From Desmonostoc muscorum LEGE 12446 (GTDB taxonomy: Bacteria; Cyanobacteriota; Cyanobacteriia; Cyanobacteriales; Nostocaceae), in assembly GCF_015207005.2 (NCBI RefSeq), contig NZ_JADEXS020000001.1, positions 6,905,001 through 6,969,000 of the forward strand: a stretch of 64,000 nucleotides of DNA, read 5' to 3'. The notes below the pieces were generated by a model. That model was not told the origin of the DNA, did not search any database, and saw nothing but the letters and a program-made list of their open reading frames with translations. Shown here in pieces: positions 1-64,000 of the stretch. How positions within the stretch are numbered: the first letter of the stretch is position 1; each line of letters begins with the position of its first letter. The position numbers and the translations under genes were made by a program.

Positions 1-606
1 CTCGAACATCGCATCAAGGCCACACCTGACCGCCCTGCCATTCAGGTGATCAAACAATACAGTAACTTACCTGTAGTGGAATGTTATGCAGGACAACTCA
101 ATCAGGTATTTATGAATATTTTGGCAAATGCGATCGATGCGATTGAAGAGTCATTTGTCATTGGTCATTGGTCATTGGTATCAAACGAATCGCAAATGAC
201 AAATGGCCAAGCGCAAAGTCCGAATGGAGGAAAGCTCCGCTCAGACAGCACTTTCTCTAAGCCCAAAGATCCGTCCAACGCAGTGGCTCAACTTACTAAG
301 AGAGGACAAATGACAAATGACCAAGAACAAATGACTTCTCCTCAGATTCGCATTCATACTGAACTCACTAGCGAAAAACAAGTAGTTATTCGCATTGCTG
401 ACAATGGATTAGGAATATCGAAGGAAGTAAAGCAGCGACTTTTTGACCCGTTCTTTAGTACTAAGCCCATTGGTAAAGGTACTGGCATGGGTTTATCTAT
501 TAGTTACCAAATTATTTCACAAAAGCATGGTGGCAGCTTGGAATGTATTTCCCAGCGAGGAAGTGGGGCTGAATTTGTGATTACTATTCCTCTTAATCAA
601 AAATAA
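1..606 (+). CDS. Sensor histidine kinase, C-terminal ATPase part (5' end outside window)
   Basis: The reading frame is open from the first base, so this is the 3' end of a longer gene; the GTG at 46 is internal. The product carries a HATPase_c domain: N-box FMNILANAIDAIE, G1 box DNGLGIS, F box FDPFFSTKPIGKGTG and G2 box GMGLSISYQII, then the usual C-terminal strand. This is the ATP-binding half of a two-component kinase that would phosphorylate a His residue lying upstream. About 60 residues between the N-box and the G1 box are low-complexity and are encoded by intergenic-type repeats (bases 152-334), so the loop is abnormally long but in frame. The sensor domain and partner are not visible. 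The family assignment is secure; specificity is unknown. Confidence 0.9.
   Translation, partial: LEHRIKATPDRPAIQVIKQYSNLPVVECYAGQLNQVFMNILANAIDAIEESFVIGHWSLVSNESQMTNGQAQSPNGGKLRSDSTFSKPKDPSNAVAQLTKRGQMTNDQEQMTSPQIRIHTELTSEKQVVIRIADNGLGISKEVKQRLFDPFFSTKPIGKGTGMGLSISYQIISQKHGGSLECISQRGSGAEFVITIPLNQK
152..334. repeat. Inverted short-repeat module inserted in frame in a kinase gene
   Basis: Tandem TCATTGG-type units at about 152-172 are matched by complementary CAAATGA/ACCAAG units at about 306-334. The two arms enclose about 130 bases that read as low-complexity protein. The same array type occurs between genes at 41064-41122. The module keeps the kinase frame open between the N-box and the G1 box. 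It is probably a repeat insertion tolerated in a surface loop. Confidence 0.7.
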
Positions 607-968
607 ATTATTATTTTTATGCTACAAACAGATTTAATTTTTAGATTCGAGATTGGCGCAGTCAAAATTAAAATTTTTGGCTCTAGTTTTTCAAATTTAG
701 TGCTGAATACTTTAATTTATGTAAGTTATTAACTATAAATAAATTTAAATGCTAACTATTGTCATTATTTAACATTGTGAAATTTAAAAATAATTGTGAT
801 TTTAAATACTGATTATTTAAAATTTTTTTGGGATATTTTTACTGGTAGATAGCATGAACTTATCAAGAATGAATTTGATTTTTTATTTTTTGATCATTCA
901 AAAATTCTACTAACGGTATATAATAGCAAAATCAGAACAACATTTACACAAATCAGCGTGAAATAATT
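607..968. other. AT-rich intergenic region
   Basis: About 360 bases, very AT-rich, with no convincing ORF, hairpin or repeat array. It probably holds the 3' UTR of the kinase and the promoter of the STAS gene at 969. No specific promoter motif could be assigned. Confidence 0.5.
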
Positions 969-1295
969 ATGAGAGAAGAAGTCAAAATTATTAAACTCAG
1001 TGGTAATCTGAACGCCACAACTTCACAAGAATTTCGACAAAGTATTACTAAAATTCTCGAAGTTGGTGTGAAAATTGTCTTACTTGATTTTCAGGATGTA
1101 ACTTTTATGGATAGTTCAGGTTTGGGAGCTTTGGTGTTAGCTTTCAAAACCTTGAGAGCAGCGGATATTAAGCTTGTTATCTGTTCAATTAATGAGCAGG
1201 TCAGGATATTATTTGAACTGACTAATATGGATAAAATATTTGAAATATTTCCTAACCAAGAAGCATTTAATCAGGTTTTATTGTCCAAAACTTAA
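969..1295 (+). CDS. STAS-domain anti-sigma factor antagonist
   Basis: A 108-residue single-domain STAS protein of the SpoIIAA/RsbV type. The diagnostic loop FMDSSGLGAL at residues 46-55 contains the serine that anti-sigma kinases phosphorylate in this family. In its unphosphorylated form such a protein binds an RsbW-like kinase and frees its target. The stop abuts the stop of the convergent RsbU-type phosphatase gene (1296-2432), which would be a natural partner because PP2C phosphatases of that type dephosphorylate STAS antagonists. Pairing by function is inference; the fold assignment is firm. Confidence 0.9.
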   Translation: MREEVKIIKLSGNLNATTSQEFRQSITKILEVGVKIVLLDFQDVTFMDSSGLGALVLAFKTLRAADIKLVICSINEQVRILFELTNMDKIFEIFPNQEAFNQVLLSKT

Positions 1296-2432
1296 TTAAT
1301 CAAATTTAATTTGCAAGATAGATAAATCATCATCAAAACTATCTTTGGAGTTGAGAGCGATTAAATAACTCAGTACCCGATCGAGTTGGCTATCAACAGA
1401 ATTTTGTAAGCTAAGTAGTAGCTGAATAAAAGCATCTAAACTCCAAAGTGTGCCATCTGATTTAGTGATTTCATAAGCACCATCACTAAAAATGTAAAGG
1501 GTACTGAATTTTCCAATATTGCAAAATCCATCAATATATTTTGCTTCTGGAAACATCCCAACTGGCATTCCTGGGGTTTTCAAGAATTTAACTTCGGCTT
1601 TTCTAGGAGATGTGCCGGTGATTAAAATTGCAGGTGGATGACCTGCACTAGCATAAATTAACTGGCGATTGATTCGGTTGTAAACGCCGTACCAAATTGT
1701 AAAGTACTTGTCGTTTTGATAATTCATCTGAAAGGTATCATTCAAAGCTTTTAAGACATCACTAGGTTGATAGTAATTCAGACTTTTGAGGGCACGAGAA
1801 CGAAGCAAATTCATCACTGAAACAGAGGGAAGAGTGGCTTTGAGTCCGTGTCCAGCAGTATCCAACAAGTAAATTGCCAAATAATCGGCATCAAGCCAGT
1901 AATAATCGAAACAGTCACCGCCGAGTTGTCGTGAGGGAATGAATCGAAAATTTATGTTGAAGGGTTCAGTCATGGGAAAAGGCAGGAGCGATCGCACATA
2001 TTCTGCGGCTTCTGACATTTCTGATTCTAAAAGCAACTTTTGAGTCTGCAAATCTCTACTTAATTGATGCAGGCGTAATCCTGCTCTTACTCGTGCTTGT
2101 AATTCATTATGCTCAATCGGTTTGGAGATAAAATCATCAGCGCCAGCATCTAGCCCCTTAACACAATCGGCAACGGAATCTAAGGATGTTAATAAAATAA
2201 AAAATGTGGTGGAAAATTTTGGGTCTGTTTTTATGCGGTGGCAGACTTCCAGACCATTCAACCCCGGCATAATCCAATCACAAATAATTAGTGCTGGACG
2301 ACAAGCGAGTGCCTTTTCTATTCCCTCCTCGCCGCTACTGGCAGCAATTACCTCATAACCCTGTTTTTCCAACATCCTTTTCAGGAGTATTTTGATTGAA
2401 TGGTCGTCATCAATTATTAGTATTTGATACAT
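1296..2432 (-). CDS. Response regulator fused to PP2C-type (RsbU/SpoIIE) phosphatase
   Basis: 378 residues. Residues 1-120 form a receiver domain with acidic residues IIDDD, phospho-acceptor Asp52 (ICDWIMPG), LLTS and Lys104 (SKP). A short coiled linker leads to a SpoIIE/RsbU phosphatase domain with metal-binding motifs GGDCFDYY, DTAGHGLKA, FSDGAYEI and DDLSILQ. Phosphorylation of the receiver by a sensor kinase probably switches a phosphatase acting on a phosphorylated STAS protein. The STAS gene at 969-1295 is convergent and touches this gene stop to stop, so they share a locus but not an operon. Full length, nothing missing. Confidence 0.92.
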   Translation of the reverse strand: MYQILIIDDDHSIKILLKRMLEKQGYEVIAASSGEEGIEKALACRPALIICDWIMPGLNGLEVCHRIKTDPKFSTTFFILLTSLDSVADCVKGLDAGADDFISKPIEHNELQARVRAGLRLHQLSRDLQTQKLLLESEMSEAAEYVRSLLPFPMTEPFNINFRFIPSRQLGGDCFDYYWLDADYLAIYLLDTAGHGLKATLPSVSVMNLLRSRALKSLNYYQPSDVLKALNDTFQMNYQNDKYFTIWYGVYNRINRQLIYASAGHPPAILITGTSPRKAEVKFLKTPGMPVGMFPEAKYIDGFCNIGKFSTLYIFSDGAYEITKSDGTLWSLDAFIQLLLSLQNSVDSQLDRVLSYLIALNSKDSFDDDLSILQIKFD

Positions 2433-2533
2433 AGAACGTTGCAGGAACCACTAATTAATAATTTGCTGTAAACATAGAAAAATAAAATATGATATGGACT
2501 ACTCCCTTGCCGCTAAAAAAATACTTAATTTTT

Positions 2534-2674
2534 TTAAATTAACTGCAAAAAAGAGGCAGTACGGCCTTTTTTATCTTTCAAATGAACGACTGCTGTCGTA
2601 AACAACGCAAAGTAAGAGATAGGTAATATGACGATCGCAATTAAGTAATATGCTAGTAGTATTACTGTATTCAT
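2534..2674 (-). CDS. Small single-span membrane protein (46 aa)
   Basis: I chose the ATG at 2674 because it opens directly onto one hydrophobic helix (ILLAYYLIAIVILPISYFAL) followed by a basic tail with KDKKGR. A longer reading from 2818 would run into the DUF1350 gene and looks unlike protein. No family is recognised. It follows the DUF1350 gene (2734-3522) on the same strand and might be cotranscribed. Its reality rests only on the good membrane segment and in-frame start. Confidence 0.45.
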   Translation of the reverse strand: MNTVILLAYYLIAIVILPISYFALFTTAVVHLKDKKGRTASFLQLI

Positions 2675-2733
2675 AGTACTAACATATTTTTCTTTTTCCG
2701 TCGAATTTATGACTTTTTGACAGTCATAAAACA

Positions 2734-3522
2734 TTATGGAGCTGCAAGCGGATTTAGCCACAAGAGAATGGCGCTTTTTAGCTGATTCAAGTCGCGGTAT
2801 GCTTCTTGCTTGAACCATTGTCCTAAGGCATCAAAGGGAGTGAAAGATGTTCCAGTTTGCCATTTGATGTCTTGACCTAGAGGTGTTGTGTGAGTTCCTG
2901 TTAACGTTTGTGCTGTCACCATCTCACCAAAGCGTTGTTCCAAGATTTTGGTTAAAGCTGCCGATTGGTCAATGGTGTCATTGCTAAATTTTATTAATAA
3001 ATTGCGCCGAATATTGTATCGTTCTAGGACAAGTCTGTTGGTTTCCAATGGTGAGGGAGTAAACTCGATTTTCAAAGTTGAATTGAATTGTTCTACTAGG
3101 GGAATAGCTTCTTTAGCGGCGTAGTTGTTGAAGGATATTAAAATATTACCTGCGCGTTCTACTTGAAAAAGGCTACCAATTAATAAATGAAGTTTACAGC
3201 CCATACTGTGTCCAACGCCATAAATGGGGAAATAAAGCTTGCGTAATACCCCAGAGTCATGTAAGCGTTCGAGGGTGCGGTCAAAGTTGAGCAGCACGGA
3301 TTTGGCGATCGCAGTATGATCCAAAGTATTTACGAAAGGTGTAGCAATTACAACGTAACCTTTACTTGCCATTTGTTCAAGTAGCCAGCCATAAGTCAGG
3401 TGGGGTGCAGTGGCAACGAAAGCACCTCCCAAGAAATGGATGATACCTATGGGATTTCGGGGAATGACTACCCAGTTACCTCTAATTTCTTTCCAGTCCA
3501 TGTGGATAAGCGATCGCTTCAT
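2734..3522 (-). CDS. DUF1350 family protein (alpha/beta-hydrolase-like)
   Basis: 262 residues matching the DUF1350 family, common in cyanobacteria and plastids. The early strand-loop IIHFLGGAFVATAPH resembles an oxyanion-hole region, and GVGHSMGCKLHLLIG resembles a nucleophile elbow (G-x-S-x-G-like GHSMG). A catalytic Asp/His pair is not obvious, so enzymatic activity is uncertain. An alternative start lies at the Met eight codons in (MDWKEIRG); the bases between the two starts contain a HIP1 octamer. No substrate is known to me. An inverted repeat module (3594-3724) lies just upstream. Confidence 0.8.
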   Translation of the reverse strand: MKRSLIHMDWKEIRGNWVVIPRNPIGIIHFLGGAFVATAPHLTYGWLLEQMASKGYVVIATPFVNTLDHTAIAKSVLLNFDRTLERLHDSGVLRKLYFPIYGVGHSMGCKLHLLIGSLFQVERAGNILISFNNYAAKEAIPLVEQFNSTLKIEFTPSPLETNRLVLERYNIRRNLLIKFSNDTIDQSAALTKILEQRFGEMVTAQTLTGTHTTPLGQDIKWQTGTSFTPFDALGQWFKQEAYRDLNQLKSAILLWLNPLAAP

Positions 3523-3593
3523 GAATAATATTTATGTTAGACCGGGGATCGCAGTCCTGGGAAGGATTATAGAAAAGATCATGGTGAAGAGAG

Positions 3594-3724
3594 CAGGGGA
3601 GGCAGGGGAGGCAGGGGGAGCAGGGGGAGTGAAGAGAAAATTTTAGTATTTTTTACGACTGTTATACCCATAAATACACTTGTTTCTTTCTCTCCCCCTG
3701 CCTCCCCTGCTCCCCCTGCTCCCC
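3594..3724. repeat. Inverted pair of GCAGGGG-type tandem arrays
   Basis: A purine-rich array of GCAGGGGAG/GCAGGGGGA units at about 3594-3630 is followed by its complement (CTCCCCCTGCCTCCCC-type) at about 3690-3724. The arms could form a stem around a loop of about 60 bases. It separates two genes transcribed leftward. Confidence 0.7.
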
Positions 3725-3734
3725 ATTCTTCTTT

Positions 3735-4583
3735 TTAAGGCTGACTCTGTAATTTTTTCATTTCATGTTGTACATCTAATGCAATTTGTAATGCTTCGTT
3801 GAGTAACCTTCCATGCTCAGTAGCCTGTTCGTGTACTTGCATGGCTGTTAAAGTTGCTAAATTGTTGATGAATAGTTCTGTATTACTAAGAATAAAGTTT
3901 TTATTCTCCCTCAAAATCCTTTCTGTCTTCAAAGCGCGAACTAAATCAGCTTTTGTGAGTTTAAGCGCTGCGATCACACTCTCCCTTTCTTTGATAACCA
4001 CTTCTGGGTTACCAGCTTCTTCTATTTGGTCATTAATATCTATTGCTTTAATAATAGCATTATATCTACTAACATCATTTAAGAGGATTTGTAGAGAATT
4101 ATTCATGTTTAGTTTGACAAATTTGTTTCTCCTTTTCCATAGCATATACAGTATAATTTGCGTCAACCCACCAACCCAAAGCCCTAAGATAATTAAGAAT
4201 ATCCAGGATGGTATTGTTATCCATGAAACAAATATTTTCAGGATTAAGTCAAATAAAATATAACTAAAAACGAACGTAGAAAATCCAATAAATATTACAG
4301 TTGCTCCTTCGGAACCTTTGAGTTTTTGTATATATATTTTTCCGAAGTTTAACAAGATATTTGTAATAATTAACAACTCCTCATTGACAGGTAAATTAGT
4401 CAGCTTTTGTAGTTCATTATGACTAATTTCCAAGCCCTGTAAATCATCCCGCACAACTTTAAAATCCTTGCAAGAATAGTTATTTACAGCAATTTTCAGG
4501 TATTTGACCACGATTGAGAGAGGTAATGGGGAGTGGTGTAGTTCAATTCCTTGAAAAGCGCTGTAATCTACTATAGCAATCAA
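3735..4583 (-). CDS. Hypothetical protein with two central membrane helices
   Basis: I do not recognise this family. The 282-residue reading has a soluble N-terminal part, two hydrophobic segments around residues 93-145 (VIFIGFSTFVFSYILF and IPSWIFLIILGLWVGG), then a largely helical, charged C-terminal half that may be coiled coil. The only start in this reading is TTG at 4583. The frame stays open upstream without an ATG, so the true start is uncertain and the 5' end may be eroded. Base composition is more AT-rich than in neighbouring enzyme genes. Confidence 0.6.
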   Translation of the reverse strand: MIAIVDYSAFQGIELHHSPLPLSIVVKYLKIAVNNYSCKDFKVVRDDLQGLEISHNELQKLTNLPVNEELLIITNILLNFGKIYIQKLKGSEGATVIFIGFSTFVFSYILFDLILKIFVSWITIPSWIFLIILGLWVGGLTQIILYMLWKRRNKFVKLNMNNSLQILLNDVSRYNAIIKAIDINDQIEEAGNPEVVIKERESVIAALKLTKADLVRALKTERILRENKNFILSNTELFINNLATLTAMQVHEQATEHGRLLNEALQIALDVQHEMKKLQSQP

Positions 4584-4735
4584 ATTTATGAAATTGCTAA
4601 GGAAGTGGGTATTTTGTCCAAACTTTTTAAGTAAATTAATACTTATATGTAAGTAACATTTTTTTGTACAATATGATACTATTTAGACGGGATAAGTAAT
4701 AAATTAATTGTGCTTTAACTGACATTTGGAGAAGA

Positions 4736-6613
4736 TTATTTTTGTTTTAAAACGCCACGTTGAGAATTTAAAAATGGCGGAATGGGACAGTCTAATGTCA
4801 TAGCGATCGCTCTTAATAAATCTGCTTCTTTTGGAGTAACTTTGTTATCTAAGAGTACCGTATGGGCACAGGCATCAATAATAGCTTGCTTGAGTTTGGG
4901 ACTAGCAAGCTGAAGGCGTTCGATACTTTTCTTAATATCAGAAAAATTACAAGGAACTGGTGTATCTGGTTTTTCTTGTTCTCCGGCTTTGGGAAGTCGA
5001 AAAACTCCAGAACGAAAAGCATAGGCCATAGCATCGGGTTCGGAATGTCCGACGCGTGCGAGTGCCGATAGTATTAAGATGCTATCTGGCCAAATTTGTT
5101 CGATGGTGGTGAATTCTACCGTTGTTGAGGACGTAGGATTGATACAAGGTTGGAGACGATGCCATAGTATTAACTGCAACACAAAATCCCAAAGTGATAA
5201 ATTGCCGCTGACTTTAACTAAACCGTGGACGCATTTGCAGAGCCTTTGGCATTCTTTGGCAGAATTTTGGCGTAATGCGGGTACTGTCAAATCTACAAGT
5301 GGTAAGCGAATGCTGGGATCTAACTGCCTAATTTCGCTACTCAATTCCAGAGTTTTTTCTACTAAATCTCCGGGCTGCACTTCGCGTAACCAGGCGATTT
5401 GGCGTTCTTGTACTTCGATATTTTCTGTATCTAACGCTAGCGCAAAAGCGATCGCCATTGCACTTTCCTGCTGTCGCACAGCCAAGCGCAAAGATTCTGG
5501 TAACTGCGACAACAGCGCTTGAGCATGGGCAAAATGCTCTGGTGCGACGGTTCCCACCTGATTGACTACCTGTTCTGGCGTGGCATTGGCGCCACCTGCA
5601 AAGCCCATTGCTAGGGATTCCTGGGAACGGGTGCGATCGCGGATAGGAGGTAAGTTGCTGACGTTCACACCCCCAACGCGGCGGATACGTTCTGCTAAAG
5701 GTGGGTGGGTAGAAAGCATATCTTCCCAAAAAGAAGGGTTGAGGGCATTGCCAAAAAACATGTGACTGGCGGCTTCTGCACTCGGTGAAATCAAACGTGA
5801 ATCCATATGCTGGAGTTTTTGGAAGACTCCAGTCAGTCCATTGGGGTTGCGAGTGAACTGTACAGCGGAAGCATCGGCGAGAAATTCCCGTTGGCGAGAG
5901 ACGGCGGCTTTAATCAAGCGTCCACAAAATAAGCCGATCCCGCCAATTGCCATTAGTGCTAAACCAAACGCCCACAAAGGCAAACCCTTATCTTCGCGGG
6001 AACCAGCACGAAGGCGCCACAGCAATTCCCCAGTTAAATAAATGAATAAAATTCCGTGTAGCAGTCCCACCAAACGCAAATTCAGCCGCATATCTCCATT
6101 GAGAATGTGACTGAATTCATGGCCGATGACTCCTTGCAACTCATCTCGGTTCAGATGTTGCAAACTCCCACGGGTGACTCCAATGACGGCATCATTGGGC
6201 GTAAATCCCGCAGCAAAAGCATTTATGCTGGTTTCTCTGTCGAGGAGATAAACTTCTGGCACAGAAATACCAGAAGCGATCGCCATTTCTTCGACAATAT
6301 TTAATAGTTGTCGTCCTTGTTCGTCGGCGGTTTCTGGTAGCAGGAGTCTTCCTCCCAACTCCTGAGCAATTATGCTTCCTCCCTCACGGAGATAGGCAAT
6401 TTTGTATAAGCTTCCAAGAGCGATCGCAATTATTGTAATCCCAGCCACATAGAGAAATAATCCTGAATGCCACCAAATACGAGGAGCCATCCGAAACAGA
6501 AATAAAGTGGCAATATAAATAGCCACAATCATGACTGCGATGGATAGAGAAAACAACCCGATTAATTTTTGCGTATTTTGGCGTGCCCGATCCTGATGTT
6601 CAAAGAAATTCAT
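4736..6613 (-). CDS. M48 family zinc metalloprotease with long C-terminal extension
   Basis: An HtpX/Ste24-like membrane protease. Two N-terminal membrane helices (about 20-42 and 52-72) precede the zinc motif HEFSH at about 165-169; a further helix pair follows, and the third ligand lies in REFLADASA. Beyond the family domain (about 320 residues) there is an extra soluble region of about 300 residues containing an acidic C-terminal module (IDACAHTVLLDNKVTPKEADLL) that resembles tellurite-resistance TerB-like helical domains; that last resemblance is tentative. ATG at 6613 is preferred to the GTG at 6619. The gene follows lemA with almost no gap, a known pairing (LemA-M48) linked to envelope quality control. 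Confidence 0.9.
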   Translation of the reverse strand: MNFFEHQDRARQNTQKLIGLFSLSIAVMIVAIYIATLFLFRMAPRIWWHSGLFLYVAGITIIAIALGSLYKIAYLREGGSIIAQELGGRLLLPETADEQGRQLLNIVEEMAIASGISVPEVYLLDRETSINAFAAGFTPNDAVIGVTRGSLQHLNRDELQGVIGHEFSHILNGDMRLNLRLVGLLHGILFIYLTGELLWRLRAGSREDKGLPLWAFGLALMAIGGIGLFCGRLIKAAVSRQREFLADASAVQFTRNPNGLTGVFQKLQHMDSRLISPSAEAASHMFFGNALNPSFWEDMLSTHPPLAERIRRVGGVNVSNLPPIRDRTRSQESLAMGFAGGANATPEQVVNQVGTVAPEHFAHAQALLSQLPESLRLAVRQQESAMAIAFALALDTENIEVQERQIAWLREVQPGDLVEKTLELSSEIRQLDPSIRLPLVDLTVPALRQNSAKECQRLCKCVHGLVKVSGNLSLWDFVLQLILWHRLQPCINPTSSTTVEFTTIEQIWPDSILILSALARVGHSEPDAMAYAFRSGVFRLPKAGEQEKPDTPVPCNFSDIKKSIERLQLASPKLKQAIIDACAHTVLLDNKVTPKEADLLRAIAMTLDCPIPPFLNSQRGVLKQK

Positions 6614-6619
6614 AGACAC

Positions 6620-7216
6620 CTAAAAAGACACGCGGGGAGCATTTCTCACTTCCGGATTCGCTTCGGGGAGCAATTCTGCAACAGTAAAATTAAAAGTATT
6701 TGCTACAAGGTTGCTGGGGAAAGATTCACTTTTGGTGTTGTAAAGTGTTACAGCATCATTAAAAGCTTGACGGGCAAAAGCAATGCGGTTTTCTGTGGAA
6801 GATAATTCTTCCATCACTTGACTGATAGTGCGATCGGCTTTCAATTCTGGATAAGATTCTGAAAGTACCATGAACCGACTTAACGCACCCGTCAGCGCTG
6901 CTTCCGCATTACCCAACTGCTGCATCGCTTGGGGATCGCCAGGATTTTGGACGGCGCGACTGTTAGCATTCATTGCAGAATTTCGAGCTGCAATCACCGC
7001 TTCTAAAGTTTCCCGCTCATGTTTCATGTATCCTTTGGCAGTTTCCACCAAATTAGGAATTAAATCATAACGGCGCTGTAATTGAACATCGATTTGAGAG
7101 TAAGCATTTTTGTAGCGGTTGCGATACTTTACTAAATCGTTGTAGCCATTAATTAGAATGAGAGCAACAATGGCAACTAAAGCCACAGAAAATATGAAAA
7201 CTCCAATGGTACTCAT
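6620..7216 (-). CDS. lemA: LemA family protein
   Basis: A LemA protein: one N-terminal membrane helix (VFIFSVALVAIVALILI), then the conserved NGYNDLVKYRNRYKNA stretch, DVQLQRRYDLIPNLVE and a helical bundle. LemA proteins are membrane-anchored with a helical domain outside or across the membrane; their molecular role is unclear. ATG at 7216 is chosen over a TTG at 7225. The stop is directly followed by the M48 protease gene, so the two form a compact operon and probably act together. Length is typical for the family. Confidence 0.92.
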   Translation of the reverse strand: MSTIGVFIFSVALVAIVALILINGYNDLVKYRNRYKNAYSQIDVQLQRRYDLIPNLVETAKGYMKHERETLEAVIAARNSAMNANSRAVQNPGDPQAMQQLGNAEAALTGALSRFMVLSESYPELKADRTISQVMEELSSTENRIAFARQAFNDAVTLYNTKSESFPSNLVANTFNFTVAELLPEANPEVRNAPRVSF

Positions 7217-7390
7217 AAATTTCAATCCATAAAACTTGCAGAAGAAAATTTCAACTATTTTGATGGAATAATCGAAATAGCTGGATATGACAATGAGTTT
7301 ACTTGTAACAAGTTGGCTTCGTCGTCTGTAAAATTAATTACGCAAGTTTACTGAGCTAGATGAGTTGTAAGATTTTTCAATAACCGCAGA

Positions 7391-7418
7391 GTAGGGGCGC
7401 ACAGCTGTGCGCCCCTCC
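7391..7418. repeat. GTAGGGGC palindrome (copy 1)
   Basis: A 22-base perfect palindrome (GGGGCGCACAG and its complement) within a roughly 28-base unit, followed by the tail AACCGCTATAAAT. It belongs to a family with conserved outer arms and changing centres; other copies lie at 8830, 16509, 20893, 23871, 29341, 30512, 37620, 49227 and 55127. Confidence 0.75.
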
Positions 7419-7456
7419 ACGTAATTGCAAACCGCTATAAATCCAATGCAGATAAA

Positions 7457-7708
7457 TTACCTATAAATCTGTGTGAATAACGAATAACCGCTGACAGCAA
7501 AAATAAAAAGAATGGCGGCGGAAAAAAATACTACATCCCTAACAAGAAATAAAATCCAATCTTTCCTAAGTTCTTGTTTAAACTTGAGTTCTCGAAGTTT
7601 GCGCTCAAGTTCTACATCTTCTTGTGATTGTAAGCTTCCTATTGATAGAACCAGCGGCTTGTTACCCTTGGTGGCAATTATTTTTGATAAATCTTTTATA
7701 TCTGTCAC
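7457..7708 (-). CDS. Small membrane-anchored protein paired with an RHH-like protein
   Basis: 83 residues: a polar N-terminal half with a charged helix (EDVELERKLRELKFKQELRK) and one C-terminal hydrophobic helix (FLVRDVVFFSAAILFIFAV). No family is recognised. Only six bases separate it from the upstream gene (7715-7942) on the same strand, so the two are almost certainly cotranscribed. The arrangement (small DNA-binding-like protein plus small membrane protein) resembles type II/I toxin-antitoxin-like or regulatory pairs, but no toxin fold is recognisable and that idea is speculative. Confidence 0.6.
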   Translation of the reverse strand: MTDIKDLSKIIATKGNKPLVLSIGSLQSQEDVELERKLRELKFKQELRKDWILFLVRDVVFFSAAILFIFAVSGYSLFTQIYR

Positions 7709-7714
7709 GTTTTT

Positions 7715-7942
7715 TTAGATACCAATAACTTCAGTTTCTAGGTTTTGGTTTTCATCTACAATCCAGATATGCTTGCCTTTTTGCTTGGCTTCTACTGCAA
7801 CTTCTAGAAGTGCGATCGCCTTTAACAGCACCTCAGCATTATCTCCATGAATATGTTGCGCCAGATTGCTTATTGCCTCATAAAGTTCTGGCGATAAATC
7901 TAAATTTATTTGAATGCGTTGATTTTTTCCTTCTATAATCAT
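7715..7942 (-). CDS. Small ribbon-helix-helix-like protein
   Basis: 75 residues. The N-terminal strand RIQINLDLSPELYEAISNLA followed by two helices has the pattern of RHH/CopG DNA-binding proteins, in which the strand pairs in a dimer and contacts DNA. The C-terminal tail KGKHIWIVDENQNLETEV is a common ending in cyanobacterial proteins of this sort. It is first in a two-gene unit with the small membrane protein at 7457-7708. It may autoregulate the pair; no operator was identified. Confidence 0.6.
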   Translation of the reverse strand: MIIEGKNQRIQINLDLSPELYEAISNLAQHIHGDNAEVLLKAIALLEVAVEAKQKGKHIWIVDENQNLETEVIGI

Positions 7943-7966
7943 TTGTAAAGTATTTGCATGAAAATA

Positions 7967-8560
7967 TTACTGTCGAATGCCTTTGATAAATTCTTTTCTA
8001 GCTTCATTTATCGAAGGCATTAAAACACAATGTACTAACAAATTTATATCTAACTCTGGTAATAATTTACTTTGGGCAATTTGTTCATAGTTATCATGAC
8101 TGAGGTGATATAAAGATAACTGATTATTTTCCCAAAACCAAACTTCAGTAATTTTAAAGCGCTTGTACTTTTCTAATTTATCTATACTGCCACTAGTAAT
8201 ATTTATTTCAATTGCTAAATCAGGATTTTCTTTCTTTTCTCCTAGATAATAAGATTCATCAGGCTCAAAAGAAGTACCTTGTTCTTTTCCTCGACGGGTA
8301 GCGCTACCTACAGGGATAAAATTTATGCCTATTTCAAAAAAGTATGTTTCTAGGAATATAGCCAGAATACTTTTGATAAGCTTGTGTTGTTCACCAAGAG
8401 TCATAAATTCTATACACCCATCAAGATAAGTTATCCGCAAACCTGGCGCATCTGCCGTTAAAGCTTCAAGTTTCTCAAATTCTTCCCAAGTGTAATAGCC
8501 CGGTAACAGAAACCGCTGTTCTTCTAGGGTGGTAAATTTATCTAAAATTTGTGAAGTCAT
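7967..8560 (-). CDS. Uma2 family endonuclease (DUF820)
   Basis: 197 residues with the hallmarks of the cyanobacterial Uma2/DUF820 family: the WEEFEKLEA opening, YLDGCIEFMTLGEQHKLI, then the PD-(D/E)XK-like core PDLAIEINITSGSIDKLEKY and VWFWENNQLSLY. These proteins have a restriction-endonuclease fold and occur in dozens of copies in Nostocales genomes; their biological role is not established. Start ATG at 8560 fits the family. It lies just upstream of the RHH/membrane pair on the same strand, with a 24-base gap. Confidence 0.88.
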   Translation of the reverse strand: MTSQILDKFTTLEEQRFLLPGYYTWEEFEKLEALTADAPGLRITYLDGCIEFMTLGEQHKLIKSILAIFLETYFFEIGINFIPVGSATRRGKEQGTSFEPDESYYLGEKKENPDLAIEINITSGSIDKLEKYKRFKITEVWFWENNQLSLYHLSHDNYEQIAQSKLLPELDINLLVHCVLMPSINEARKEFIKGIRQ

Positions 8561-9044
8561 AATAGATACAGGGATGATTATTGAGTAAATAGTTCAGAAG
8601 CTATAATGGCGTAGACGCAAAGCGGTTTGTCGTCAGACATCGCTTACAGTAAGACTTGAATATATTTCGTCAATAACTTATTCTACGGTGCGTGTATTTT
8701 TCCAGGTGCAATATCTTAAGTATATTATATTTGCCTCAGGCTGTAAGAATTGATAACTATTAGAGAGTATAGAAATCCGGTTTTATTTTTGAAAAGATAC
8801 AGCGTATTTCAGGTAAATGAAGTACACGGGTAGGGGCACAACATGTTGTGCCCCTACTGTACCTCACGCCTGTTCCAATTCGCTGTATGTAGGGTGTGTT
8901 AGCGACAGCGTAACGCACCATTTTTAAGGGTTTGGTGCGTTAGAACTATAATACTTAGATTTTGTTCCAAATTCAAAACAACGATTCGTTTCAAAATCAG
9001 GTATGAACCCTGTTTTAGTTCTCAATTCTGCTGTACAAAGTCTT
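8561..9044. other. Repeat-rich intergenic region
   Basis: No gene seen. It contains a dispersed repeat (GTAGACGCAAAGCGG near 8611, also near 56434), a MITE-like element at 8797-8888, and next to it a GTGTGTTAGCG/AACGCACC repeat at about 8890-8950 that recurs near 33580 and 54677. Confidence 0.6.
8797..8888. mobile_element. MITE-like element with palindromic core
   Basis: Ends are inverted copies of ATACAGCG (8797-8804 and 8881-8888), with partial similarity continuing inward. The centre (8830-8857) is a perfect 28-base palindrome with arms GTAGGGGCACAACA and complement. The left flank TTTTATTTTTGAAAAGATAC also precedes the element at 49027. No transposase gene; probably non-autonomous. Confidence 0.5.
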
Positions 9045-10532
9045 TTACAACAAGCTTTTACCTCGTTGATAAATTTCCCCTGCATAATCAGTCCAAGCAC
9101 CTTGTCCCCAATAACGAAAACAACTAGTTTGCAGTAAAAGGTTATGTAGAAGAATATTGCGGTATTGAGATTGTTTGGTAACAGGTTCTACTGAATCAAT
9201 TTGCTGTAATGAATCAAATTTTTGATGAAATAAACTGCTTAATTGATACATGGGAGACAAGACATTTTCATAGCCTTTTACCCAGCTAATATGATTTGTC
9301 CATGAGGCTCCATCCATATGAAAATTAGGGTTGATTTGTTTTAATTCTTGAATGGCATTCTCCACAGCTTCAGGTTGGGAATTTTCTGGTGAAATTCGCT
9401 GCCAAATCTGATGTTGTCCTACTGGCTGGCAAGTTGGGTAATCTTCAGGTTTGCATCCAGCAGCTTCTATTAATTCTAAATATTCTGTGCCGCATATCCC
9501 AACAACACCTGATTTTCCGCCACCATGATTTACCATATCCCACCAAGCTTGTTTAAAAGCGCTAGGAAATTCATTCATCATAACGCCGCCATTTTCACCA
9601 TCTCCAATTTGACTAACTATTGGCGGCACAAATACGCTTCCTAGTTGTTGTTTAGATAAGGTTTTTGCTTCATAATAAGGCTGCATTTGAGCAACTAATT
9701 TAGTATCGGAACCTTGAGTTTTAATTAAAGCTGTAATACTAATTGTTTCGCCTTGAGAATTGCGGGCAACCAGACGATGTGGCAAATGTTTGTGGGTGAG
9801 AGATTCACCGCTAATTGTTTCCACAGAATGTTCTTGAACGAGTAGCCAGCGATATCCACATTCTTTGAGCGCTTTGACGAATTCAAAGAGAGCATCAGGG
9901 TGATTTGGTAGATGCATTTCTGGAGGTGAAAATCCTTTGACTCGTGCTAATGCTTCCCAACCAAAAATTGCGGCAAAGTTATGTTGCCATGCAATTATAT
10001 GTAATTTAATGTCTGCTATGGGAGTGGAAGGAATAACAGCATGACTCCACATTGTACCCAGCCATTCTACATAAGGTTGATAGGTACGATCGCAAGTAAT
10101 ACGTTTCAAGTTATCAAGAATATCATCGCGCCCCATTTGCCGCAGTCCCCACAACAGATTACCTGAGTAATCCAACATCACGCGGGGATTACAACCTTGA
10201 TTTACAAGTTCGGGAATGAAATCTCCCATGCGGCTGTAACAATAAGCAAAAGGCGCTGCATTATGGTTATCTCCTTCGTTGGAATGTTCAAACATGTATT
10301 GCAGATGGCTGATGAATGTACCACCAGATCCAGCAGGGATCGTGGGCTGGTGCATATGTAAGGCGATCGCAAATACAGCATTTATCTCATCTAACTTAAT
10401 ATTCGTTGTTGGTAAAAATACAGGTGCATCATGGTTAACTACAGAGGTAATTTCTGTTTCCCAACCAGAAATGTTCGGTAAGCCATCAATGATTTCGGGC
10501 AAAAAAGAGAGATTGGTAGGTAGTGTCTGCAT
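9045..10532 (-). CDS. Glycoside hydrolase family 57 protein
   Basis: 495 residues with GH57 signatures: AIALHMHQPTIPAG (conserved region 1), MHLPNHPDALFEF, WLLVQEHSVE, IGDGENGGVMMNEFP (the glutamate-bearing region) and DGASWTNHISW near the end. GH57 enzymes are retaining alpha-glucan hydrolases, transferases or branching enzymes acting through an (alpha/beta)7 barrel; which activity applies here cannot be told from sequence. No signal peptide, so it is probably cytoplasmic and involved in glycogen handling. It stands alone, with 55 bases to the next gene upstream on the same strand. Full length. Confidence 0.88.
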   Translation of the reverse strand: MQTLPTNLSFLPEIIDGLPNISGWETEITSVVNHDAPVFLPTTNIKLDEINAVFAIALHMHQPTIPAGSGGTFISHLQYMFEHSNEGDNHNAAPFAYCYSRMGDFIPELVNQGCNPRVMLDYSGNLLWGLRQMGRDDILDNLKRITCDRTYQPYVEWLGTMWSHAVIPSTPIADIKLHIIAWQHNFAAIFGWEALARVKGFSPPEMHLPNHPDALFEFVKALKECGYRWLLVQEHSVETISGESLTHKHLPHRLVARNSQGETISITALIKTQGSDTKLVAQMQPYYEAKTLSKQQLGSVFVPPIVSQIGDGENGGVMMNEFPSAFKQAWWDMVNHGGGKSGVVGICGTEYLELIEAAGCKPEDYPTCQPVGQHQIWQRISPENSQPEAVENAIQELKQINPNFHMDGASWTNHISWVKGYENVLSPMYQLSSLFHQKFDSLQQIDSVEPVTKQSQYRNILLHNLLLQTSCFRYWGQGAWTDYAGEIYQRGKSLL

Positions 10533-10587
10533 TTCTGGTTGCTCCGAAACAAGGTATATCTAGTTATGCGATCCCACTTGGACGATA

Positions 10588-11142
10588 CTACCGATCGCGC
10601 ATTGCTAGACGGCAACTATTTAAAAGTACATCAAGTTCCTTTACAACTTGAAAGGGATTTTTTCCTCTGAACACAGATGCGATCGCAGCTTCATAAGGAT
10701 TTCTGCCTGTCTTTTTAACGCCAGCGATCGCATCTTGATTAGAGAATTCACGAATACTAACTAACCATGCAGCTAACACATGACCAGTGCGACCAATACC
10801 ACCAGAACAGTGTACAACTACTTTTTCACTTTGTTTGTCTGCTGCTACTAAAAAAGGAAGTATTTTCTGTGTGAGTGTTTCTAAACTAGAGAAATGAAAA
10901 TCTCTAATCGGTGCCCAGCAAACTTGTTGACTACCAAATTCTTGTTGATATATGCCTAAAAGATTAGAGTAAGGAGCTAGTTGCTTTTCCGTCAGAAGAC
11001 AGCAAACTCGTTTGATATTTTGCTGTTTCATGAACTCAACCCAATCAGATACCTGTTGATTCGAGTGGCCTGGCCTACAAGCGCCAAATACAATCAGCTC
11101 ACCCTCCCAAGCAGCAGCAAATTTGTATGTACCTCTAGTCAT
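10588..11142 (-). CDS. Tyrosine/dual-specificity phosphatase-like protein
   Basis: A Cys-based phosphatase of the PTP/DSP superfamily. The P-loop VVHCSGGIGRTGH fits HCx5R with Cys and Arg present, and the WPD-loop equivalent is probably around PIRDFHFSSLE. I chose the ATG at 11142 (MTRGTYKFAAAW), giving 184 residues; the longer reading uses TTG at 11235 and overlaps the SDR gene. The gene follows the SDR gene on the same strand after about 40 bases, so cotranscription is likely. Substrate unknown; protein tyrosine or phosphoinositide/nucleotide substrates are possible. Confidence 0.85.
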   Translation of the reverse strand: MTRGTYKFAAAWEGELIVFGACRPGHSNQQVSDWVEFMKQQNIKRVCCLLTEKQLAPYSNLLGIYQQEFGSQQVCWAPIRDFHFSSLETLTQKILPFLVAADKQSEKVVVHCSGGIGRTGHVLAAWLVSIREFSNQDAIAGVKKTGRNPYEAAIASVFRGKNPFQVVKELDVLLNSCRLAMRDR

Positions 11143-11182
11143 GTGTTCTGATGGCTGTGGGTTGTGTTCATTATACGGATAG

Positions 11183-12058
11183 TTACAGCGACTTGGGTTG
11201 ACATTGATTTTTTCTAAACCAGAGCAAATCGCCAAAACGCTGGATTTTGGTTAAAAAGCTCAGTTTTTGTTCAGGCTGTCGTCTTCTTGGCGCTGGCGGA
11301 GTCGCTATTTGTAAAATCAGTTCTAGCAACCAAGGGGCGAGGCGTTGGCACCACACAGCTAGATGACTTTGCCATCCGACTAAAATTTCTGCTGAATCAT
11401 TTTGCATTCCAGCGACGAGTGCTTGAGCCACTTGCTGGGGAGTCATGGGGATCACCCAGCGAAATAATTTTAAGTCCCGCACCATGTCTGTGTCTGTGAG
11501 GGAAGGCAGTAATGCAATCACTCGGATATTGTGTTGGGCGAGTTCCCGACGCAACGCTTGGGTAAATCCTAAGATGGCAAATTTGGTAGCCGAGTAAGTC
11601 GCCATCGTCGGTGCTGCAATTTTCCCCATCAGACTCGATACATTGACGATTGTCCCTTGTCTTTGGCTGGCCATACGTCGAGCTATCAGACTCGTGAGGT
11701 TGTACATTCCCAATAGGTTTACAGAAAGCTCTTCTTGAACTTGGGGGAGTTTAGATTGCAAAAACGAGCTTTGATATGCGACTCCTGCACAATTAACCAG
11801 CAGATGAATCGGGCCATAGTTGCGCCAAACTTGAGCAATGGTGACATTCACATCAATTACCTGAGTCAAATCTAAGGCAACGATCGCAGTCTCCACACCC
11901 ATCGCCTCAATTTTGTTCGCCACCTCAACTAACTTGTGGCGATCGCGTGCTACCAATATCAGCCGCTTGATGCCTTGTTTGGCTAGTTCCAGAGCGATCG
12001 CCTTACCAATACCACGAGAAGCCCCTGTAATTAGGGCTACTTTACCTTGAATCTCCAT
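11183..12058 (-). CDS. Short-chain dehydrogenase/reductase (SDR)
   Basis: A classical SDR: Rossmann motif TGASRGIGKAIA at the N-terminus, NCAGVAY, catalytic Ser in NVSSLMGK and YSATK (Tyr-x-x-x-Lys). NAD(P)H-dependent oxidoreductase of unknown substrate. I chose ATG at 12058 (MEIQGKVALITGAS). A longer reading from 12133 adds residues encoded by GGGCATTGG-type repeats, which cannot be ancestral. The C-terminal part beyond residue 230 is hydrophobic (LAVWCQRLAPWLLELILQI) and may be membrane-associated. Confidence 0.9.
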   Translation of the reverse strand: MEIQGKVALITGASRGIGKAIALELAKQGIKRLILVARDRHKLVEVANKIEAMGVETAIVALDLTQVIDVNVTIAQVWRNYGPIHLLVNCAGVAYQSSFLQSKLPQVQEELSVNLLGMYNLTSLIARRMASQRQGTIVNVSSLMGKIAAPTMATYSATKFAILGFTQALRRELAQHNIRVIALLPSLTDTDMVRDLKLFRWVIPMTPQQVAQALVAGMQNDSAEILVGWQSHLAVWCQRLAPWLLELILQIATPPAPRRRQPEQKLSFLTKIQRFGDLLWFRKNQCQPKSL

Positions 12059-13182
12059 TGATTTTATCCTCCAAAATCTAATTAGGGATTGGGCAAAAAG
12101 GGCATTGGGCGTTGGGCATTGGCTATGGGGCATTGGTTATTAATTATTCTTGCCTGCCCCTCATCCCACCAGTCGCTAATTCCCACTCCCTAGTTCCCAG
12201 CTCCCAATCCCTAGTCACTTGAAAACCCTTTAGCAACGAGATATTTCTTGGTTAATCTGCAATCCTTCGTAATTGTCTATACGAGGCAGAAATTTCTCGT
12301 TTTTGACTCGTTAATTACTAACACACTGGGCTGAATCTACATAGCTCATAGATTTTATTTCTCCTCGATTTGAGCGTTCATCAGCATCGTTTACAAACAC
12401 ACGTTAGCAATTAAATCAAGTCATTGCAACATCTTTTAATAAGAATTTCTTAATACTTGTTAACACAAGTATATATATACAAAAGATTTTATGAAATAAG
12501 TTTTTATGAATACCTAAGTACAAATATCTCAAAGCCCTGACAATTAATTTCTGTTTTAGGAAATTGTTATATCTAAGTCACAGCTTAGAAATAAAAAAGA
12601 CATATTTAGCAATCCTATTTAATGTGTAAGAATTTCCAGCCGCAGATGCCAACTTATCAAAGAATTGTAGTACCTTGTTTGTCACGCATTATTTAAGATT
12701 GCTATCTTATTTTTCTTATGATTGTAATAATTTTATTTTATTAAAAATTTGCGTAGTACTATCAGTATATTTACTGATTTATTTAAAGTAAAGGTTTGTG
12801 GCTGTTATTTTTTATCGTAAGAAAAAAAGGCTATATGCTGATCTAAAATAGAAATTACGGCAGCATATTTGTATATCCAAAATTTAATAGAAATGCTAAT
12901 TTGTTTGGGTTTAGCTTTGAGATTATCAAAGGAATGCTTGAGAGTTACCTTGTTTATGTCAATCCTCAATTATTAATGAATAAGAAGATCCCCGACTTCT
13001 CTAAGAAGTCGGGAATCTAAACCATAAGTCAACATAATTCATAAAAATCCTTACGGGAGTTTGGAAACCCAGTCGCTTTTAGCCCTGGGAGGAAAAACGA
13101 CACGGCGGGATTTATCCCGCAGTATCTCTTTGTTGACTAGACTATGCTTTCGCTGTAAACTAGTGTCTATAGCGAGACTTGT
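12059..13182. other. Long AT-rich intergenic region before the TnpB element
   Basis: About 1.1 kb without a credible gene. At 12079-12214 there is an inverted array pair (TTAGGGATTGGG units, complement CCCAATCCCTAG). The middle is AT-rich. A strong hairpin lies at 12987-13017. From about 13040 the sequence is probably the left end of the TnpB element and its promoter, with a small GCGGGATTTATCCCGC hairpin near 13103. Confidence 0.6.
12987..13017. repeat. Dispersed hairpin (CCCCGACTTCT type, copy 1)
   Basis: GATCCCCGACTTCT and its near-complement AGAAGTCGGGAATC form a 14-base-pair stem. A second, perfect copy is at 22076-22106 and a partial one at about 55818-55830. It may act as a transcription terminator, but its dispersion argues for a repeat family. 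Confidence 0.65.
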
Positions 13183-14517
13183 TTGATGTATCTGACGCAA
13201 AAGAACCAAATCAGAGAACTGAATAAATCTGAATTTGTTGCTCTGCGCGAGTTGTGCCGACTGAGTAAGAACCTCTATAACGTAGGTTTGTACACGGTGC
13301 GGCAATACTTTTTTCAGGAGCGTAAACACTTGCGCTATGAATCTGCTTACCATCTGTGCAAAACCAATGAGAATTACAAGTTCCTCAATACAGACATTGC
13401 ACAGCAAACACTGAAAGTAGTAGACAGAACATTTAAAAGCTTCTACGGATTGATTAGTGCAGTTAAAAACGGAAGTTATCAACAGAAAGTGAAACTTCCT
13501 AACTACCTGCCAAAAGATGGATATTTCTTGCTGATAATACCTTGTGGTTGGATGACTCGGAAAGATAAACCAAAAACTCCTAGACTTGCCATTAAGAATG
13601 GTAGATTTAGAGTTCCAATGTCTAACGAGTTCAAAAAACAACATGGGGAGATTTGGGTTAATTTCCCCAAACGAATTAATTATGAATCTCTTAAAGAGAT
13701 TCGCATTCACCCAAAATACAATGCTAGATATTTTGAGGTTGAATTTATCAGCGAAGTTGATCCTGAACCGATAGAGGTTAAAAGTGGTAGTGCTATTAGT
13801 ATTGATTTGGGAGTAGATAATCTCGCAGCTTGTGTTGATACCAATGGGGCATCCTTCCTTGTGGATGGTAAACCAATTAAATCTATTAACCAGTGGTTCA
13901 ACAAGCGTAACGCCAAACTGCAATCTATTAAAGATAAGCAGGATATCAAAGGCATCACTAATCAACAGGTGAAGCTCACGGCAAAACGCAATAATCAAGT
14001 CAGAGATTACCTGAACAAGACAGCACGATTTATCGTGAACCACTGCATCCAGAATAGTATTGCTAACTTGATTGTGGGGTACAATCCCGGCATCAAACAA
14101 GAAATCAATATTGGTGGACGCAATAATCAAAACTTTGTCCAGATACCTTTTCACAGTTTGCGTTCTAAGTTGAAGGCAATGTGTGAAAGATACGGGTTGA
14201 ACTATCAGGAACAAGAAGAATCTTACACCAGTAGCGCAAGTGCGATTGATGGTGATGAGATACCTGTTTACAACGCCGACAATCCCGCATATTACCAGTT
14301 TTCTGGTAAACGAATTAAACGTGGATTGTACAGAACAAAAGATGGACATTTAGTTAATAGTGATTTAAATGGTTCACTGAATATCGGAATCAAAAGTAAG
14401 CACAATGGCTTTGTCGGAGTGTCTAGAGGGTCTTTGATCGCCCCAAGAAGGATTAATCTTCTTAAATTGGAGAAGTGGAGAGCGACGGCTTTAGCCTCCC
14501 TCGGAACAACTTCTTAG
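13183..14517 (+). CDS. tnpB: TnpB (IS200/IS605-type OrfB) RNA-guided nuclease homologue
   Basis: 444 residues, full length. The N-terminal helix-turn-helix-like region (LCRLSKNLYNVGLY) leads to a RuvC-like core with SIDLGVDNLAACV (first Asp) and DLNGSLNIGIK (third acidic motif). At the strand where many TnpB proteins carry the catalytic Glu, this one reads LIVGYNPGIKQ, and the zinc-finger region (YTSSASAIDGDE) lacks its cysteines. So the second acidic residue is displaced or absent. No tnpA is next to it: a solo, IS1341-type element that cannot transpose without help. A strong hairpin follows the stop at 14521. The opposite strand holds a long shadow ORF. Confidence 0.9.
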   Translation: MMYLTQKNQIRELNKSEFVALRELCRLSKNLYNVGLYTVRQYFFQERKHLRYESAYHLCKTNENYKFLNTDIAQQTLKVVDRTFKSFYGLISAVKNGSYQQKVKLPNYLPKDGYFLLIIPCGWMTRKDKPKTPRLAIKNGRFRVPMSNEFKKQHGEIWVNFPKRINYESLKEIRIHPKYNARYFEVEFISEVDPEPIEVKSGSAISIDLGVDNLAACVDTNGASFLVDGKPIKSINQWFNKRNAKLQSIKDKQDIKGITNQQVKLTAKRNNQVRDYLNKTARFIVNHCIQNSIANLIVGYNPGIKQEINIGGRNNQNFVQIPFHSLRSKLKAMCERYGLNYQEQEESYTSSASAIDGDEIPVYNADNPAYYQFSGKRIKRGLYRTKDGHLVNSDLNGSLNIGIKSKHNGFVGVSRGSLIAPRRINLLKLEKWRATALASLGTTS

Positions 14518-14520
14518 AAT

Positions 14521-14542
14521 CCCCTCGGCTTTAGCCGAGGGG
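14521..14542 (+). terminator. Right-end hairpin of the TnpB element
   Basis: Perfect inverted repeat CCCCTCGGCT / AGCCGAGGGG with a two-base loop, three bases after the tnpB stop. In TnpB systems the guide (omega/reRNA) is processed from the 3' end of tnpB through this end, so this could be the RNA scaffold hairpin as well as a terminator. The related string CGGCTTTAGCC occurs just upstream at about 14485. Confidence 0.6.
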
Positions 14543-14690
14543 AGAGTCAAAATTACTAATACTCTTTGAATGCTACCTTAAGTGTATATACGTAATTATT
14601 CACGACTGCTGTTAGCGGTAACGGGGCGTTTAGCCCGTTAGGAGCAGGCGCACTGGCGGCACACTCCCCACTCCCCATATTTCTTGAAAG

Positions 14691-16394
14691 TTATTGTTTT
14701 AGTTCTTGTCCCTGAGAAGTCGCAGGTTGAGGATTTGATGGTCGAAATGACTGAGGAATTGAGCCATTCCAGAGTTGACTAAATTGATCTGGTGTCAAGG
14801 ACTGTAAAAGACTCAGCTTTAGAGACTCTTGACTGATGAACTGGGCGTAAGACGGCTGTAAATAGGAGCGATATTCAGGGCGGTTGAGGAGATGGGTTGA
14901 CAAAAAAGCTACGCTTAAAGCGTTGAGATAGGAATAAACAGGAGTAGGTTTGGGGCCTAGTAACGCAGGCGGCACAGGTAATACACTGTTCTCAGGAGTG
15001 GGTTCGGCGATCGCCGAAAAGTGGGTGGCGTTTTCAATCAAAGCAAGGTATTTATTGGAATCAGTCAGCCAGGTAAAGGGGAGAATCTGCTCAAAGACCG
15101 GTGGGGCAAAAATATCTTGACTACCAGCTACCAACATTACCGGAATTTTAATTTGACTGATGCCACCCTGACCCAAAACTGAACTGTCAATGGGATTAAT
15201 CGCCATGACAACCTTAATGCGATCGTCTTTGAGTTCGTAATTTTTTGGGGATAACTCAGCAGCTTGGCACTGCAACAACAGTGACAAATTAAAGTATGAA
15301 TTGTTGGGATTACAGTCTTGGTAAAGTTGATTAAAGTTAATCGTCGCTCCTGCGAGAGTCAAAACAGTATAACCACCAAAAGACTGACCGATCGCCCCAA
15401 TTTGCTGAAAATTAAGTTTTCCCTTGAGGGAGGGATCGGATTTGTCCAAACGTTCAAGTTCATTGAGTAAATACTTGATATCCAAAGGTCGGTTGATAAA
15501 TTCTGCTGGTTCCGGTGGCCCTGCTAAACCTGCAAAATATAGCTGAAAGCGTTCAGCATTACTACCAGGGTGTTCCAGCACCGCAACCGCAAAACCATAG
15601 GATGTGAGATGTTGAGCTAGGTAAGCAAAGGTAGAGCGATCAGAAGCGAGACCATGAGAAATTACGATTAGGGGATACGGCGGTTTTGCTTGGGTTTGAG
15701 AATTGCCTTCAGGTAAATAAATATCTACTGGGAGACGGCGATTGCGAGAAAAGTCATTTAGTTCCAGGCTTTTTTTCTGCCAAGTGAATTTCCCTGGCGA
15801 TCGCAAGTCTGGTTGTTGTGAGAAATCAACGGTTGAATTGGCAGCTTGGGCGATCGCTTCTTGTTGCAGAAAAGCCACAACTTCATCCTTTTTTTCCAGC
15901 AGTTGTGACAAGTTATCGACTATCCTTAGCCCCTCTGAATAATTCAGCCTGATAGTCTGACTAGGAAATCTCCGCAGCAAATTCAAAACAGTCAAGCCTT
16001 GGGGATCAGTAGCAGCTAAAATGAAAGCCGCACGTATAGCATAGAAACCGTTTTGTCGAGACTCAGTGAGGAGTAATTCTCCCATACGTTGCATCACCTT
16101 CTCACCTATGGGTGAGTAGGTAACCTGAGATACCAGTGTAGGAGTAATATTGAAGCGCTGCCGGAGTAGATCCCGTAGTTGGGCGAGTTGTTCGGGAGTG
16201 GCGCGGCTGGCATAAAAGGAAAAGTCTTCATCGATTTTGCCAGTTTTCGCAAAAGTTTCCAGCGAGTCCACAGACAAAGAGAACTCGCCGAAGGGAGGGT
16301 AATAAAAGCTAATGCGCTCCGCTCCCAATCCAGGAGTAGCAGTCAAAAAGGTAGATACGAAACTTAAACCCAGGTATCGCCAAAATTTTTTCAT
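14691..16394 (-). CDS. Secreted alpha/beta hydrolase with N-terminal DUF1400
   Basis: ATG at 16394 starts a clear signal peptide (KKFWRYLGLSFVSTFL, then ATPGLGAE). Next comes a DUF1400 domain (ISFYYPPFGEFSLSVDSLE onward, to about residue 150), found in cyanobacteria in front of alpha/beta hydrolases. The hydrolase part has LIVISHGLASDRSTFAYLA (oxyanion region), nucleophile elbow IGQSFGGYT, an acid in VAGSQDIFAPP and His in ENATHFSAI. It resembles the platelet-activating-factor acetylhydrolase/dienelactone hydrolase group. Exported lipase or esterase is the likely role; substrate unknown. The longer reading from 16436 only adds residues before the signal peptide. Confidence 0.9.
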   Translation of the reverse strand: MKKFWRYLGLSFVSTFLTATPGLGAERISFYYPPFGEFSLSVDSLETFAKTGKIDEDFSFYASRATPEQLAQLRDLLRQRFNITPTLVSQVTYSPIGEKVMQRMGELLLTESRQNGFYAIRAAFILAATDPQGLTVLNLLRRFPSQTIRLNYSEGLRIVDNLSQLLEKKDEVVAFLQQEAIAQAANSTVDFSQQPDLRSPGKFTWQKKSLELNDFSRNRRLPVDIYLPEGNSQTQAKPPYPLIVISHGLASDRSTFAYLAQHLTSYGFAVAVLEHPGSNAERFQLYFAGLAGPPEPAEFINRPLDIKYLLNELERLDKSDPSLKGKLNFQQIGAIGQSFGGYTVLTLAGATINFNQLYQDCNPNNSYFNLSLLLQCQAAELSPKNYELKDDRIKVVMAINPIDSSVLGQGGISQIKIPVMLVAGSQDIFAPPVFEQILPFTWLTDSNKYLALIENATHFSAIAEPTPENSVLPVPPALLGPKPTPVYSYLNALSVAFLSTHLLNRPEYRSYLQPSYAQFISQESLKLSLLQSLTPDQFSQLWNGSIPQSFRPSNPQPATSQGQELKQ

Positions 16395-16962
16395 CAGAAA
16401 AACCCATTGTCTAACCGTTACATAAATCCTATTCAAATCATTACGGAAGAAATGACAAGAGGTGATAAGGAATTAAGTTACAGATCCACACCCTGCCAAA
16501 TAATTATTGTAGGTATGCACAGTTAACTGTGTATCCCTACAACGATCTGTATTTTACCCAGTTAAAATCGCTGTAAGTAGTAAATTTTTCAGCCAAACAG
16601 CATTTAATGGAGCGATAATAGATTATAGAGATCAAAATACTTTATATGTCTTTCCCTTCCTGTTCCTCTTGTGTTGTCATCCTTAATCAACAAGAGGAGC
16701 AAAATATCTCCCACCAAAAGCAATGCCACGATACGCCAGTTAACCACAGCAAGAATACTGGTGAGAATTGTACTGTCGTTGAAAATGGTCGGGTTGTGGT
16801 TAAGCCTTCACAACCACCAAAGGACTGACGCGGGGACGCGGGGACGCGGGGACGCAAAGAGATTTAAAAATAATCTTCTGAATTCTGACTTCTGAATTCT
16901 GACTTCTGAATTCTGAATTCTGACTTCTGAATTCTGAATTCTGACTTCTGACTTCTGAATTC
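16395..16962. other. Repeat-rich intergenic region
   Basis: Holds a degenerate GTAGG palindrome at 16509-16540, a triple GGGGACGC array at about 16832-16856 (the same unit is found inside the SLH gene at 28616-28710), and a long TTCTGAATTCTGAC array at about 16872-16960 that runs into the 3' end of the Kir gene. A 60-codon ORF at 16646 has no family features and was not accepted. Confidence 0.6.
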
Positions 16963-17886
16963 TTACCCCATTTCATCTAAAGGCAAGACATCGTGGAAGC
17001 GGTTGTAGTCAATGTAGCGATGTCCATCGGCTGTTTCGTGAAAGATATCGACAAAGCGATTATTCCACAAAATTTCCTTAGGACTATAACTATGACGAGC
17101 ATGGACGACTTGTGAAACCGTTTCATCAATACCACTCAAAGAAATGATCAACATCGAATTTGTCTGAATTAGTGATTCTGCCGTCATCCCATATAAAGGA
17201 CTAAACTCATCAATGATATGTACCACTGACCAGCTTAAGGAAAAGCTAGGTGTTTGGTGCCGCAGCAGTTTCAAATCGTAGATTCGCCGCATAAACTGAC
17301 CTTCTAGCGTTACTTCGTCGCGCATCAAATATACTCGCATCTGCGCTTCCAAAATCGTGTTGCGGCGCTGATTAGCGCTACGAAACATTAAAGTCGGCTT
17401 GGCATCATGAACTGTAATCACCGCTACACGGCTAAACATGACGCGGGCGGTTGGTCGAGAAAACCGGGCAAAGGCTAGTCCGGTCATCACAGCAATTCCC
17501 ACCAAACCGATCATCGCTTCAATGGTAACAATGATATTGGCGTAAGTGGTTTTAGGATACATCGCACCGTAGCCGATGGATGCCAGAGTTTGGACGCTAA
17601 AGAAAAAAACATCTAAAAAAGAACCTGGTCGCGCGTTAGCAATACAATCTCCTCCTACCAAGTAAGCTAGGGCGAACAGAGCATTAATAGTTACATAAAA
17701 CACACAAATTAGGATCAAAAACCCAGTCCAGGAAATCGTCAGCAGCAGATGGTAGGGATCGCGCCAGTAGGAATACCATGCACCCATACCCATAATTTCA
17801 AACTTTCCATCTCGAACTTGAATGTGAATACGTGGGATCAAGCGCTGTTGTTGCTTGCGTGAAAGTCGCTTCACTCGAAATTTCAT
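16963..17886 (-). CDS. Inward-rectifier-type potassium channel (KirBac family)
   Basis: 307 residues from ATG at 17886 (a TTG at 17910 is possible). Two membrane helices (FLILICVFYVTINALFALAY and IEAMIGLVGIAVMTGLAF) flank a pore helix and the selectivity filter ASIGYGAMYP. Pre-M1 slide-helix residues (YWRDPYHLLL) match KirBac proteins. The C-terminal 180 residues form the immunoglobulin-like cytoplasmic gating domain (MFRSANQRRNTILEAQMRVY, GMTAESL, HARHSYSPKEI). Acts as a tetrameric K+ channel in the plasma membrane. The stop lies just inside the border of a TTCTGAATTC array. No operon partner. Confidence 0.93.
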   Translation of the reverse strand: MKFRVKRLSRKQQQRLIPRIHIQVRDGKFEIMGMGAWYSYWRDPYHLLLTISWTGFLILICVFYVTINALFALAYLVGGDCIANARPGSFLDVFFFSVQTLASIGYGAMYPKTTYANIIVTIEAMIGLVGIAVMTGLAFARFSRPTARVMFSRVAVITVHDAKPTLMFRSANQRRNTILEAQMRVYLMRDEVTLEGQFMRRIYDLKLLRHQTPSFSLSWSVVHIIDEFSPLYGMTAESLIQTNSMLIISLSGIDETVSQVVHARHSYSPKEILWNNRFVDIFHETADGHRYIDYNRFHDVLPLDEMG

Positions 17887-18048
17887 CTGGGGTAGCCAAA
17901 AGAACGACAAGTAGGTAGTATGACAAGGGTTGAAAAGTCGCTGTTTTCAGTTACAGTGCAGTTGCAAAGTAACAACCAGGTTGTGATGAATCGAAATTTC
18001 TGGATTACTGCTTTAATTGCTTTTATTAATTCCCTCAGTTTTACAGTT

Positions 18049-18249
18049 TTAACTTAATTCGGCGGAATTCCCCTCCCTCAGCGCAGCAGGGAGTGAGATG
18101 GTTGAGGAATCGTCAATAACTGGATTCGGTAGTCGGTCAATCCAGTCTTCAATCAATTGTGTCATCGTCTTTTCTTTATTAGCGGCATATAGCTTGAGCT
18201 TATTGTACCGCCGCTCAGACATCCGAAAACGCAATGACTTTTCTTTCAT
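18049..18249 (-). CDS. Small RHH-like DNA-binding protein
   Basis: 66 residues from ATG at 18249: KSLRFRMSERRYNKLKLYA followed by KTMTQLIEDWIDRLP, a strand-helix-helix pattern like ribbon-helix-helix repressors. A longer reading (from 18318) has no family support. Immediately upstream of the start (18252-18265) is the palindromic string TTGTGTACACGTTA, a plausible autoregulatory operator. Genes of this type are often carried on plasmids or mobile regions; the adjoining broken transporter (18318-18567) fits a disturbed locus. Confidence 0.6.
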   Translation of the reverse strand: MKEKSLRFRMSERRYNKLKLYAANKEKTMTQLIEDWIDRLPNPVIDDSSTISLPAALREGNSAELS

Positions 18250-18251
18250 AC

Positions 18252-18265
18252 TTGTGTACACGTTA
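18252..18265 (-). promoter_or_regulatory. GTGTACAC palindromic site upstream of RHH gene
   Basis: TTGTGTACACGTTA, with the 8-base palindrome GTGTACAC, lies three bases before the ATG of the RHH gene. An identical 14-base copy is at 27591-27604, and longer GTGTACACA copies bound the repeat module at 59245-59476. It could be an operator; its position overlapping the ribosome-binding region would allow strong repression. Confidence 0.4.
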
Positions 18266-18317
18266 CGCCACATACATGATAATATGTAAATGGTTGTTGA
18301 CCCACCCACACGACTCA

Positions 18318-18567
18318 CAACAAACGATCACAGTAGCAGTAATATGCTACTTGATAGCTGGAACAGCAACAACAGCAGTTATTCTTTTTCTCGCTCGACT
18401 TTTAGATGGAATTACAGGCGGAAATGCTTCGGTAGCCCAAGCAATTATTTCAGAAATCTAACCCCGAAACCTATGGCTATCCATTATATTTAGCTGGAAC
18501 ATTTACTTTTTTAATATTGTTTTTGGCAATAGTTACTCGCAAAAGATACACGCCTCAAAGTAATTGA
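18318..18567 (+). pseudogene. Relic of an MFS (TetA-like) transporter
   Basis: Two pieces in different frames. From about 18330 one frame reads TTAVILFLARLLDGITGG then NASVAQAIISEI, the conserved motif region of drug-efflux MFS proteins (usual form DGITGGN-SVAQAYISD). After a stop, a second frame from 18478 reads YPLYLAGTFTFLILFLAIV then TRKRYTPQSN and a stop, matching a transporter C-terminus. Most of the gene is missing between and before them. Deletion plus frameshift make it non-functional. Confidence 0.65.
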
Positions 18568-18597
18568 TAATTCTGTTTGAGACCCGATAAATCAAAA

Positions 18598-18675
18598 GAC
18601 GCGATTTATCGCGTCTCTACAATATGTTGCATAAATCACAACCTTTTGTACAGACGGCGATTTATCGCGTCTCTT
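18598..18675. repeat. Two copies of a GACGCGATTTATCGCGTC hairpin
   Basis: An 18-base near-perfect inverted repeat at 18598-18615 recurs in shorter form (GGCGATTTATCGCGTCTC) at about 18656-18675. Located downstream of the MFS relic and convergent with the DUF2382 gene. May terminate transcription from either side. Confidence 0.6.
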
Positions 18676-18739
18676 TGTCTGAGCAAAAAAAATAGGGTGA
18701 GCATTGCACACCCTACTAATTTATCTGCTAGAAACTTAT

Positions 18740-19642
18740 TTATTTTTCAGGTTTTGGTTGCTGACCTTTAGAACAGCGGTCAAACCACTCCTGGTATTTT
18801 TTTTGATGTGATTCATCTTCAACAGAAATTGTAACTCGCACCTGCTTACATCCGTGATTTTTCTCAAGTGCGATCGCATTCAATAATAAACTAGCAATTT
18901 TAGGTGAACTCAATTCGCCGCTCACTGTGAAATCGCCGTCAAAATGTGTAAGTTCAATTCTTTCTAGTTCAGTCAACTCGACTCCAGAAATTTCGCCTTG
19001 ACTTAAATCAATTTCTGCAAGTTGTTTGTGTTCTGGACTAATTTGTTCGATGATTAATTTTTCACGCCGGACAGGAACTTGTACCATCCGGGTTTCGATT
19101 TCCTTGCGAACAATTACTTCACCAATTCTACGCTTTTTGCTTTCAACAACTAGTCGTTCTTCTAGTAAGCGAATAATTTTTTCTTCACTAATATCTTCTA
19201 AATTTGTTGATTCAATAAAGTTATTTGTGATTTGATTATAAGCTAGTTGGTTAGTTGAGTTTTCTGATATTTCTGAGAGTTTGCGCTCGCCTGGTGTTTC
19301 TGTTTCTAAATATTCAGGCATATACTCTATTTCTGATTTGTCTAGGTCTATGAAAACAGATTTAGTCGGGTTGTCGATTTTTTTGATTCTCTGGCTCTGC
19401 ACTCGGAATAAAGAAGCATGTTTATCGGCTAAATGCTGACCAGATTCTAGAATTGGTTGATTTACCTGGTTAGATATAACTAAATTTAGCCGATGATTAG
19501 CATCCACAATTAAATCCTGAACCTTTCCTACTAGCTCACCTTGATTATCGAAGACAACGAAATTATTCACCTTCTTTTTTAAATTTGCTAGTAAGGTGTT
19601 AGTGCTAGTGTTCGAGTTTGCCTGTCCAATGTTTTTTGCCAT
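18740..19642 (-). CDS. PRC-barrel / DUF2382 protein (paralogue 1)
   Basis: 300 residues. The N-terminal half has a PRC-barrel-like strand pattern (NNFVVFDNQGELVGKVQDLI). After a linker comes a DUF2382 (YsnF-type) domain: IRLLEERLVVESKKRRIGEV, then IETRMVQVPVRREKLIIEQ. The C-terminus diverges from the two paralogues and carries an extra module (VRVTISVEDESHQKKYQEWF). These proteins are stress-associated in bacteria, but their molecular function is not established. It is the last of three same-strand paralogues (18740-21883), each separated by about 100-370 bases of repeat-bearing sequence. Confidence 0.85.
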   Translation of the reverse strand: MAKNIGQANSNTSTNTLLANLKKKVNNFVVFDNQGELVGKVQDLIVDANHRLNLVISNQVNQPILESGQHLADKHASLFRVQSQRIKKIDNPTKSVFIDLDKSEIEYMPEYLETETPGERKLSEISENSTNQLAYNQITNNFIESTNLEDISEEKIIRLLEERLVVESKKRRIGEVIVRKEIETRMVQVPVRREKLIIEQISPEHKQLAEIDLSQGEISGVELTELERIELTHFDGDFTVSGELSSPKIASLLLNAIALEKNHGCKQVRVTISVEDESHQKKYQEWFDRCSKGQQPKPEK

Positions 19643-19660
19643 CGGTTAGCTATTAGTAAA

Positions 19661-19745
19661 AGGGACTGGGTATTGGGTATTGGGTACTGGGTATTGGGTA
19701 TTAGGAAAACAATTCCCAGTCCCTATTCCCCAGTCCCTAGTCCCC
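19661..19745. repeat. Inverted pair of GGGTATT/GGGACT arrays
   Basis: ACTGGGTATTGGGTA-type units at about 19665-19705 are followed by the complementary CCCAGTCCCTATTCCCC-type units at about 19715-19743, filling the gap between two DUF2382 genes. Same architecture as the modules at 3594, 36156, 48088 and 57640. Confidence 0.65.
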
Positions 19746-19753
19746 ATTTTCCG

Positions 19754-20662
19754 TTAACGTTCTTCAATGGGAAGGTTAGGAGCGCTCACATCTAATTCTT
19801 CACGACGTACAGTTTCTTGAGCTTCAACTGTGTCTTGATCTACCACTTTTCTAACTCTGACTTCTTCGCGCAGAAATGCTTCTTTGCGAATTTCAGGAGT
19901 TTCTTCATGGAGTTCTACACGAGCAACTTCACCTTCACGAAAGTCTGCTTCACGTGCAGAAACAGCTCTACCCGCATCCGCAGGAGTTACACGTTCAATT
20001 ACAACTCTCTCTTTTTCCACTGGTACTGCAACTCGTGCAGTTTCAGTTTCAACGTGTTTACCAATTGCGACTTCTCCAGTTTTGCGACGTTGTTTACTGG
20101 CGATTAGTCGTTCTTCATACAATCTCAAAGTTTGATGATCTTGTTCATTTAAATTGTATAGAGAAGGCTCGTGTTCGTATGTGTAACTATCACGGTTGTA
20201 AGTAGGAGTGGGATAAGTTGTGTCTAAAGGTGCTGATGCTTCTACAGGTGCTGATGCTTCTAGAGGTGCTGATGCTTCTACAGGAGGGGTGTAGTCTCCG
20301 GCTCCGGGTCGGCGATATACTCCACGCACCCGTTCTTCATAGTCGTAGTCAAGCGCTAGGCGTTCATTGAACTCTGGTAAATCTTCTGCTTGCTCTCTAG
20401 TCAAGCCAATGGTGTAGACGCGATCGGTGTTATAGTCGATACGGGCGCGACCAATTGGTAGTAATACTTTTTTACCAAAAATCCAGAAACCTAAGTCAAC
20501 AACTAGATAGCGGAAATGACCTTCGTCATCAACTAAAACATCGCTGACAGTACCAATTTTTTCATCAGTTCCTTGTGTATAGACCCCAAGTCCCTTAATA
20601 TCATGACCTTCAAAGCTATCGCGGTAGTTAGGCTCAAAATCTTCTAATTTATAAAGAACCAT
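19754..20662 (-). CDS. PRC-barrel / DUF2382 protein (paralogue 2)
   Basis: ATG at 20662 (MVLYKLEDFEPNYRDSF) is used; a TTG lies five codons upstream. Residues 1-125 form a PRC-barrel domain (GLGVYTQGTDEKIGTVSDVL). A linker with three near-identical EASAP repeats follows (PVEASAPLEASAPVEASA). The C-terminal half is a DUF2382 domain: LRLYEERLIASKQRRKTGEV, VAVPVEKERVVIERV and EEVRVRKVVDQDTVEAQE. Very similar to paralogue 3, pointing to tandem duplication. Probably a soluble stress protein; function unknown. Confidence 0.87.
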   Translation of the reverse strand: MVLYKLEDFEPNYRDSFEGHDIKGLGVYTQGTDEKIGTVSDVLVDDEGHFRYLVVDLGFWIFGKKVLLPIGRARIDYNTDRVYTIGLTREQAEDLPEFNERLALDYDYEERVRGVYRRPGAGDYTPPVEASAPLEASAPVEASAPLDTTYPTPTYNRDSYTYEHEPSLYNLNEQDHQTLRLYEERLIASKQRRKTGEVAIGKHVETETARVAVPVEKERVVIERVTPADAGRAVSAREADFREGEVARVELHEETPEIRKEAFLREEVRVRKVVDQDTVEAQETVRREELDVSAPNLPIEER

Positions 20663-20892
20663 TCTATTTAACCTCAAAAATTTAATTTACATCTGCTTAT
20701 TACTAAGGTAGACATTTATTTACTTATTTACCTCTTTCTGTCGAAGTAACTTTATTAAGCGTTAATTATCAAAAGTTATAGCTATTTTATATTAACTATA
20801 TTTATAAAAATAAAAACACAGGCAAAGATAAAAACTAACTGTGCCTGTTAGGATTTGTGAATATATGGCATCTCGCTTTCGTGAGGTATGAG

Positions 20893-20920
20893 GTAGGGGC
20901 GCATAGCTATGCGCCCCTAC
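20893..20920. repeat. GTAGGGGC palindrome in the gap between DUF2382 paralogues
   Basis: Perfect palindrome with arms GTAGGGGCGCATAG. The tail CAACCGCTATAAATC (about 20950) matches the tails at 7430, 23938 and 55192. The rest of the 370-base gap (20678-21046) is AT-rich and holds no gene. Confidence 0.7.
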
Positions 20921-21046
20921 AAATTTTTGTACCTCATGTAATTGGCAACCGCTATAAATCTATCCAACAAGTGTATTAAACGGCTACTTACACCATAAAT
21001 AGTTAACAGTTACTAGACGCTATTTTTAACTGATAACTGTCCAATT

Positions 21047-21883
21047 TTAAATGGTTTCATGTGTAGTAGTATCAGTTTCATGCACATGTAACTCGCCGGC
21101 AGTATCAACATCTAACTCTTCTCGACGAATTGTATCTTGTGCTTCTACAGTGTCTCGTTCTATTACCTTCTTAACTCGGACTTCTTCACGCACAAACGCT
21201 TCTTTGCGTATTTCCGGTGTTTCTTCGTAGACTTCTATGCGTGCTACTTCTCCTTCTTGAAACTTAAGTTCTTTGGTGTCAACGGTTCCTATTTCTGTTG
21301 GTATAACTCGCTCAATCAAAACTCGTTCTTTTTGAATAGGTACTGTGACACGTGCGGTTTCTGTTTCAATATGTTTACCAACAGCTACTTCCCCAGTTTT
21401 GATCCGGTGTTTATTGGCAACCAATCGTTCTTCGTAGAGTCTAAAAGTTTGATGATATTGCTCATTCAACTCGTATAAAGCTGGTTCTTTCTGGTAACTG
21501 TATGTATCATTATAAGTCACACCACTGGTTGAAGAACGAAATACACTACGTACTTTTTCTTCGTAATCATTATCAACATTTGTGATTTCTTGGTACTCAG
21601 GTAGACTTTCTATTTGCCGTATGTTCAACCCATCGACAAAGACACGTCTTGCAGGATAATTGATACGGGAAAGACCAACTGGTACTAATATTTTTTTATT
21701 AACATAATCTACGTTTGTGTCAATAATTAAATACCTGAAACGTCCATCGTCATCAACTAAAACATCTATAACTGAGCCAACTCTCTCTCCCCCTTGAGTA
21801 TATACATCTAGGGCTTTAACGTCATCTCCACCAAAAGTGTCTCGATAATTCGGATCAAAATGTTCAAGTTTATGAAGGGGCAT
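21047..21883 (-). CDS. PRC-barrel / DUF2382 protein (paralogue 3)
   Basis: 278 residues, start ATG at 21883 (MPLHKLEHFDPNYRDTFGG). PRC-barrel at residues 10-100 (ALDVYTQGGERVGSVIDVLV) and DUF2382 at about 140-262 (FRLYEERLVANKHRIKTGEV, VTVPIQKERVLIERV, EEVRVKKVIERDTVEAQD). It lacks the EASAP linker of paralogue 2. First gene of the three-paralogue run. The acidic, His-rich tail (HVHETDTTTHE) is distinct. Stress-related role by family association only. Confidence 0.87.
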   Translation of the reverse strand: MPLHKLEHFDPNYRDTFGGDDVKALDVYTQGGERVGSVIDVLVDDDGRFRYLIIDTNVDYVNKKILVPVGLSRINYPARRVFVDGLNIRQIESLPEYQEITNVDNDYEEKVRSVFRSSTSGVTYNDTYSYQKEPALYELNEQYHQTFRLYEERLVANKHRIKTGEVAVGKHIETETARVTVPIQKERVLIERVIPTEIGTVDTKELKFQEGEVARIEVYEETPEIRKEAFVREEVRVKKVIERDTVEAQDTIRREELDVDTAGELHVHETDTTTHETI

Positions 21884-22075
21884 ATGCTGTTTCCAAATTC
21901 TTGAGAATATTTATTGACTAGTCTAAAAAATACAGTACTGAATCTCCTCCTGCTGGCGACTGAATTAAATTGTGAAATTTCATGGTCTATAGCTCATACT
22001 TTATGACGGCAAAATTCAAATTGAACACTAAAGATAATCAATAGAAATATAACTAAAGTTATAAGAAAAGTTTCA

Positions 22076-22106
22076 GATCCCCGACTTCTTAAAGAAGTCG
22101 GGGATC
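22076..22106. terminator. Perfect dispersed hairpin (CCCCGACTTCTT type, copy 2)
   Basis: GATCCCCGACTTCTT and its complement around a one-base loop give a 15-base-pair stem, 37 bases after the stop of the NAD(P)HX repair gene, where a terminator is expected. No T-run follows on the minus strand, and copy 1 at 12987 is in another context, so a dispersed repeat reused as terminator is the best reading. Confidence 0.5.
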
Positions 22107-22142
22107 TTGTGCCTTGGAACAAGGCGATCGCCTAATTTAAAA

Positions 22143-23741
22143 CTAGTAACAATTACTGAGAGTTTTGATTAAATATTGTGTCAAAGTAAATGCATCTACA
22201 CCCAACTCTGTACGCTCTTGAGTTGCTAAAATAGCCGCTTGGGAATGCCACCAAGCAGCAGTTGCAGCAATATCTTCTACAGGAATCTGTTTAGTCAACC
22301 CTTGTGCTAACAATCCACCGAGTAGCCCGGTTAACACGTCACCGCTACCGCCACGCGCTAAGGCGGGTGTACTTTCTGGAACAATCCAAACTTCACTTTG
22401 GGGGTTAGCTACGGCAGTTCTCGCACCTTTTAACAATACTACTGCCCCACTTTGCGCTGCTGCTTCTCGTACTGCTTTCACCCTATCATGTTTAGCATCG
22501 GCGACATGGGGAAACAATCGCTGGAATTCACCTGCGTGGGGTGTGAGTATGGTGACTGCTTGGCGTTTTTGTAAGGTGGGGATGGTTCCCATTTGGGCAA
22601 GTATATTTAAACCATCGGCATCGAGAACCAAAGGAACATCGCTTTCTATGACCTCTTGGACAACTGGAGAGGCATCTGTTGTTAAACCAGGGCCACAAGC
22701 GATCGCACTAAAAGAACTCAGATTAGTTTTTGCAGGTAGTTGCAATTGCGCGATCGCTCCGGTTTCCGTCTCTGGACAACCAACAATCAGCGCTTCTGGC
22801 AAATGCGACACCAAAAGAGATTTCAGCGATTCGGGTACAGCAACCGATAGCATCCCCACACCACTACCCCGCGCACCCAAACTAGTTAAAATTGCTCCAC
22901 CTGCATAACGCCGCGAACCACAAATCAGCAGTAAATGTCCTTCCTTATATTTGTGAGTAACTGATGGACGGGGTAAAGGTAAAGTTGAAAGTGCGGTTGC
23001 TGGCGTAATGCGTTTAATCCTGGGTGCATTTAAGAGAACAGCTTGCACATCAGCCAAAGGAATATCAAAATCTATCAACTCAACTTTGCCGAGATATTCT
23101 AGCGCCTGGTCTTGCAAGAAAGCCAACTTCCATAAACCCAAGCAAAACGTGTGAGTAGCGCGAATGGCAGTCCCCAATACTTCCCCTGTGTCAGTGTGCA
23201 ATCCCGAAGGTAAATCAATACTCAAAATTGGCACAGACAATTCATTTAACTGATTAATTGCAGAAGCAATGGGATCGGTGAGATTTCTTTCTAAACCAAA
23301 TCCAAATAACCCATCAATCAATAAATTAGAATTCGGCAATTGCTCAATTTCTTGATAAATTGGGATACCCAAACTTTGAGCATATTGCAAGTGCTGGGAA
23401 GTTAATTCCTTGAGTTTAGAGAAAGGAGAATAAATCCAAATTTCATAGCCGCGAAAATGTAATTCACGGGCTACAACCAAAGCATCTCCCCCATTATGAC
23501 CGGGGCCGACGAGAATACCGACACGGAGATTTGAGGAGAAAGATGAGGGAGATGAGGGGGTAAATTGTTGCGTTTGTTTGAGGTTTGGGTAAAGATTTTG
23601 AATGCGACGCGCAATTAAGCCCGCTACCTTTTCCATCAAAGCTACTACAGGCATTCCTGCTGCAAAGATCCGCGTTTCAATATCGCGCATTTGCTCAGCA
23701 GTTACTACTACTTGTGAGATTTGTTCTTGCCTATCTGACAT
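22143..23741 (-). CDS. nnr: Bifunctional NAD(P)HX epimerase / ADP-dependent dehydratase
   Basis: 532 residues with both repair domains. The N-terminal YjeF_N epimerase (about 1-230) shows GILVGPGHNGGDALVVAREL, LLIDGLFGFGL and LSIDLPSGLHTDTG. The C-terminal ribokinase-like dehydratase (about 250-530) shows HKYKEGHLLLICGS, CGPGL, LDADGLN, LTPHAGEFQRLF and ARGGSGDVLTGLLGGLLAQG. Together they convert R/S-NADHX and NADPHX (hydrated, damaged cofactors) back to NAD(P)H. Length matches the usual fused bacterial form. Transcribed leftward toward the hairpin at 22076. Confidence 0.95.
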   Translation of the reverse strand: MSDRQEQISQVVVTAEQMRDIETRIFAAGMPVVALMEKVAGLIARRIQNLYPNLKQTQQFTPSSPSSFSSNLRVGILVGPGHNGGDALVVARELHFRGYEIWIYSPFSKLKELTSQHLQYAQSLGIPIYQEIEQLPNSNLLIDGLFGFGLERNLTDPIASAINQLNELSVPILSIDLPSGLHTDTGEVLGTAIRATHTFCLGLWKLAFLQDQALEYLGKVELIDFDIPLADVQAVLLNAPRIKRITPATALSTLPLPRPSVTHKYKEGHLLLICGSRRYAGGAILTSLGARGSGVGMLSVAVPESLKSLLVSHLPEALIVGCPETETGAIAQLQLPAKTNLSSFSAIACGPGLTTDASPVVQEVIESDVPLVLDADGLNILAQMGTIPTLQKRQAVTILTPHAGEFQRLFPHVADAKHDRVKAVREAAAQSGAVVLLKGARTAVANPQSEVWIVPESTPALARGGSGDVLTGLLGGLLAQGLTKQIPVEDIAATAAWWHSQAAILATQERTELGVDAFTLTQYLIKTLSNCY

Positions 23742-23838
23742 CAGTGCTGAGTGCTGAATGGGGAATGGGGAGTGGGGAATAGATAATGGGGAGTTATGAG
23801 TTTCATGTTACTCCAAACTCGCAAATTTAGAGATCATT

Positions 23839-23945
23839 TATAGCGTTTCCCGACCTACTGAGATACACCTGTAGGGGCACGGCACTGCCGTGCCCCTACA
23901 CCTGGGGATATAATGTTGTACCGCATCTGAATGGGAACCGCTATA
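23839..23945. mobile_element. MITE-like element with GTAGGGGC palindrome core
   Basis: Ends TATAGCGTTTCCC (23839-23851) and GGGAACCGCTATA (23933-23945) are imperfect inverted repeats. The core at 23871-23899 is a palindrome with arms GTAGGGGCACGGCA. The right 75 bases are copied at 55127-55201 with about one mismatch. 107 bases, no coding capacity: a non-autonomous element is likely. Confidence 0.55.
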
Positions 23946-23961
23946 TAAAACGGTATTAGTC

Positions 23962-24115
23962 CCTAACATTACGATGTTGGTCGCTAACATTACGATGTTG
24001 GTCGCTAACATTACGATGTTGGTCATCAACATTACGACCTTAGTCATCAACATTATGATGTTGGTCGCTAACATTACGATCTTGGTCATCAACATTACGA
24101 TGTTGGTCGCTAACG
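23962..24115. repeat. 21-bp tandem array, about 7 units in two variants
   Basis: Units of 21 bases built on AACATTACGATGTTGGTC plus a three-base joint that is either GCT or ATC. The variants are mixed along the array. Each unit contains the inverted repeat AACAT...ATGTT. Since 21 is a multiple of 3 the array is open in several frames (heptapeptide-like), but no start or family supports translation. Confidence 0.8.
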
Positions 24116-24209
24116 CCAGAGTCGGTGACGATAGGCAACAATCAGCGTGAACCGATCGCCTCTCACCGAAACGGTTCTGTTAGCGGTAGCAATTCCCTTG
24201 GAGACTTTT

Positions 24210-25112
24210 TCATTTTCCGTAATAAACCCTGGCATCCCCGTATCCTATATTTCGCAGATACTTATTCCATTCTTGTGCTTGTAATCGGTCAGCGAAGGGT
24301 CCTACTGCTACGTGTGGGCCTCGTGGTTGCCTCCTTTCAAGGACTCCACCAGATCGTCCTAAATCTTGGCTGAATCGGGCTAAATTTTGTCTAACTTGAG
24401 CAGCGATCGCAGGTAACTGTTCTGAAGTGGTGGGAATGGCGACATAATATCTAGAGGTTTGTTTGGGAATATTTCCATTATTGCGATCGCCGCTAAAACG
24501 TCTATTATCTCCATCAATAGAACCTATTTCCCGTCCGTTAGCAAAACCGATGATTCGTGTACCATAAATACCTCGTGACCGTAACTCATTCACTCGCTGT
24601 TGAGCGTTAGATACTCTAGTAAAAACTCCTGATTGAATTACATTACGTCCTTGGTATTCTCGAATGTAAGCACTGGGTTCAAGCTGACGTATTTGTTGTA
24701 GGGTCTGAAAATCACTACCATCAACGAAAACTAAATAGCGTTCAAAGTTTTGATTATATTGACTAAACTGTTCTGGTTGATAAGGCTGAAAGTTCTGCTC
24801 AGATTGAAAAATCTGCGCTGGTTGAGAAGGCTGAAAATTCTGCTCAGGTTGATAATTTGGTGCTGGTTGGGAGGGCTGAAAGTTCTGCTCAGGTTGATAA
24901 GTTGGTGCTGGTTCCGCTGGTGGTAACTGTGGTGATTCTTGACCAAAGGGAACTGGCGGTAAAGGTTCACCTTCTTGTTGAGCCAGTAGCAGGTTGCTGT
25001 TGAAAATTTGTGCTTGTGCTGGGGTAGAGTTGGCAAGCACCGCTAAACATCCTCCCATTAACAAGGAGAATATCTGAAATCGAATAAATTGACTTGGTAT
25101 TCTACTCGACAT
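24210..25112 (-). CDS. Secreted SPOR-like protein with Q/P-rich repeats
   Basis: 300 residues. A signal peptide (FSLLMGGCLAVLANSTPAQA) leads to a Gln/Pro-rich linker with three copies of a 15-residue unit (YQPEQNFQPSQPAPN and variants). Two stretches resemble SPOR/sporulation-related repeats: FERYLVFVDGSDFQTLQQIR...VIQSGVFTRVSNAQQRVNEL and RYYVAIPTTSEQLPAIAAQV...HVAVGPFADRLQAQEWNKYL. SPOR domains bind denuded peptidoglycan, so a periplasmic wall-associated role is inferred. The 21-bp array lies downstream. Number of repeat units may vary between strains. Confidence 0.8.
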   Translation of the reverse strand: MSSRIPSQFIRFQIFSLLMGGCLAVLANSTPAQAQIFNSNLLLAQQEGEPLPPVPFGQESPQLPPAEPAPTYQPEQNFQPSQPAPNYQPEQNFQPSQPAQIFQSEQNFQPYQPEQFSQYNQNFERYLVFVDGSDFQTLQQIRQLEPSAYIREYQGRNVIQSGVFTRVSNAQQRVNELRSRGIYGTRIIGFANGREIGSIDGDNRRFSGDRNNGNIPKQTSRYYVAIPTTSEQLPAIAAQVRQNLARFSQDLGRSGGVLERRQPRGPHVAVGPFADRLQAQEWNKYLRNIGYGDARVYYGK

Positions 25113-25370
25113 AGTAGTTAGAAAGTAATCTAAATATTTTTAGGCAATTTCCATCCGGAACTAATTAGTTTGCTGTTGTAGCAACTACATAGCGTTAGTG
25201 TTAAGTTACCTCATTTAAGTTGTAAACAATACACCTGTAACTAATCTTAGATGAGCAAGTAAGCAACAACTATCTATTTGATTGCCGATAAAGTGAAGTG
25301 CTTTACTGGCAAGGCTTTGAAGAGTCTGTGCTACAATTGGACAACCACGCAGCTACCGTGTTGGGTTTGT

Positions 25371-26426
25371 ATGAAAAAAGTCGTCGTTGGTCTTTCTGGT
25401 GGTGTTGACAGTTCCACCGCCGCTGCTATCCTGCACCATCAGGGTTATGAAGTAATTGGTTTGACTCTTTGGCTGATGAAAGGCAAAGGTCAATGTTGCT
25501 CTGAAGGTATGATCGACGCGGCTGGTATCTGTGAACAACTGGGCATTCCCCACGAGGTTGTGGATATTCGGGATGTCTTCCAAACAAATATTGTCGATTT
25601 CTTGGTGACTGGTTACAGCGCTGGGATCACGCCTTTGCCTTGCTCTCAGTGCAATAAAACGGTGAAGTTTGGCCCAATGGTGCAGTATGCCCGCGAACAA
25701 TTGGGATGCGATCGCATTGCCACTGGTCATTATGCCCGAATTAACTATGATGAAGCTACTGGGCGTTACCAATTATTACGGGCTGTTGACCGCAACAAAG
25801 ACCAATCTTATTTTCTCTATGATTTGTCTCAAGATTTGCTAGAGGCGAGTGTATTTCCTTTGGGCGAATTGGAAAAAACTGATACCCGTCGCATCGCTGC
25901 TGAATACGGACTCCAAACCGCTGATAAGCCGGAAAGCCAAGACTTGTGCTTAGTGGAAAGTAACGGTTCCATGCGGGCATTTCTGGATAAATATTTAGCT
26001 CCCAAAACAGGCGATATTGTCGATACCACAGGCAAAATTTTGGGACAGCATGATGGTGTTCATCACTACACAATCGGACAGCGCAAAGGCTTGGGAATTG
26101 CTGCTGCTGAGCCGTTGTATGTGATTGAATTAGATGCGGTGAATAATCGAGTTATTGTTGGCGATCGCACTAAGGTAACTCAGCCAGAATGTACTGTAGG
26201 GCGAGTAAATTGGGTTTCTATCGCTCAACCATCTACTCCAATTCATGCCGAAGTCCAAATTCGCTATCGTTCCACGCCTACACCAGTGACGGTGATTCCT
26301 CTGGAAAACTCCCGTGTGCGTTTGGTTTTTGATGAACCCCAATTCAGCATCACACCTGGACAAGCTGCGGTATGGTATGACGGAGAAAAAGTCTTAGGTG
26401 GCGGAATTATCGAACAATTTAGCTAA
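25371..26426 (+). CDS. mnmA: tRNA-specific 2-thiouridylase MnmA
   Basis: 351 residues from ATG at 25371 ([18 protein letters not shown]). The PP-loop GLSGGVDSS binds ATP; the two catalytic cysteines lie in [14 protein letters not shown] and SQDLCLV; TGHYAR and [11 protein letters not shown] are family signatures; the C-terminal barrel includes QRKGLGI. Together they thiolate U34 of tRNA-Lys, -Glu and -Gln. The in-frame extension upstream (from 25278) is not conserved-looking and was left out. Monocistronic, cytoplasmic. A long AT-rich leader (25113-25370) holds no recognisable element. Confidence 0.96.
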
Positions 26427-26458
26427 TGTAGAGACGTTGCATTGCAACGTCTTTATTC

Positions 26459-26812
26459 TTACACCAAAGAATCATCTTCAGAATTACGATTTTGCAAAAC
26501 ATCAAGAATGCGGCGATTTTCTGTTTGTAAACCGCGAACTTCTGATTGCATTTGCAACATATCCACTCGCATTTCTTGCATATCCGCTCGCATTTCTTGC
26601 ATATCAGTACGGATGTCTCTAAGTTCTGTGAAAATAGTGTTAATGCTACTATTAGTAGATTCAAAATTACGCTGCATAGTCTCAAAATTACGCTGTATAG
26701 TCTCAAAATTATGTTGATGGTGCGTCACAGTCTCCAAAAGGGCGCTGACTGCTAGACGCATATCAATTAGTTGGTCTTCTATACGATTGATGCGATTTTT
26801 ATCTTCGGTCAT
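26459..26812 (-). CDS. Small coiled-coil protein
   Basis: 117 residues, strongly helical with heptad periodicity throughout. An 11-residue motif (IQRNFETMQRN, repeated) and tandem MQEMRADMQEMRVDM units indicate internal repeats. No membrane segment or catalytic motif. Such short coiled-coil proteins are frequent in Nostocales and unassigned; it may oligomerise or act as a scaffold. It converges with mnmA with a 32-base gap. Confidence 0.7.
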   Translation of the reverse strand: MTEDKNRINRIEDQLIDMRLAVSALLETVTHHQHNFETIQRNFETMQRNFESTNSSINTIFTELRDIRTDMQEMRADMQEMRVDMLQMQSEVRGLQTENRRILDVLQNRNSEDDSLV

Positions 26813-27047
26813 TTTGACTACTTACACCTAAATAATCATACTTTGATTGTATGTGAAATTGACTTTCACTTGCAGTCAGAAGAATTTATGTTTTGCAAAT
26901 ATTGATTATTTTTCGTAATATTAACAGTCTAGAAATTCATAATTTTGGGATGGCGATCGCTCTGATTTCTATTGACAAAAATCTTTGCAAAAAATGAATC
27001 ACCTGTAGAGGTGTATAGCCATACGCCCCTAGCTATGTAATTAATGT

Positions 27048-27146
27048 TTAGAGCATTCCTAGTATTTCTAAAGCTGTATCCAAATGCCATTTAACTCGGT
27101 AGAGTCCAAATAGCTTTTCTTGACTGTAGCGTGCTGGATACTCTAC
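27048..27146 (-). pseudogene. Short C-terminal fragment of an unidentified protein
   Basis: Between two stops the minus strand reads VEYPARYSQEKLFGLYRVKW then HLDTALEILGML and a stop. It has a protein-like, non-repetitive composition but no start codon, so it looks like the tail of a lost gene. Family not recognised. Confidence 0.3.
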
Positions 27147-27200
27147 CTACTGGTTGAATACCGTACTGAATCAAGCATATTATATTTACTTTTCTCAATA

Positions 27201-27392
27201 ATGCCCAACCCTAAAGGTAACCCAGAAAATTTAAAACCACTTAAGTCTGATAGAGAAGAACCATTGACGCAAAATCTTAATTTTCGAGTCACTGAAAAAA
27301 TGAAGGAAGAAGTTAAAGCCAAGGATGACCCGCCAGAGTTTTGCCGTCGTGCTATCCAAGAAGCGCTAGATAAGGATAAAAACAAGGGGTAG
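27201..27392 (+). CDS. Small basic protein starting MPNPKGNPENL
   Basis: 63 residues from ATG at 27201. The opening MPNPKGNPENLKPLKSDREE is of a kind seen in many Nostoc small proteins of phage or plasmid type. The middle, LTQNLNFRVTEKMKEEVKA, resembles an RHH strand-helix, and EFCRRAIQEAL a second helix. Possibly a small DNA-binding regulator; no partner gene. A longer reading from 27120 is AT-rich and was rejected. Confidence 0.55.
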   Translation: MPNPKGNPENLKPLKSDREEPLTQNLNFRVTEKMKEEVKAKDDPPEFCRRAIQEALDKDKNKG

Positions 27393-27690
27393 CTGACTCT
27401 TGGACTAAAGTCGTAACGCACCCTTATATCTGAGAAGCAGGCGCAAAGGCGGCGCACCACCCGCTACGAATCAAACAAACACTTTCTTTCCCCATTCCCC
27501 ACTCCCTACTCCCCACTCCCCATATTTCTTCAGAGAACTGTTAGACCGCCAAGACGAGAACTCAGAATGTTGCATGAGAGTCTATAACTTTTGTGTACAC
27601 GTTATCTGCTTGGAAGAAAGGGTAAAGCAGATACATTTTCTACACACAAGGATACTACTTTGACAAAGTTTGCTACAAGTAGTGTTATTT
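27393..27690. other. Intergenic region with CCCCACTCC array and GTGTACAC site
   Basis: Holds a CCCCATTCCCCACTCCC-type array at about 27488-27523 and, at 27591-27604, the 14-base string TTGTGTACACGTTA identical to the one at 18252. No gene seen. This is the likely promoter region of the SLH/DUF1565 gene. Confidence 0.55.
27591..27604 (+). promoter_or_regulatory. GTGTACAC palindromic site upstream of SLH/DUF1565 gene
   Basis: TTGTGTACACGTTA, identical over 14 bases to the site at 18252-18265, about 90 bases before the ATG of the SLH gene. Two identical copies of a palindrome-centred string in front of unrelated genes suggest a shared regulator; unproven. Confidence 0.35.
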
Positions 27691-29313
27691 ATGATTGTCA
27701 TAATTAAAACAACTGACTCTCAATCATCAATGGTGAACTCTACCCTTGTTCTCACACTCTATGTCAACCCCATAACAGGGAATGATATTAATATCGGTTC
27801 TCGGTTAAGCCCGTTCAAAAGCCTCACCCGTGCTTTAAAAGTAACTAAAATCCCGACAATCATTCATTTAGAATCTGGGACTTACAGCGTCGCTGGTGGG
27901 GAGGCATTTCCCCTAGTGATCCGTGGAGGAGTGAAGATTGTAGGTAATGAAGCTGACAAAGGAGCAGGGATTGTAATTTCTGGGAGTGGCGAGTATCAAA
28001 GTCCCAGCTTTGGAATGCAAAATATCGCCCTGCTGTTGTTAGAAAATGCCAGCCTTTTAGGTGTAACTGTCACCAATTCCTCAGCAAAAGGTACTGGTGT
28101 CTGGATTGAGTCGGCTGCACCTACTTTAGCCAACAATACTTTCAGTAACTGTGGACGGGAAGGTGTGTTTACCACTGGCGCTGCTAAACCGACAATTTTA
28201 GATAATGTATTTGTGCAAAATAGTGCCAGTGGGTTAGTGATGGCAGGCCATAGCCAGGGCGAAGTATTGGGGAATGTATTTCAAAGAAATCCTTTGGGGA
28301 TAGCAATTAGTGACTTTGCAGCTCCAGCGATCGCCAATAACAAATTATCAGAAAATCGCACGGCGATCGCACTTTCTCGCAACGCCCACCCGGTACTGCG
28401 TAGAAATCTCATTGCCCAAAACTCCCAAGGCGGTCTGTTTGTCAATGGTAATGCAGTTCCGGATTTAGGTAGTACCGAAGATCCCGGTCACAATATATTT
28501 CGTGATAATAATGAATTTGATTTACACAATGTCACTACACAAAAGGTTGTTTCTGTAAGTAATCAGTTGAATCCTCGTCTTGTCAAGGGCTTGGTGGAAT
28601 TGATTGCTCTTAAAGAGGACGCTCTTACACGGGGATACGGGGACACGGTGAAAGAGGACGCGGGGACGCTCTTACACGGGGACACAGGGACACGGGAGGC
28701 GGGGAATTTATTACAAATACTCTCCACGTCTTTTCAAGTAGATGACCATTGGGCAGAACCATTTATTCAGGCATTGGTGAGTATGGATTTAACTCCCGAT
28801 TTTGCTGATGGTAGCTACCAGCCAGATAAACCCATGACTCGCGCTGAATATGCGGCTTTAGTAGCGGTTGCTTTTAAACCAACTGCTAAACGCCCAGCAC
28901 CGGATTTTGTAGATGTATCCCAGGATTTTTGGGCGTATAATGCCATCCAAATTACGGCTAGGGGTGGCTTTGTTAGCGGATTTAACGATCGCACTTTCCG
29001 CCCCCATCAAAATGTGCAACGGCTACAGGTGATTGTCTCTCTAGTTAATGGACTGGGACTACCACAGGCTGATAACAATGTTTTAGAAGTGTATGGCGAT
29101 CGCCATAGGATTCCCGACTATGCCCAAAAAGCTGTTGCTACTGCAACACATAAAAGAATAGTTGTCAACTATCCAGACCCGACACTGCTTGCACCCTCAC
29201 GTCCGGCAACATGCGCGGAAGTTGCAGCGATGGTTTATCAGGCATTAGTCGCCATTGGGCGAACACCTGCGATTGAATCAGTGAACAGCGAACAGTTAGT
29301 GGGGGATTTATAG
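27691..29313 (+). CDS. DUF1565 (beta-helix) protein with SLH domain
   Basis: The N-terminal half is a DUF1565/pectin-lyase-like right-handed beta helix: LYVNPITGNDINIGSRLSPF, then repeated strand-turn units (PTLANNTFSNCGREG, PTILDNVFVQNSASG, PAIANNKLSENRTA). The C-terminal third has S-layer-homology segments (VDDHWAEPFIQALVSM, DGSYQPDKPMTRAEYAAL, QDFWAYNAIQITARGGFVSG, FRPHQNVQRLQ). Between them lie about 35 low-complexity residues from a GGGGACACGGG array. Likely a surface or envelope protein held to the wall by SLH. Start uncertain: ATG at 27691 or 27730; no signal peptide is evident, which is odd for an SLH protein. Confidence 0.85.
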   Translation: MIVIIKTTDSQSSMVNSTLVLTLYVNPITGNDINIGSRLSPFKSLTRALKVTKIPTIIHLESGTYSVAGGEAFPLVIRGGVKIVGNEADKGAGIVISGSGEYQSPSFGMQNIALLLLENASLLGVTVTNSSAKGTGVWIESAAPTLANNTFSNCGREGVFTTGAAKPTILDNVFVQNSASGLVMAGHSQGEVLGNVFQRNPLGIAISDFAAPAIANNKLSENRTAIALSRNAHPVLRRNLIAQNSQGGLFVNGNAVPDLGSTEDPGHNIFRDNNEFDLHNVTTQKVVSVSNQLNPRLVKGLVELIALKEDALTRGYGDTVKEDAGTLLHGDTGTREAGNLLQILSTSFQVDDHWAEPFIQALVSMDLTPDFADGSYQPDKPMTRAEYAALVAVAFKPTAKRPAPDFVDVSQDFWAYNAIQITARGGFVSGFNDRTFRPHQNVQRLQVIVSLVNGLGLPQADNNVLEVYGDRHRIPDYAQKAVATATHKRIVVNYPDPTLLAPSRPATCAEVAAMVYQALVAIGRTPAIESVNSEQLVGDL

Positions 29314-29340
29314 GGTTTGGAGTTTGGATACAATGCATGG

Positions 29341-29368
29341 GTAGGGGCACACAGCTGTGTGCCCCTAC
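29341..29368. repeat. GTAGGGGC palindrome downstream of SLH gene
   Basis: Perfect 28-base palindrome with arms GTAGGGGCACACAG, 28 bases after the stop of the SLH/DUF1565 gene, where it could also act as a transcript-end hairpin. Confidence 0.7.
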
Positions 29369-29567
29369 TGCTGTGAACACTGTTTCGTAAAAAAGATAAC
29401 CGTTAAATCACTCTATAGACTCTTGCATCTGGGAAGTTGACAAGTAGAATAGGAAACACTGCCTATGGACTTGACAACTCTGGGAAAAAAACCATGTAGT
29501 TAAAAGCACGATAGGCTATATGCGATGGGTGAAAAATCTAGACCTATTGCCAAAAGCTAACAGCCCC

Positions 29568-30299
29568 ATGTTAACAACACTTCCAGACACCTCTGCCAAT
29601 TTGGCGATCGCGTTATTAATTCACTATAGTTTTGATCTCAGTGGGTATAGTGCCAATGAGCTAGTTGAACGTTGGCAAACGCAATACCCACTGAATTGGC
29701 TACACCTGGCAGTGATTGAAGCCCTATATCAAGGTCGTTATAAAGCGGTTTCTGTGCAGCAAATCTTAGTATTTTGGCAGCGTCGGGATCAGGCTACATA
29801 TCATTTCAACATGGAATTTGAACGAATGATTTGTAGCAAGTTTCCCCAAAGCCTAACCTCATTGGCTGCACCAGCCCTACCGCCAGCCAAGAAAAAGTCC
29901 GCTTTTGAGAAAGTAACAAAACTTCAATTACCACCTGGGAAAGCTAGTAATGGTCATCAAAAAAGTAATACTACAACTCTACAACTGAACGGTTACAAAC
30001 AAAAGACATCTTTAGGTGAAGAAGAAGACAAGCAGGAAGTTAGGGACAATAAAAGCGCCCTCAAGTCTACCACTGCTGGTGACTCAGCTTCTTTGGCAAC
30101 GCTTCAGCTACCGTCTGCTGTTAACCAAAGGCAAACTTCACCAGAAAGTGGATCACCAGTCTCTCATCAACAGCCAAAACTACTACCACCTGCGGCTATT
30201 CGTCCCCCAATAGGGCAATTTACTCCAGAAAAAAGCGATCGCTCTGAGTCTTTCACGTCTAAACTCAAAGCGATGTCTGGGGAGGGGAGTAGGGAGTAG
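29568..30299 (+). CDS. Cyanobacterial hypothetical protein
   Basis: Start is uncertain: ATG at 29568 (MLTTLPDTSANLAIALLIHY) is preferred, ATG at 29523 and GTG at 29520-type readings are also in frame. The first 100 residues form a compact helical domain (LVERWQTQYPLNWLHLAVIE, ALYQGRYKAVSVQQILVFW) that I know as a conserved but unnamed cyanobacterial region. The rest is Ser/Gln/Pro-rich and disordered. The last residues (SGEGSRE and stop) are read from a GGGGAGTAGGGAG array, so the natural C-terminus has been overwritten by a repeat. Function unknown. Confidence 0.65.
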   Translation: MLTTLPDTSANLAIALLIHYSFDLSGYSANELVERWQTQYPLNWLHLAVIEALYQGRYKAVSVQQILVFWQRRDQATYHFNMEFERMICSKFPQSLTSLAAPALPPAKKKSAFEKVTKLQLPPGKASNGHQKSNTTTLQLNGYKQKTSLGEEEDKQEVRDNKSALKSTTAGDSASLATLQLPSAVNQRQTSPESGSPVSHQQPKLLPPAAIRPPIGQFTPEKSDRSESFTSKLKAMSGEGSRE

Positions 30300-30792
30300 G
30301 GAATGGGGAGATGAGGGAGATGAGGGAGATGAGGGAGAATTTTATAAGTTGCTAAATCATCCGTTTATTCAGCAATACCGTTGATTTTTGTAGGACTTAC
30401 GCACTGTACAAATGCATCGTGGTGTGAATTAACGATGCTCCCGGTTGTTTCAGGCTTTTTTTAATTATCGTGCGATGCCTACGGCGGTAAACTACGTAAA
30501 TAGACCATGCTGTAGGGGCACAGCAATGCTGTGCCCTTACGAAAGATGTGGTTTTTAAACTCATAGGACTTACGCAAAAACTCTCTGAAACTCTTATTTC
30601 TTCTCTGCGAGACGCTGCGCGAATGTGTCCTTTGCGTCCTTCTCCCAAGGGGAGACGCTAACGCGAATGCGGTTCGTTTTTTCAGAATTTTGCGTAAGTC
30701 CTGACTTATTCATATTTAGTATTTATTGTCAATGCGTAAGTTCTATTTTGTTGGTTTTTACAGTAGATTTCAACAAGTGTAAAGTATACAAA
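30300..30792. other. Repeat-rich intergenic region
   Basis: Contains GAGATGAGG units (about 30305-30335), a GTAGGGGC palindrome at 30512-30540, GACTTACGC repeats (about 30393, 30568, 30695) and a GCGAGACGCTGCGCGAA repeat near 30606. No gene seen. Confidence 0.55.
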
Positions 30793-32868
30793 TTATTCCT
30801 GAATTCTGACTTCTGAATTCTGAATTCTGTCAGATATTCCAATTAATTGCTGAAACCGCTGATCTTTGGCAATATCGTCAAAATCTAGATCCGTTGCTGC
30901 TTCTTGTTTGTATCTACGATTAATTTCAATTGCTTGTTGAAGAGTTACTAAAGATAGTTCTATTTGTCTTTGGAGTGCGTAACAAGCTGCTTTGTTGTAA
31001 TAAGCGCTGGCATAATCTGGCTTAATTTCTAATGCTTTATTAAAACTAGCGATCGCTTCGTCATCGCGTCCGAGTCTGACTAGAGTATAACCGTATTTAT
31101 CCAATATTTTGGGAGAATTTGGTTGTAATTCTAGGGCTTTTTCTAAACATGTAATTGCTTCTTCATATTGTTCTAATGCTATTAGAGAAAGACCGCGATT
31201 CAACCAAGCAACTGCATCGTCAGGCTTGATTTGTGTAGCTTTATCAAATGAAGCAAAGGCTTGCTGATGCTGTTGTAAATTACCAAAAGCAACACCGCGA
31301 TCGCACCAAGCTTGATGATAATCTGGTTGTATCTGAATAGCTCGGTCATAAGAGGCGATCGCATCTTTGTAGCGTTTCAATCTTCCGAGAGTTAAGCCGC
31401 GTTTTAACCAAATAACAGGGTCATCAGGTTGAATTTTAACTGCTTCGTTGTAAATGGCGATCGCATCTTCATAACGTCTTTCGGAGAACAGCGTATCTCC
31501 CTGCTTTACATACTCTTCAGCGCTGAATTCCGGTTCTTGTGGCTGTTCTTCTTTTGTTTCTTCAACTTCCTCTGGAATAGATGCAGATGTCATCTCAATC
31601 AATTCCTGAAGAATGATATCTTTTCTTTGTTGGGCATCCAATTGTAACTCAGATAGCTGCGAAACAAACTCTGTTTCTAGCTTTTCTAGCTTCTCTAAAA
31701 TCAGAATCTTTTGCTGTTGAGCATTGAATTGTAATTCTGAGAATTGCGAAGTAAACTCATAACCAGATTTTTCCAAATTCTCAATGATTAACTCTTTAGA
31801 TTTTTGAGCGTCTACTTGTAATTGAGATAATTGAACAGCAAACTCTGATTGCAATGCTGTTAAATTTTCAATAATTTTATTTTTTTGCTCTTGAGCATCC
31901 GTCTGTAATTCAGATAGTTGAGATTTTAATTGATTATCTAATTTTTCAACCGTGACATTTCTTTGCTGTTGAACATCTATTTCTAGCTGAGATAATTGAG
32001 CAGCAAATTCCGACTGCAATTTAATTAAACTCTCAACAATGATATCCTTTTGCTGTTGAGCATCAGATTGCCATCCAGAAAGTTGAGATGTGAACTCAGA
32101 CCTCGATAATTCTAAATCAGCAACGGCTAATTCTTGCTGTTGTTGTATACCCAACTTTAAAGTAGATAGTTCTTCAGACAAACTAGATGCTAATTTTACG
32201 AGATTTTCCAGTGCTAAATCTCTTTGCTGTTGAGCCTCCAACTCTAACTTAGATAACCCAGAAGCAAATTTTAACTCCAAAGATTCTATATTTTGTTGAG
32301 ACTTTTGAATTTCAGCTTCTAATCTATTTAATATCTGTGCTTTAACTAAATCTATATCAGATGTGACAACAGATAAACTTTCTGCTTGATTTTTAATTTT
32401 TTGTTGGAGAGCAGTAGTTTCCTGTTCTAAGTCATAATTTATTTTTTTAGATTCTTGAATCAGATTTTCTGCATCTTGCTTAACAGTAGTTAGCTGATTT
32501 TGTAATTTTTCTACTCCCTCTAATTGTTGCATTGCTCTATCAACAACTTCGCGGATGATGGCTCGTCGTAATAGCCAAAGTAAAGCAATGATCGCCAACG
32601 GAAATAAACTTAATATAACTAGCCAGATATTAATTAAAATAGTTGTACGGCTAAAAGCTCTCTTTAAATCAGATTGAACTTGCTTTTCGGCTCGTAATCG
32701 CGTTAATTCTTCGCGTTCCTGATTTGATAACACCGCACTAGGAGTTATTGCTGGTTTGGACAGTGGCGCGGATTGTCCACTAGCAATACTAGCAGGTAGT
32801 AGTAAAGGTAAAAAGATAATAGCGCTTTTGACAAATAAAGCGAAAATAGCTTGATTTTTGCTCTTCAT
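30793..32868 (-). CDS. Membrane-anchored coiled-coil protein with TPR repeats
   Basis: ATG at 32868 opens a signal peptide (AIFALFVKSAIIFLPLLL). A second helix (WLVILSLFPLAIIALLWLL, about residues 85-105) anchors it. Residues about 115-430 are one long coiled coil built from repeated blocks (SQLQVDAQ, SELQLDAQQRKDIIL and similar). The C-terminal third carries about five TPR units (AIAIYNEAVKIQPDDPVIWL, AIASYDRAIQIQPDYHQAWC and so on). Probably a scaffold at the membrane. The final residues (RIQNSEVRIQE) come from a TTCTGAATTC array at 30799-30830, so the end is repeat-derived. Coiled-coil blocks suggest internal duplication. Confidence 0.82.
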   Translation of the reverse strand: MKSKNQAIFALFVKSAIIFLPLLLPASIASGQSAPLSKPAITPSAVLSNQEREELTRLRAEKQVQSDLKRAFSRTTILINIWLVILSLFPLAIIALLWLLRRAIIREVVDRAMQQLEGVEKLQNQLTTVKQDAENLIQESKKINYDLEQETTALQQKIKNQAESLSVVTSDIDLVKAQILNRLEAEIQKSQQNIESLELKFASGLSKLELEAQQQRDLALENLVKLASSLSEELSTLKLGIQQQQELAVADLELSRSEFTSQLSGWQSDAQQQKDIIVESLIKLQSEFAAQLSQLEIDVQQQRNVTVEKLDNQLKSQLSELQTDAQEQKNKIIENLTALQSEFAVQLSQLQVDAQKSKELIIENLEKSGYEFTSQFSELQFNAQQQKILILEKLEKLETEFVSQLSELQLDAQQRKDIILQELIEMTSASIPEEVEETKEEQPQEPEFSAEEYVKQGDTLFSERRYEDAIAIYNEAVKIQPDDPVIWLKRGLTLGRLKRYKDAIASYDRAIQIQPDYHQAWCDRGVAFGNLQQHQQAFASFDKATQIKPDDAVAWLNRGLSLIALEQYEEAITCLEKALELQPNSPKILDKYGYTLVRLGRDDEAIASFNKALEIKPDYASAYYNKAACYALQRQIELSLVTLQQAIEINRRYKQEAATDLDFDDIAKDQRFQQLIGISDRIQNSEVRIQE

Positions 32869-33273
32869 AACAACCATCTCAATCTTTTGGTCAGTTCTTG
32901 AAGCGGCGTGCCTCTCTCCAATCTATAACAAAATTAAGTAGTAATCTGGTGAAATATACTAAAGGGTAGGCATTGAGTTCATCCTGTCACAGTTGATATC
33001 TCAGTAACTACTACTTTTGGGATATCTAATTTTTTACATTATCTACTGAAGATTGGGGGGTGGGGAATAGGGAGTGGGGAGTGGGGTATGGGCTAAAATT
33101 TATCGAAATAGAATAAAGGCTTGAGTCGTGAGAATTCAGTTGTGTATTAGAGTATGGTTGGCGGATAAATAAACACTGAAATACCACACCAGTTACAATT
33201 TGCCAGACTCTTAATTCTGATTTCTGGATTCTGATTTCTGAATTCTTCTTCAATAAAAAAAAGGCGGTAGGAA

Positions 33274-33534
33274 ATGAGTCGTATCAATCCTTATACACTG
33301 CAAATGCAGATTACCCGAATGTTTGAGCAAGGACAATCATTCTTTGCCACAACCAAAGTACAGGAATGGTTGAAAGAACGTAAACACAATCCACTAGATT
33401 ATGATATTATTTTCCATCAAAAACCTGCGCCTCCTGGTTCAAAACAAGTGATAGCAGTGGAAATTGAATTACGCCGTAAAGATGGACAACCTGTAGATCC
33501 CTGGTTGCAAGAACAAGCCAATCTTCATGGGTGA
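33274..33534 (+). CDS. Small conserved hypothetical protein
   Basis: 86 residues, well-behaved composition and a good ATG with AAGGCGGTAGG upstream as ribosome-binding site. Core segments are MQITRMFEQGQSFFATTKVQ and VIAVEIELRRKDGQPVDPWL. No known domain or membrane segment. I recognise it only as a cyanobacterial conserved type. A TTCTGAATTC array ends about 25 bases before the start. Confidence 0.65.
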   Translation: MSRINPYTLQMQITRMFEQGQSFFATTKVQEWLKERKHNPLDYDIIFHQKPAPPGSKQVIAVEIELRRKDGQPVDPWLQEQANLHG

Positions 33535-33750
33535 TACAATTTTAAATTTTAGATTTTGGATTGTGCGAGAGTAAGTAAGATGTAGGGTGTGTTACGCCGG
33601 AGGCTAACGCACCCCGAATACACAAATTGATGAAAATCACCCAATCAGGTGAGTCAAGTGGGTGAAGTGCGACAAAAATAAATATTATATCTTGAGGCTA
33701 TAAATGGTTACTTGGCACACCAATTTATAGCCTCAAAAATTAGGAAGTGG

Positions 33751-34410
33751 ATGATGAGTGTAAACCAAATTTGTGGAGAACTACCAACCCAAATTTATGC
33801 GAACTTGGGTAAAAACTTTTTTGCCTGGATGATGGCTCAACGTAGCAGCGTCTATGATAAAGTTCTAGGCGATCGCAAACGCTCTCTTTTTGCCAATCTC
33901 CAAGGTAAAGTATTAGAAATTAGTCCACGAGATGGTTCTAACTTACCCTACTATCCTCAAAATATTCACTTAATAGGAATGGAGTCAGACTTAGAGATGC
34001 ATTCCTATCTCCAAAAACAAGCAAAAAAACTCGGTTTAAATATCGACCTCCGCATTGGTAATGCTGAATGGCTAGATGCTGAAGATAACAGCATAGATAC
34101 CGTTGTCACTACCTTACTTTTTTGCTCAGTGCCGAATATCAACTATACATTACAAGCAATTTTAAGAGTACTCAAACCAGGCGGACGCTTATTATTTATT
34201 GAACACATCGCCGCACCTCAAGGAACTTTATTGCGAAAAATGCAAAATACAATTAGTCCGATTTGGAAAATTTTAGCTGATAATTGTCATCCAGATAGAG
34301 AAACTTGGATAGCCTTAGAAAAGGCTGGTTTTACCAGCATCAATTATGAGAATTTTGAAGCTGGATTGTCGATTGTCAGTCCTCACATTATCGGCGTAGC
34401 AACAAAATGA
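33751..34410 (+). CDS. SAM-dependent methyltransferase (class I)
   Basis: ATG at 33751 is used; the frame also offers TTG at 33712. The Rossmann core shows GKVLEISPRDGSNLPYYP (SAM motif I, with GSN in place of the usual GxGxG), LIGMESDLEMHSYL (acidic loop), DNSIDTVVTTLLFCSV (motif II/III) and VLKPGGRLLFIEHI (post-III). It resembles the Methyltransf_11/METTL7-like group, which often methylates small lipophilic or thiol substrates. The substrate cannot be told. The atypical motif I is a point of caution. Confidence 0.85.
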   Translation: MMSVNQICGELPTQIYANLGKNFFAWMMAQRSSVYDKVLGDRKRSLFANLQGKVLEISPRDGSNLPYYPQNIHLIGMESDLEMHSYLQKQAKKLGLNIDLRIGNAEWLDAEDNSIDTVVTTLLFCSVPNINYTLQAILRVLKPGGRLLFIEHIAAPQGTLLRKMQNTISPIWKILADNCHPDRETWIALEKAGFTSINYENFEAGLSIVSPHIIGVATK

Positions 34411-34449
34411 AAAAAAATTATATTTTTTAACAAATATCTTTTGATAACA

Positions 34450-34968
34450 TTACTTTCCCAGCAACAACACATTAATTTGTGTTGACATACTCCAAAAATG
34501 AGCTAAAAATATTTTAGATATTTCATTAAAATCAGTTAGCTCTAGACCTGGTTCCTTGCCAAGATCAAGCTTAAATCTTATTGCGTGATTAAAAAGCATT
34601 ATTGCTTCGTCTAAAGTCACAATACAAGCATCGCTCATTTTTTGTTCTGTTAGAATTTGTTGAAATCTTTTTCTAGGCTTAACTCCAGAGCGATCGCACC
34701 AATATTTGAAAGTTTCGCGGCTGTATATTTTGTGAGTTTTTTTAAGAGTTTTTTTAGAAGATATATATAATTTATTTTCTAAATAACTAACAATATCCCC
34801 CCACAAAATAAACACTTTCTTATGATTTTTTAAGGAAGAGTGGGTATCAAACCATTCAAGTAGTTCGCTTCTATCTTCTTCAAAAATTTCTTTAGAAACT
34901 CCCAAAATTATTAATCGCTCTACATAATATTGAAATCGAGCATAATTACTTTGTTGTGCTGAAGCCAC
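34450..34968 (-). CDS. Hypothetical protein
   Basis: I do not recognise this family. 172 residues from a GTG start (34968), helical and charged, no membrane segment. Basic middle (KKTLKKTHKIYSRETFKYW and GVKPRKRFQQILTEQ) could bind nucleic acid, but no motif proves it. It converges with the methyltransferase gene with a 40-base gap. AT-rich relative to its neighbours, which might mean recent arrival. Confidence 0.5.
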   Translation of the reverse strand: MASAQQSNYARFQYYVERLIILGVSKEIFEEDRSELLEWFDTHSSLKNHKKVFILWGDIVSYLENKLYISSKKTLKKTHKIYSRETFKYWCDRSGVKPRKRFQQILTEQKMSDACIVTLDEAIMLFNHAIRFKLDLGKEPGLELTDFNEISKIFLAHFWSMSTQINVLLLGK

Positions 34969-35185
34969 GTATTATACTCCTTTTTTATTTTTGATTAACT
35001 AGTTAATTGGTGTAAATATTTTACGTTGCAATTCTCTAAAGCGCAATGTATTACAGAAAAAGCGGAAATAATTTGTTTCGCGCAGAGGCGTAGAGGCGCA
35101 GAGAGTTAGAGTTAAGAATTGCTGATTTTTGTATTTGATATTTAAGTTCAGTAATACCAAAATTTCTATTTAGCTCACTAGCAAC

Positions 35186-36145
35186 CTAGATTCTATAAAC
35201 CTTCTGCAACCTTTCTTCCATACCAACATTACCCTGTAAGCCGCCTGTGTGTACCAGCAGCAAACTTTTGCCTTTAGCAAAAAATCCCTGCTGTAATAAA
35301 TCCATCACTCCATAAAACATTTTTGCAGTATATACGTAATCAAGAGGTACGCCGTGCGGCTCGCTAAACTCCTGGCTGAATCGTAGCAACTCGTGATTCA
35401 CCTTTGCATAGCCGCCGAAGTGATAATCACACATTAATTCCCAAGAAGCGGGAGAAGTATATGGAGTTGGTAATCCAGAGGCGAGGTAATTTGTCAATAG
35501 ATTTTCGATTTCTTCTCCCAGAAAAGCGCCATTTTTCAACACAGGAAAAGCGATCGCTTTTTGTCCTTCATGCAACGAAAGCGCAATCCCAGCCAATGTT
35601 GTAGCCGTACCGCAGGCTACGCAAATATAATCAAAGGCGTAGGCGTAGCCAGCCGTAGGCATCGCTTCACTAATTATCTCTGTGCAACCCCGCACGCCGT
35701 TTAAATTATTACCGCCTTCAGGAATGATAAACACCTCGCCGAAACGCTGTCGCAGATATTCATCTAGCGTTGCTGTGTTGCGTTGTCGATACATCTGGCG
35801 CGAGAGATACACCAGTTCCATACCCTGCTGTACAGCGAAACTCAGCGTCGGATTCAGGGGTAACTTTTCTTCGCCACGAATTACGCCAATGGTATGAAAT
35901 CCCAAAAGATTACCGGCTGCTGCGGTTGCATAGATGTGATTGGAATAAGCACCGCCAAAGGTAAGCAGCCTCGTGAAATTTTTCTGCTTCGCCTCCAAAA
36001 GGTTATATTTCAACTTAAACCACTTATTCCCATTAACCCACGGGTGCATAACATCAAGGCGTAGCACAGACAAATTAACACCAGCCTCACGGGCAATTTT
36101 ACTGTTAATTTGTTGTACAAATGGAGGAATAAATATTAATGACAT
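35186..36145 (-). CDS. PLP enzyme: ACC deaminase / D-cysteine desulfhydrase family
   Basis: 319 residues of fold-type II PLP enzyme. The Schiff-base lysine lies in NGNKWFKLKYNLLEAK; FGGAYSNHIYATAAAG contacts substrate and phosphate; CGTATTLAGIALSL and LLLVHTGGLQG complete the site. Members cleave 1-aminocyclopropane-1-carboxylate or D-cysteine; the sequence does not decide. About ten residues (MPTAGYAYA region, bases about 35641-35670) come from a GGCTACGCCTACGCC-type Nostoc repeat inserted in frame. The ATTCGTAATT array starts about 10 bases upstream of the start codon, so promoter and repeat overlap. Confidence 0.88.
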   Translation of the reverse strand: MSLIFIPPFVQQINSKIAREAGVNLSVLRLDVMHPWVNGNKWFKLKYNLLEAKQKNFTRLLTFGGAYSNHIYATAAAGNLLGFHTIGVIRGEEKLPLNPTLSFAVQQGMELVYLSRQMYRQRNTATLDEYLRQRFGEVFIIPEGGNNLNGVRGCTEIISEAMPTAGYAYAFDYICVACGTATTLAGIALSLHEGQKAIAFPVLKNGAFLGEEIENLLTNYLASGLPTPYTSPASWELMCDYHFGGYAKVNHELLRFSQEFSEPHGVPLDYVYTAKMFYGVMDLLQQGFFAKGKSLLLVHTGGLQGNVGMEERLQKVYRI

Positions 36146-36155
36146 CGATCAAAAT

Positions 36156-36349
36156 AATTCGTAATTCGTAATTCGTAATTCGTAATTCGTAATTGAATTA
36201 TAGAATTAAATACGGTTCATTTAAGGCTAAACTTCTTTGTAAAAGTTAATTTTCAAACAAATTGCCAAGTAAGCAAAGAGAAGGAATAAATCCTTAACTG
36301 AACTGTATTTTTCTATAATTACGAATTACGAATTACGAATTACGAATTA
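36156..36349. repeat. Inverted pair of ATTCGTAATT arrays
   Basis: ATTCGTA units (36156-36194) are followed about 120 bases later by complementary AATTACG units (36317-36349). The second arm runs into the FTR1 gene and encodes its last residues. The same pair type is at 62419-62647, with a similar spacing. Confidence 0.75.
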
Positions 36350-37247
36350 ATTGTGTGGGTTGGCTGAGACTGCGGAAATAAAGACCGCCTATGGTTATCC
36401 AAAAAAGGAGATACCCGACAGCTTGAACTAAATACAGTTTTTGGGTGTAGCCAAATAAAGTTTTCAGCAAAATACCAGGAAACTGCCGGTCAGGTAAGAT
36501 GGTTGAGAAGTCCCAAATTTGGGGGCCTAAAAGACAAGATGTGTTTCCTTGTCCGCAAAGGCCTAAGACTTCAGGGTTAATTTGGCTAAAAGCGATCGCC
36601 GCAGCATCAACATGGCGCAGGGCAGAAATTACTAACCCAGAGACAATCAGCAGCAGTAACACGCCCATTACCTGGAAAAATCGGCTTAAATTAATTCTGA
36701 TGCTCCATTTAAACAGCAGCATCCCAATGAAAACGGCGATCGCTAATCCTCCCACTGCACCCAAAACAGGTGTCAAACCTTCTTGAAATTTAGCGACGAT
36801 AAACAAAGCTGTTTCTAAACCTTCACGAAACACAGCAATAAAAATTAAGCTAAAAATCGCCCAACCTGCGCTATCGTTTTCGCCCAAGGCACTTTTGACA
36901 GAACCTTCAATCTCAGCTTTGAGAAATCGTGCTTGTCGTGTCATCCAAATTAGCATCCAACTGAGCATGGCGATCGCAATTACGCCTAATCCAACCTCAA
37001 AAAGTTGCTTGAACACGGGTGCATAGAGCTGCTTAGATGTCTGCAATCCTTGTAATCCTACATGAATTAGCAAACCAAATACAAAACTCGCTAAGATACC
37101 GCCCAAAACTCCGAAGTAAACCCAACGCTGCAATTTTTGTTGCTGAGCTTGCTGTAAACAGGCGAAGACGATTCCCACAACTAAAGCGGCTTCAACGCCT
37201 TCTCTTAAGGTGATAAAAAAAGTTGGTAATGCAGCACTCCAATTCAT
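36333..37247 (-). CDS. FTR1-family high-affinity iron permease
   Basis: 304 residues, about seven membrane helices. It carries the two REGxE iron motifs: REGVE at residues 15-19 and REGLE (AVFREGLETALFIV) in the fourth helix, as in Ftr1/EfeU. It would move iron across the plasma membrane, usually with an oxidase or EfeO-like partner that is not encoded nearby. The C-terminus (LIRNS and stop) is read from an ATTCGTAATT array, so its original end has been replaced. No Fur-like box was convincing upstream. Confidence 0.9.
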   Translation of the reverse strand: MNWSAALPTFFITLREGVEAALVVGIVFACLQQAQQQKLQRWVYFGVLGGILASFVFGLLIHVGLQGLQTSKQLYAPVFKQLFEVGLGVIAIAMLSWMLIWMTRQARFLKAEIEGSVKSALGENDSAGWAIFSLIFIAVFREGLETALFIVAKFQEGLTPVLGAVGGLAIAVFIGMLLFKWSIRINLSRFFQVMGVLLLLIVSGLVISALRHVDAAAIAFSQINPEVLGLCGQGNTSCLLGPQIWDFSTILPDRQFPGILLKTLFGYTQKLYLVQAVGYLLFWITIGGLYFRSLSQPTQLIRNS

Positions 37248-37709
37248 AGGACGTTAATTAAATAATTTCAGTAACAGAGGTTTAGCGAGAGCTTTTGAGT
37301 ATACTTGCTGAGTTTTCAAACAAACTCTCAGAAGTTTCTGCCAAAGTTATGCTAGCAGCGATCGCTATTAAACGCTGCTCTGAGACATTAGTACAGCAGA
37401 ATTTAGAATTTAGGTTTTAGCCGCAAGATACCTATTGCATCTTTAATACTATCAATACTGGTTTTATGGCAGCCAACTTTAGCTGACTCAAACAGTGGTT
37501 TTGGCAGGAATCGAGAAGAAAAAACACCATCTATTTGGCAAAAAATAAGTGTGCTGGGGGTCTTTCACTTTGAAACCAAAACATTTCTAAGGGATTTCCA
37601 GTTAAAAAAACATCACGTCGTAGGGTAGCACAGCGGTGCTACCCTACCAAGGTATTTGTATCAACTTTAAAGTGAAATGGTATTACACACAAGATATCCC
37701 CATCAATAT
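37248..37709. other. Intergenic region downstream of the oxidase operon
   Basis: No gene seen in 460 bases. It contains the promoter side of the FTR1 gene and, at 37620-37647, a palindrome with arms GTAGGGTAGCACAG, about 60 bases past the subunit III stop, which may end the operon transcript. Confidence 0.5.
37620..37647. repeat. GTAGGG palindrome at the end of the oxidase operon
   Basis: Arms GTAGGGTAGCACAGC and near-complement. Compared with copies such as 23871 the outer arms change together (GGGGC to GGGTA with GCCCC to TACCC), which preserves pairing. Confidence 0.65.
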
Positions 37710-38312
37710 TTACTGCCAAACATAAATGAGGATAAACAAAATAATCCAGATGACATCGACGAAATGCCAAAACAATGAAGTTGCATTAACGCCAAAGTGA
37801 CCTGTGTCGTAGTTACCAGGAATAAACGATCGCACTAAAATAATCAACTGCAACAAAATACCAGTGAAAACGTGCAAACCGTGGAAGCCTGTGAGCAAAT
37901 AGAACGTGCCACCAAATACCCCTGAGGTGAAGCCAAAGTCGAGGCCATTCCATTCAATCGCTTGTCCAACCAAAAAGTAAGTTCCCATCGCCATTGTTGC
38001 TACAAGAAACAGGCGAAATTTCACTAAATCATGGCGTTGAAGGGCGCGTTCTGCTAAGTAAATCACAAAGCTACTAGCAACAAGAACTACTGTATTGATT
38101 GCCGGTTCTTTTACTTCTAGTCCAGAAACACCGACAGGTAGCCAGTTAGGAGTTGTTGTTTTGTAGATGATATATCCGGCGAAAAAACTTAGGAAAATTA
38201 CACTTTCAGACAGTAAGAATACAATGAAGCCAAACATTTTGTTGCCTTCTTCATCGTGGCTATGTTCTGCTTCTGTCTGATGTAATTCATGTGAATTGAT
38301 ATAACTGTCCAT
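37710..38312 (-). CDS. ctaE: Haem-copper oxidase subunit III
   Basis: 200 residues with five membrane helices (FIVFLLSESVIFLSFFAGYI; VVLVASSFVIYLAE; LFLVATMAMGTYFLVGQAIE; GTFYLLTGFHGLHVFTGILL; FWHFVDVIWIILFILIYVW). GFHGLHVFTG and WHFVDVIW are family signatures. The N-terminal His/Glu-rich tail (HELHQTEAEHSHDEEG) is typical of short bacterial subunit III proteins. Last gene of the five-gene operon starting at 42244; 83 bases follow subunit I. It supports assembly and proton loading of the oxidase. Confidence 0.93.
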   Translation of the reverse strand: MDSYINSHELHQTEAEHSHDEEGNKMFGFIVFLLSESVIFLSFFAGYIIYKTTTPNWLPVGVSGLEVKEPAINTVVLVASSFVIYLAERALQRHDLVKFRLFLVATMAMGTYFLVGQAIEWNGLDFGFTSGVFGGTFYLLTGFHGLHVFTGILLQLIILVRSFIPGNYDTGHFGVNATSLFWHFVDVIWIILFILIYVWQ

Positions 38313-38395
38313 TGGTGAAGTTTGCTTTTTGAGGGGTGAATTAGAAACGTAAAGGGAAGCCGCAGAGGGCTTCTGCGCCTTCCCGATATTTGGCG

Positions 38396-40057
38396 TTATT
38401 CTGGGAAGTTAGCTGTCAACGGTTCTGATTTACCGTAGCCGTAGGGTTCAGAGACAATGATGGGAATCTCTTCAAAGTTTTCTACTGAGGGTGGTGAAGA
38501 AACTAACCACTCTAGTCCAATTGCCCGCCAGGGGTTATTGGGTGCTTTCTCGCCTTGCATCCAAGAAATCACCATGTTGAAAATGAAGGGCAGGGTGGAT
38601 ACTCCTAAGAGAAATCCGCCGACGCTAGCGATGATATTCCAGAATGCATACTCTGGGGCGTAGGAAGCAACTCGGCGTAACATTCCTTGCAATCCTAAGG
38701 GATGCATGGGCAAAAAGTTGAGGTTGGTGCCGATGAAGGTTAACCAGAAGTGTATTTTGCCCCAACCCTCGTGGTACATCCGACCGGTCATTTTGGGGAA
38801 CCAGTGATAGATGGCAGCATACAAGCCCATCGTCACGGTGCCGTAGAGGACGTAGTGGAAGTGTCCCACGACAAAGTAGGTATTGTTAACGTGGACATCC
38901 ACTGGCACTGAGGAAAGCATAATCCCTGTGATGCCGGCGAAAACAAACATGATTAATCCACCCAAGGCAAACAGCATTGGGGTAGTCAACCGCAACTTAC
39001 CGCCCCAAATAGTTGCCACCCAAGCAAACACTTTAATTCCCGTGGGGACAGATACAAACATCGTTGTCAGCATAAAAATCAACCGCATCCAACCAGGTGT
39101 ACCGCTGACGTACATGTGGTGTACCCAAACAATACCGCTGACTACAGCAATCAAGATGGATGAAACGGCAACGACTTTGTAACCAAATAGGGGTTTACGG
39201 GCATAAACTGGGAATATTTCCGAGAAAATGCCAAAGATAGGCAAAATTATCACGTAAACGGCGGGGTGGGAGTAGAACCAGAAGTAATGCTGAAACATCA
39301 CTGGATTCCCGCCCCTAGCAGGGTCGAAAAAGGCAGTGCCAGCGGTGAGGTCGAGTAGCAGCATTACTGCACCTGCTGTGAGTGCAGGTAGTCCAAATAG
39401 TTGGATAATTTGGGCGCTAAATACTGCCCAGACAAACAAGGGCATCTTGAAGAAGCCCATTCCTGGGGCACGCATTTTCACAATTGTGGTGACAAAGTTA
39501 ACTGCCCCCATAATTGAAGACACACCTGACACCGCCACCGCCAGCAGCCAGAGGACTTGACCATTGATTAAGTTTCCTGTGGGATTCTGGAGACTGACTG
39601 GGGGATAAGCCCACCAGCCTGCTTGGGCTGGGCCACCAGGAATAAAGAAACTGCTCATCAAGAGAATCCCGACTACTGGCACCATCCAAAAAGCAACGGC
39701 ATTGAGACGGGGAAATGCCATATCTCGCGCCCCAATCATCAAGGGCACTAGATAGTTGGCAAAACCAACCAGCGAGGGAAATGTCCACAAAAACAGCATC
39801 ACGGTGCCGTGCATGGTAAACATGCCATTGTAGACAGTGCGATCGACTAAATCTGATTCGGGTGTCATTAGTTCTCCCCGAATCACCATTGCAAAGATAC
39901 CGCCGACGAGAAAGAAGACAAATGAGGTAACGAGATATTGGATACCAATAACTTTATGGTCAGTGCTAAAGCTGAAGTATCGCTTCCAGTCGCCTGGAGA
40001 TTCATGGTGAGAATTCTCACTGGCGATACTAATGCCGTCAATAGGAACATTAGTCAT
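38396..40057 (-). CDS. ctaD: Haem-copper oxidase subunit I (A2-type site)
   Basis: 553 residues, twelve helices. Low-spin haem ligands His83 (FTMHGTVM) and His401 (HFHYVL), high-spin haem ligand His399, CuB ligands His264 and His313/314 (VHHMYV) with the Tyr cross-link candidate Tyr268. At the end of the D-channel the sequence is FYSHPAVYV: the YSHP form with no glutamate, unlike GHPEVY of classical cytochrome c oxidases. That places it in the A2-type group. Catalyses O2 reduction to water in the plasma or thylakoid membrane. 71 bases after subunit II; part of an operon whose subunit II lacks CuA. Confidence 0.95.
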   Translation of the reverse strand: MTNVPIDGISIASENSHHESPGDWKRYFSFSTDHKVIGIQYLVTSFVFFLVGGIFAMVIRGELMTPESDLVDRTVYNGMFTMHGTVMLFLWTFPSLVGFANYLVPLMIGARDMAFPRLNAVAFWMVPVVGILLMSSFFIPGGPAQAGWWAYPPVSLQNPTGNLINGQVLWLLAVAVSGVSSIMGAVNFVTTIVKMRAPGMGFFKMPLFVWAVFSAQIIQLFGLPALTAGAVMLLLDLTAGTAFFDPARGGNPVMFQHYFWFYSHPAVYVIILPIFGIFSEIFPVYARKPLFGYKVVAVSSILIAVVSGIVWVHHMYVSGTPGWMRLIFMLTTMFVSVPTGIKVFAWVATIWGGKLRLTTPMLFALGGLIMFVFAGITGIMLSSVPVDVHVNNTYFVVGHFHYVLYGTVTMGLYAAIYHWFPKMTGRMYHEGWGKIHFWLTFIGTNLNFLPMHPLGLQGMLRRVASYAPEYAFWNIIASVGGFLLGVSTLPFIFNMVISWMQGEKAPNNPWRAIGLEWLVSSPPSVENFEEIPIIVSEPYGYGKSEPLTANFPE

Positions 40058-40128
40058 GGGTTATTTTCCTTTCAAGAAATACAGGGAATGGGGAGTGGGG
40101 AGTGGGGAGTAGGGAGGTGGGGCGTTTT

Positions 40129-41055
40129 TCAACCAGGAGAATTGACTAGAGGAGGTGCAGCAGGGGCTACTGTAGCCCAACCAGTTTGGACTGATTGATT
40201 GGATGTTTGAGCATATTCAGAAGCCGCCTGATTCTTGGCTGGGGATGGCTTTTGAGTTGCAGCTTGGGAAAGCCATTTTTGGTAATCTTCAGGAGATTCA
40301 ACAACCACATTTGCCTGCATGGTGGCAAAATATGTGCCGCTGTATTGGGAATCGGTCAATCGGTATTGGCCGGGACGGATGGGAGTAAATTCAAAGTCGA
40401 TCGCATGGTTGGGAATAATATCCTGCTTGAGGCGAAATGCAGGAATGTAAAAGCCGTGCAGAACGTCTTGTGAGTTTAGCGCTAAGCGCACCCGGCGATC
40501 GCTCGGTAAATGCAATTCAGTACTGGTGACATCTTTCTCTGGGTAATGAAATACCCACGCCCATTGTTTGGCTAATACGTCAATTTTTTCTACTGGTTCA
40601 GCTAAAGCCGTATCTGGTGAGTCTTTCGTTGCTGCATAAGCTGATTCTATTCCCAACGGATTATGCAGGTGAACTAGTTGGGACGGGCCTTGAATTCCCA
40701 TTTGTTCGTAGACTTGGTAGCTGTAACCCGCAATCCAAAACACCAACAAAATTGGAATTGCTGTCCAGACAACTTCTAAGGTGACATTACCTTCAATTGC
40801 GGGGCCGTCGGTAAAGTCATCTTTAACCGCCCGATGGAAGATCACAGAATACATCAGAGTACTCGTTACTCCCAAGAAGATGAAGCTACCAAGGGTTACT
40901 AAGAAACTAATCAAATTATCAATTAGTTGGGATTCAGCTGCTGCTTGTGGAGGAAGCCAAGAGTAAGCCTGCTTGCCGATCCAGAGACTAGTAGCAGTCA
41001 CCGCGATCGCACCTGTAAGCAGCGTCAAAATATTTAAAATCTTCTGGATTTTCAT
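40129..41055 (-). CDS. ctaC: Oxidase subunit II lacking the CuA site (ARTO-type)
   Basis: 308 residues: two membrane helices (about 10-28 and 46-72, the latter followed by VIFHRAV) and a further hydrophobic stretch (TAIPILLVFWIAGYSYQVYE), then a periplasmic cupredoxin domain (KQWAWVFHYPEKDVTSTELH). Where CuA proteins have CxExCxxxHxxM, residues 235-246 read DSQYSGTYFATM: both Cys, the Glu and the second His are gone, only His200 and Met246 remain. So it cannot take electrons from cytochrome c at CuA and should be a quinol-type alternative respiratory terminal oxidase (ARTO). In Anabaena an operon of this type (cox3) is linked to heterocysts; equivalence is inferred. Confidence 0.93.
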   Translation of the reverse strand: MKIQKILNILTLLTGAIAVTATSLWIGKQAYSWLPPQAAAESQLIDNLISFLVTLGSFIFLGVTSTLMYSVIFHRAVKDDFTDGPAIEGNVTLEVVWTAIPILLVFWIAGYSYQVYEQMGIQGPSQLVHLHNPLGIESAYAATKDSPDTALAEPVEKIDVLAKQWAWVFHYPEKDVTSTELHLPSDRRVRLALNSQDVLHGFYIPAFRLKQDIIPNHAIDFEFTPIRPGQYRLTDSQYSGTYFATMQANVVVESPEDYQKWLSQAATQKPSPAKNQAASEYAQTSNQSVQTGWATVAPAAPPLVNSPG

Positions 41056-41063
41056 GGTTATTG

Positions 41064-41122
41064 ATCGTTAGTCATTGGTCATTAGTCATTAGTCATTGGT
41101 CAAAGGACAAATGACTAATGAC
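41064..41122. repeat. Inverted TCATTAG/TCATTGG array pair inside the oxidase operon
   Basis: GTCATTGGTCATTAGTCATT-type units at about 41073-41100 followed at once by CAAATGACTAATGAC, their complement. It fills the gap between DUF2231 gene 2 and ctaC and would form a hairpin in the operon transcript. Confidence 0.65.
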
Positions 41123-41129
41123 GACTTAC

Positions 41130-41747
41130 TTATTTGAGTGTTGTGTTGAGGTCTTGGCCTAGTCGCAGTAATTTATCTGCTGTGTTGTGTACACCAAACT
41201 CGGCGGCTAATTGCGCTCCTAGTGTGCCGTGGATGTACATAATGAACATGATTGCTATGCCTGCGAACAGATAGATCCATTGCACTTGTCTATCTGTCTG
41301 TCTATATTCTTGTTTGCTCCAAACGAAGCGCTGCCATCCTCTCCAGATGGTCATGGCAACAATCACGGCTAATAAGAACACACCACCGACACCATGCCAG
41401 AGCATGGTTTCCATTGCCTGCAATCCCCAGGCACTTTTCACATCAGCTGGTGGTGTTGCCAACAGCATTTCGTAAAAACCTGCTCCCACTGTGAAAAATG
41501 TAATGATGCAGGAAGCGAACATGTTGTACCAGCCAACTTCAAAGAAGTTGTCACGTTCCACAGTAATTCCCAAAAATTTAAAGACCCATTTTTGGAAGGG
41601 AAACAAGACACCAACTATATCAAAGGTCATGCCAATGATAAATAAACCCAGTGTCAGATGGACTAAGTTGGGATGAATGGGAATTGTATAAGGTAGTCCG
41701 TTTGCGCCTAGTTGTCCGTTCAATTGGTCAATCAGTTCTGAGTTCAT
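41130..41747 (-). CDS. DUF2231 membrane protein, second of a pair
   Basis: 205 residues from ATG at 41747. Four to five membrane helices (LVHLTLGLFIIGMTFDIVGV; MFASCIITFFTVGAGFYEML; LWHGVGGVFLLAVIVAMTIW; WIYLFAGIAIMFIMYIHGTL). Conserved IHPNLVHLTLG and YIHGTLGAQL fit DUF2231, a family of small multi-helix proteins sometimes with haem-binding histidines. The start overlaps the stop of the partner gene by four bases (ATGA), implying translational coupling. It leads into ctaC. Role unknown; operon context suggests electron transfer to, or assembly of, the oxidase. Confidence 0.85.
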   Translation of the reverse strand: MNSELIDQLNGQLGANGLPYTIPIHPNLVHLTLGLFIIGMTFDIVGVLFPFQKWVFKFLGITVERDNFFEVGWYNMFASCIITFFTVGAGFYEMLLATPPADVKSAWGLQAMETMLWHGVGGVFLLAVIVAMTIWRGWQRFVWSKQEYRQTDRQVQWIYLFAGIAIMFIMYIHGTLGAQLAAEFGVHNTADKLLRLGQDLNTTLK

Positions 41748-42244
41748 GGCAATAAACCATCCTTTACTGCTTCTACAACTGGTACTGTATGCAGTCCATA
41801 CACCCACACAAGTTGATCTCCGAGATATACCTGCAAGCCAACTATTAAAGTTAAAATTAGTCCGGCTCCCAGATAATAAAACGGTACTTTTTGCGGGTTA
41901 CGGCTACGAATTACATAGCGCCAAGCTGTAATCGCCGCGATGATTCCCGAAAGCGACCAACCAATCAACGTATGCAAATTCAGCACCGATTTAGCTAGGC
42001 TGTAAGGTTGTGCTAAACCGGCTTCAAACTGACCAAAAATGATGGCTACGAAAATAGCGATCGTGGCGACAAACATATTCCACCAACTCACTTCAAACAG
42101 GCGAGTTTTACCAGTGAAATAGCCAACTACATCGCAGAAGAAGGAAAACAACACCATCGCAATTACGAAGTGGACAACGATGGGGTGAATCGTATCTGGA
42201 TACGGCAAATTGTGGTCATTCAAAGATGTAAAATACTCAAGCAT
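41744..42244 (-). CDS. DUF2231 membrane protein, first of a pair
   Basis: 166 residues, four membrane helices (IVVHFVIAMVLFSFFCDVVG; WWNMFVATIAIFVAIIFGQF; LHTLIGWSLSGIIAAITAW; FYYLGAGLILTLIVGLQVYL). IHPIVVHFVIAM and LNLHTLIGW place His residues at helix ends, as in DUF2231 proteins thought to bind haem. First gene of the operon: 42244 down to subunit III at 37710. Overlaps the second DUF2231 gene by four bases. The two are paralogous (same helix order and IHP..VH start), so the pair may form a heterodimer. Confidence 0.85.
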   Translation of the reverse strand: MLEYFTSLNDHNLPYPDTIHPIVVHFVIAMVLFSFFCDVVGYFTGKTRLFEVSWWNMFVATIAIFVAIIFGQFEAGLAQPYSLAKSVLNLHTLIGWSLSGIIAAITAWRYVIRSRNPQKVPFYYLGAGLILTLIVGLQVYLGDQLVWVYGLHTVPVVEAVKDGLLP

Positions 42245-42370
42245 TGTGTTCTCCTGGACATATTTACCGCATTTGAGGCTAACTTCAAAGGTTTATGGAC
42301 ACTCACTAACATCACCACAAGTATCCATCAATAAATGACCCGAATCTGTTCAGCAGTTATTAGTTATCAT

Positions 42371-42529
42371 GTCAGAATTCAGAATTCAGAATTCAGGAGT
42401 CAGGAGTCAGGAGTCAGAATGGCTGGAAAATCAATGGTTTTATACCCGCTTGATTTTGTTAAAATTATTAACCTTGGTTATCCAAGCCTTATTAATTCTG
42501 AATTCTGGATTCTAAATTCTGAATTCTCA
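42371..42529. repeat. Inverted pair of CAGAATT / AATTCTG arrays
   Basis: CAGAATTCAGAATTCAGGAGT-like units at 42371-42417, answered by AATTCTGAATTCTGGATTC-like units at about 42490-42529. One of several such mirrored modules in the window. Confidence 0.65.
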
Positions 42530-42993
42530 AGTTATCAGTCCCCCTTTAAAATCTTGATAACTGTTCACTGATTTAATATTTGCGCGGTGCAATATGCTTA
42601 GTCATGTCTTAGCTTTTTGTAGTCAAATCTGGTTAATTTGCCTACAGACAATACTTTTGCTGGCGATTCCTTCCTCATGCCGATAGTCTGCAACAGCAAT
42701 TGTTAATGTAGCTAAACAAAATCGCTGTCGTTTGTTGATTTGCTTAACCTATCTTTTAGCTTAAGTAAATTTTTATGAATTGTCAAAAAATAAAAGATTA
42801 AAGTTTAAAAAATTATTTAACTAGCAAAAATAATGCTTTTTAAATGTATCTAAATTTGCATAATTAAAATATTATTAAACATAAAGAGGATACTTTTATG
42901 TAAAGTATTTCACATTTATAAAATATTTATTTGTAAAGGAAATGACAAAAATATATAATCTTCAGTAGTTGCGGGAGAAGTAGGGAATGGGGA

Positions 42994-43074
42994 GATGAGG
43001 GAGATGAGGGAGATGAGGGAGATGAGGGAGATGAGGGAGATGAGGGAGATGAGGGAGATGAGGGAGATGAGGGA
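42994..43074. repeat. 9-bp tandem array (GATGAGGGA), 9 perfect units
   Basis: Nine identical GATGAGGGA copies end 65 bases before the cheB start. Shorter runs of the same unit occur at about 30309 and 48118. Perfect identity suggests recent slippage expansion. Confidence 0.85.
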
Positions 43075-43139
43075 GGGAGAAAAGTTTTTCCTTCTGTCCC
43101 CCAGCCTCTTCCCATGCCCAATACCCATATTCGGCGGGT

Positions 43140-43727
43140 ATGAGGATTAAATTGGTGTCATTTAAAATTGTGGTGATTGGTACTTCATTAGGTGGATTAT
43201 CAGCGCTGAAAATCATTCTCCAAAAGTTGCCAGCGGATTTTTCAGTACCGATCGCCATCGTCCAACACCGTCACAAAGAGTCGAACAAAGCACTCCAGGA
43301 ATTATTACAAGAATCGATTTCCTTACCGATTCAAGAAGTAGAAGACAAAGACGAAATACTACCAAGGCATATCTACCTAGCTCCAGCAGATTATCACTTG
43401 CTCGTTGAACCAGGTCACTTTGCTCTTTCCACCGATGAGCCTGTTTCCTATGCCCGACCATCAATTGATGTATTATTTGAGTCCGCAGCCGATATCTATG
43501 GTGAGCAAGTTATCGGTATAATATTGACAGGAGCCAATCATGATGGTAAACAAGGTTTAAAAAAAATAAAAGCGCGGGGAGGAATCACTATTGTACAGGA
43601 ACCCGCCACAGCAGAGAGCAGCATTATGCCAGAGGCAGCAATTTCTGCTGTTGCAGTAGACTGGATTTTGACACTCTCAGACATTGCTGACCAAATGGTC
43701 AAGCTTTGTTATTTATCACGGAAATGA
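43140..43727 (+). CDS. cheB: CheB-type methylesterase domain protein
   Basis: 195 residues: a stand-alone CheB methylesterase domain without receiver. Catalytic triad candidates are Ser16 in [12 protein letters not shown], His43 in IVQHRHKES, and the Asp of [10 protein letters not shown]. CheB removes methyl groups from glutamates of chemoreceptors. Here it directly precedes (4-base gap) a hybrid sensor kinase gene that is broken by a group II intron, an arrangement seen with CheB/CheR/PAS kinases in cyanobacteria. No cheR or receptor gene is present in the window. Start at ATG 43140; GTG a few codons later is possible. Confidence 0.9.
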
Positions 43728-43731
43728 ACCC

Positions 43732-43989
43732 ATGCAGATGGAACCCAAAGTAAACATCCTTCTGGTAGATGATAAACTCGAAAATTTACTCGCACTAGAG
43801 GCAATCCTAGAAAAACTAGGTGAGAATCTGGTGAGAGCTACTTCTGGGGAAGAAGCTTTAAGGTGTCTGCTGCATCAGGACTTTGCAGTGATTTTGTTGG
43901 ATGTGCAAATGCCAGGGATGGATGGCTTTGAAACTGCGACTTTAATACGCAATCGCGGGCGATCGCGTCACACACCAATTATCTTTCTT
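43732..43989 (+). pseudogene. Hybrid sensor kinase, 5' fragment (receiver domain start)
   Basis: 86 codons from ATG at 43732. It opens a receiver domain ([20 protein letters not shown]; Asp in [13 protein letters not shown]) and ends after TPIIFL, exactly where a group II intron begins. The matching downstream piece restarts at 46184 with TAFSTSDQMLF in the same frame, giving an uninterrupted IIFLTAFS receiver motif when joined. Read as is, translation runs a few bases into the intron and stops. Together with 46184-48085 it would make a 719-residue kinase. Confidence 0.9.
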
Positions 43990-44032
43990 GGTTGAGTCGA
44001 TGGGGGATATTATTCCCCGCACCTCTCAGTTA

Positions 44033-44066
44033 GATCCGTGCGTACCCGTTTCCGTGTACACGGCTC
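44033..44066 (-). ncRNA. Group II intron domain V
   Basis: 34 nucleotides on the minus strand, from GAGCCGTGTACACGG through GAAAC-type loop to CGCACGGATC. The length and the AGC-like catalytic triad region (GAGCC), with a bulge and a tetraloop-like tip, fit domain V, the catalytic centre of group II introns. It lies 17 bases after the maturase stop. Confidence 0.8.
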
Positions 44067-44083
44067 CCGATGTTCTCAGCTTC

Positions 44084-45625
44084 TCAGCTTTCGCTTTTGC
44101 TCATGTGCTTGTAATCGTGGCAACTCTCGTGAATTGCTTCCAGATTATTTTTCTTCCAGTTGGCGTGATTTTCGTCGATGTGATGCAGATGAATCCGTTC
44201 CTCATCGATGAACTTTAAGCCGCAAGAGGCACATCTATGGTTTTGCTTCTTAAGAGCAAAAGAAGTTTCGCCGTCATAGAGCTTACTTTTGCGTTCGCTC
44301 CAGTAGGCTGTATCTCCGTCATAGGGGGATTTTGTTCCTTTAACCATGACGTGGCTACTTTCGGAGTAGGAAACTGCTGGGAATGCTTTGTCTAGTAATT
44401 TCTTGCTAGCGTAGCGATTTTTCTTGGCTTCCTTGTTGAATACCGTATAAGCTCTTTTTTTGATGTGGTATAACGAGTTTCTAGACCCGTCCATCTTGCA
44501 GAACTTATGGTAATTTCTCCAACCTCTTACTACCGGGGCTAATTTCTCAGCCTTTGTGGTAGCACCATAATTCGAGTTGTTGACGATGTGTTTTACTTTC
44601 TTACGGAATGCTTTGAAGTTGTCCACTGAGGGAATGCTTCTAAACTTTCCGTTTTTCTGGACTTTAAAGTGCCAGCCGAGGAAATCAAACCCATCTGTCG
44701 CGGCGGTAACTTTGGTTTTCTTTTGGCTTACATTCATTCCGCGTTTGCGGAGGAACTCGCTGATTTTCTCAAGTATCTCTATCGCATTATCTTCGGGTCG
44801 GAGTATAATAACCATGTCATCCGCGTATCGGATTGATGGCTCGTTGATTTGCCCGTTGGCTCTGTATCTGTGGATACTTTCAACCCCGTTGAGTGCGATG
44901 TTTGCTAATAGTGGGCTGACTACTCCCCCTTGAGGTGTACCCTGTTCGGGGAATTCTGGGTTTACTCCTGCCTTGAGGCATCGGTATATTCCGAGTTTTA
45001 AGCCTTTGGGGGCGATGAGTTCGTCCATTATTGCTGAGTGGTTAATCCTATCGAAGCATTTTTCGATATCGAGTTCTATAACTCGTTTCTCTGTTCCATT
45101 GCAGGAAGAGCGTAGGTTATTGTAGATGTACCGTTGTGCATCGTGAGCAGAGCGCCCTGTTCTGAACCCGTAGCTCCTGGCGTGGAAAGTGGCTTCGTGT
45201 GCTGGTTCTAGTGCATATTTTGCAAGGCATTGCCAAGCTCTATCCGCTATGGTTGGTATTTTAAGCATTCTGGTAGTCCCGTCCTTTTTGGGGATGGGGA
45301 TTTCCCTTAGTCCTTGATGCTTCCAATTTCCACTATTCATTTTCAGTAATTCTTCAAGGTTGAAGCGTTCCTCAAATGACAGGGATTTCTTACCATCAAT
45401 ACCCGCCGTTTTTTTACCAGCGTTTAGCTGAGATACAAGTCTAATTGCAAGAAATCGAGCCGAGGTGGATTTAAAAATAAGCTTTTGGAGAAACCTAGCT
45501 TTCCGTTTGTCTCCAACTTGAACCGCTTTAAATACGCGCTTTTGAAGGCGGAAAAGATTTCGGCGGAATTTCTTCCACGGTAAGGCTTTCCAAGATTCAC
45601 TAGTATGTCTACTGTGTCTAATCAT
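44084..45625 (-). CDS. ltrA: Group II intron reverse transcriptase/maturase with HNH nuclease
   Basis: 513 residues, complete. The reverse transcriptase region has LDIEKCFDRINHSAI, QGGVVSPLLANIALNG and the catalytic IRYADDMVII. The maturase (X) domain follows with VRGWRNYHKFC and the DNA-binding part, then an HNH endonuclease with CASCGLKF, IHLHHIDENHANWKK and CHDYKH. These functions splice the intron and drive retrohoming. All motifs are intact, so the intron could still be mobile. Start ATG 45625 (MIRHSRHTSESWKALPW) is a normal opening for intron proteins with N-terminal RT0. Confidence 0.95.
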   Translation of the reverse strand: MIRHSRHTSESWKALPWKKFRRNLFRLQKRVFKAVQVGDKRKARFLQKLIFKSTSARFLAIRLVSQLNAGKKTAGIDGKKSLSFEERFNLEELLKMNSGNWKHQGLREIPIPKKDGTTRMLKIPTIADRAWQCLAKYALEPAHEATFHARSYGFRTGRSAHDAQRYIYNNLRSSCNGTEKRVIELDIEKCFDRINHSAIMDELIAPKGLKLGIYRCLKAGVNPEFPEQGTPQGGVVSPLLANIALNGVESIHRYRANGQINEPSIRYADDMVIILRPEDNAIEILEKISEFLRKRGMNVSQKKTKVTAATDGFDFLGWHFKVQKNGKFRSIPSVDNFKAFRKKVKHIVNNSNYGATTKAEKLAPVVRGWRNYHKFCKMDGSRNSLYHIKKRAYTVFNKEAKKNRYASKKLLDKAFPAVSYSESSHVMVKGTKSPYDGDTAYWSERKSKLYDGETSFALKKQNHRCASCGLKFIDEERIHLHHIDENHANWKKNNLEAIHESCHDYKHMSKSES

Positions 45626-46183
45626 TTTCTCTTCTAGAGTTTGTATTTTCTGAACACCTCAGACCAATTACGGTCTGTCCTACCCGAATTGTGAGAGTTC
45701 CGCTTCTCGTCTAGCCTACTTGGGGAACGAAAGCCCCAGGACTCACAAATCGTTTTTATTCGTTCCCTCGGAGAGATTGATTGTTCCGTTAGATGTAGCC
45801 AATTTGACCGTTGGATTCCCTAGACTCTTGCCGTTATTGGCGATATTACGGCGGGAATTGGCTCCAACGAAGTCAGGGATTTTAGTGTTGCGCCCTGCTC
45901 TACGATGGGTCACTTTTTGAGGCTCTGTTTCATCATAGGAACTCCCTATTAGCGCCAGTGTCAACCCGCAACGGTCGTCTGATTGCGCCCTGTTCCCAGC
46001 TTCACTCTACAAGAACCGAGCTTGTTCGGTGTGGGCAGATAAGGAGTCAATTCTGAGTCTGAATGGCAAGGCTTACACTTGCATCTGACCGAGAGTTCAG
46101 CCTTTAGTGACAGTAATCTGCTGTCGGGCTGGCTTAGTTATGTGCGGACTGACTACCGTGATTCACTAAGCAACGAATCGCAC

Positions 46184-48085
46184 ACCGCCTTCAGCACCAG
46201 CGACCAAATGCTATTTAAAGGCTATGCTTTGGGTGCAGTGGACTATTTACTCAAACCAATAGATCCCAATATCCTCACTTCTAAAGTCACAGTATTCGCA
46301 GAACTATTTAAGAAAACAGAAGCCGTCAAGCTACAAGCAGCGCAATTAGTAGCCGTTAATGCCGAACTCAGGCAAAGTGAAGAGAGATTTCGTTCCCTGA
46401 GTACCTGCTCACCAGTTGGCATTTTTGAAATTGATACAGAAGGACGTTGTAGGTATACGAATCCGCGTTATCAGACAATTTGTGGTATGAAAGCGGCAGA
46501 GAGTTTAGAAAAGAGATGGCTGGAATCTGTTCATCCTGAAGATAGAGAACGAGCGGTTGTTAGTTGGTCTGGCTACATTAATGAAGGTCGTGACTACTCC
46601 GAAGAATTTCGCTTTCAAACTACTCATGGCAATGTTCGTTGGGTTCAGGTTCGTTCATCACCCATGCTTTCCAGTCAAGGGGAATTACTGGGATATGTGG
46701 GCACCCTTGAAGATATTACTGAACGCAAGCAAGCAGAAGAAGTCCGCGCTCAAGTAATTCGAGAACAAACGGCGAGACAGGAAGCAGAAGCAGCAAATCG
46801 GATGAAAGATGAATTTCTCGCTGTCCTCTCCCACGAACTCCGCACACCCCTAACTTCGATGCTTGGCTGGTCAAAAATCCTCCGCTCTAAGAAACTTGAC
46901 GAGAAAGCCACTTCCCGCGCCCTAGAGGCGATCGAGCGCAACGCTACATCTCAGATGCAACTAATTGAGGATATTTTGGATGTATCAAGGATTATCCGTG
47001 GTCAGTTGCGATTAAATGTATGTGCTGTGAATTTGAACTCGGTGATGGAGGCAGCCTTAGAAGCAGTGCGTCCCTTGGCAGAAGCAAAAGATATTCAATT
47101 AAATACTGTCTTGGATACAACGGTTGGTTCAGTTTATGGCGATCCAGCCCGTTTACAGCAAGTTGTTTGGAATCTATTAACTAACGCCATTAAATTTACA
47201 CATAAAGGTGGTAGGGTAGAAGTCAGGCTGTCTACCTATTTTGGATTTTCGATTGACGATAGCCCTCTTTTAGCGAGTAATCGAGCGTCTTTGGGATTGG
47301 AATCTGAGAATGAAAACTTCAACTCTTCAAGCACTAATGAAAGCAGTAATCCAAAATCCAAAATCCAAAATCCAAAATTCCAATACGCCCAAATTCAAGT
47401 AATAGATACAGGCATTGGCATCAGTGCAGAGTTTTTGCCGAAAGTATTTGAGCGCTTCCGGCAAGCAGACAGCACCACAACACGATCGCACAATGGACTA
47501 GGACTAGGATTAGCGATCGTTCGTCACTTGGTAGAACTGCACAAAGGCACCATCTCGGCCGAAAGTCCAGGCACAGAACAGGGAGCAACCTTTACTGTGA
47601 AGCTGCCATTGCTACAAGACAATCGGGGAAACAAAGCCAGTAGAGAAGCAGCAGGAGAAATTTCTCCCCCTGAAGTCTCTACTCCCCTTGCTGGATTAAA
47701 AGTTTTAGTTGTAGATGATGAAACAGATACCCGTAACTTTCTCAGTTTTATGTTTGAGGACTATGGGGCAGTTGCCACTGCGGTGGCGTCAGTGGATGAA
47801 GCATTAGCAGTATTAGAACAAGCAAAACCAGATATCCTGATTAGCGACATCGGTATGTCAGAGCAAGATGGTTACACGCTGATTCGTAAACTGCGTTCTT
47901 TAGAACCAGAAAAAGGCGGACGCATTCCGGCGATCGCTTTAACTGCATACACGCGAGACGAAGACCGCTTGCAAGCGCTTGCAGCCGGATTTCAACAGCA
48001 TCTACCTAAGCCAATTGACCCCACGAAATTAATTGGTGTGGTTGTTAATGTATTGAAACTGCCTGTAGAAGTTCCGGTGAGTTAG
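46184..48085 (+). pseudogene. Hybrid sensor kinase, 3' fragment (PAS, HisKA, ATPase, receiver)
   Basis: 634 codons that continue the receiver of 43732-43989 (TAFSTSDQMLF; LLKPIDP with the receiver Lys). Then coiled linker, a PAS domain (ERFRSLSTCSPVGIFEI to YVGTLEDITERKQAEE), HisKA with phospho-acceptor His in VLSHELRTPL, HATPase_c (NLLTNAIKFT, DTGIGIS, LGLGLAIVRHLV) and a C-terminal receiver (VLVVDDE; DILISDIGMSEQDG; LPKPIDP). About 40 residues between N- and G1-boxes are low-complexity and partly encoded by a CCAAAATCC array. No start codon of its own; an in-frame ATG inside the intron (46079) could produce a shortened kinase, so residual function is possible. Confidence 0.88.
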
Positions 48086-48087
48086 TG

Positions 48088-48256
48088 GGGAGATGGGGAG
48101 TGGGGAGTGGGGAGTGTGGGAGATGAGGGAGATTAGGGGGATGAGGGAGAGGGGGGAGACAAGGGAGAAAAATTGCTACCATGTCCCCTTTGTCCTCTTC
48201 CCATGCCCAATCCCCAATCCCCAATCCCCAATCCCCAATCCCCAATCCCCAATCAA
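48088..48256. repeat. Inverted pair of GGGGAGTG / CCCCAATC arrays
   Basis: GGGGAGTGGGGAGTG units plus GATGAGG units (about 48088-48160), followed by CCCAATCCCCAATCC (seven-base unit, about 7 copies, 48206-48254). The far arm forms the 3' end of the DUF2237 gene. Confidence 0.7.
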
Positions 48257-48618
48257 GAAGAAGTTACGGCATGTTTTTTGAGATCGTCTAGTGAAACTAC
48301 TTCCAAAGCTCTAGGATGAGTTGCTGAAAGGATTACTGGGGGAGCAACGCCGGCATCGAGGGCTTCTTGCCAGCGATAAGCACACAAGCACCAGCGATCG
48401 CCTTCTTTGAGTCCAGGAAAATTATATTCAGGAACAGGTGTACTCAGGTCATTGCCGCACGATTTGGTAAATTCAAGGAATTCTTGTGTTACTTGGGCAC
48501 ATATGACGTGTGACCCAAAATCCTGGCCACCTGTACGACAAAAGCCGTCCCGGTAGAACCCAGTTATGGGAGAAGTGCAGCAAACTTCTAGGTCTCCACC
48601 AATTACGTTTGAATTCAT
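48253..48618 (-). CDS. DUF2237 family protein
   Basis: 121 residues of DUF2237: NVIGGDLEVCCTSPITGFYR, CRTGGQDFGSHVICAQVT, FLEFTKSCGNDLSTPVPEYN and WCLCAYRWQEAL. Conserved Cys and Asp residues and a compact size are typical. The function of the family is unknown to me. The start ATG at 48618 matches homologues (N-terminal MNSNVIGG). The stop TGA sits at the edge of the CCCCAATC array. Confidence 0.88.
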   Translation of the reverse strand: MNSNVIGGDLEVCCTSPITGFYRDGFCRTGGQDFGSHVICAQVTQEFLEFTKSCGNDLSTPVPEYNFPGLKEGDRWCLCAYRWQEALDAGVAPPVILSATHPRALEVVSLDDLKKHAVTSS

Positions 48619-48941
48619 TGCTTCACTTACATGAGTATGATATTGATTTTACCAATATCAGCTCATTTGTGAAGAAGAATTCAGAATTGATAACTCAGAA
48701 TTCAGTAGGAATCAGAGTCCGACTCTTTGATGAATATTAGTTTTATCCGGATCACCGCGCCTTCTTAAAACTGTTAGTTGCTTGCTATATTTTGCTCATC
48801 GGGTTGGAGATCAAAATTACTCTAAAAAATTTTCCCGAATTTTCCGGAATCAATAATACTGGAGTGGTATTACATATCAGAGCAACGATAATTATACTGA
48901 ACTTTTATAACTAACCTTAGGGGAATATAGCCCCATTTTTT

Positions 48942-48972
48942 CAAAAGCCTGGTCATTAAAACCGGGCTTTTG
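48942..48972. terminator. Terminator-like hairpin
   Basis: CAAAAGCCTGGT and ACCGGGCTTTTG pair around a seven-base loop; the plus strand has a T-run before it and the minus strand CAAAAGCCCGGT. Not directly behind a gene on either strand, so it could end an unrecognised small RNA; that is speculative. Confidence 0.45.
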
Positions 48973-49026
48973 ATATTTAATACACAAGTTATTTATAGGA
49001 CTAATATTTTATTTTTGAAAAGATAC

Positions 49027-49164
49027 GTAGTGGCGTGGCAAGACTAAAGTAGTGCATTAGCTTTCCTCCTGTGGGATGGGCGTCTCGCCCGTCCTAATTG
49101 GCGGGCAAGATGCCCGCCCCACAAGAAAATTTATTGCAACATTTTAGGCTTGACACGCCACTAC
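49027..49164. mobile_element. MITE-like element with 16-bp terminal inverted repeats
   Basis: GTAGTGGCGTGGCAAG at 49027 and CTTGACACGCCACTAC at 49149 pair with one mismatch. 138 bases, with inner GGCGGGCAAGATGCCCGCC palindrome. Both flanks share a TATTTTTGAA-like string in inverted order, so the element may be longer (about 48998-49205). The same flank occurs near 8781. Confidence 0.55.
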
Positions 49165-49279
49165 AAATAGTTAATTTTGTTCAAAAATCAAACCGGATTC
49201 CTATATAAAGTAAAAATCAAATTACCGTAGGGTCAGCTAACTGTGCGACCCTACATTATGGTTAAGTACAACGGTGGAC

Positions 49280-50107
49280 TTACTTTGCCTTAATTGGTGT
49301 TAGAGCTACACCTTTGTAATAATGCCCCAAAATTTGTAGGTGGTTCACTCCTTGACGAGCCAAATTGTACGCTCCCCATTGACTCATGCCTAAACCATGA
49401 CCGAAGCCAAGTCCTTGGAGGACAAAACTACCATCTGCTCCCTTGGAGATGCTAAAACGGGTACTTTTTAGTTTGAGCGCTGTCCGTACTTGTTCGCCCT
49501 GTAACACTTTCGTGCCTTTGTTGCCGACAATTTTCAATACTTTGACACTCCTAAAAGGCGAAAATGTTTCTGGAATCATCGCCGTTACACTACCTACTTC
49601 AGGAAATTTAGCGCTAATTTCACTGGACGAAAAGGTTTTCACCCAATTACACTGTTTGATATTTTGGTCGTAGTCTTGAACAGCGCGCAGGTACGGTAAG
49701 GTATTTCCCCAAACATCTTCGACATTTTCGGTGTGTCCGCCAGAACAAGCGTGGAAAACTGAGAGAATAATTTTGTTTTTGTAAGTTAGTACCTGGTTAG
49801 CTGTTTCATCAACTGCTTTGTAAGTAGCAGGAGATTCACTAATAACACCTTTGTAAATTTGCCAGCGATCGGGGGTGTTGCCTAAATCGTAAACGGGATT
49901 ATTGCGCTGTTTTTCTCGTTCGTAAAGGGCATAAGTGCGGGCTGCGATCGCCTGGGCTTTCAAAGCTTCTTGAGGCCAGCTAGCATCCATTTCGCCACCA
50001 AGAACGCTGTAGAGATACTCTTGGTCATCAACCCAGTTAACAGCAGTTAAACCTTTTTCTGTGGGGACAACCAGAGTTCTGCCCCGATACCAGCGATCGC
50101 CAATATA
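49280..50107 (-). pseudogene. SpoIID/LytB-domain gene, 3' part (split by an IS)
   Basis: After the insertion the frame reads FYIGDRWYRGRTLVVPTE and continues with the SpoIID domain: YLYSVLGGEMDASWPQEALK, AQAIAARTYALYERE, FHACSGGHTENVEDVWGN, LPYLRAVQDYD and GFGHGLGMSQWGAYNLARQG. SpoIID/LytB proteins trim or modify peptidoglycan. The first MSNG codons are read from IS end sequence, so the apparent start at 50122 is an artefact. Its N-terminus is at 51046-51365; with both joined the gene would encode about 380 residues. Confidence 0.88.
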
Positions 50108-51045
50108 GAACCCATTTGACATCTAAGAAGGTGCTGCAAGCCTCTTAATCATTAGCCTGATGAAGCAGATATTGAGTTTGGCAGTGGCACTAACCAGGGT
50201 TCGTTCAAAGTTCTTAACCAGAATTTTACAGCGCTCCATCCAAGCATTGGAGCGTTCGATCACCCATCTAGCTATTGCCGGAACAAATCCAGATTTTCCT
50301 TGTGCCGCTTTCTCTTGTTTTGAGGGTTTCGTAGAAAGTTGAAACTGAATTTTGGTCATGATCTCTGGGTAAATTCGCTCTAACTCCTGAGTCAAATATT
50401 CTGGGTGATACCCATGATCTAGCAGGATAGTAATCTTGGGAATATCGATAGGTTTTGACTTGAAGTAGTCGATGTTGAGAGTAAACATCTCAATTAATCC
50501 GGCATCATCCGAGACATTGGCGCGAGTACAGAGCGTAAAAAAGGGAAACCCAAGGGTGTCAATAGCCAAATGCCTTTTAATACCGTTGGTGGCTTTGTAG
50601 AAGCAAAAACCTTTCGACTCCACACTGGCGTTGCAGGTATTTTTCACTGCTTGGGAGTCAATGATGATCAATGTCGTCCAGTGCGGTTTTTTTTTTACCT
50701 GTTCACGCACTTGTCCATGTAAGACACTCATCAGTTCCTCAAATACCCCGGCTGCTCGCCACTGTTTGTAGTGCCAATATACAGTGGAATAAGGGGGGAG
50801 GTCTTTAGGTAAGTCTTGCCAATTGCATCCATTTTTTAGTTGATAGAGAATTCCATTGAAGATATCTCGCTTTGGCCAGTTGGTCGGTCGAGTCTGCTTC
50901 TTAGTCGGTAATATCTCTTGCAATAAGGGTTCAAAAATTTCCCATTCTGCATCAGTGAGGTTGCTGGAATACGCCATTAGTATTGGATTTTAGATGCTGA
51001 GGAGTACCTTAATTCAAAACCTCACAAGATGTCAAATGGGTTCTA
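50108..51045 (-). mobile_element. IS5-family insertion sequence, complete (938 bp)
   Basis: Perfect 17-bp terminal inverted repeats GAACCCATTTGACATCT (50108-50124, and complement at 51029-51045), further partial match inward. Both sides carry TATA (50104-50107 and 51046-51049), a 4-bp target duplication. Removing the IS and one TATA restores the reading frame of the SpoIID gene across GTT-TAT-ATT-GGC. It holds one transposase gene on the minus strand. Confidence 0.93.
50123..50977 (-). CDS. IS5-family DDE transposase
   Basis: 284 residues, intact. An N-terminal DUF4096-like domain (LTDAEWEIFEPLLQ; NGCNWQDLPKDLPPYSTVYW) is followed by a DDE core: Asp in LIIIDSQAVKNT, Asp in ITILLDHGYHP and Glu in ARWVIERSNAWMERC. 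It cuts and joins the 17-bp ends of the surrounding element. The stop codon overlaps the left inverted repeat. No frameshift, so the IS could be active. Confidence 0.93.
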   Translation of the reverse strand: MAYSSNLTDAEWEIFEPLLQEILPTKKQTRPTNWPKRDIFNGILYQLKNGCNWQDLPKDLPPYSTVYWHYKQWRAAGVFEELMSVLHGQVREQVKKKPHWTTLIIIDSQAVKNTCNASVESKGFCFYKATNGIKRHLAIDTLGFPFFTLCTRANVSDDAGLIEMFTLNIDYFKSKPIDIPKITILLDHGYHPEYLTQELERIYPEIMTKIQFQLSTKPSKQEKAAQGKSGFVPAIARWVIERSNAWMERCKILVKNFERTLVSATAKLNICFIRLMIKRLAAPS

Positions 51046-51365
51046 TAAACGAATCCTTTACCTGTCGGCTCAATCCAAAATAAACCAGACTGCCACTTAT
51101 CTAAAGCCACTCCCCCAGGAACCGCTTGAGCATAAAATGCACTCATCGCCGGCAACTGTCCCAAAGTCCGGCCAGTGCTATCCTTAACAATCCCAGTTGT
51201 GGAACTGCCCACTTTTACCTGATTAACCCCCCTCTCAATTGCTACGCGCAAGATTACAGACGCTTGAGCTGGGGCAACCAAAGCTATCCATAAGAAGACA
51301 CTTACCCACCAATGACGCACTTTAATCTGGGAAAATAAAGAGCCTAAGTAAAGTTGGAATTTCAT
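51046..51365 (-). pseudogene. SpoIID/LytB-domain gene, 5' part (signal peptide region)
   Basis: ATG at 51365 opens a signal peptide (VRHWWVSVFLWIALVAPAQA) and the N-terminal part of a SpoIID-type protein (SVILRVAIERGVNQVKVGSS, FWIEPTGKGFVY). At the codon for GFVY the IS begins; the last residues of the apparent ORF (RTHLTSCEVLN) are read from the IS end. The remainder of the gene is at 49280-50107. Confidence 0.85.
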
Positions 51366-51620
51366 GTTGATCATCTAATCATCACATTAGTATCTGTTTG
51401 ACGCTCTGAATTATGGCGTCTACTACTTTAAGATGAGACACTTCTCCAACAGAGGAGGTTGCCACCTCCTACTAATTATGCATTTTGGTTTAGTTATGGG
51501 GTAGAAATTGGGGAGTGGGGAGTGGGCATTGGGCATGGGAAGAAGCAGGGGAGCAGGGAGCAGAGGGGAGGATCTTCTCCCCTGCCCCCTGCTACTCTGC
51601 CTGTTCCTCATCCTCCTCAT

Positions 51621-52199
51621 CTACCCCATACCCCATGCCCAATTCTCATTATTTCGTTGTAAAAAATCGTCTACGGTGCTGGTGGAGACTGCTACAGCTA
51701 AACCGTTAGCAATCATGGTATTAATGCCCACAACTCGACCGAGACAGTCAGCAAGTGGCCCTCCAGAATTACCAGGATACAGTTGCAAATCCGCTACAAC
51801 CATACCTGGATTATTTGCATAAATAATTCCAGTTGTCACAGCACCACTGTCACCAAATGGATTACCCACTGCCAAAACTAATTCACCCACTCGTAGCGCC
51901 TCGGAATTACCAATGGTTGCAGCGGTTAAATCTGTGGCGACAATTTTTAGGGCGGCTAAATCATGCTGTGGGTCAAACTTTACGCGCACTGCATCAAATA
52001 CCCGTCCATCTGACAGTTTTATAGTTGGGCGATCGCTAATCGCTACATGGGCATTAGTGATAATTAGTCCGTCAGACCGCCAAATCACACCAGAACCAAC
52101 TCCTAAAGAACCACTTTGTACTTTGACAGTACTATTGCGTAGCTTAGTAGCCACTTGTGTCAATTCAGTAGCTATATCAGTTAATGTTGTGTTTGCCAT
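51621..52199 (-). CDS. Trypsin-like serine protease without PDZ (catalytic partner)
   Basis: ATG at 52199 (MANTTLTDIATELTQ). A DegP/HtrA-like chymotrypsin fold with the full triad: His in IITNAHVAIS, Asp in DPQHDLAALKI, Ser in YPGNSGGPLAD. No PDZ domain and no signal peptide, 192 residues in all. The last residues (NENWAWGMG) are read from a GGGCATTGG-type array, so the C-terminus was probably replaced by a repeat, perhaps removing a PDZ or tail. Follows the gene at 52211-53122 with an 11-base gap on the same strand; see that entry. Confidence 0.88.
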   Translation of the reverse strand: MANTTLTDIATELTQVATKLRNSTVKVQSGSLGVGSGVIWRSDGLIITNAHVAISDRPTIKLSDGRVFDAVRVKFDPQHDLAALKIVATDLTAATIGNSEALRVGELVLAVGNPFGDSGAVTTGIIYANNPGMVVADLQLYPGNSGGPLADCLGRVVGINTMIANGLAVAVSTSTVDDFLQRNNENWAWGMG

Positions 52200-52210
52200 G
52201 TTTTTTAACT

Positions 52211-53122
52211 TCAAACTTCCGAAGTAGGTCGTTCGCCAACTACGATCGCTAACTCAATTAACACGCCACCCCGTACAATTTGTACATTCACGGTTTGACC
52301 AATGCGATCGCTATTATTGAGCAGCCCTAGCACATCACCTGTATCACTCACAGTTACGCCATCGAATGTCACCAAAACATCGCCAAGCAGCACACCTGCA
52401 TTGTCAGCGGGTCCGGAAGGCTCAACATTGACGACAATTACCCCGGTGGCAGAAGTTAAATTCAGAGCTGTTTTGAGATTATTTGGTAAGCGTACAGGTT
52501 GCATTCCTACACCCAAGTAGCCTTTAGAAATGCGTCCTTTTGTGATTAATTGATTAACCACGCGATCGACTGTAGCAGCGGGAATAGTCAAAGCCGTACC
52601 ACGCCGTCCTGATGTATTCATACCTACAACATTCCCAGCGGCATCTACAAGCGGCCCGCCTGCAAAACCAGAGTAAAGGGTGATATCTGGGCGAATGAAC
52701 TGGTCAATATTACCGCCACTCATACTCCGCCAAGCACCACTAACTACACTCACCGCACCCATGGCCGCCCGCAAATCACCTCCGCTACTTCTTCCTAGTC
52801 CTAGTACCAGATGACCGACTTTGAGCGTTTTGGCATCACCAATTTTTGCCACAGGTATTTCTGCATTTTCCAGTTGAAAAACAGCGATATCAGTAGTAGA
52901 GTCATGGCCGAGGAATGTTACTGGCGCAGTGTGTCCATTTGATAGAGTAACAGTGATGTCATCATAGCGCTGGAGCGACTCATCAGAGGTAATAATAATC
53001 CCATTACGCCAGTGAATGCCACTTGGGGAAACACGAGTACCCCCATTTACCGCAACTACAGCATTTCCAGCCTGTTCTACGGTGTCGGCTAAGCTGTTAG
53101 ATAAAGCCAGTAATGAAGACAT
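52211..53122 (-). CDS. Catalytically degenerate trypsin-like protein with PDZ domain
   Basis: 303 residues. The protease-like N-terminal domain aligns with HtrA, but His is replaced: IIITSDESLQ stands where ITNAHV would be. Ser is replaced: LYSGFAGGPLVD for PGNSGGPL. The Asp remains (TTDIAVFQLEN). The C-terminal PDZ (GYLGVGMQPVRLPNNLKTAL; GPADNAGVLLGDVLVTFDGV; GQTVNVQIVRGG) is intact. So it should not cleave peptides but may bind substrates. No signal peptide. It is first in a two-gene unit with the active protease at 51621-52199. Confidence 0.88.
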   Translation of the reverse strand: MSSLLALSNSLADTVEQAGNAVVAVNGGTRVSPSGIHWRNGIIITSDESLQRYDDITVTLSNGHTAPVTFLGHDSTTDIAVFQLENAEIPVAKIGDAKTLKVGHLVLGLGRSSGGDLRAAMGAVSVVSGAWRSMSGGNIDQFIRPDITLYSGFAGGPLVDAAGNVVGMNTSGRRGTALTIPAATVDRVVNQLITKGRISKGYLGVGMQPVRLPNNLKTALNLTSATGVIVVNVEPSGPADNAGVLLGDVLVTFDGVTVSDTGDVLGLLNNSDRIGQTVNVQIVRGGVLIELAIVVGERPTSEV

Positions 53123-53232
53123 AAGATTTTCTCGCCAACGTTCTTAGATGTTCACATCGTGCCGCTTTCTACACAGTGATGACATCGGAAAAATGGGGAG
53201 AATTCATCCTAGAAAAATGGTTAGGAGTTAGT

Positions 53233-53335
53233 CATTGGGCATTGGGCATTGGGCATTGGGCATTGGTTATTTCTCCCCCTGCCTCCCCTGCCTCCCCTGC
53301 TTCCCCTGCTCCCTCATCCCTACTCCCTTTTTCAA
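53233..53335. repeat. GGGCATT array with adjoining CCCCTGCCT array
   Basis: Four GGGCATTGGGCATTGG units (about 53236-53266) followed by CCCCCTGCCTCCCCTGC-type units (about 53273-53312). Lies between the pseudo-protease promoter and hemD, which diverge. Confidence 0.6.
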
Positions 53336-53355
53336 TAAAATTACCTCACTGAATA

Positions 53356-54195
53356 ATGCATATCAAATCAACAGAAATTAACTTGCTCACTCCATCTAAC
53401 AAATTACCTCTATATAACAAGAGAATTTTAGTTACAGCACCAAGAAATTATGCTTGTAGGTTGTCTGAACAAATCATCAAAAAAGGTGGTTTACCTGTTT
53501 TGATGCCTACTATCGAAACCTGTTATTTATTAAACTCTACTCAGTTAGACAGCGCTCTGAGCCACATAAAAGAATTTGATTGGATTATCTTTACAAGCAG
53601 AAATGGAATCACTGCATTTTTTCACCGGATGAATGATTTAGATATTCCTGTGTCGGTGCTAAAAAATTGTCAATTATGTGCATTAGGAAAAGATTCCGAG
53701 AGCTTATTATCTTTTAGTGGCAAAGTGGATTTAATTCCCAGAGAATCTAGCCCAAGGGGAATTGTGGCTGAATTAAGCAAACTTGGGCGGATTCAGGAAA
53801 AAAAAGTGCTGATACCTGCTCCGGAGGTTGTGGGTTTGCCGGAACCTAATGTTATACCCAATTTAATTACAGACTTAGAGAATTTGGGCATCGAAGTAAC
53901 TCGCGTACCTACTTATGTTACGCAGGGTTTAGATAAAAATATGTTCAGTATTGAATTAAACCTGATTCGTCAAGGAAACATCAATGTAATTGCTTTTAGT
54001 AGCACAGCGGAAATAGAAAGCTTTTTGAGAATGGTCAACTCCCCAAGCGATTACGGTGATTGTGCGATCGCCTGTTTTGGCCCCTATACAGCAGCCAATG
54101 CTCAAAAGTTGGGAGTCAACGTTTCTATAGTGTCTGAGGATTATAGTTCATTTGAGGGATTTGCAGAAGCGATCGCCACATTTTTGGCTGTCTGA
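53356..54195 (+). CDS. hemD: Uroporphyrinogen-III synthase family protein
   Basis: 279 residues with the bilobed HemD fold: KRILVTAPRNYACRLSEQII (first lobe entry), FDWIIFTSRNGITAFFHRM, CALGKDSESLLS, then GRIQEKKVLIPAPEVVGLPE and VIAFSSTAEIESFLRMV in the second lobe, and CFGPYTAANAQKLGV. It closes hydroxymethylbilane with D-ring inversion in haem and chlorophyll synthesis. Sequence within this family is poorly conserved, so the activity is likely rather than certain. It starts close to a repeat array; upstream is divergent to the protease pair. Confidence 0.85.
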   Translation: MHIKSTEINLLTPSNKLPLYNKRILVTAPRNYACRLSEQIIKKGGLPVLMPTIETCYLLNSTQLDSALSHIKEFDWIIFTSRNGITAFFHRMNDLDIPVSVLKNCQLCALGKDSESLLSFSGKVDLIPRESSPRGIVAELSKLGRIQEKKVLIPAPEVVGLPEPNVIPNLITDLENLGIEVTRVPTYVTQGLDKNMFSIELNLIRQGNINVIAFSSTAEIESFLRMVNSPSDYGDCAIACFGPYTAANAQKLGVNVSIVSEDYSSFEGFAEAIATFLAV

Positions 54196-54341
54196 TTTTC
54201 GTGTCCAGCTTCTGGTACATGTAAACTAGCTCCACTACCTGCTACTTGAATTTACAACACTCAACCACAATTAACTCTAGACTCGCAGCACATAAACCCG
54301 TAGTATCGAAAATGGAGTTTATATTAGTTAGGGATTTTTAC

Positions 54342-54644
54342 ATGGCAACTTACAAGGTCACATTAAAGACCCCAGATGGTGAAAAAACAATTGAAGTTGA
54401 TGAAGATGACTACATCCTAGAGATTGCTAACGAGGAAAACGGCCTCGACTTGCCCTACTCCTGTAACGCTGGTTCTTGCTCTACCTGCGCCGGGAAGCTG
54501 ATTTCAGGCGAAGTTGACCAAGACGATCAGAATTTCTTAGACGACGACCAAGTTGACGCGGGATGGGTGCTTACCTGTGTGGCTAAGCCCCTTTCTGATT
54601 GCGTCATCCAAACCCATCAAGAAGAAGCGCTCCAAAACGCTTAA
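54342..54644 (+). CDS. petF: Plant-type [2Fe-2S] ferredoxin
   Basis: 100 residues from ATG at 54342 ([20 protein letters not shown]). Cluster cysteines at 41, 46, 49 ([11 protein letters not shown]) and 79 (VLTCVAK), in the usual PetF spacing. Acidic surface ([28 protein letters not shown]) for docking to FNR and photosystem I. Soluble electron carrier after photosystem I or in heterocyst metabolism. An in-frame extension from 54246 is not part of the family. Monocistronic; no separate regulatory site is clear. Confidence 0.96.
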
Positions 54645-54964
54645 CTAAGAAATCTGGATTTAATAAAGAGCAAGTTTTTAGGGTGCGTTACGGACATTCT
54701 TCCTAACGCACCTAAAATCTCAAGTGGTGGGTTACCCTACGCGATAACACAACGCTCTTTGGGTGACGCTCCTTCTGGAGCGAGACGCTACGCGAACGTC
54801 GCTAACGCTGCCCTAACACCAGTCGCCTACAGAAGGAAACCTTCTTGCATCATTGGTTCACCAGGTACTACAACTTTGGCAACCAAAGCAACGCACTGGC
54901 TCGCTTACAAGATTTAAAATTTTGCCCTTTCCTAAAAAACCTGTATAGGCTCAACAAATCAGAC

Positions 54965-54997
54965 AAAAAAGCGCTCTCCAAAAGGGAGCGCTTTTTA
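54965..54997. terminator. Rho-independent terminator-like hairpin
   Basis: GCGCTCTCC and GGGAGCGC around AAAA, preceded by an A-run and followed by TTTTT. Can work on both strands. It is 320 bases after the ferredoxin stop, so linkage to that gene is uncertain. Confidence 0.6.
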
Positions 54998-55126
54998 TTA
55001 CGTTTAACGGATTTTACAAATAAAACGGAAAACTATCCAGCCGATGTTAAGTTAACTTTGACGATTTTAGAACTTACGCATTGACAGGAAATACCAAATA
55101 TGAATTATTGAAAAACCACATCTGTC

Positions 55127-55201
55127 GTAGGGGCACGGCACTGCCGTGCCCCTACACCTGGCGATATAATGTTGTACCGCATCTGAATGGGAACCGCTAT
55201 A
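55127..55201. repeat. 75-bp repeat, near-identical to 23871-23945
   Basis: Begins with the palindrome (arms GTAGGGGCACGGCA) and continues through CGATATAATGTTGTACCGCA to GGGAACCGCTATA. About one mismatch against the copy at 23871-23945. The left inverted end found at 23839 is missing here, so this copy is truncated or carries a different left part. Confidence 0.8.
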
Positions 55202-55286
55202 TTTACAATCAAAGAATGATTAATAAAAGCGTGAAACAATTTATTTTGGAAATGCACACCATGATTAATTTGTACAGTGCGTAAGT

Positions 55287-55526
55287 CTAGACTTTATTCT
55301 TTTCTTCTTGAGCTTTGGGTAGAGTCAGGTTTAAGATACCATATTTATAATCACAGCTTTTTCCGTAACTTGCAAATTAAAATCTTGAGCTTGAATTCCT
55401 CGAAGTTATAGTTTCAGATGAATTGCATCTTCAGTTTTTTAACTCAGCACTAGGAACTCTGGAAAAGCCTTTATCAAAAAAATCAGATGGCAATGTTTCT
55501 TGATCTAATATGCGATTGAATTGACG
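55287..55526 (-). pseudogene. Relic of a small heat-shock protein (Hsp20)
   Basis: The minus strand reads ETLPSDFFDKGFSRVPSAEL then LKN and stop; a frameshift resumes KTEDAIHLKL, stop, then GIQAQDFNLQVTEKAV; and a third frame gives DYKYGILNLTLPKAQEEKNKV and stop. These match the alpha-crystallin domain start, middle and end (GILNLTLPKAQEEKNKV) of cyanobacterial Hsp20. At least two frameshifts and a deletion make it non-functional. Confidence 0.75.
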
Positions 55527-55906
55527 TTATATCGCGTTAAGTTATTGTTAAGGATTCCAACGTACTAATGTCATATTTATATCTCATATATATGATAAAT
55601 AATTTTGCGACTAACGAATTAAGGATTTAATTCTTTCCTTGATTCTTATAATATTCAGCAATCAAAGTAGGGTAAATTCGGTCATTATCAACTAATTGAT
55701 GATGGTTACGGAACCAGAAAAATACTTACTAAAGAGGTACGGTAATCTTAAATCGTTTGAGTTTGGTAAACTCGACAACAGTAGGCTTGAATAAACAAGA
55801 ATCTCGATATGTCGAATAAGTCGGGGATTTGTAGCTCTAATTGGATTGCATTTTTTAATTTTTATAGAGATAATAAAAGACTTATAACCAACTGCTCACA
55901 ACAGAT
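55527..55906. other. AT-rich intergenic region upstream of the SMR gene
   Basis: No convincing gene. One minus-strand stretch near 55620-55700 reads LVDNDRIYPTLIAEYYKNQG and stop, protein-like but without start or family. A degraded GTCGGGGATTTG hairpin half lies near 55818. The SMR promoter must be in the last 150 bases. Confidence 0.45.
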
Positions 55907-56227
55907 ATGTCAATAAGTTGGATTTACCTGATTGCAGCAATTATTTTTGAAGTTTCAGGCACAATTTGCATGAAATTATCAGAAGGATTTACTAAAATAG
56001 TCCCTTCGGTATTAATATTTGTTTTCTATGGACTTTGTTTGACTTTTTTGACCCTGGCTCTCAAAAGAATTGAAGTAAGTGTGGCTTATTCTGTCTGGGC
56101 TGGATTAGGAACTATTCTAGTCGCTATGATTGGTATGATTTGGTTTCGTGAATCTGCCACATTTACCAAACTGATTTCCATCACCTTAATAATCATTGGG
56201 GTAATCGGTATCAATTCAAGTCGATAA
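55907..56227 (+). CDS. Small multidrug resistance (SMR) family transporter
   Basis: 106 residues, four membrane helices. Glu15 in AAIIFEVSGTICMKLSEGFT corresponds to the essential EmrE Glu14; VSVAYSVWAGLGTILVAMIG and FRESATFTKLISITLIIIGV are family signatures. Exchanges protons for cationic drugs, guanidinium or similar compounds as a dimer in the plasma membrane. Single gene; the family usually has 105-115 residues, so it is full length. Substrate cannot be predicted. Confidence 0.93.
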   Translation: MSISWIYLIAAIIFEVSGTICMKLSEGFTKIVPSVLIFVFYGLCLTFLTLALKRIEVSVAYSVWAGLGTILVAMIGMIWFRESATFTKLISITLIIIGVIGINSSR

Positions 56228-56813
56228 TTAAAAGAGGCTAGTACCGCAAGGCGGAATTCGTAATTCGTAATGACGCTCCTGCGTCGCTAACGCTGCGCTA
56301 ACGTAATTCGTAATTACCTGTTCATAAGGGTTTGAGACATTTCAAATGGTTGGTTTATTTACGCCGTGCTGTACTAGTACCTCTGCCTTGGAAGTCAAAA
56401 TTCAAAAGAATTGTATTCCGGGCTTTTGCACGATTTTGTAGACGCAAAGCGGCTTCGCGCAGGGTATGGTAGGTTTATTTATGCCGTGTTCTACTAGGGG
56501 GTGTTTTCAAGCATTCAATAATTAAACAGTTTCCTCCAATAAAAAATACCTCGTCTCTTACAAGGGACGAGGGAAATTAACCAAAACTGATCATTATGCT
56601 TGTTGCTGTTGTAGTAAATACGTCAGCAATTTTATAGTTCCCTTAGCAAAGCAAACTTAACTGAAGGTACTTAAAAGTATAGTAAATCTCGGTAAATATA
56701 GCCCACAAGTAATTGACTTTTAATACTTTACCAGAGACAACCAAAATCATCCTGCCAATTTGGCAAATTTTCTATACACTGAATCGTAAAGAACATTCAG
56801 CAATAGTGAAAAC
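56228..56813. other. Repeat-bearing intergenic region
   Basis: ATTCGTAATTCGTAAT units near 56266 and 56302; a duplicated string GGTTTATTTACGCCGTG...CTACTAG (about 56350 and 56468) about 118 bases apart; the dispersed GTAGACGCAAAGCGGC repeat near 56434. A terminator-like hairpin lies at 56549-56572. No gene seen. Confidence 0.55.
56549..56572 (-). terminator. Probable terminator of the murT-gatD operon
   Basis: CCTCGTCTCT/AGGGACGAGG hairpin with a four-base loop; on the minus strand it is followed by TATTTTTTATT, a terminator-like T-run. 240 bases after the gatD stop. Confidence 0.5.
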
Positions 56814-57632
56814 TCAAGCTTGCGTCGTCGCGTGAGTTGGTAAAGTAACCTTCAATCGCTGAAACATCGCTTCCCTTGCTTGGACAGCAAGATTATCATC
56901 TAATGGTTTCAGGCTAATTGCCTGTTGATACTTTAGCCGCAATGCCGTTTGAATTAACCAATCAGCCACGAAGGGATTTTTAGGTAACAAAGGACCGTGA
57001 GAATAGGTAGCGATCGCATTTTGATAAAACGCTCCCTCTGTTCCATCTTCACCATTATTACCTAACCCGTACACCACTCGTCCCAAAGCTTCCACTTTCC
57101 CCAGCTTGGTACGTCCACCGTGATTTTCAAAGCCTACCAAATACGGTGTACTACCCGTCATCTCTTGCAAATCCCGCGCCAGACGTGAAGCTGTAACTTC
57201 AATTACTAAATTTCCAATACAGCGCTTAGTATTTTCACCAGGATGCACAGAAACTAAATCGAGTATTCCCAAACCTTCAATACGTTGTCCCAAGCCTGGT
57301 TCGTAATAGTGTCCCAGCAATTGGGGAGAACCACAAGTAAAAACTCCTGGTGTCCCATTTTCGATTTTTTCACGCATGGCGTCAGCTTTCGCGCCTTGCA
57401 AATCACGCATGACAATTTCTTGCTGGCGGTCTTGTGCGCCACCACCGACTATGACATCTACAGATTTAATATCATCTGCTGTGGCATTTTGATCTAAAGG
57501 TAATACTTTAACAGTGTATCCCCGCCACTGAGCGCGACGTTCTATAGTAATTACATTACCGCGATCGCCATAGGTACTCATCAGCGTCGGATACAGCCAA
57601 CCAATTGTTAATTCTAAATCTTGGGAACTCAT
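56814..57632 (-). CDS. gatD: GatD: lipid II isoglutaminyl synthase, glutaminase subunit
   Basis: 272 residues from ATG at 57632 (MSSQDLELTIGWLYPTLMST). A class I glutamine amidotransferase of the CobB/CobQ-like type: STYGDRGNVITIERRAQWRG, VIVGGGAQDRQQE, nucleophile Cys in GVFTCGSPQLLGHYY, and His in ATYSHGPLLPKNP. It supplies ammonia to MurT, which amidates D-Glu of the peptidoglycan stem. The in-frame extension to 57746 is read from an array and was excluded. Lies 157 bases downstream of murT on the same strand; the gap is filled by an inverted repeat pair. Confidence 0.93.
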   Translation of the reverse strand: MSSQDLELTIGWLYPTLMSTYGDRGNVITIERRAQWRGYTVKVLPLDQNATADDIKSVDVIVGGGAQDRQQEIVMRDLQGAKADAMREKIENGTPGVFTCGSPQLLGHYYEPGLGQRIEGLGILDLVSVHPGENTKRCIGNLVIEVTASRLARDLQEMTGSTPYLVGFENHGGRTKLGKVEALGRVVYGLGNNGEDGTEGAFYQNAIATYSHGPLLPKNPFVADWLIQTALRLKYQQAISLKPLDDNLAVQAREAMFQRLKVTLPTHATTQA

Positions 57633-57639
57633 AATTTTG

Positions 57640-57788
57640 GGGAATGGGGACTGGGGGCTGGGGACTGGGGACTGGGGAATGGGGACTGGGGAATGGGGAA
57701 TTTGGAGTAGGGACTGGGGAATAAGATTAAAAATACTATTATCCAATCGCTAATCCCCAGTCCCCAATCCCCAATCCCCAGTCCCCAA
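57640..57788. repeat. Inverted pair of GGGGACTG arrays between murT and gatD
   Basis: GGGGACTGGGGACTGG and GGGGAATGG units at about 57640-57722, followed by CCCCAGTCCCCAATCCCC-type complement at about 57755-57788. A stem-loop in the operon transcript is expected. Confidence 0.7.
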
Positions 57789-57789
57789 T

Positions 57790-59127
57790 TTAAAGAATTT
57801 TCCGACCAGTGAGAACTTCTCGCACTTCTAGCATGGCTGAATAGGTAGGGAGAATGTGCAAAGTTTCATTCTCTGGTGTATGCTCTAGGGCAGTAGCGAT
57901 CGCTTGTCGCAAATCTTCTTCGACAATTAAATTTAATGTACTTTCAGGAGATTTTTGGCTGTAACGCAGGCGTAGTGCCATATCATAAACGCGATCGCCA
58001 CTTACTACTAAAGTTCCTCCTCGTTGAACTAATTTTTCAGTATCTACGTCCCAAATCCAGGATACATCGGTGCCATCGGGGGTGCGATCGTTTAATACTA
58101 GCAATGTAGTTTTATCTGTGCTTTGAGTCACCACGCGAATTGTTTCGTTTGTACCCACAGGATTTTTGGATAACAAAATTCGCACTTTCTTACCATTAAT
58201 TACTAAATCTTCAGCACGACCAAAAGCAGCTTGAAAATTGTTAACAGTATTTTTAATTGTTGCTTCATCAACTCCTAACTCTTTAGCTGCTGTTACTGCT
58301 GCCAAAGTATTATATTTGTTATACAAACCAACAAGAATTTGCGGCCATTCACTGCTTTCAATAGTTGGTTGACTTTTACTAAAACCACACTTAGGACAAG
58401 TAAAATCTCCCAAATGCGATAAGTAAACACCTTTATAATCTAAAGAATGTCCACATCTGGGACAATAGATAGAATCAACAGCGTGGGGAATTGCTTCTAG
58501 ATAATGTTGTGGTTCATTCAAGCCAAAGAATAACACCCGTTGCGGTAACTGCTGACCAAGGTAAGATAAAGTTGGATCGTCAGCGTTAGGAATGACCACT
58601 GTTTCTGGTGGTAGGGTGGAAATAACTTTTGTCCAACGCTTACTAATTGTGTCCACTTCCCCGTACCTATCAAGTTGGTCGCGGAACAAGTTTAAACAAA
58701 GGATAATTTGTGGTTGGAGTGGAGTTAAGACTTTCGGTACAATATTTTCATCAACTTCCAAAATGGCGTAATCAACATCTAAAGTACCTACCAAATTGGT
58801 GCCCTCCAACAAAGCTGTCATCAAACCATTTTCGAGATTTGCACCTGTAGAATTATGAGCAATGGTGTAACCTTTGTTTTCTAGTATCGTTTTTAAAAGC
58901 AGCGATGTTGTAGTTTTGCCATTAGTACCGGCAATTAAAATCACTCCCTTTTTAACTTGCTGACTCAATAATTGTAAAAGTCGGGGTTCAATGCGACGAG
59001 CAATTGAGCCTGGTAATACACTAGCAGCACCCAGACGCAGCGATCGCACTACAAATGTGACGCTTTTTGCCACTGACACAGCTAAACCTAGTCGCACTCT
59101 ATCTATAAGTTCTATTTTTTTTCCCAC
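57790..59127 (-). CDS. murT: MurT: lipid II isoglutaminyl synthase, Mur ligase subunit
   Basis: 445 residues, GTG start at 59127. Mur ligase P-loop VILIAGTNGKTTTSLLLKTI, NSTGANLENGLMTALL, DVDYAILEVDENIVP, LNLFRDQLDRYGEVD, the MurT-specific zinc ribbon (CPRCGHSLDY and CPKCGFSKSQ), NKYNTLAAVTAAKEL, and the C-terminal DUF1727 (NDRTPDGTDVSWIWDVD). It activates the alpha-carboxyl of D-Glu in lipid II for amidation with ammonia from GatD. The pair is well known in Gram-positive bacteria and also present in some cyanobacteria. Confidence 0.95.
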   Translation of the reverse strand: MGKKIELIDRVRLGLAVSVAKSVTFVVRSLRLGAASVLPGSIARRIEPRLLQLLSQQVKKGVILIAGTNGKTTTSLLLKTILENKGYTIAHNSTGANLENGLMTALLEGTNLVGTLDVDYAILEVDENIVPKVLTPLQPQIILCLNLFRDQLDRYGEVDTISKRWTKVISTLPPETVVIPNADDPTLSYLGQQLPQRVLFFGLNEPQHYLEAIPHAVDSIYCPRCGHSLDYKGVYLSHLGDFTCPKCGFSKSQPTIESSEWPQILVGLYNKYNTLAAVTAAKELGVDEATIKNTVNNFQAAFGRAEDLVINGKKVRILLSKNPVGTNETIRVVTQSTDKTTLLVLNDRTPDGTDVSWIWDVDTEKLVQRGGTLVVSGDRVYDMALRLRYSQKSPESTLNLIVEEDLRQAIATALEHTPENETLHILPTYSAMLEVREVLTGRKIL

Positions 59128-59244
59128 ATCCGTACCCTAGTCTTCTGGCGGTTGCTAATTGAAAATTTTGGCGTTGCAAATTTAATTTTGTGAGTTTAGC
59201 GAATCCTAGCTGAAAACGCCAGTCTCAACATTAAAATGCCTAGT

Positions 59245-59476
59245 GTGTACACACAAGTCAAGTCTCTTGACCTGCACCTTAGTTGCATCGCCCTGCACCT
59301 TTGATGCATCGCCCTGCACCTTAGTTGCATCGCCCTGCACCTTTGATGCATCGCCCTGCACCTTTGATGCATCGCCCTGCACCTTTGATGCATCGCCCTG
59401 CACCTTAGTTGCATCGAAGAGCAAAAATTAACCTACCCTACGTTACACAGAAACTTTAAAAGACTTGTGTGTACAC
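59245..59476. repeat. 21-bp tandem array bounded by 15-bp inverted repeats
   Basis: Bounds: GTGTACACACAAGTC (59245-59259) and its exact complement GACTTGTGTGTACAC (59462-59476). Inside (about 59272-59417) are seven 21-base units, TTTGATGCATCGCCCTGCACC or TTAGTTGCATCGCCCTGCACC, in the order second, first, second, first, first, first, second. Each contains a GATGCATC or TTGCATC core. It lies in a 630-base gap without genes. The whole looks like a discrete 232-base module. Confidence 0.8.
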
Positions 59477-59755
59477 GGTAGACATTAAGATGCACAGAGG
59501 AGTGGGGGAGGCAGGGGGAGAATAACTTTTAACTCAGCACTCGTTACTGTGCGAGAAGTTTGAGCGGCGGCTTTTCCCGTTGGCGCAGCCCGCCGAAGGC
59601 ATCAAATCTTCGGTGACTCAGCACTTTACCATAACACCTGCGCCCGGCTCCTCCGAAAAAAAACCGCTCTCCAACTTCAGCTTTCACCTTGGACTGAATC
59701 GTCATACACTGATTTTGTACTTGACGAAAGCGGTTGCCCTTACTTTATAGAAACG
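59477..59755. other. Leader of the stressosome-like operon
   Basis: Holds a GGGAGGCAGGGGGAG stretch near 59502, a GCGCAGCCCGCCGAAGGCAT-type repeat near 59583 and then about 120 bases leading to the RsbR gene. The promoter is presumably here; no sigma motif could be assigned. Confidence 0.45.
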
Positions 59756-60604
59756 ATGAGCGAAAGTAAAATATCAGACATCCTAGAAACCTTCGAGGCA
59801 GATTTGCTGTCGGAGTGGACTCAGGAGTTAGCCACTGTCAATATTCGGAGAGGCTTAATTAAAGAAGCCCAGTTAAAGGAGGAGTGCCGGGAATTCCTGA
59901 GCTTGTTTAGGCTCGCCGTTGGGCAGGGCAACTTGACCAATATTCAGACATCAGCGTGGCAGGAGATGCGGGAGATGCTGACTAGCATTTCTCGATCGCG
60001 ATCGCAACAAGGTTTCACACCGACTGAAACGGCTACATTTATTTTTTCCTTCAAGCAACCCCTGTTCAACCAATTGCGCCATCAATTGCAAGACCCCATT
60101 GAGTTAGGTGATGAGATTTGGCTAGCCACAAGCTTACTAGATCGGCTGGGATTGCTGGTGGTAGAAGCGTATCAGAAGGCGCGGGAAGAGGTGATTTTGC
60201 GACAGCAGGAAGAGTTGATGGAGCTGTCTACCCCAGTGGTTAAACTCTGGGACGGAATTTTGGCATTGCCCATTATCGGCACCCTGGATAGTGCCCGCAC
60301 TCAAATAGTTATGGAGTCGTTATTGCAGAAGATTGTTGAAACAGGGTCAGAAGTTGCCATCATTGACATTACTGGGGTTCCCACCGTCGATACCCTCACC
60401 GCTCAACATCTGCTCAAGACCGTTACCGCTGCCCGTCTCATGGGAGCCGATTGTATAATCAGTGGCATTCGTCCGCAAATTGCCCAAACGATCGTCTATC
60501 TTGGCATTGATTTGGCAGATGTGACAACAAAGGCAACCCTAGCTGATGCCTTTCTCATGGCGTTAAAACGGATGGGAGCAAGTATTCGCTCTCAATCCAA
60601 ATAA
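59756..60604 (+). CDS. rsbR: RsbR-type stressosome protein (RsbRD_N + STAS)
   Basis: 282 residues. Residues 1-150 form an RsbRD-like helical input domain (SDILETFEADLLSEWTQELA; QQGFTPTETATFIFSFKQPL). A linker helix (EVILRQQEELMELSTPVVKL) leads into a STAS domain (WDGILALPIIGTLDSARTQI; IDITGVPTVDTLTAQHLLKT; GIRPQIAQTIVYLGI). The TVDT threonine matches the RsbR phosphorylation site. In Bacillus RsbR and RsbS form the stressosome core that holds RsbT. It is the first gene of a tightly packed operon (17-base gap to rsbS). Confidence 0.92.
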   Translation: MSESKISDILETFEADLLSEWTQELATVNIRRGLIKEAQLKEECREFLSLFRLAVGQGNLTNIQTSAWQEMREMLTSISRSRSQQGFTPTETATFIFSFKQPLFNQLRHQLQDPIELGDEIWLATSLLDRLGLLVVEAYQKAREEVILRQQEELMELSTPVVKLWDGILALPIIGTLDSARTQIVMESLLQKIVETGSEVAIIDITGVPTVDTLTAQHLLKTVTAARLMGADCIISGIRPQIAQTIVYLGIDLADVTTKATLADAFLMALKRMGASIRSQSK

Positions 60605-60621
60605 GTGGAGGGAAAAAACCA

Positions 60622-61035
60622 ATGGAACGCATTCCTATACTTAAAATGGGCGATCTCCTGCTTGTGACGATCCAAGTGGATATGCACGATCGCCTCGCCA
60701 TGACGCTACAAGATGACCTGACTAACCGCATCACTGAAACTCACGCTCACGGTGTGCTGATCGATATTTCTGCATTAGAGATTGTTGATTCGTTCATTGG
60801 CAGGATTTTAAGTAACATTGCTAAAATGTCACGGGTGCTGGATGCTGAAACAGTTGTCGTTGGAATGCAGCCTGCTGTAGCAATCACCCTAGTGGAATTG
60901 GGGCTGTCGTTGACGGGCATTCGCACTGCCCTAAATGTAGAAAAGGGCATGGCACTGTTGCGATCGTCACTCGATAAAACCACAAATCAAATCACTGCCA
61001 CCAAATGGCTTGCAGATGACGATGCAGAAGACTGA
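60622..61035 (+). CDS. rsbS: RsbS-type STAS antagonist
   Basis: 137 residues, one STAS domain: IPILKMGDLLLVTIQVDMHD, GVLIDISALEIVDSFIGRIL (Ser in VDSF corresponds to the RsbS phospho-serine), VVVGMQPAVAITLVELGL. GGAGGGAAAAAACC before the ATG is a good ribosome-binding site. It should bind RsbT and release it after phosphorylation. The C-terminal tail (ATKWLADDDAED) is longer than in Bacillus RsbS. Its stop is followed four bases later by the preferred rsbT start. Confidence 0.93.
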   Translation: MERIPILKMGDLLLVTIQVDMHDRLAMTLQDDLTNRITETHAHGVLIDISALEIVDSFIGRILSNIAKMSRVLDAETVVVGMQPAVAITLVELGLSLTGIRTALNVEKGMALLRSSLDKTTNQITATKWLADDDAED

Positions 61036-61039
61036 AACG

Positions 61040-61420
61040 ATGGAAATTCAATCTTCTAGTGATGTAGTCTTAGTTCGGCAGGCTGTGCGCCAGCTGGCCG
61101 TGGAGATTGGCTTTGGCTTAGTAGACCAAACTAAAATTGTGACCGCCGCCAGTGAGTTAGCGCGTAATACCCTAGACTATGGGGGAGGCGGCACAGCAAA
61201 GCTAGAAACGCTTCAGGAAGGGAGACGACGAGGACTCAGGCTGACCTTTGAAGATCGGGGCCCGGGAATTCCCGATATCGATCTGGCGCTCAAGGATGGG
61301 TTCACCACAGGTGGTGGGTTGGGTATGGGGCTGAGCGGCGCCAAGCGACTTGCCAATGAATTTGAGATTCAGTCTGCGGTGGGAGAAGGAACACGAGTAA
61401 CAATTGTACGATGGAAATAA
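61040..61420 (+). CDS. rsbT: RsbT-type serine kinase (switch protein)
   Basis: ATG at 61040 (MEIQSSSDVVLVRQAVRQLA) is preferred; ATGs at 61016 and 61022 would overlap rsbS. GHKL kinase fold: N-box ASELARNTLDYGGGG, G1 DRGPGIPDIDLALK and G2 TGGGLGMGLSGAKRLANEFE. In Bacillus RsbT phosphorylates RsbR/RsbS and then activates the RsbU phosphatase. A matching phosphatase could be the RsbU-like protein at 1296-2432, or the fusion encoded by the next gene. 126 residues, typical size. Confidence 0.93.
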   Translation: MEIQSSSDVVLVRQAVRQLAVEIGFGLVDQTKIVTAASELARNTLDYGGGGTAKLETLQEGRRRGLRLTFEDRGPGIPDIDLALKDGFTTGGGLGMGLSGAKRLANEFEIQSAVGEGTRVTIVRWK

Positions 61421-61421
61421 A

Positions 61422-62420
61422 ATGATCGAATCTGTCGCCATCACAATTACTGAATCTAGCCAAACCGGGGAAGCCCGACGGGTAGCGATGGCTTTAGCAA
61501 CTCGGCTCGGCTTTCAGGAAACAGAACGGGGCAAAGTTGGCATTGTGGTGACAGAAGTTGCTAACAATCTGATACAGCACGCTCACAGCGGCGTGGTGTT
61601 GCTGCGGGCGCTCAAGCACGATTTAGCCCTCGGCATTGAGGTTTTATCGCTCGATAAAGGACCGGGGATGGTCGATGTCGATGAGTGTTTGCAAGATGGC
61701 TTTTCTACAGGCGGAACCTTAGGCAATGGAATGGGTGCAATTCGTCGCCTCTCTGAGTTATTTGAAATTTACTCTATTCCTAACCAAGGGACAGCACTCC
61801 TCGCCCACCTTTGGTCAAACCCAACACCCCATCTGCCCGAAAAGATTTTAGAAATTGGAGCGATCTGTTTACCAAAACAAGGAGAGGACATTTCAGGCGA
61901 TGCCTGGGCATGTGAAATCGATCGTCGCCGCAGTTTGTTGCTAGTAGCCGATGGCTTGGGGCATGGGCCTGCGGCTGCTAGTGCTGCTTCCCAAGCCGTG
62001 AGAATCTTTCAAGACCATCATCATCGTTCTCCTGGGGCGATCGTTGAAGCTGCCCACGCCGCCTTGCGAACTACGCGAGGAGCAGCACTCGCCATTGCCG
62101 AAATCGACTTTGAACAACAGTCTGTCCGCTTTGCCGGAATTGGCAACATCGCTGCCAGTATTTTTTCGTTTACCGAACACCGCAACTTAGTATCTCATAA
62201 CGGCACAGTCGGACATGAAGTCCGCAAAATTCAAGAGTTTAGCTATCCCTGGTATGACAACGGACTTTTAATTATGCATTCTGACGGATTAGGCGCTAAG
62301 TGGCGGCTCGATCGCTATCCCGGCTTGAGTCAAAAACATCCCAGTTTGATCGCAGGTGTGTTATACCGAGACTTTAACCGAGAACGGGACGATGTGACGG
62401 TGTTGGTGGCGAAAGGATAA
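61422..62420 (+). CDS. RsbT-like kinase domain fused to SpoIIE/RsbX-type phosphatase
   Basis: 332 residues from ATG at 61422, one base after the rsbT stop. Residues 1-135 are an RsbT/RsbW-like ATPase (TEVANNLIQHAHSG; LDKGPGMVDVDECLQDGFST; GGTLGNGMGAIRRLSELFEI). Residues 145-330 are a PP2C-type phosphatase like RsbX (GEDISGDAWACEIDRRRSLL; VADGLGHGPAAASAASQAVR; IMHSDGLGAKW; ERDDVTVLVAK). RsbX resets the stressosome by dephosphorylating RsbR/RsbS. Fusing a kinase-like and a phosphatase domain puts both reactions in one protein; whether the first domain is active is unknown. The stop touches an ATTCGTAATT array. Confidence 0.92.
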   Translation: MIESVAITITESSQTGEARRVAMALATRLGFQETERGKVGIVVTEVANNLIQHAHSGVVLLRALKHDLALGIEVLSLDKGPGMVDVDECLQDGFSTGGTLGNGMGAIRRLSELFEIYSIPNQGTALLAHLWSNPTPHLPEKILEIGAICLPKQGEDISGDAWACEIDRRRSLLLVADGLGHGPAAASAASQAVRIFQDHHHRSPGAIVEAAHAALRTTRGAALAIAEIDFEQQSVRFAGIGNIAASIFSFTEHRNLVSHNGTVGHEVRKIQEFSYPWYDNGLLIMHSDGLGAKWRLDRYPGLSQKHPSLIAGVLYRDFNRERDDVTVLVAKG

Positions 62421-62647
62421 TTCGTAATTCGTAATTCGTAATTCGTAATTCGTAATTAATTCAGTGAAGCAGTGCTGTAGGCGGGTTTACCGCCGTAGGC
62501 AAGTGATGTTAGCGACATTCGCCTAGCATCTGTGTTAGGAGAACGAGCGTCACCCAAAGGTGGTCAACAAGACAGTACTAAATCAAAATGGAGGGTACAA
62601 GTCCCGATTGATTGTAACTACGAATTACGAATTACGAATTACGAATT
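62419..62647. repeat. Inverted ATTCGTAATT arrays filling the gap before the kinase gene
   Basis: AATTCGTAATTCG units start at the stop of the phosphatase gene (62419-62459); complementary ACGAATT units end at the ATG of the kinase (62619-62647). The centre holds GCGGGTTTACCGCCG-type and GAACGAGCGTCACCC-type repeats. The kinase ATG thus abuts the array (AATTATG), which leaves no conventional ribosome-binding site. Confidence 0.75.
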
Positions 62648-64000
62648 ATGTTGACAATCCTTTTCACGCTCGAAATCCACTACGAACAGGATGTTGTGCA
62701 AGCTCGGCAACGAACTCGCGAGATCGCCCAGGAATTGGGGTTTGATGCTCAAGATCAGGCGCGATTGGCAACGGCAGTTTCAGAAATTGCCCGCAACGCA
62801 TTTCAGTATGCCAAAGGCGGAACGGTTGAATTTTGTCTGGAAGGAGAGCCTCAAGCGTTTTTGATTCGGATTCAGGATCGGGGTGGGGGCATTCCTCAAC
62901 TGGCAGACATTCTTTCAGGACGCTACTCCTCTAACACAGGAATGGGGCTGGGCATCGTGGGCACCCGCAGACTGATGGATTTCTTTGAGATTGAATCATC
63001 AGAACAGGGAACAATGGTGGCGATCGGCAAAAGGTTGTCGAAGCGTACACCTACTTTCACCGATTCGCAATTGCAACAGATTCGCCAACACGTAATTGGG
63101 CGATCGCCCCAGAATCCCTATGAAGAGATCCAGCGACAAAACCAGGAGTTACTGCGGGCAATGGCAGAGCTACGGAAGCGCGAGGAGGAATTGACCGAAC
63201 TCAATCGGGAACTCGAAGATACCAATCGCGGTGTGATTGCCCTCTATGCGGAACTGGATGAGAAGGCAGACTCGCTGCAAAAGGTAAACGAGCTAAAAAC
63301 CCGTTTTCTCTCAAACATGAGTCACGAGTTTCGCACGCCGATCAACTCGATTCTGTCGCTCTCTCGGATGTTGCTGGCACGTATGGATGGCGATTTGACT
63401 ACCGAGCAAGAAAAGCAGTTGACATTTATCCAAAAGGCGGCAAGCGGATTATCAGAACTAGTCAACGATCTGCTGGATTTGGCAAAGGTGGAAGCTGGAA
63501 AAACTGAAGTCCGTCCCAGTAGCTTTGAAGTCAGTGACTTGTTTGCCACGCTGCGGGGAATGCTCCGCCCATTATTGGTTCAAGGCTCCTCTGTTGCCCT
63601 GGTTGTGGAGGAAGCCGATGCCATACCTGTGCTTTATACCGATGAGGGCAAAGTCGCTCAAATTCTCAGAAACTTTGTCTCCAATGCCCTCAAATTTACC
63701 GAGCAGGGAGAGGTACGCGTCAGTGCCATGCAAACAGGTCATACCGTCACCTTCTGTGTATCTGATACGGGCATCGGCATTGCTCCAGGCGATCGCGAGC
63801 GCATTTTTGAGGATTTTGTGCAAATTGAGTCCCCTCTACAAAAGCAGGTGAAGGGAACCGGGTTAGGATTGCCGTTATCGCGCAAGCTGGCGGAGCTACT
63901 CGGCGGCAGCGTTTCGATAACAAGCGAGCTGGGTCAAGGCTCCACTTTTACAACATCAATTCCCATCGTCTACCCACATAGGACTGAATTTTCCACACTA
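62648..64000 (+). CDS. Histidine kinase with RsbT-like N-terminal domain (3' end outside window)
   Basis: Open for 451 codons to the last base. Residues about 1-135 are a GHKL domain like RsbT (SEIARNAFQYAKGG; DRGGGIPQLADILS; NTGMGLGIVGTRRLMDFFE). A coiled coil follows (YEEIQRQNQELLRAMAELRK onward), then HisKA with His226 (FLSNMSHEFRTPINSILSL) and HATPase_c (NFVSNALKFT; SDTGIGIAPGDR; KGTGLGLPLSRKLAELLG). It probably joins the stressosome-like module to a two-component pathway; a receiver may follow beyond the window. Start ATG 62648 is the first in frame after the repeat. Confidence 0.9.
   Translation, partial: MLTILFTLEIHYEQDVVQARQRTREIAQELGFDAQDQARLATAVSEIARNAFQYAKGGTVEFCLEGEPQAFLIRIQDRGGGIPQLADILSGRYSSNTGMGLGIVGTRRLMDFFEIESSEQGTMVAIGKRLSKRTPTFTDSQLQQIRQHVIGRSPQNPYEEIQRQNQELLRAMAELRKREEELTELNRELEDTNRGVIALYAELDEKADSLQKVNELKTRFLSNMSHEFRTPINSILSLSRMLLARMDGDLTTEQEKQLTFIQKAASGLSELVNDLLDLAKVEAGKTEVRPSSFEVSDLFATLRGMLRPLLVQGSSVALVVEEADAIPVLYTDEGKVAQILRNFVSNALKFTEQGEVRVSAMQTGHTVTFCVSDTGIGIAPGDRERIFEDFVQIESPLQKQVKGTGLGLPLSRKLAELLGGSVSITSELGQGSTFTTSIPIVYPHRTEFSTL

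Follow-up and report, generated by a model that had tools for sequence, protein, structure and literature searches.

Two neighbouring genes on the minus strand of the genome of Desmonostoc muscorum LEGE 12446, here called up (52211..53122) and down (51621..52199), are, on comparison with related loci, the rearranged, still-linked remainder of a conserved three-gene unit, up-down-luxR. Coordinates refer to the window, that is, the whole stretch of 64,000 nucleotides analysed. The earlier reading of the locus as a two-gene system had missed the third gene, luxR, and the co-retention of up and luxR suggests, as our best reading, that the functional core of the module is the Up protein plus the LuxR protein. 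The function we propose, tentatively and with a little less than even confidence, is that Up is a PDZ protein of the cytoplasm and that it controls, with no need of proteolysis, a LuxR regulator that works independently of phosphorylation, the active HtrA protease being accessory. The evidence comprises the anatomy of the locus, the co-retention, the intact triad in outgroups and its repeated loss, the degenerate receiver of the regulator, its constant tail, and a conserved upstream DNA element.

An HtrA Fold with a Dead Triad

The up gene (ATG at 53122, minus strand) encodes 303 amino acids in which Pfam recognises Trypsin_2 (3.9e-19) and PDZ_2 (6.5e-18). This arrangement of a chymotrypsin-fold domain followed by a PDZ domain, as in the HtrA/Deg (S1C) proteins, was also found with PDB matches and with a structure model, which reached a pLDDT of 88.9 with a 114-row alignment (54.7, a poor value, with a 32-row alignment). 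The original prediction was of two neighbouring minus-strand genes with the HtrA-type trypsin fold, the upstream one keeping its PDZ domain but having Glu for the catalytic His and Ala for the Ser. This description was borne out by Pfam, which matches Trypsin_2 in both genes where they had been placed, and by the orthologues of up at 89 loci. Glu48 (codon 52979..52981, in ITSDESL) takes the place of the His and Ala154 (52661..52663, in GFAGGPL) that of the Ser, while Asp78 (52889..52891) is the retained catalytic Asp. Since its triad reads Glu/Asp/Ala instead of the His/Asp/Ser of HtrA/Deg, Up is an HtrA-fold protein and not an HtrA protease.

Across these 89 loci (a set built with the best 80 of 143 related loci, a few genomes being included twice), Glu occupies position 48 at 87 loci and His at the other 2, position 78 is always Asp, and position 154 is Ala in 81, Gly in 3, Val in 2, Ser in 2, and Glu in 1. 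The recurrence of the substitutions shows that the dead site is not due to chance. In a wider search, in which 7998 candidates were scored, the best 120 of 3104 homologues are Glu/Asp/non-Ser proteins (113 with Ala, 3 with Gly, 3 with Val, and 1 with Thr), and PDZ models were found on these best 120. The possibility that up is a recent pseudogene was ruled out by the dN/dS ratios (median 0.127, maximum 0.26 for 366 pairs from 28 Nostoc loci, taking pairs with dS of 0.15-1.5), which indicate purifying selection; the median is lower than that of the active protease, Down (0.193, also 28 Nostoc loci). Copies that are frameshifted (G469) or broken (G334) do occur.

The PDZ domain (residues 201-293, 52244..52522, minus strand) contains the stretch GYLGxGMQ, which we take to be the carboxylate loop of HtrA PDZ domains. 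In 114 sequences, G201, G204, and Q208 of this loop are invariant, and Y202, L203, G206, and M207 are at least 90% conserved. No Pfam match to a C-terminal TauE domain was found in Up, which ends after the PDZ domain.

The claim that neither protein has a signal peptide stands insofar as none is evident in Up or Down, judging from hydropathy: the most hydrophobic 15-residue stretch of the N-terminus scores 0.93 in Up and 0.91 in Down, as against 1.65-2.54 in five canonical HtrA paralogues encoded elsewhere in this genome. The measure is crude: over 120 homologues of Up, the median is 1.05 and the highest reach 1.61, so that it does not separate all of them. HtrA/Deg proteases, which assemble as trimers, are usually but not universally exported or anchored in the membrane. 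Some Up proteins carry the database label "LuxR family transcriptional regulator", perhaps carried over from the neighbouring gene.

The Active Protease and Its Truncated PDZ Domain

The down gene encodes a catalytically intact HtrA-type protease domain of 192 amino acids (Pfam Trypsin_2, 8.1e-30). Its mechanical open reading frame begins at TTG 52214 (197 amino acids), and the likely start is ATG 52199, 11 bases past the up stop codon. As had been claimed, Down has the His/Asp/Ser triad of HtrA/Deg (S1C), with codons at 52047-52049 (His51), 51960-51962 (Asp80), and 51765-51767 (Ser145) on the minus strand, and no PDZ domain was matched by Pfam in the window's product. All 78 orthologues keep the Asp and the Ser, and 77 keep the His; the exception is a sister genome (L009:5870-7848, G479), in which about 1.3 kb of inserted DNA interrupts down.

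The further claim that a clean division, with substrate recognition on one subunit and catalysis on the other, is the design of the pair has to be given up, as the loss of the PDZ domain is derived. It is retained in 72 of the 78 locus orthologues, and in the survey of the family (below), the match to Down extends through the PDZ region in 89 of 104 hits, reaching at least residue 267 of 278, which makes the PDZ-less Down of the window a secondary truncation. Among the 15 hits that stop before this region, one (G453) may keep its PDZ domain past an insertion. The best 120 listed relatives of Down, read by eye, include 23 proteins of fewer than 230 amino acids, the rest carrying PDZ models. On a 94-row tree (to which the 23 short proteins were added and from which seven rows, L009 and L090-L095, were left out), the PDZ state changes at least eight times, with only two changes forced by starred branches.

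The truncation can be located in the DNA. Homology between the window and the intact operons L013 and L029 ends at 51650, around residue 184 of Down; past this breakpoint, the relatives have the PDZ part and luxR, and the window has repeat-rich sequence, the stretch 51621..51650 (minus strand) encoding a non-homologous, repeat-like C-terminal tail. The new flank is common to two sister genomes (L012 and L017). The operon is bordered at either end (51500-51640 and 53225-53260) by short repeats of the CCCAATG/GGGCATT type, arranged head to tail, and these may have mediated the break, since the last codons of the truncated protease resemble part of one repeat.

Repeated Loss of the Active Site

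An outgroup query (L097) was used to collect more distant relatives of Up. Among the best 120 of 6163 (98-50% identity to the query), 96 keep His/Asp/Ser, from which it follows that the non-catalytic role of Up is not the original one. The other 24 have Gln/Asp/Ser (13), His/Asp/Ala (3), Glu/Asp/Ser (3), Gln/Asp/Leu (2), His/Asp/Thr (2), or Tyr/Asp/Ser (1). On an unrooted, 136-row quick tree built from 12 near proteins (of 120), the full set of 120 far ones, and 4 sequences from the loci, the label "active" or "dead" changes at least nine times, seven of these changes being forced by strongly supported branches; the tree-building tool itself cautions that quick trees are less reliable when they include long rows. 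Since the ancestor would naturally be expected to have had an active trypsin fold, these changes point to repeated, independent losses of the triad, and Up reads as the descendant of an active enzyme.

The Third Gene

In 78 of 85 loci (a count made without L089, L090, L092, and L093), down is followed by an open reading frame for a LuxR/NarL-type protein; at those loci that lack down, this frame comes after up. The gap is 60 bases or fewer in 69 of the 85, and 62 show a 4-nt overlap between the luxR start and the stop codon before it. No adjacent luxR was found in the remaining seven (L009, L010, L012, L017, L039, L078, and L091), two of which, L010 and L091, have a short flank; four others (L009, L012, L017, and L078) appear, from their contigs and positions, to correspond to genomes G479, G510, G487, and G548, which hold luxR elsewhere. 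Fused reading frames also exist: in G469, the down frame continues into the LuxR-type protein, and L124 is a natural down-luxR fusion. The genome of the window has its luxR 0.4 Mb away from the pair (G000:C1:7379028-7379657; L139, L142), between unrelated genes and 82% identical to a Nostoc relative, and no PDZ remnant was found in the surrounding 9 kb. The start of this relocated gene looks altered, with no ATG at the usual place, and its GLIML end is kept.

The luxR product has a GerE/LuxR DNA-binding domain (PF00196, 76 bits) and a receiver that scores 23.4 bits with Response_reg, under the Pfam cut-off of 30.2. In 98 sequences (some genomes being represented twice), the first acidic residue of the receiver is always Ala, the second is never Asp, and the Lys position is never Lys; 81 of the sequences retain the phospho-acceptor Asp. 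This is not the phosphorylatable receiver of NarL-family response regulators, and the absence of the first acidic residue, the second Asp, and the Lys makes ordinary phosphorylation of the protein unlikely. Its C-terminus reads G[LWF][ILV][MLA][LV] in all 96 uncut ends, 72 of them being GLIML. Other LuxR-type proteins of the window's genome, taken as a control, end variously, some of them alike (e.g., GLVNL and GIVSL); since such ends are also sometimes hydrophobic, the tail is suggestive of a PDZ ligand and no proof of one. With a median dN/dS of 0.113 (25 Nostoc loci), luxR is under purifying selection.

Co-Occurrence and Distribution

In the GTDB family of the window, 217 genomes were surveyed, absence meaning no hit at E-value limits of 1e-45 (up), 1e-38 (down), and 1e-45 (luxR). 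The up gene was found in 116, down in 104, and luxR in 116; all three occur in 102 genomes, none in 98, and up and luxR without down in 12. The pair is therefore conserved in other cyanobacteria, both of its genes being present in 102 of these genomes, as the check proposed with the original prediction asked. The up and luxR genes occur together in 114 genomes and apart in only 4, namely, G334 (with a broken up) and the Fischerella genome G438 (L039), which have up without luxR, and G472 (72% complete) and G542 (84% complete), which have luxR without up. In the Fischerella genome, neither down nor luxR was found, either in the family search or at the locus. Both genes are kept even though unlinked in the window's clade (G000, G479, G487, and G510) and in G548.

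The down gene occurs without up in only 2 of its 104 genomes, one of them 72% complete with the gene near a contig end, the other with a stop inside down. The reverse case is more frequent: up lacks down in the 12 genomes with luxR, in G438, and in the broken copy of G334. At 17 down-less loci from 12 distinct genomes, the Up triad reads Glu/Asp/Ala in 16 and Glu/Asp/Gly in 1, and no catalytic HtrA member of the module was found there. In one strain, Nostoc flagelliforme FACHB-838 (probably G474), the operon at L020 is accompanied by a further, partial copy (L061) that comprises up and luxR and lacks down.

Further afield, a sample of 386 genomes of the phylum contained an up orthologue clear of paralogues in 9, plus the broken copy in G334. 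Among the 42 genomes searched from the family to which G185 belongs, up is present in 11, 10 of them with up-down-luxR and 1 with a fusion of up to a LuxR helix-turn-helix. At L175:3903-4736 (G590), the protease domain of Up is joined in frame to the LuxR DNA-binding domain (277 amino acids), apparently by deletion of most of the PDZ domain, down, and the receiver. Two Paraburkholderia plasmids (L164 and L165) hold a relative of up. The P. phymatum copy appears to be frameshifted; that of P. sprentiae, with 40% identity and an intact triad, has a response regulator gene 18 bases downstream, whose product shows a degenerate receiver, and the stretch examined yielded no down beside it. Judging from these plasmids, with their pseudoreceiver LuxR neighbour, the up-luxR unit extends beyond the cyanobacteria.

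The Upstream Element and the Surroundings

A 42-bp element, CTA-CCATTTTTC-TAGG ... CCCATTTTTC-CGATG, lies 61-102 bases before the start codon of up (53183..53224, minus strand) and is a candidate operator or promoter. Of 84 upstream regions extracted, 38 were aligned, and all of these, read by eye, contain CTAgCCATTTTTCTAGG ... CTcCCCATTTTTCyGATG or a close variant. The pattern matches once in the window, with one mismatch, and not at all in 100 shuffles. In the genome of 9.6 Mb, the gapped pattern has its sole match at 53183-53224, so no regulon is visible; with 2 mismatches allowed, a genome scan gave 7 other copies, as against 1 for the reversed control. The element extends across families: variants can be made out by eye at 10 of the 12 cyanobacterial outgroup loci (L166 and L167 being the two without), and the element is kept in the down-less loci L052, L065, L076, and L087. 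By eye, it was not seen upstream of the P. sprentiae relative or in front of luxR at its new place in the window's genome. That the LuxR protein binds this element is a guess.

No Rfam family was found within 51300-53500. The divergent neighbours of the operon (53356-54644) encode a HemD-type uroporphyrinogen-III synthase and a 2Fe-2S ferredoxin. On the other side, an IS4/5-type transposase gene (50123-50977) lies between the apparent halves of a SpoIID-like gene, one recognised by eye (51009-51374) and the other by Pfam SpoIID (49280-50122). In total, 33 matches to Trypsin_2 were counted in the genome, and nine proteins from five other trypsin-like clusters (L119-L123) match our queries, with best scores of 34-61 bits. 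Their N-termini are signal-peptide-like, and some have TPR- or WD40-like repeats (by eye); the idea that these clusters are copies of the same system was not retained.

A Proposed Mechanism and Its Alternatives

In the mechanism that we propose, Up, an HtrA fold turned into a binding device, would hold the LuxR protein via its PDZ domain, which would take the conserved hydrophobic C-terminus of the regulator. This grip might set the DNA binding or the stability of the regulator, and competing ligands, such as the exposed C-termini of damaged proteins, could release or expose it; alternatively, changes in oligomer state could do so. The LuxR protein would, in turn, act on the conserved upstream element and so control its own operon. 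The active protease may assemble with Up or be fed by it and degrade either the regulator or the bound clients, and would be an accessory that many lineages trim, by loss of the PDZ domain, or lose. An action of Up on the regulator by binding is the simplest account. The co-retention of up and luxR follows partly from operon inheritance, and the hydrophobic end of the LuxR protein may be only part of its DNA-binding domain.

The main alternative, which we consider unlikely, is a plain, autoregulated quality-control operon in which the LuxR protein, on sensing stress, drives the transcription of two genes for cytoplasmic HtrA chaperones or proteases, without direct contact between regulator and HtrA proteins. 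HtrA proteins are stress proteins, and the genes form a tight operon with a conserved upstream element. A pseudoreceiver could, moreover, bind a small ligand, as do the quinone-binding pseudoreceivers of clock proteins (PMC13421787). However, such an operon would leave unexplained the repeated inactivation of one HtrA, the retention of up with luxR after down has been lost or after the genes have become unlinked, and the natural fusion of up to a helix-turn-helix. Somewhat less likely still is the heteromeric protease of the original prediction, with Up and Down in mixed HtrA oligomers in which Up recognises the substrate and Down cuts it, the LuxR protein merely regulating the operon. The pairing of pseudoprotease and protease is real, the triad of Up and the PDZ domain of Down have each been lost repeatedly while the best 120 listed Up proteins carry a PDZ domain, and down is scarcely ever found without up, which is why a heteromer survives as a possible second layer on the Up-LuxR module. 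Yet, of the 114 genomes that have both up and luxR, 12 lack down, Up is still dead at the 17 down-less loci, and in the outgroup genomes read, the triads are mostly intact in both proteins; since the dead Up persists without an active partner, an obligate two-subunit protease is not the whole function.

Finally, the locus might be a dying remnant in the lineage of the window, the pair being conserved elsewhere without a special function here. The loss of the PDZ part, the relocation of luxR, the interrupted down of the sister genome (L009/G479), and the damaged up copies of G469 and G334 are all consistent with decay. This is nevertheless improbable: compared with Nostoc loci that have an intact operon (n = 25 for each gene), the median dN/dS is 0.142 for the up and 0.220 for the down of the window, which also keeps the triad, the reading frames, the upstream element, and a relocated luxR with its GLIML end.

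Relation to Known Systems

The coupling of a protease to a transcription regulator is familiar from the regulated proteolysis of DegS/RseA, and up-luxR resembles this system in that respect, although DegS is periplasmic. In DegS-like regulation, a PDZ domain binds a C-terminal peptide; in Up, the residues of the putative carboxylate loop are conserved. In Synechocystis, the PetP of PetRP is a predicted membrane protease that degrades a BlaI-type regulator (PMC13421787). In contrast to DegS and to PetRP as outlined in that article, the protein considered here has an HtrA fold, has no evident signal peptide, is often without catalysis, and goes with a LuxR-type protein. The Deg5/Deg8 proteases of chloroplasts are alike in having two HtrA-type subunits in one assembly but differ in that both have catalytic histidines (rotated in the crystals), and no dead partner or regulator gene is described in the passages that concern them (PMC4877387).

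The nearest functional parallel, by analogy and as far as the cited sections of that work go, is MamO/MamE of the magnetotactic bacteria, where a degenerate HtrA-type protein stands beside an active HtrA-type protease (PMC4794232), just as the degenerate triad of Up stands beside the active Down. The MamO pseudoprotease activates its partner without catalysis, and MamO-like pseudoproteases arose independently in three taxa (PMC4794232). The two systems differ in that MamO and MamE are magnetosome proteins, that MamO has a TauE domain and a metal site, and that no LuxR gene is described in those sections (PMC4794232), whereas in the present case, there is no evident signal peptide and the dead subunit outlives the active one. 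Our search of the open-access literature brought up no account of a comparable HtrA-LuxR unit.

The inactive and the PDZ-less Deg proteins of a 2016 review presumably belong to the up/down group. In the tree of this review, by Cheregi et al., Deg proteins of Nostoc punctiforme ATCC 29133 and Anabaena variabilis ATCC 29413 are marked as proteolytically inactive and others of the Nostocales as PDZ-less, with neo-functionalisation suggested (PMC4877387). The relevant parts of the review describe no pairing, luxR operon, repeated inactivation, or upstream element, and they name Synechocystis 6803 as the only cyanobacterium with biochemical or molecular biological data on Deg proteins (PMC4877387).

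It is conceivable, though on balance doubtful, that the module represents a new class of signalling, in which an HtrA protein whose active site has been lost repeatedly serves as a cytoplasmic PDZ receptor that grips the C-terminus of a kinase-independent LuxR protein, with protein damage instead of phosphorylation as the input and with proteolysis as an option. The up-luxR case is a testable example of a protease turned signalling scaffold, for which nature offers replicates in the form of active up, dead up, up without down, and unlinked luxR. In the Nostocales, the unit offers a function to seek in the "inactive Deg" genes, which, in the sections cited of the review by Cheregi et al., are left as possible neo-functionalisation.
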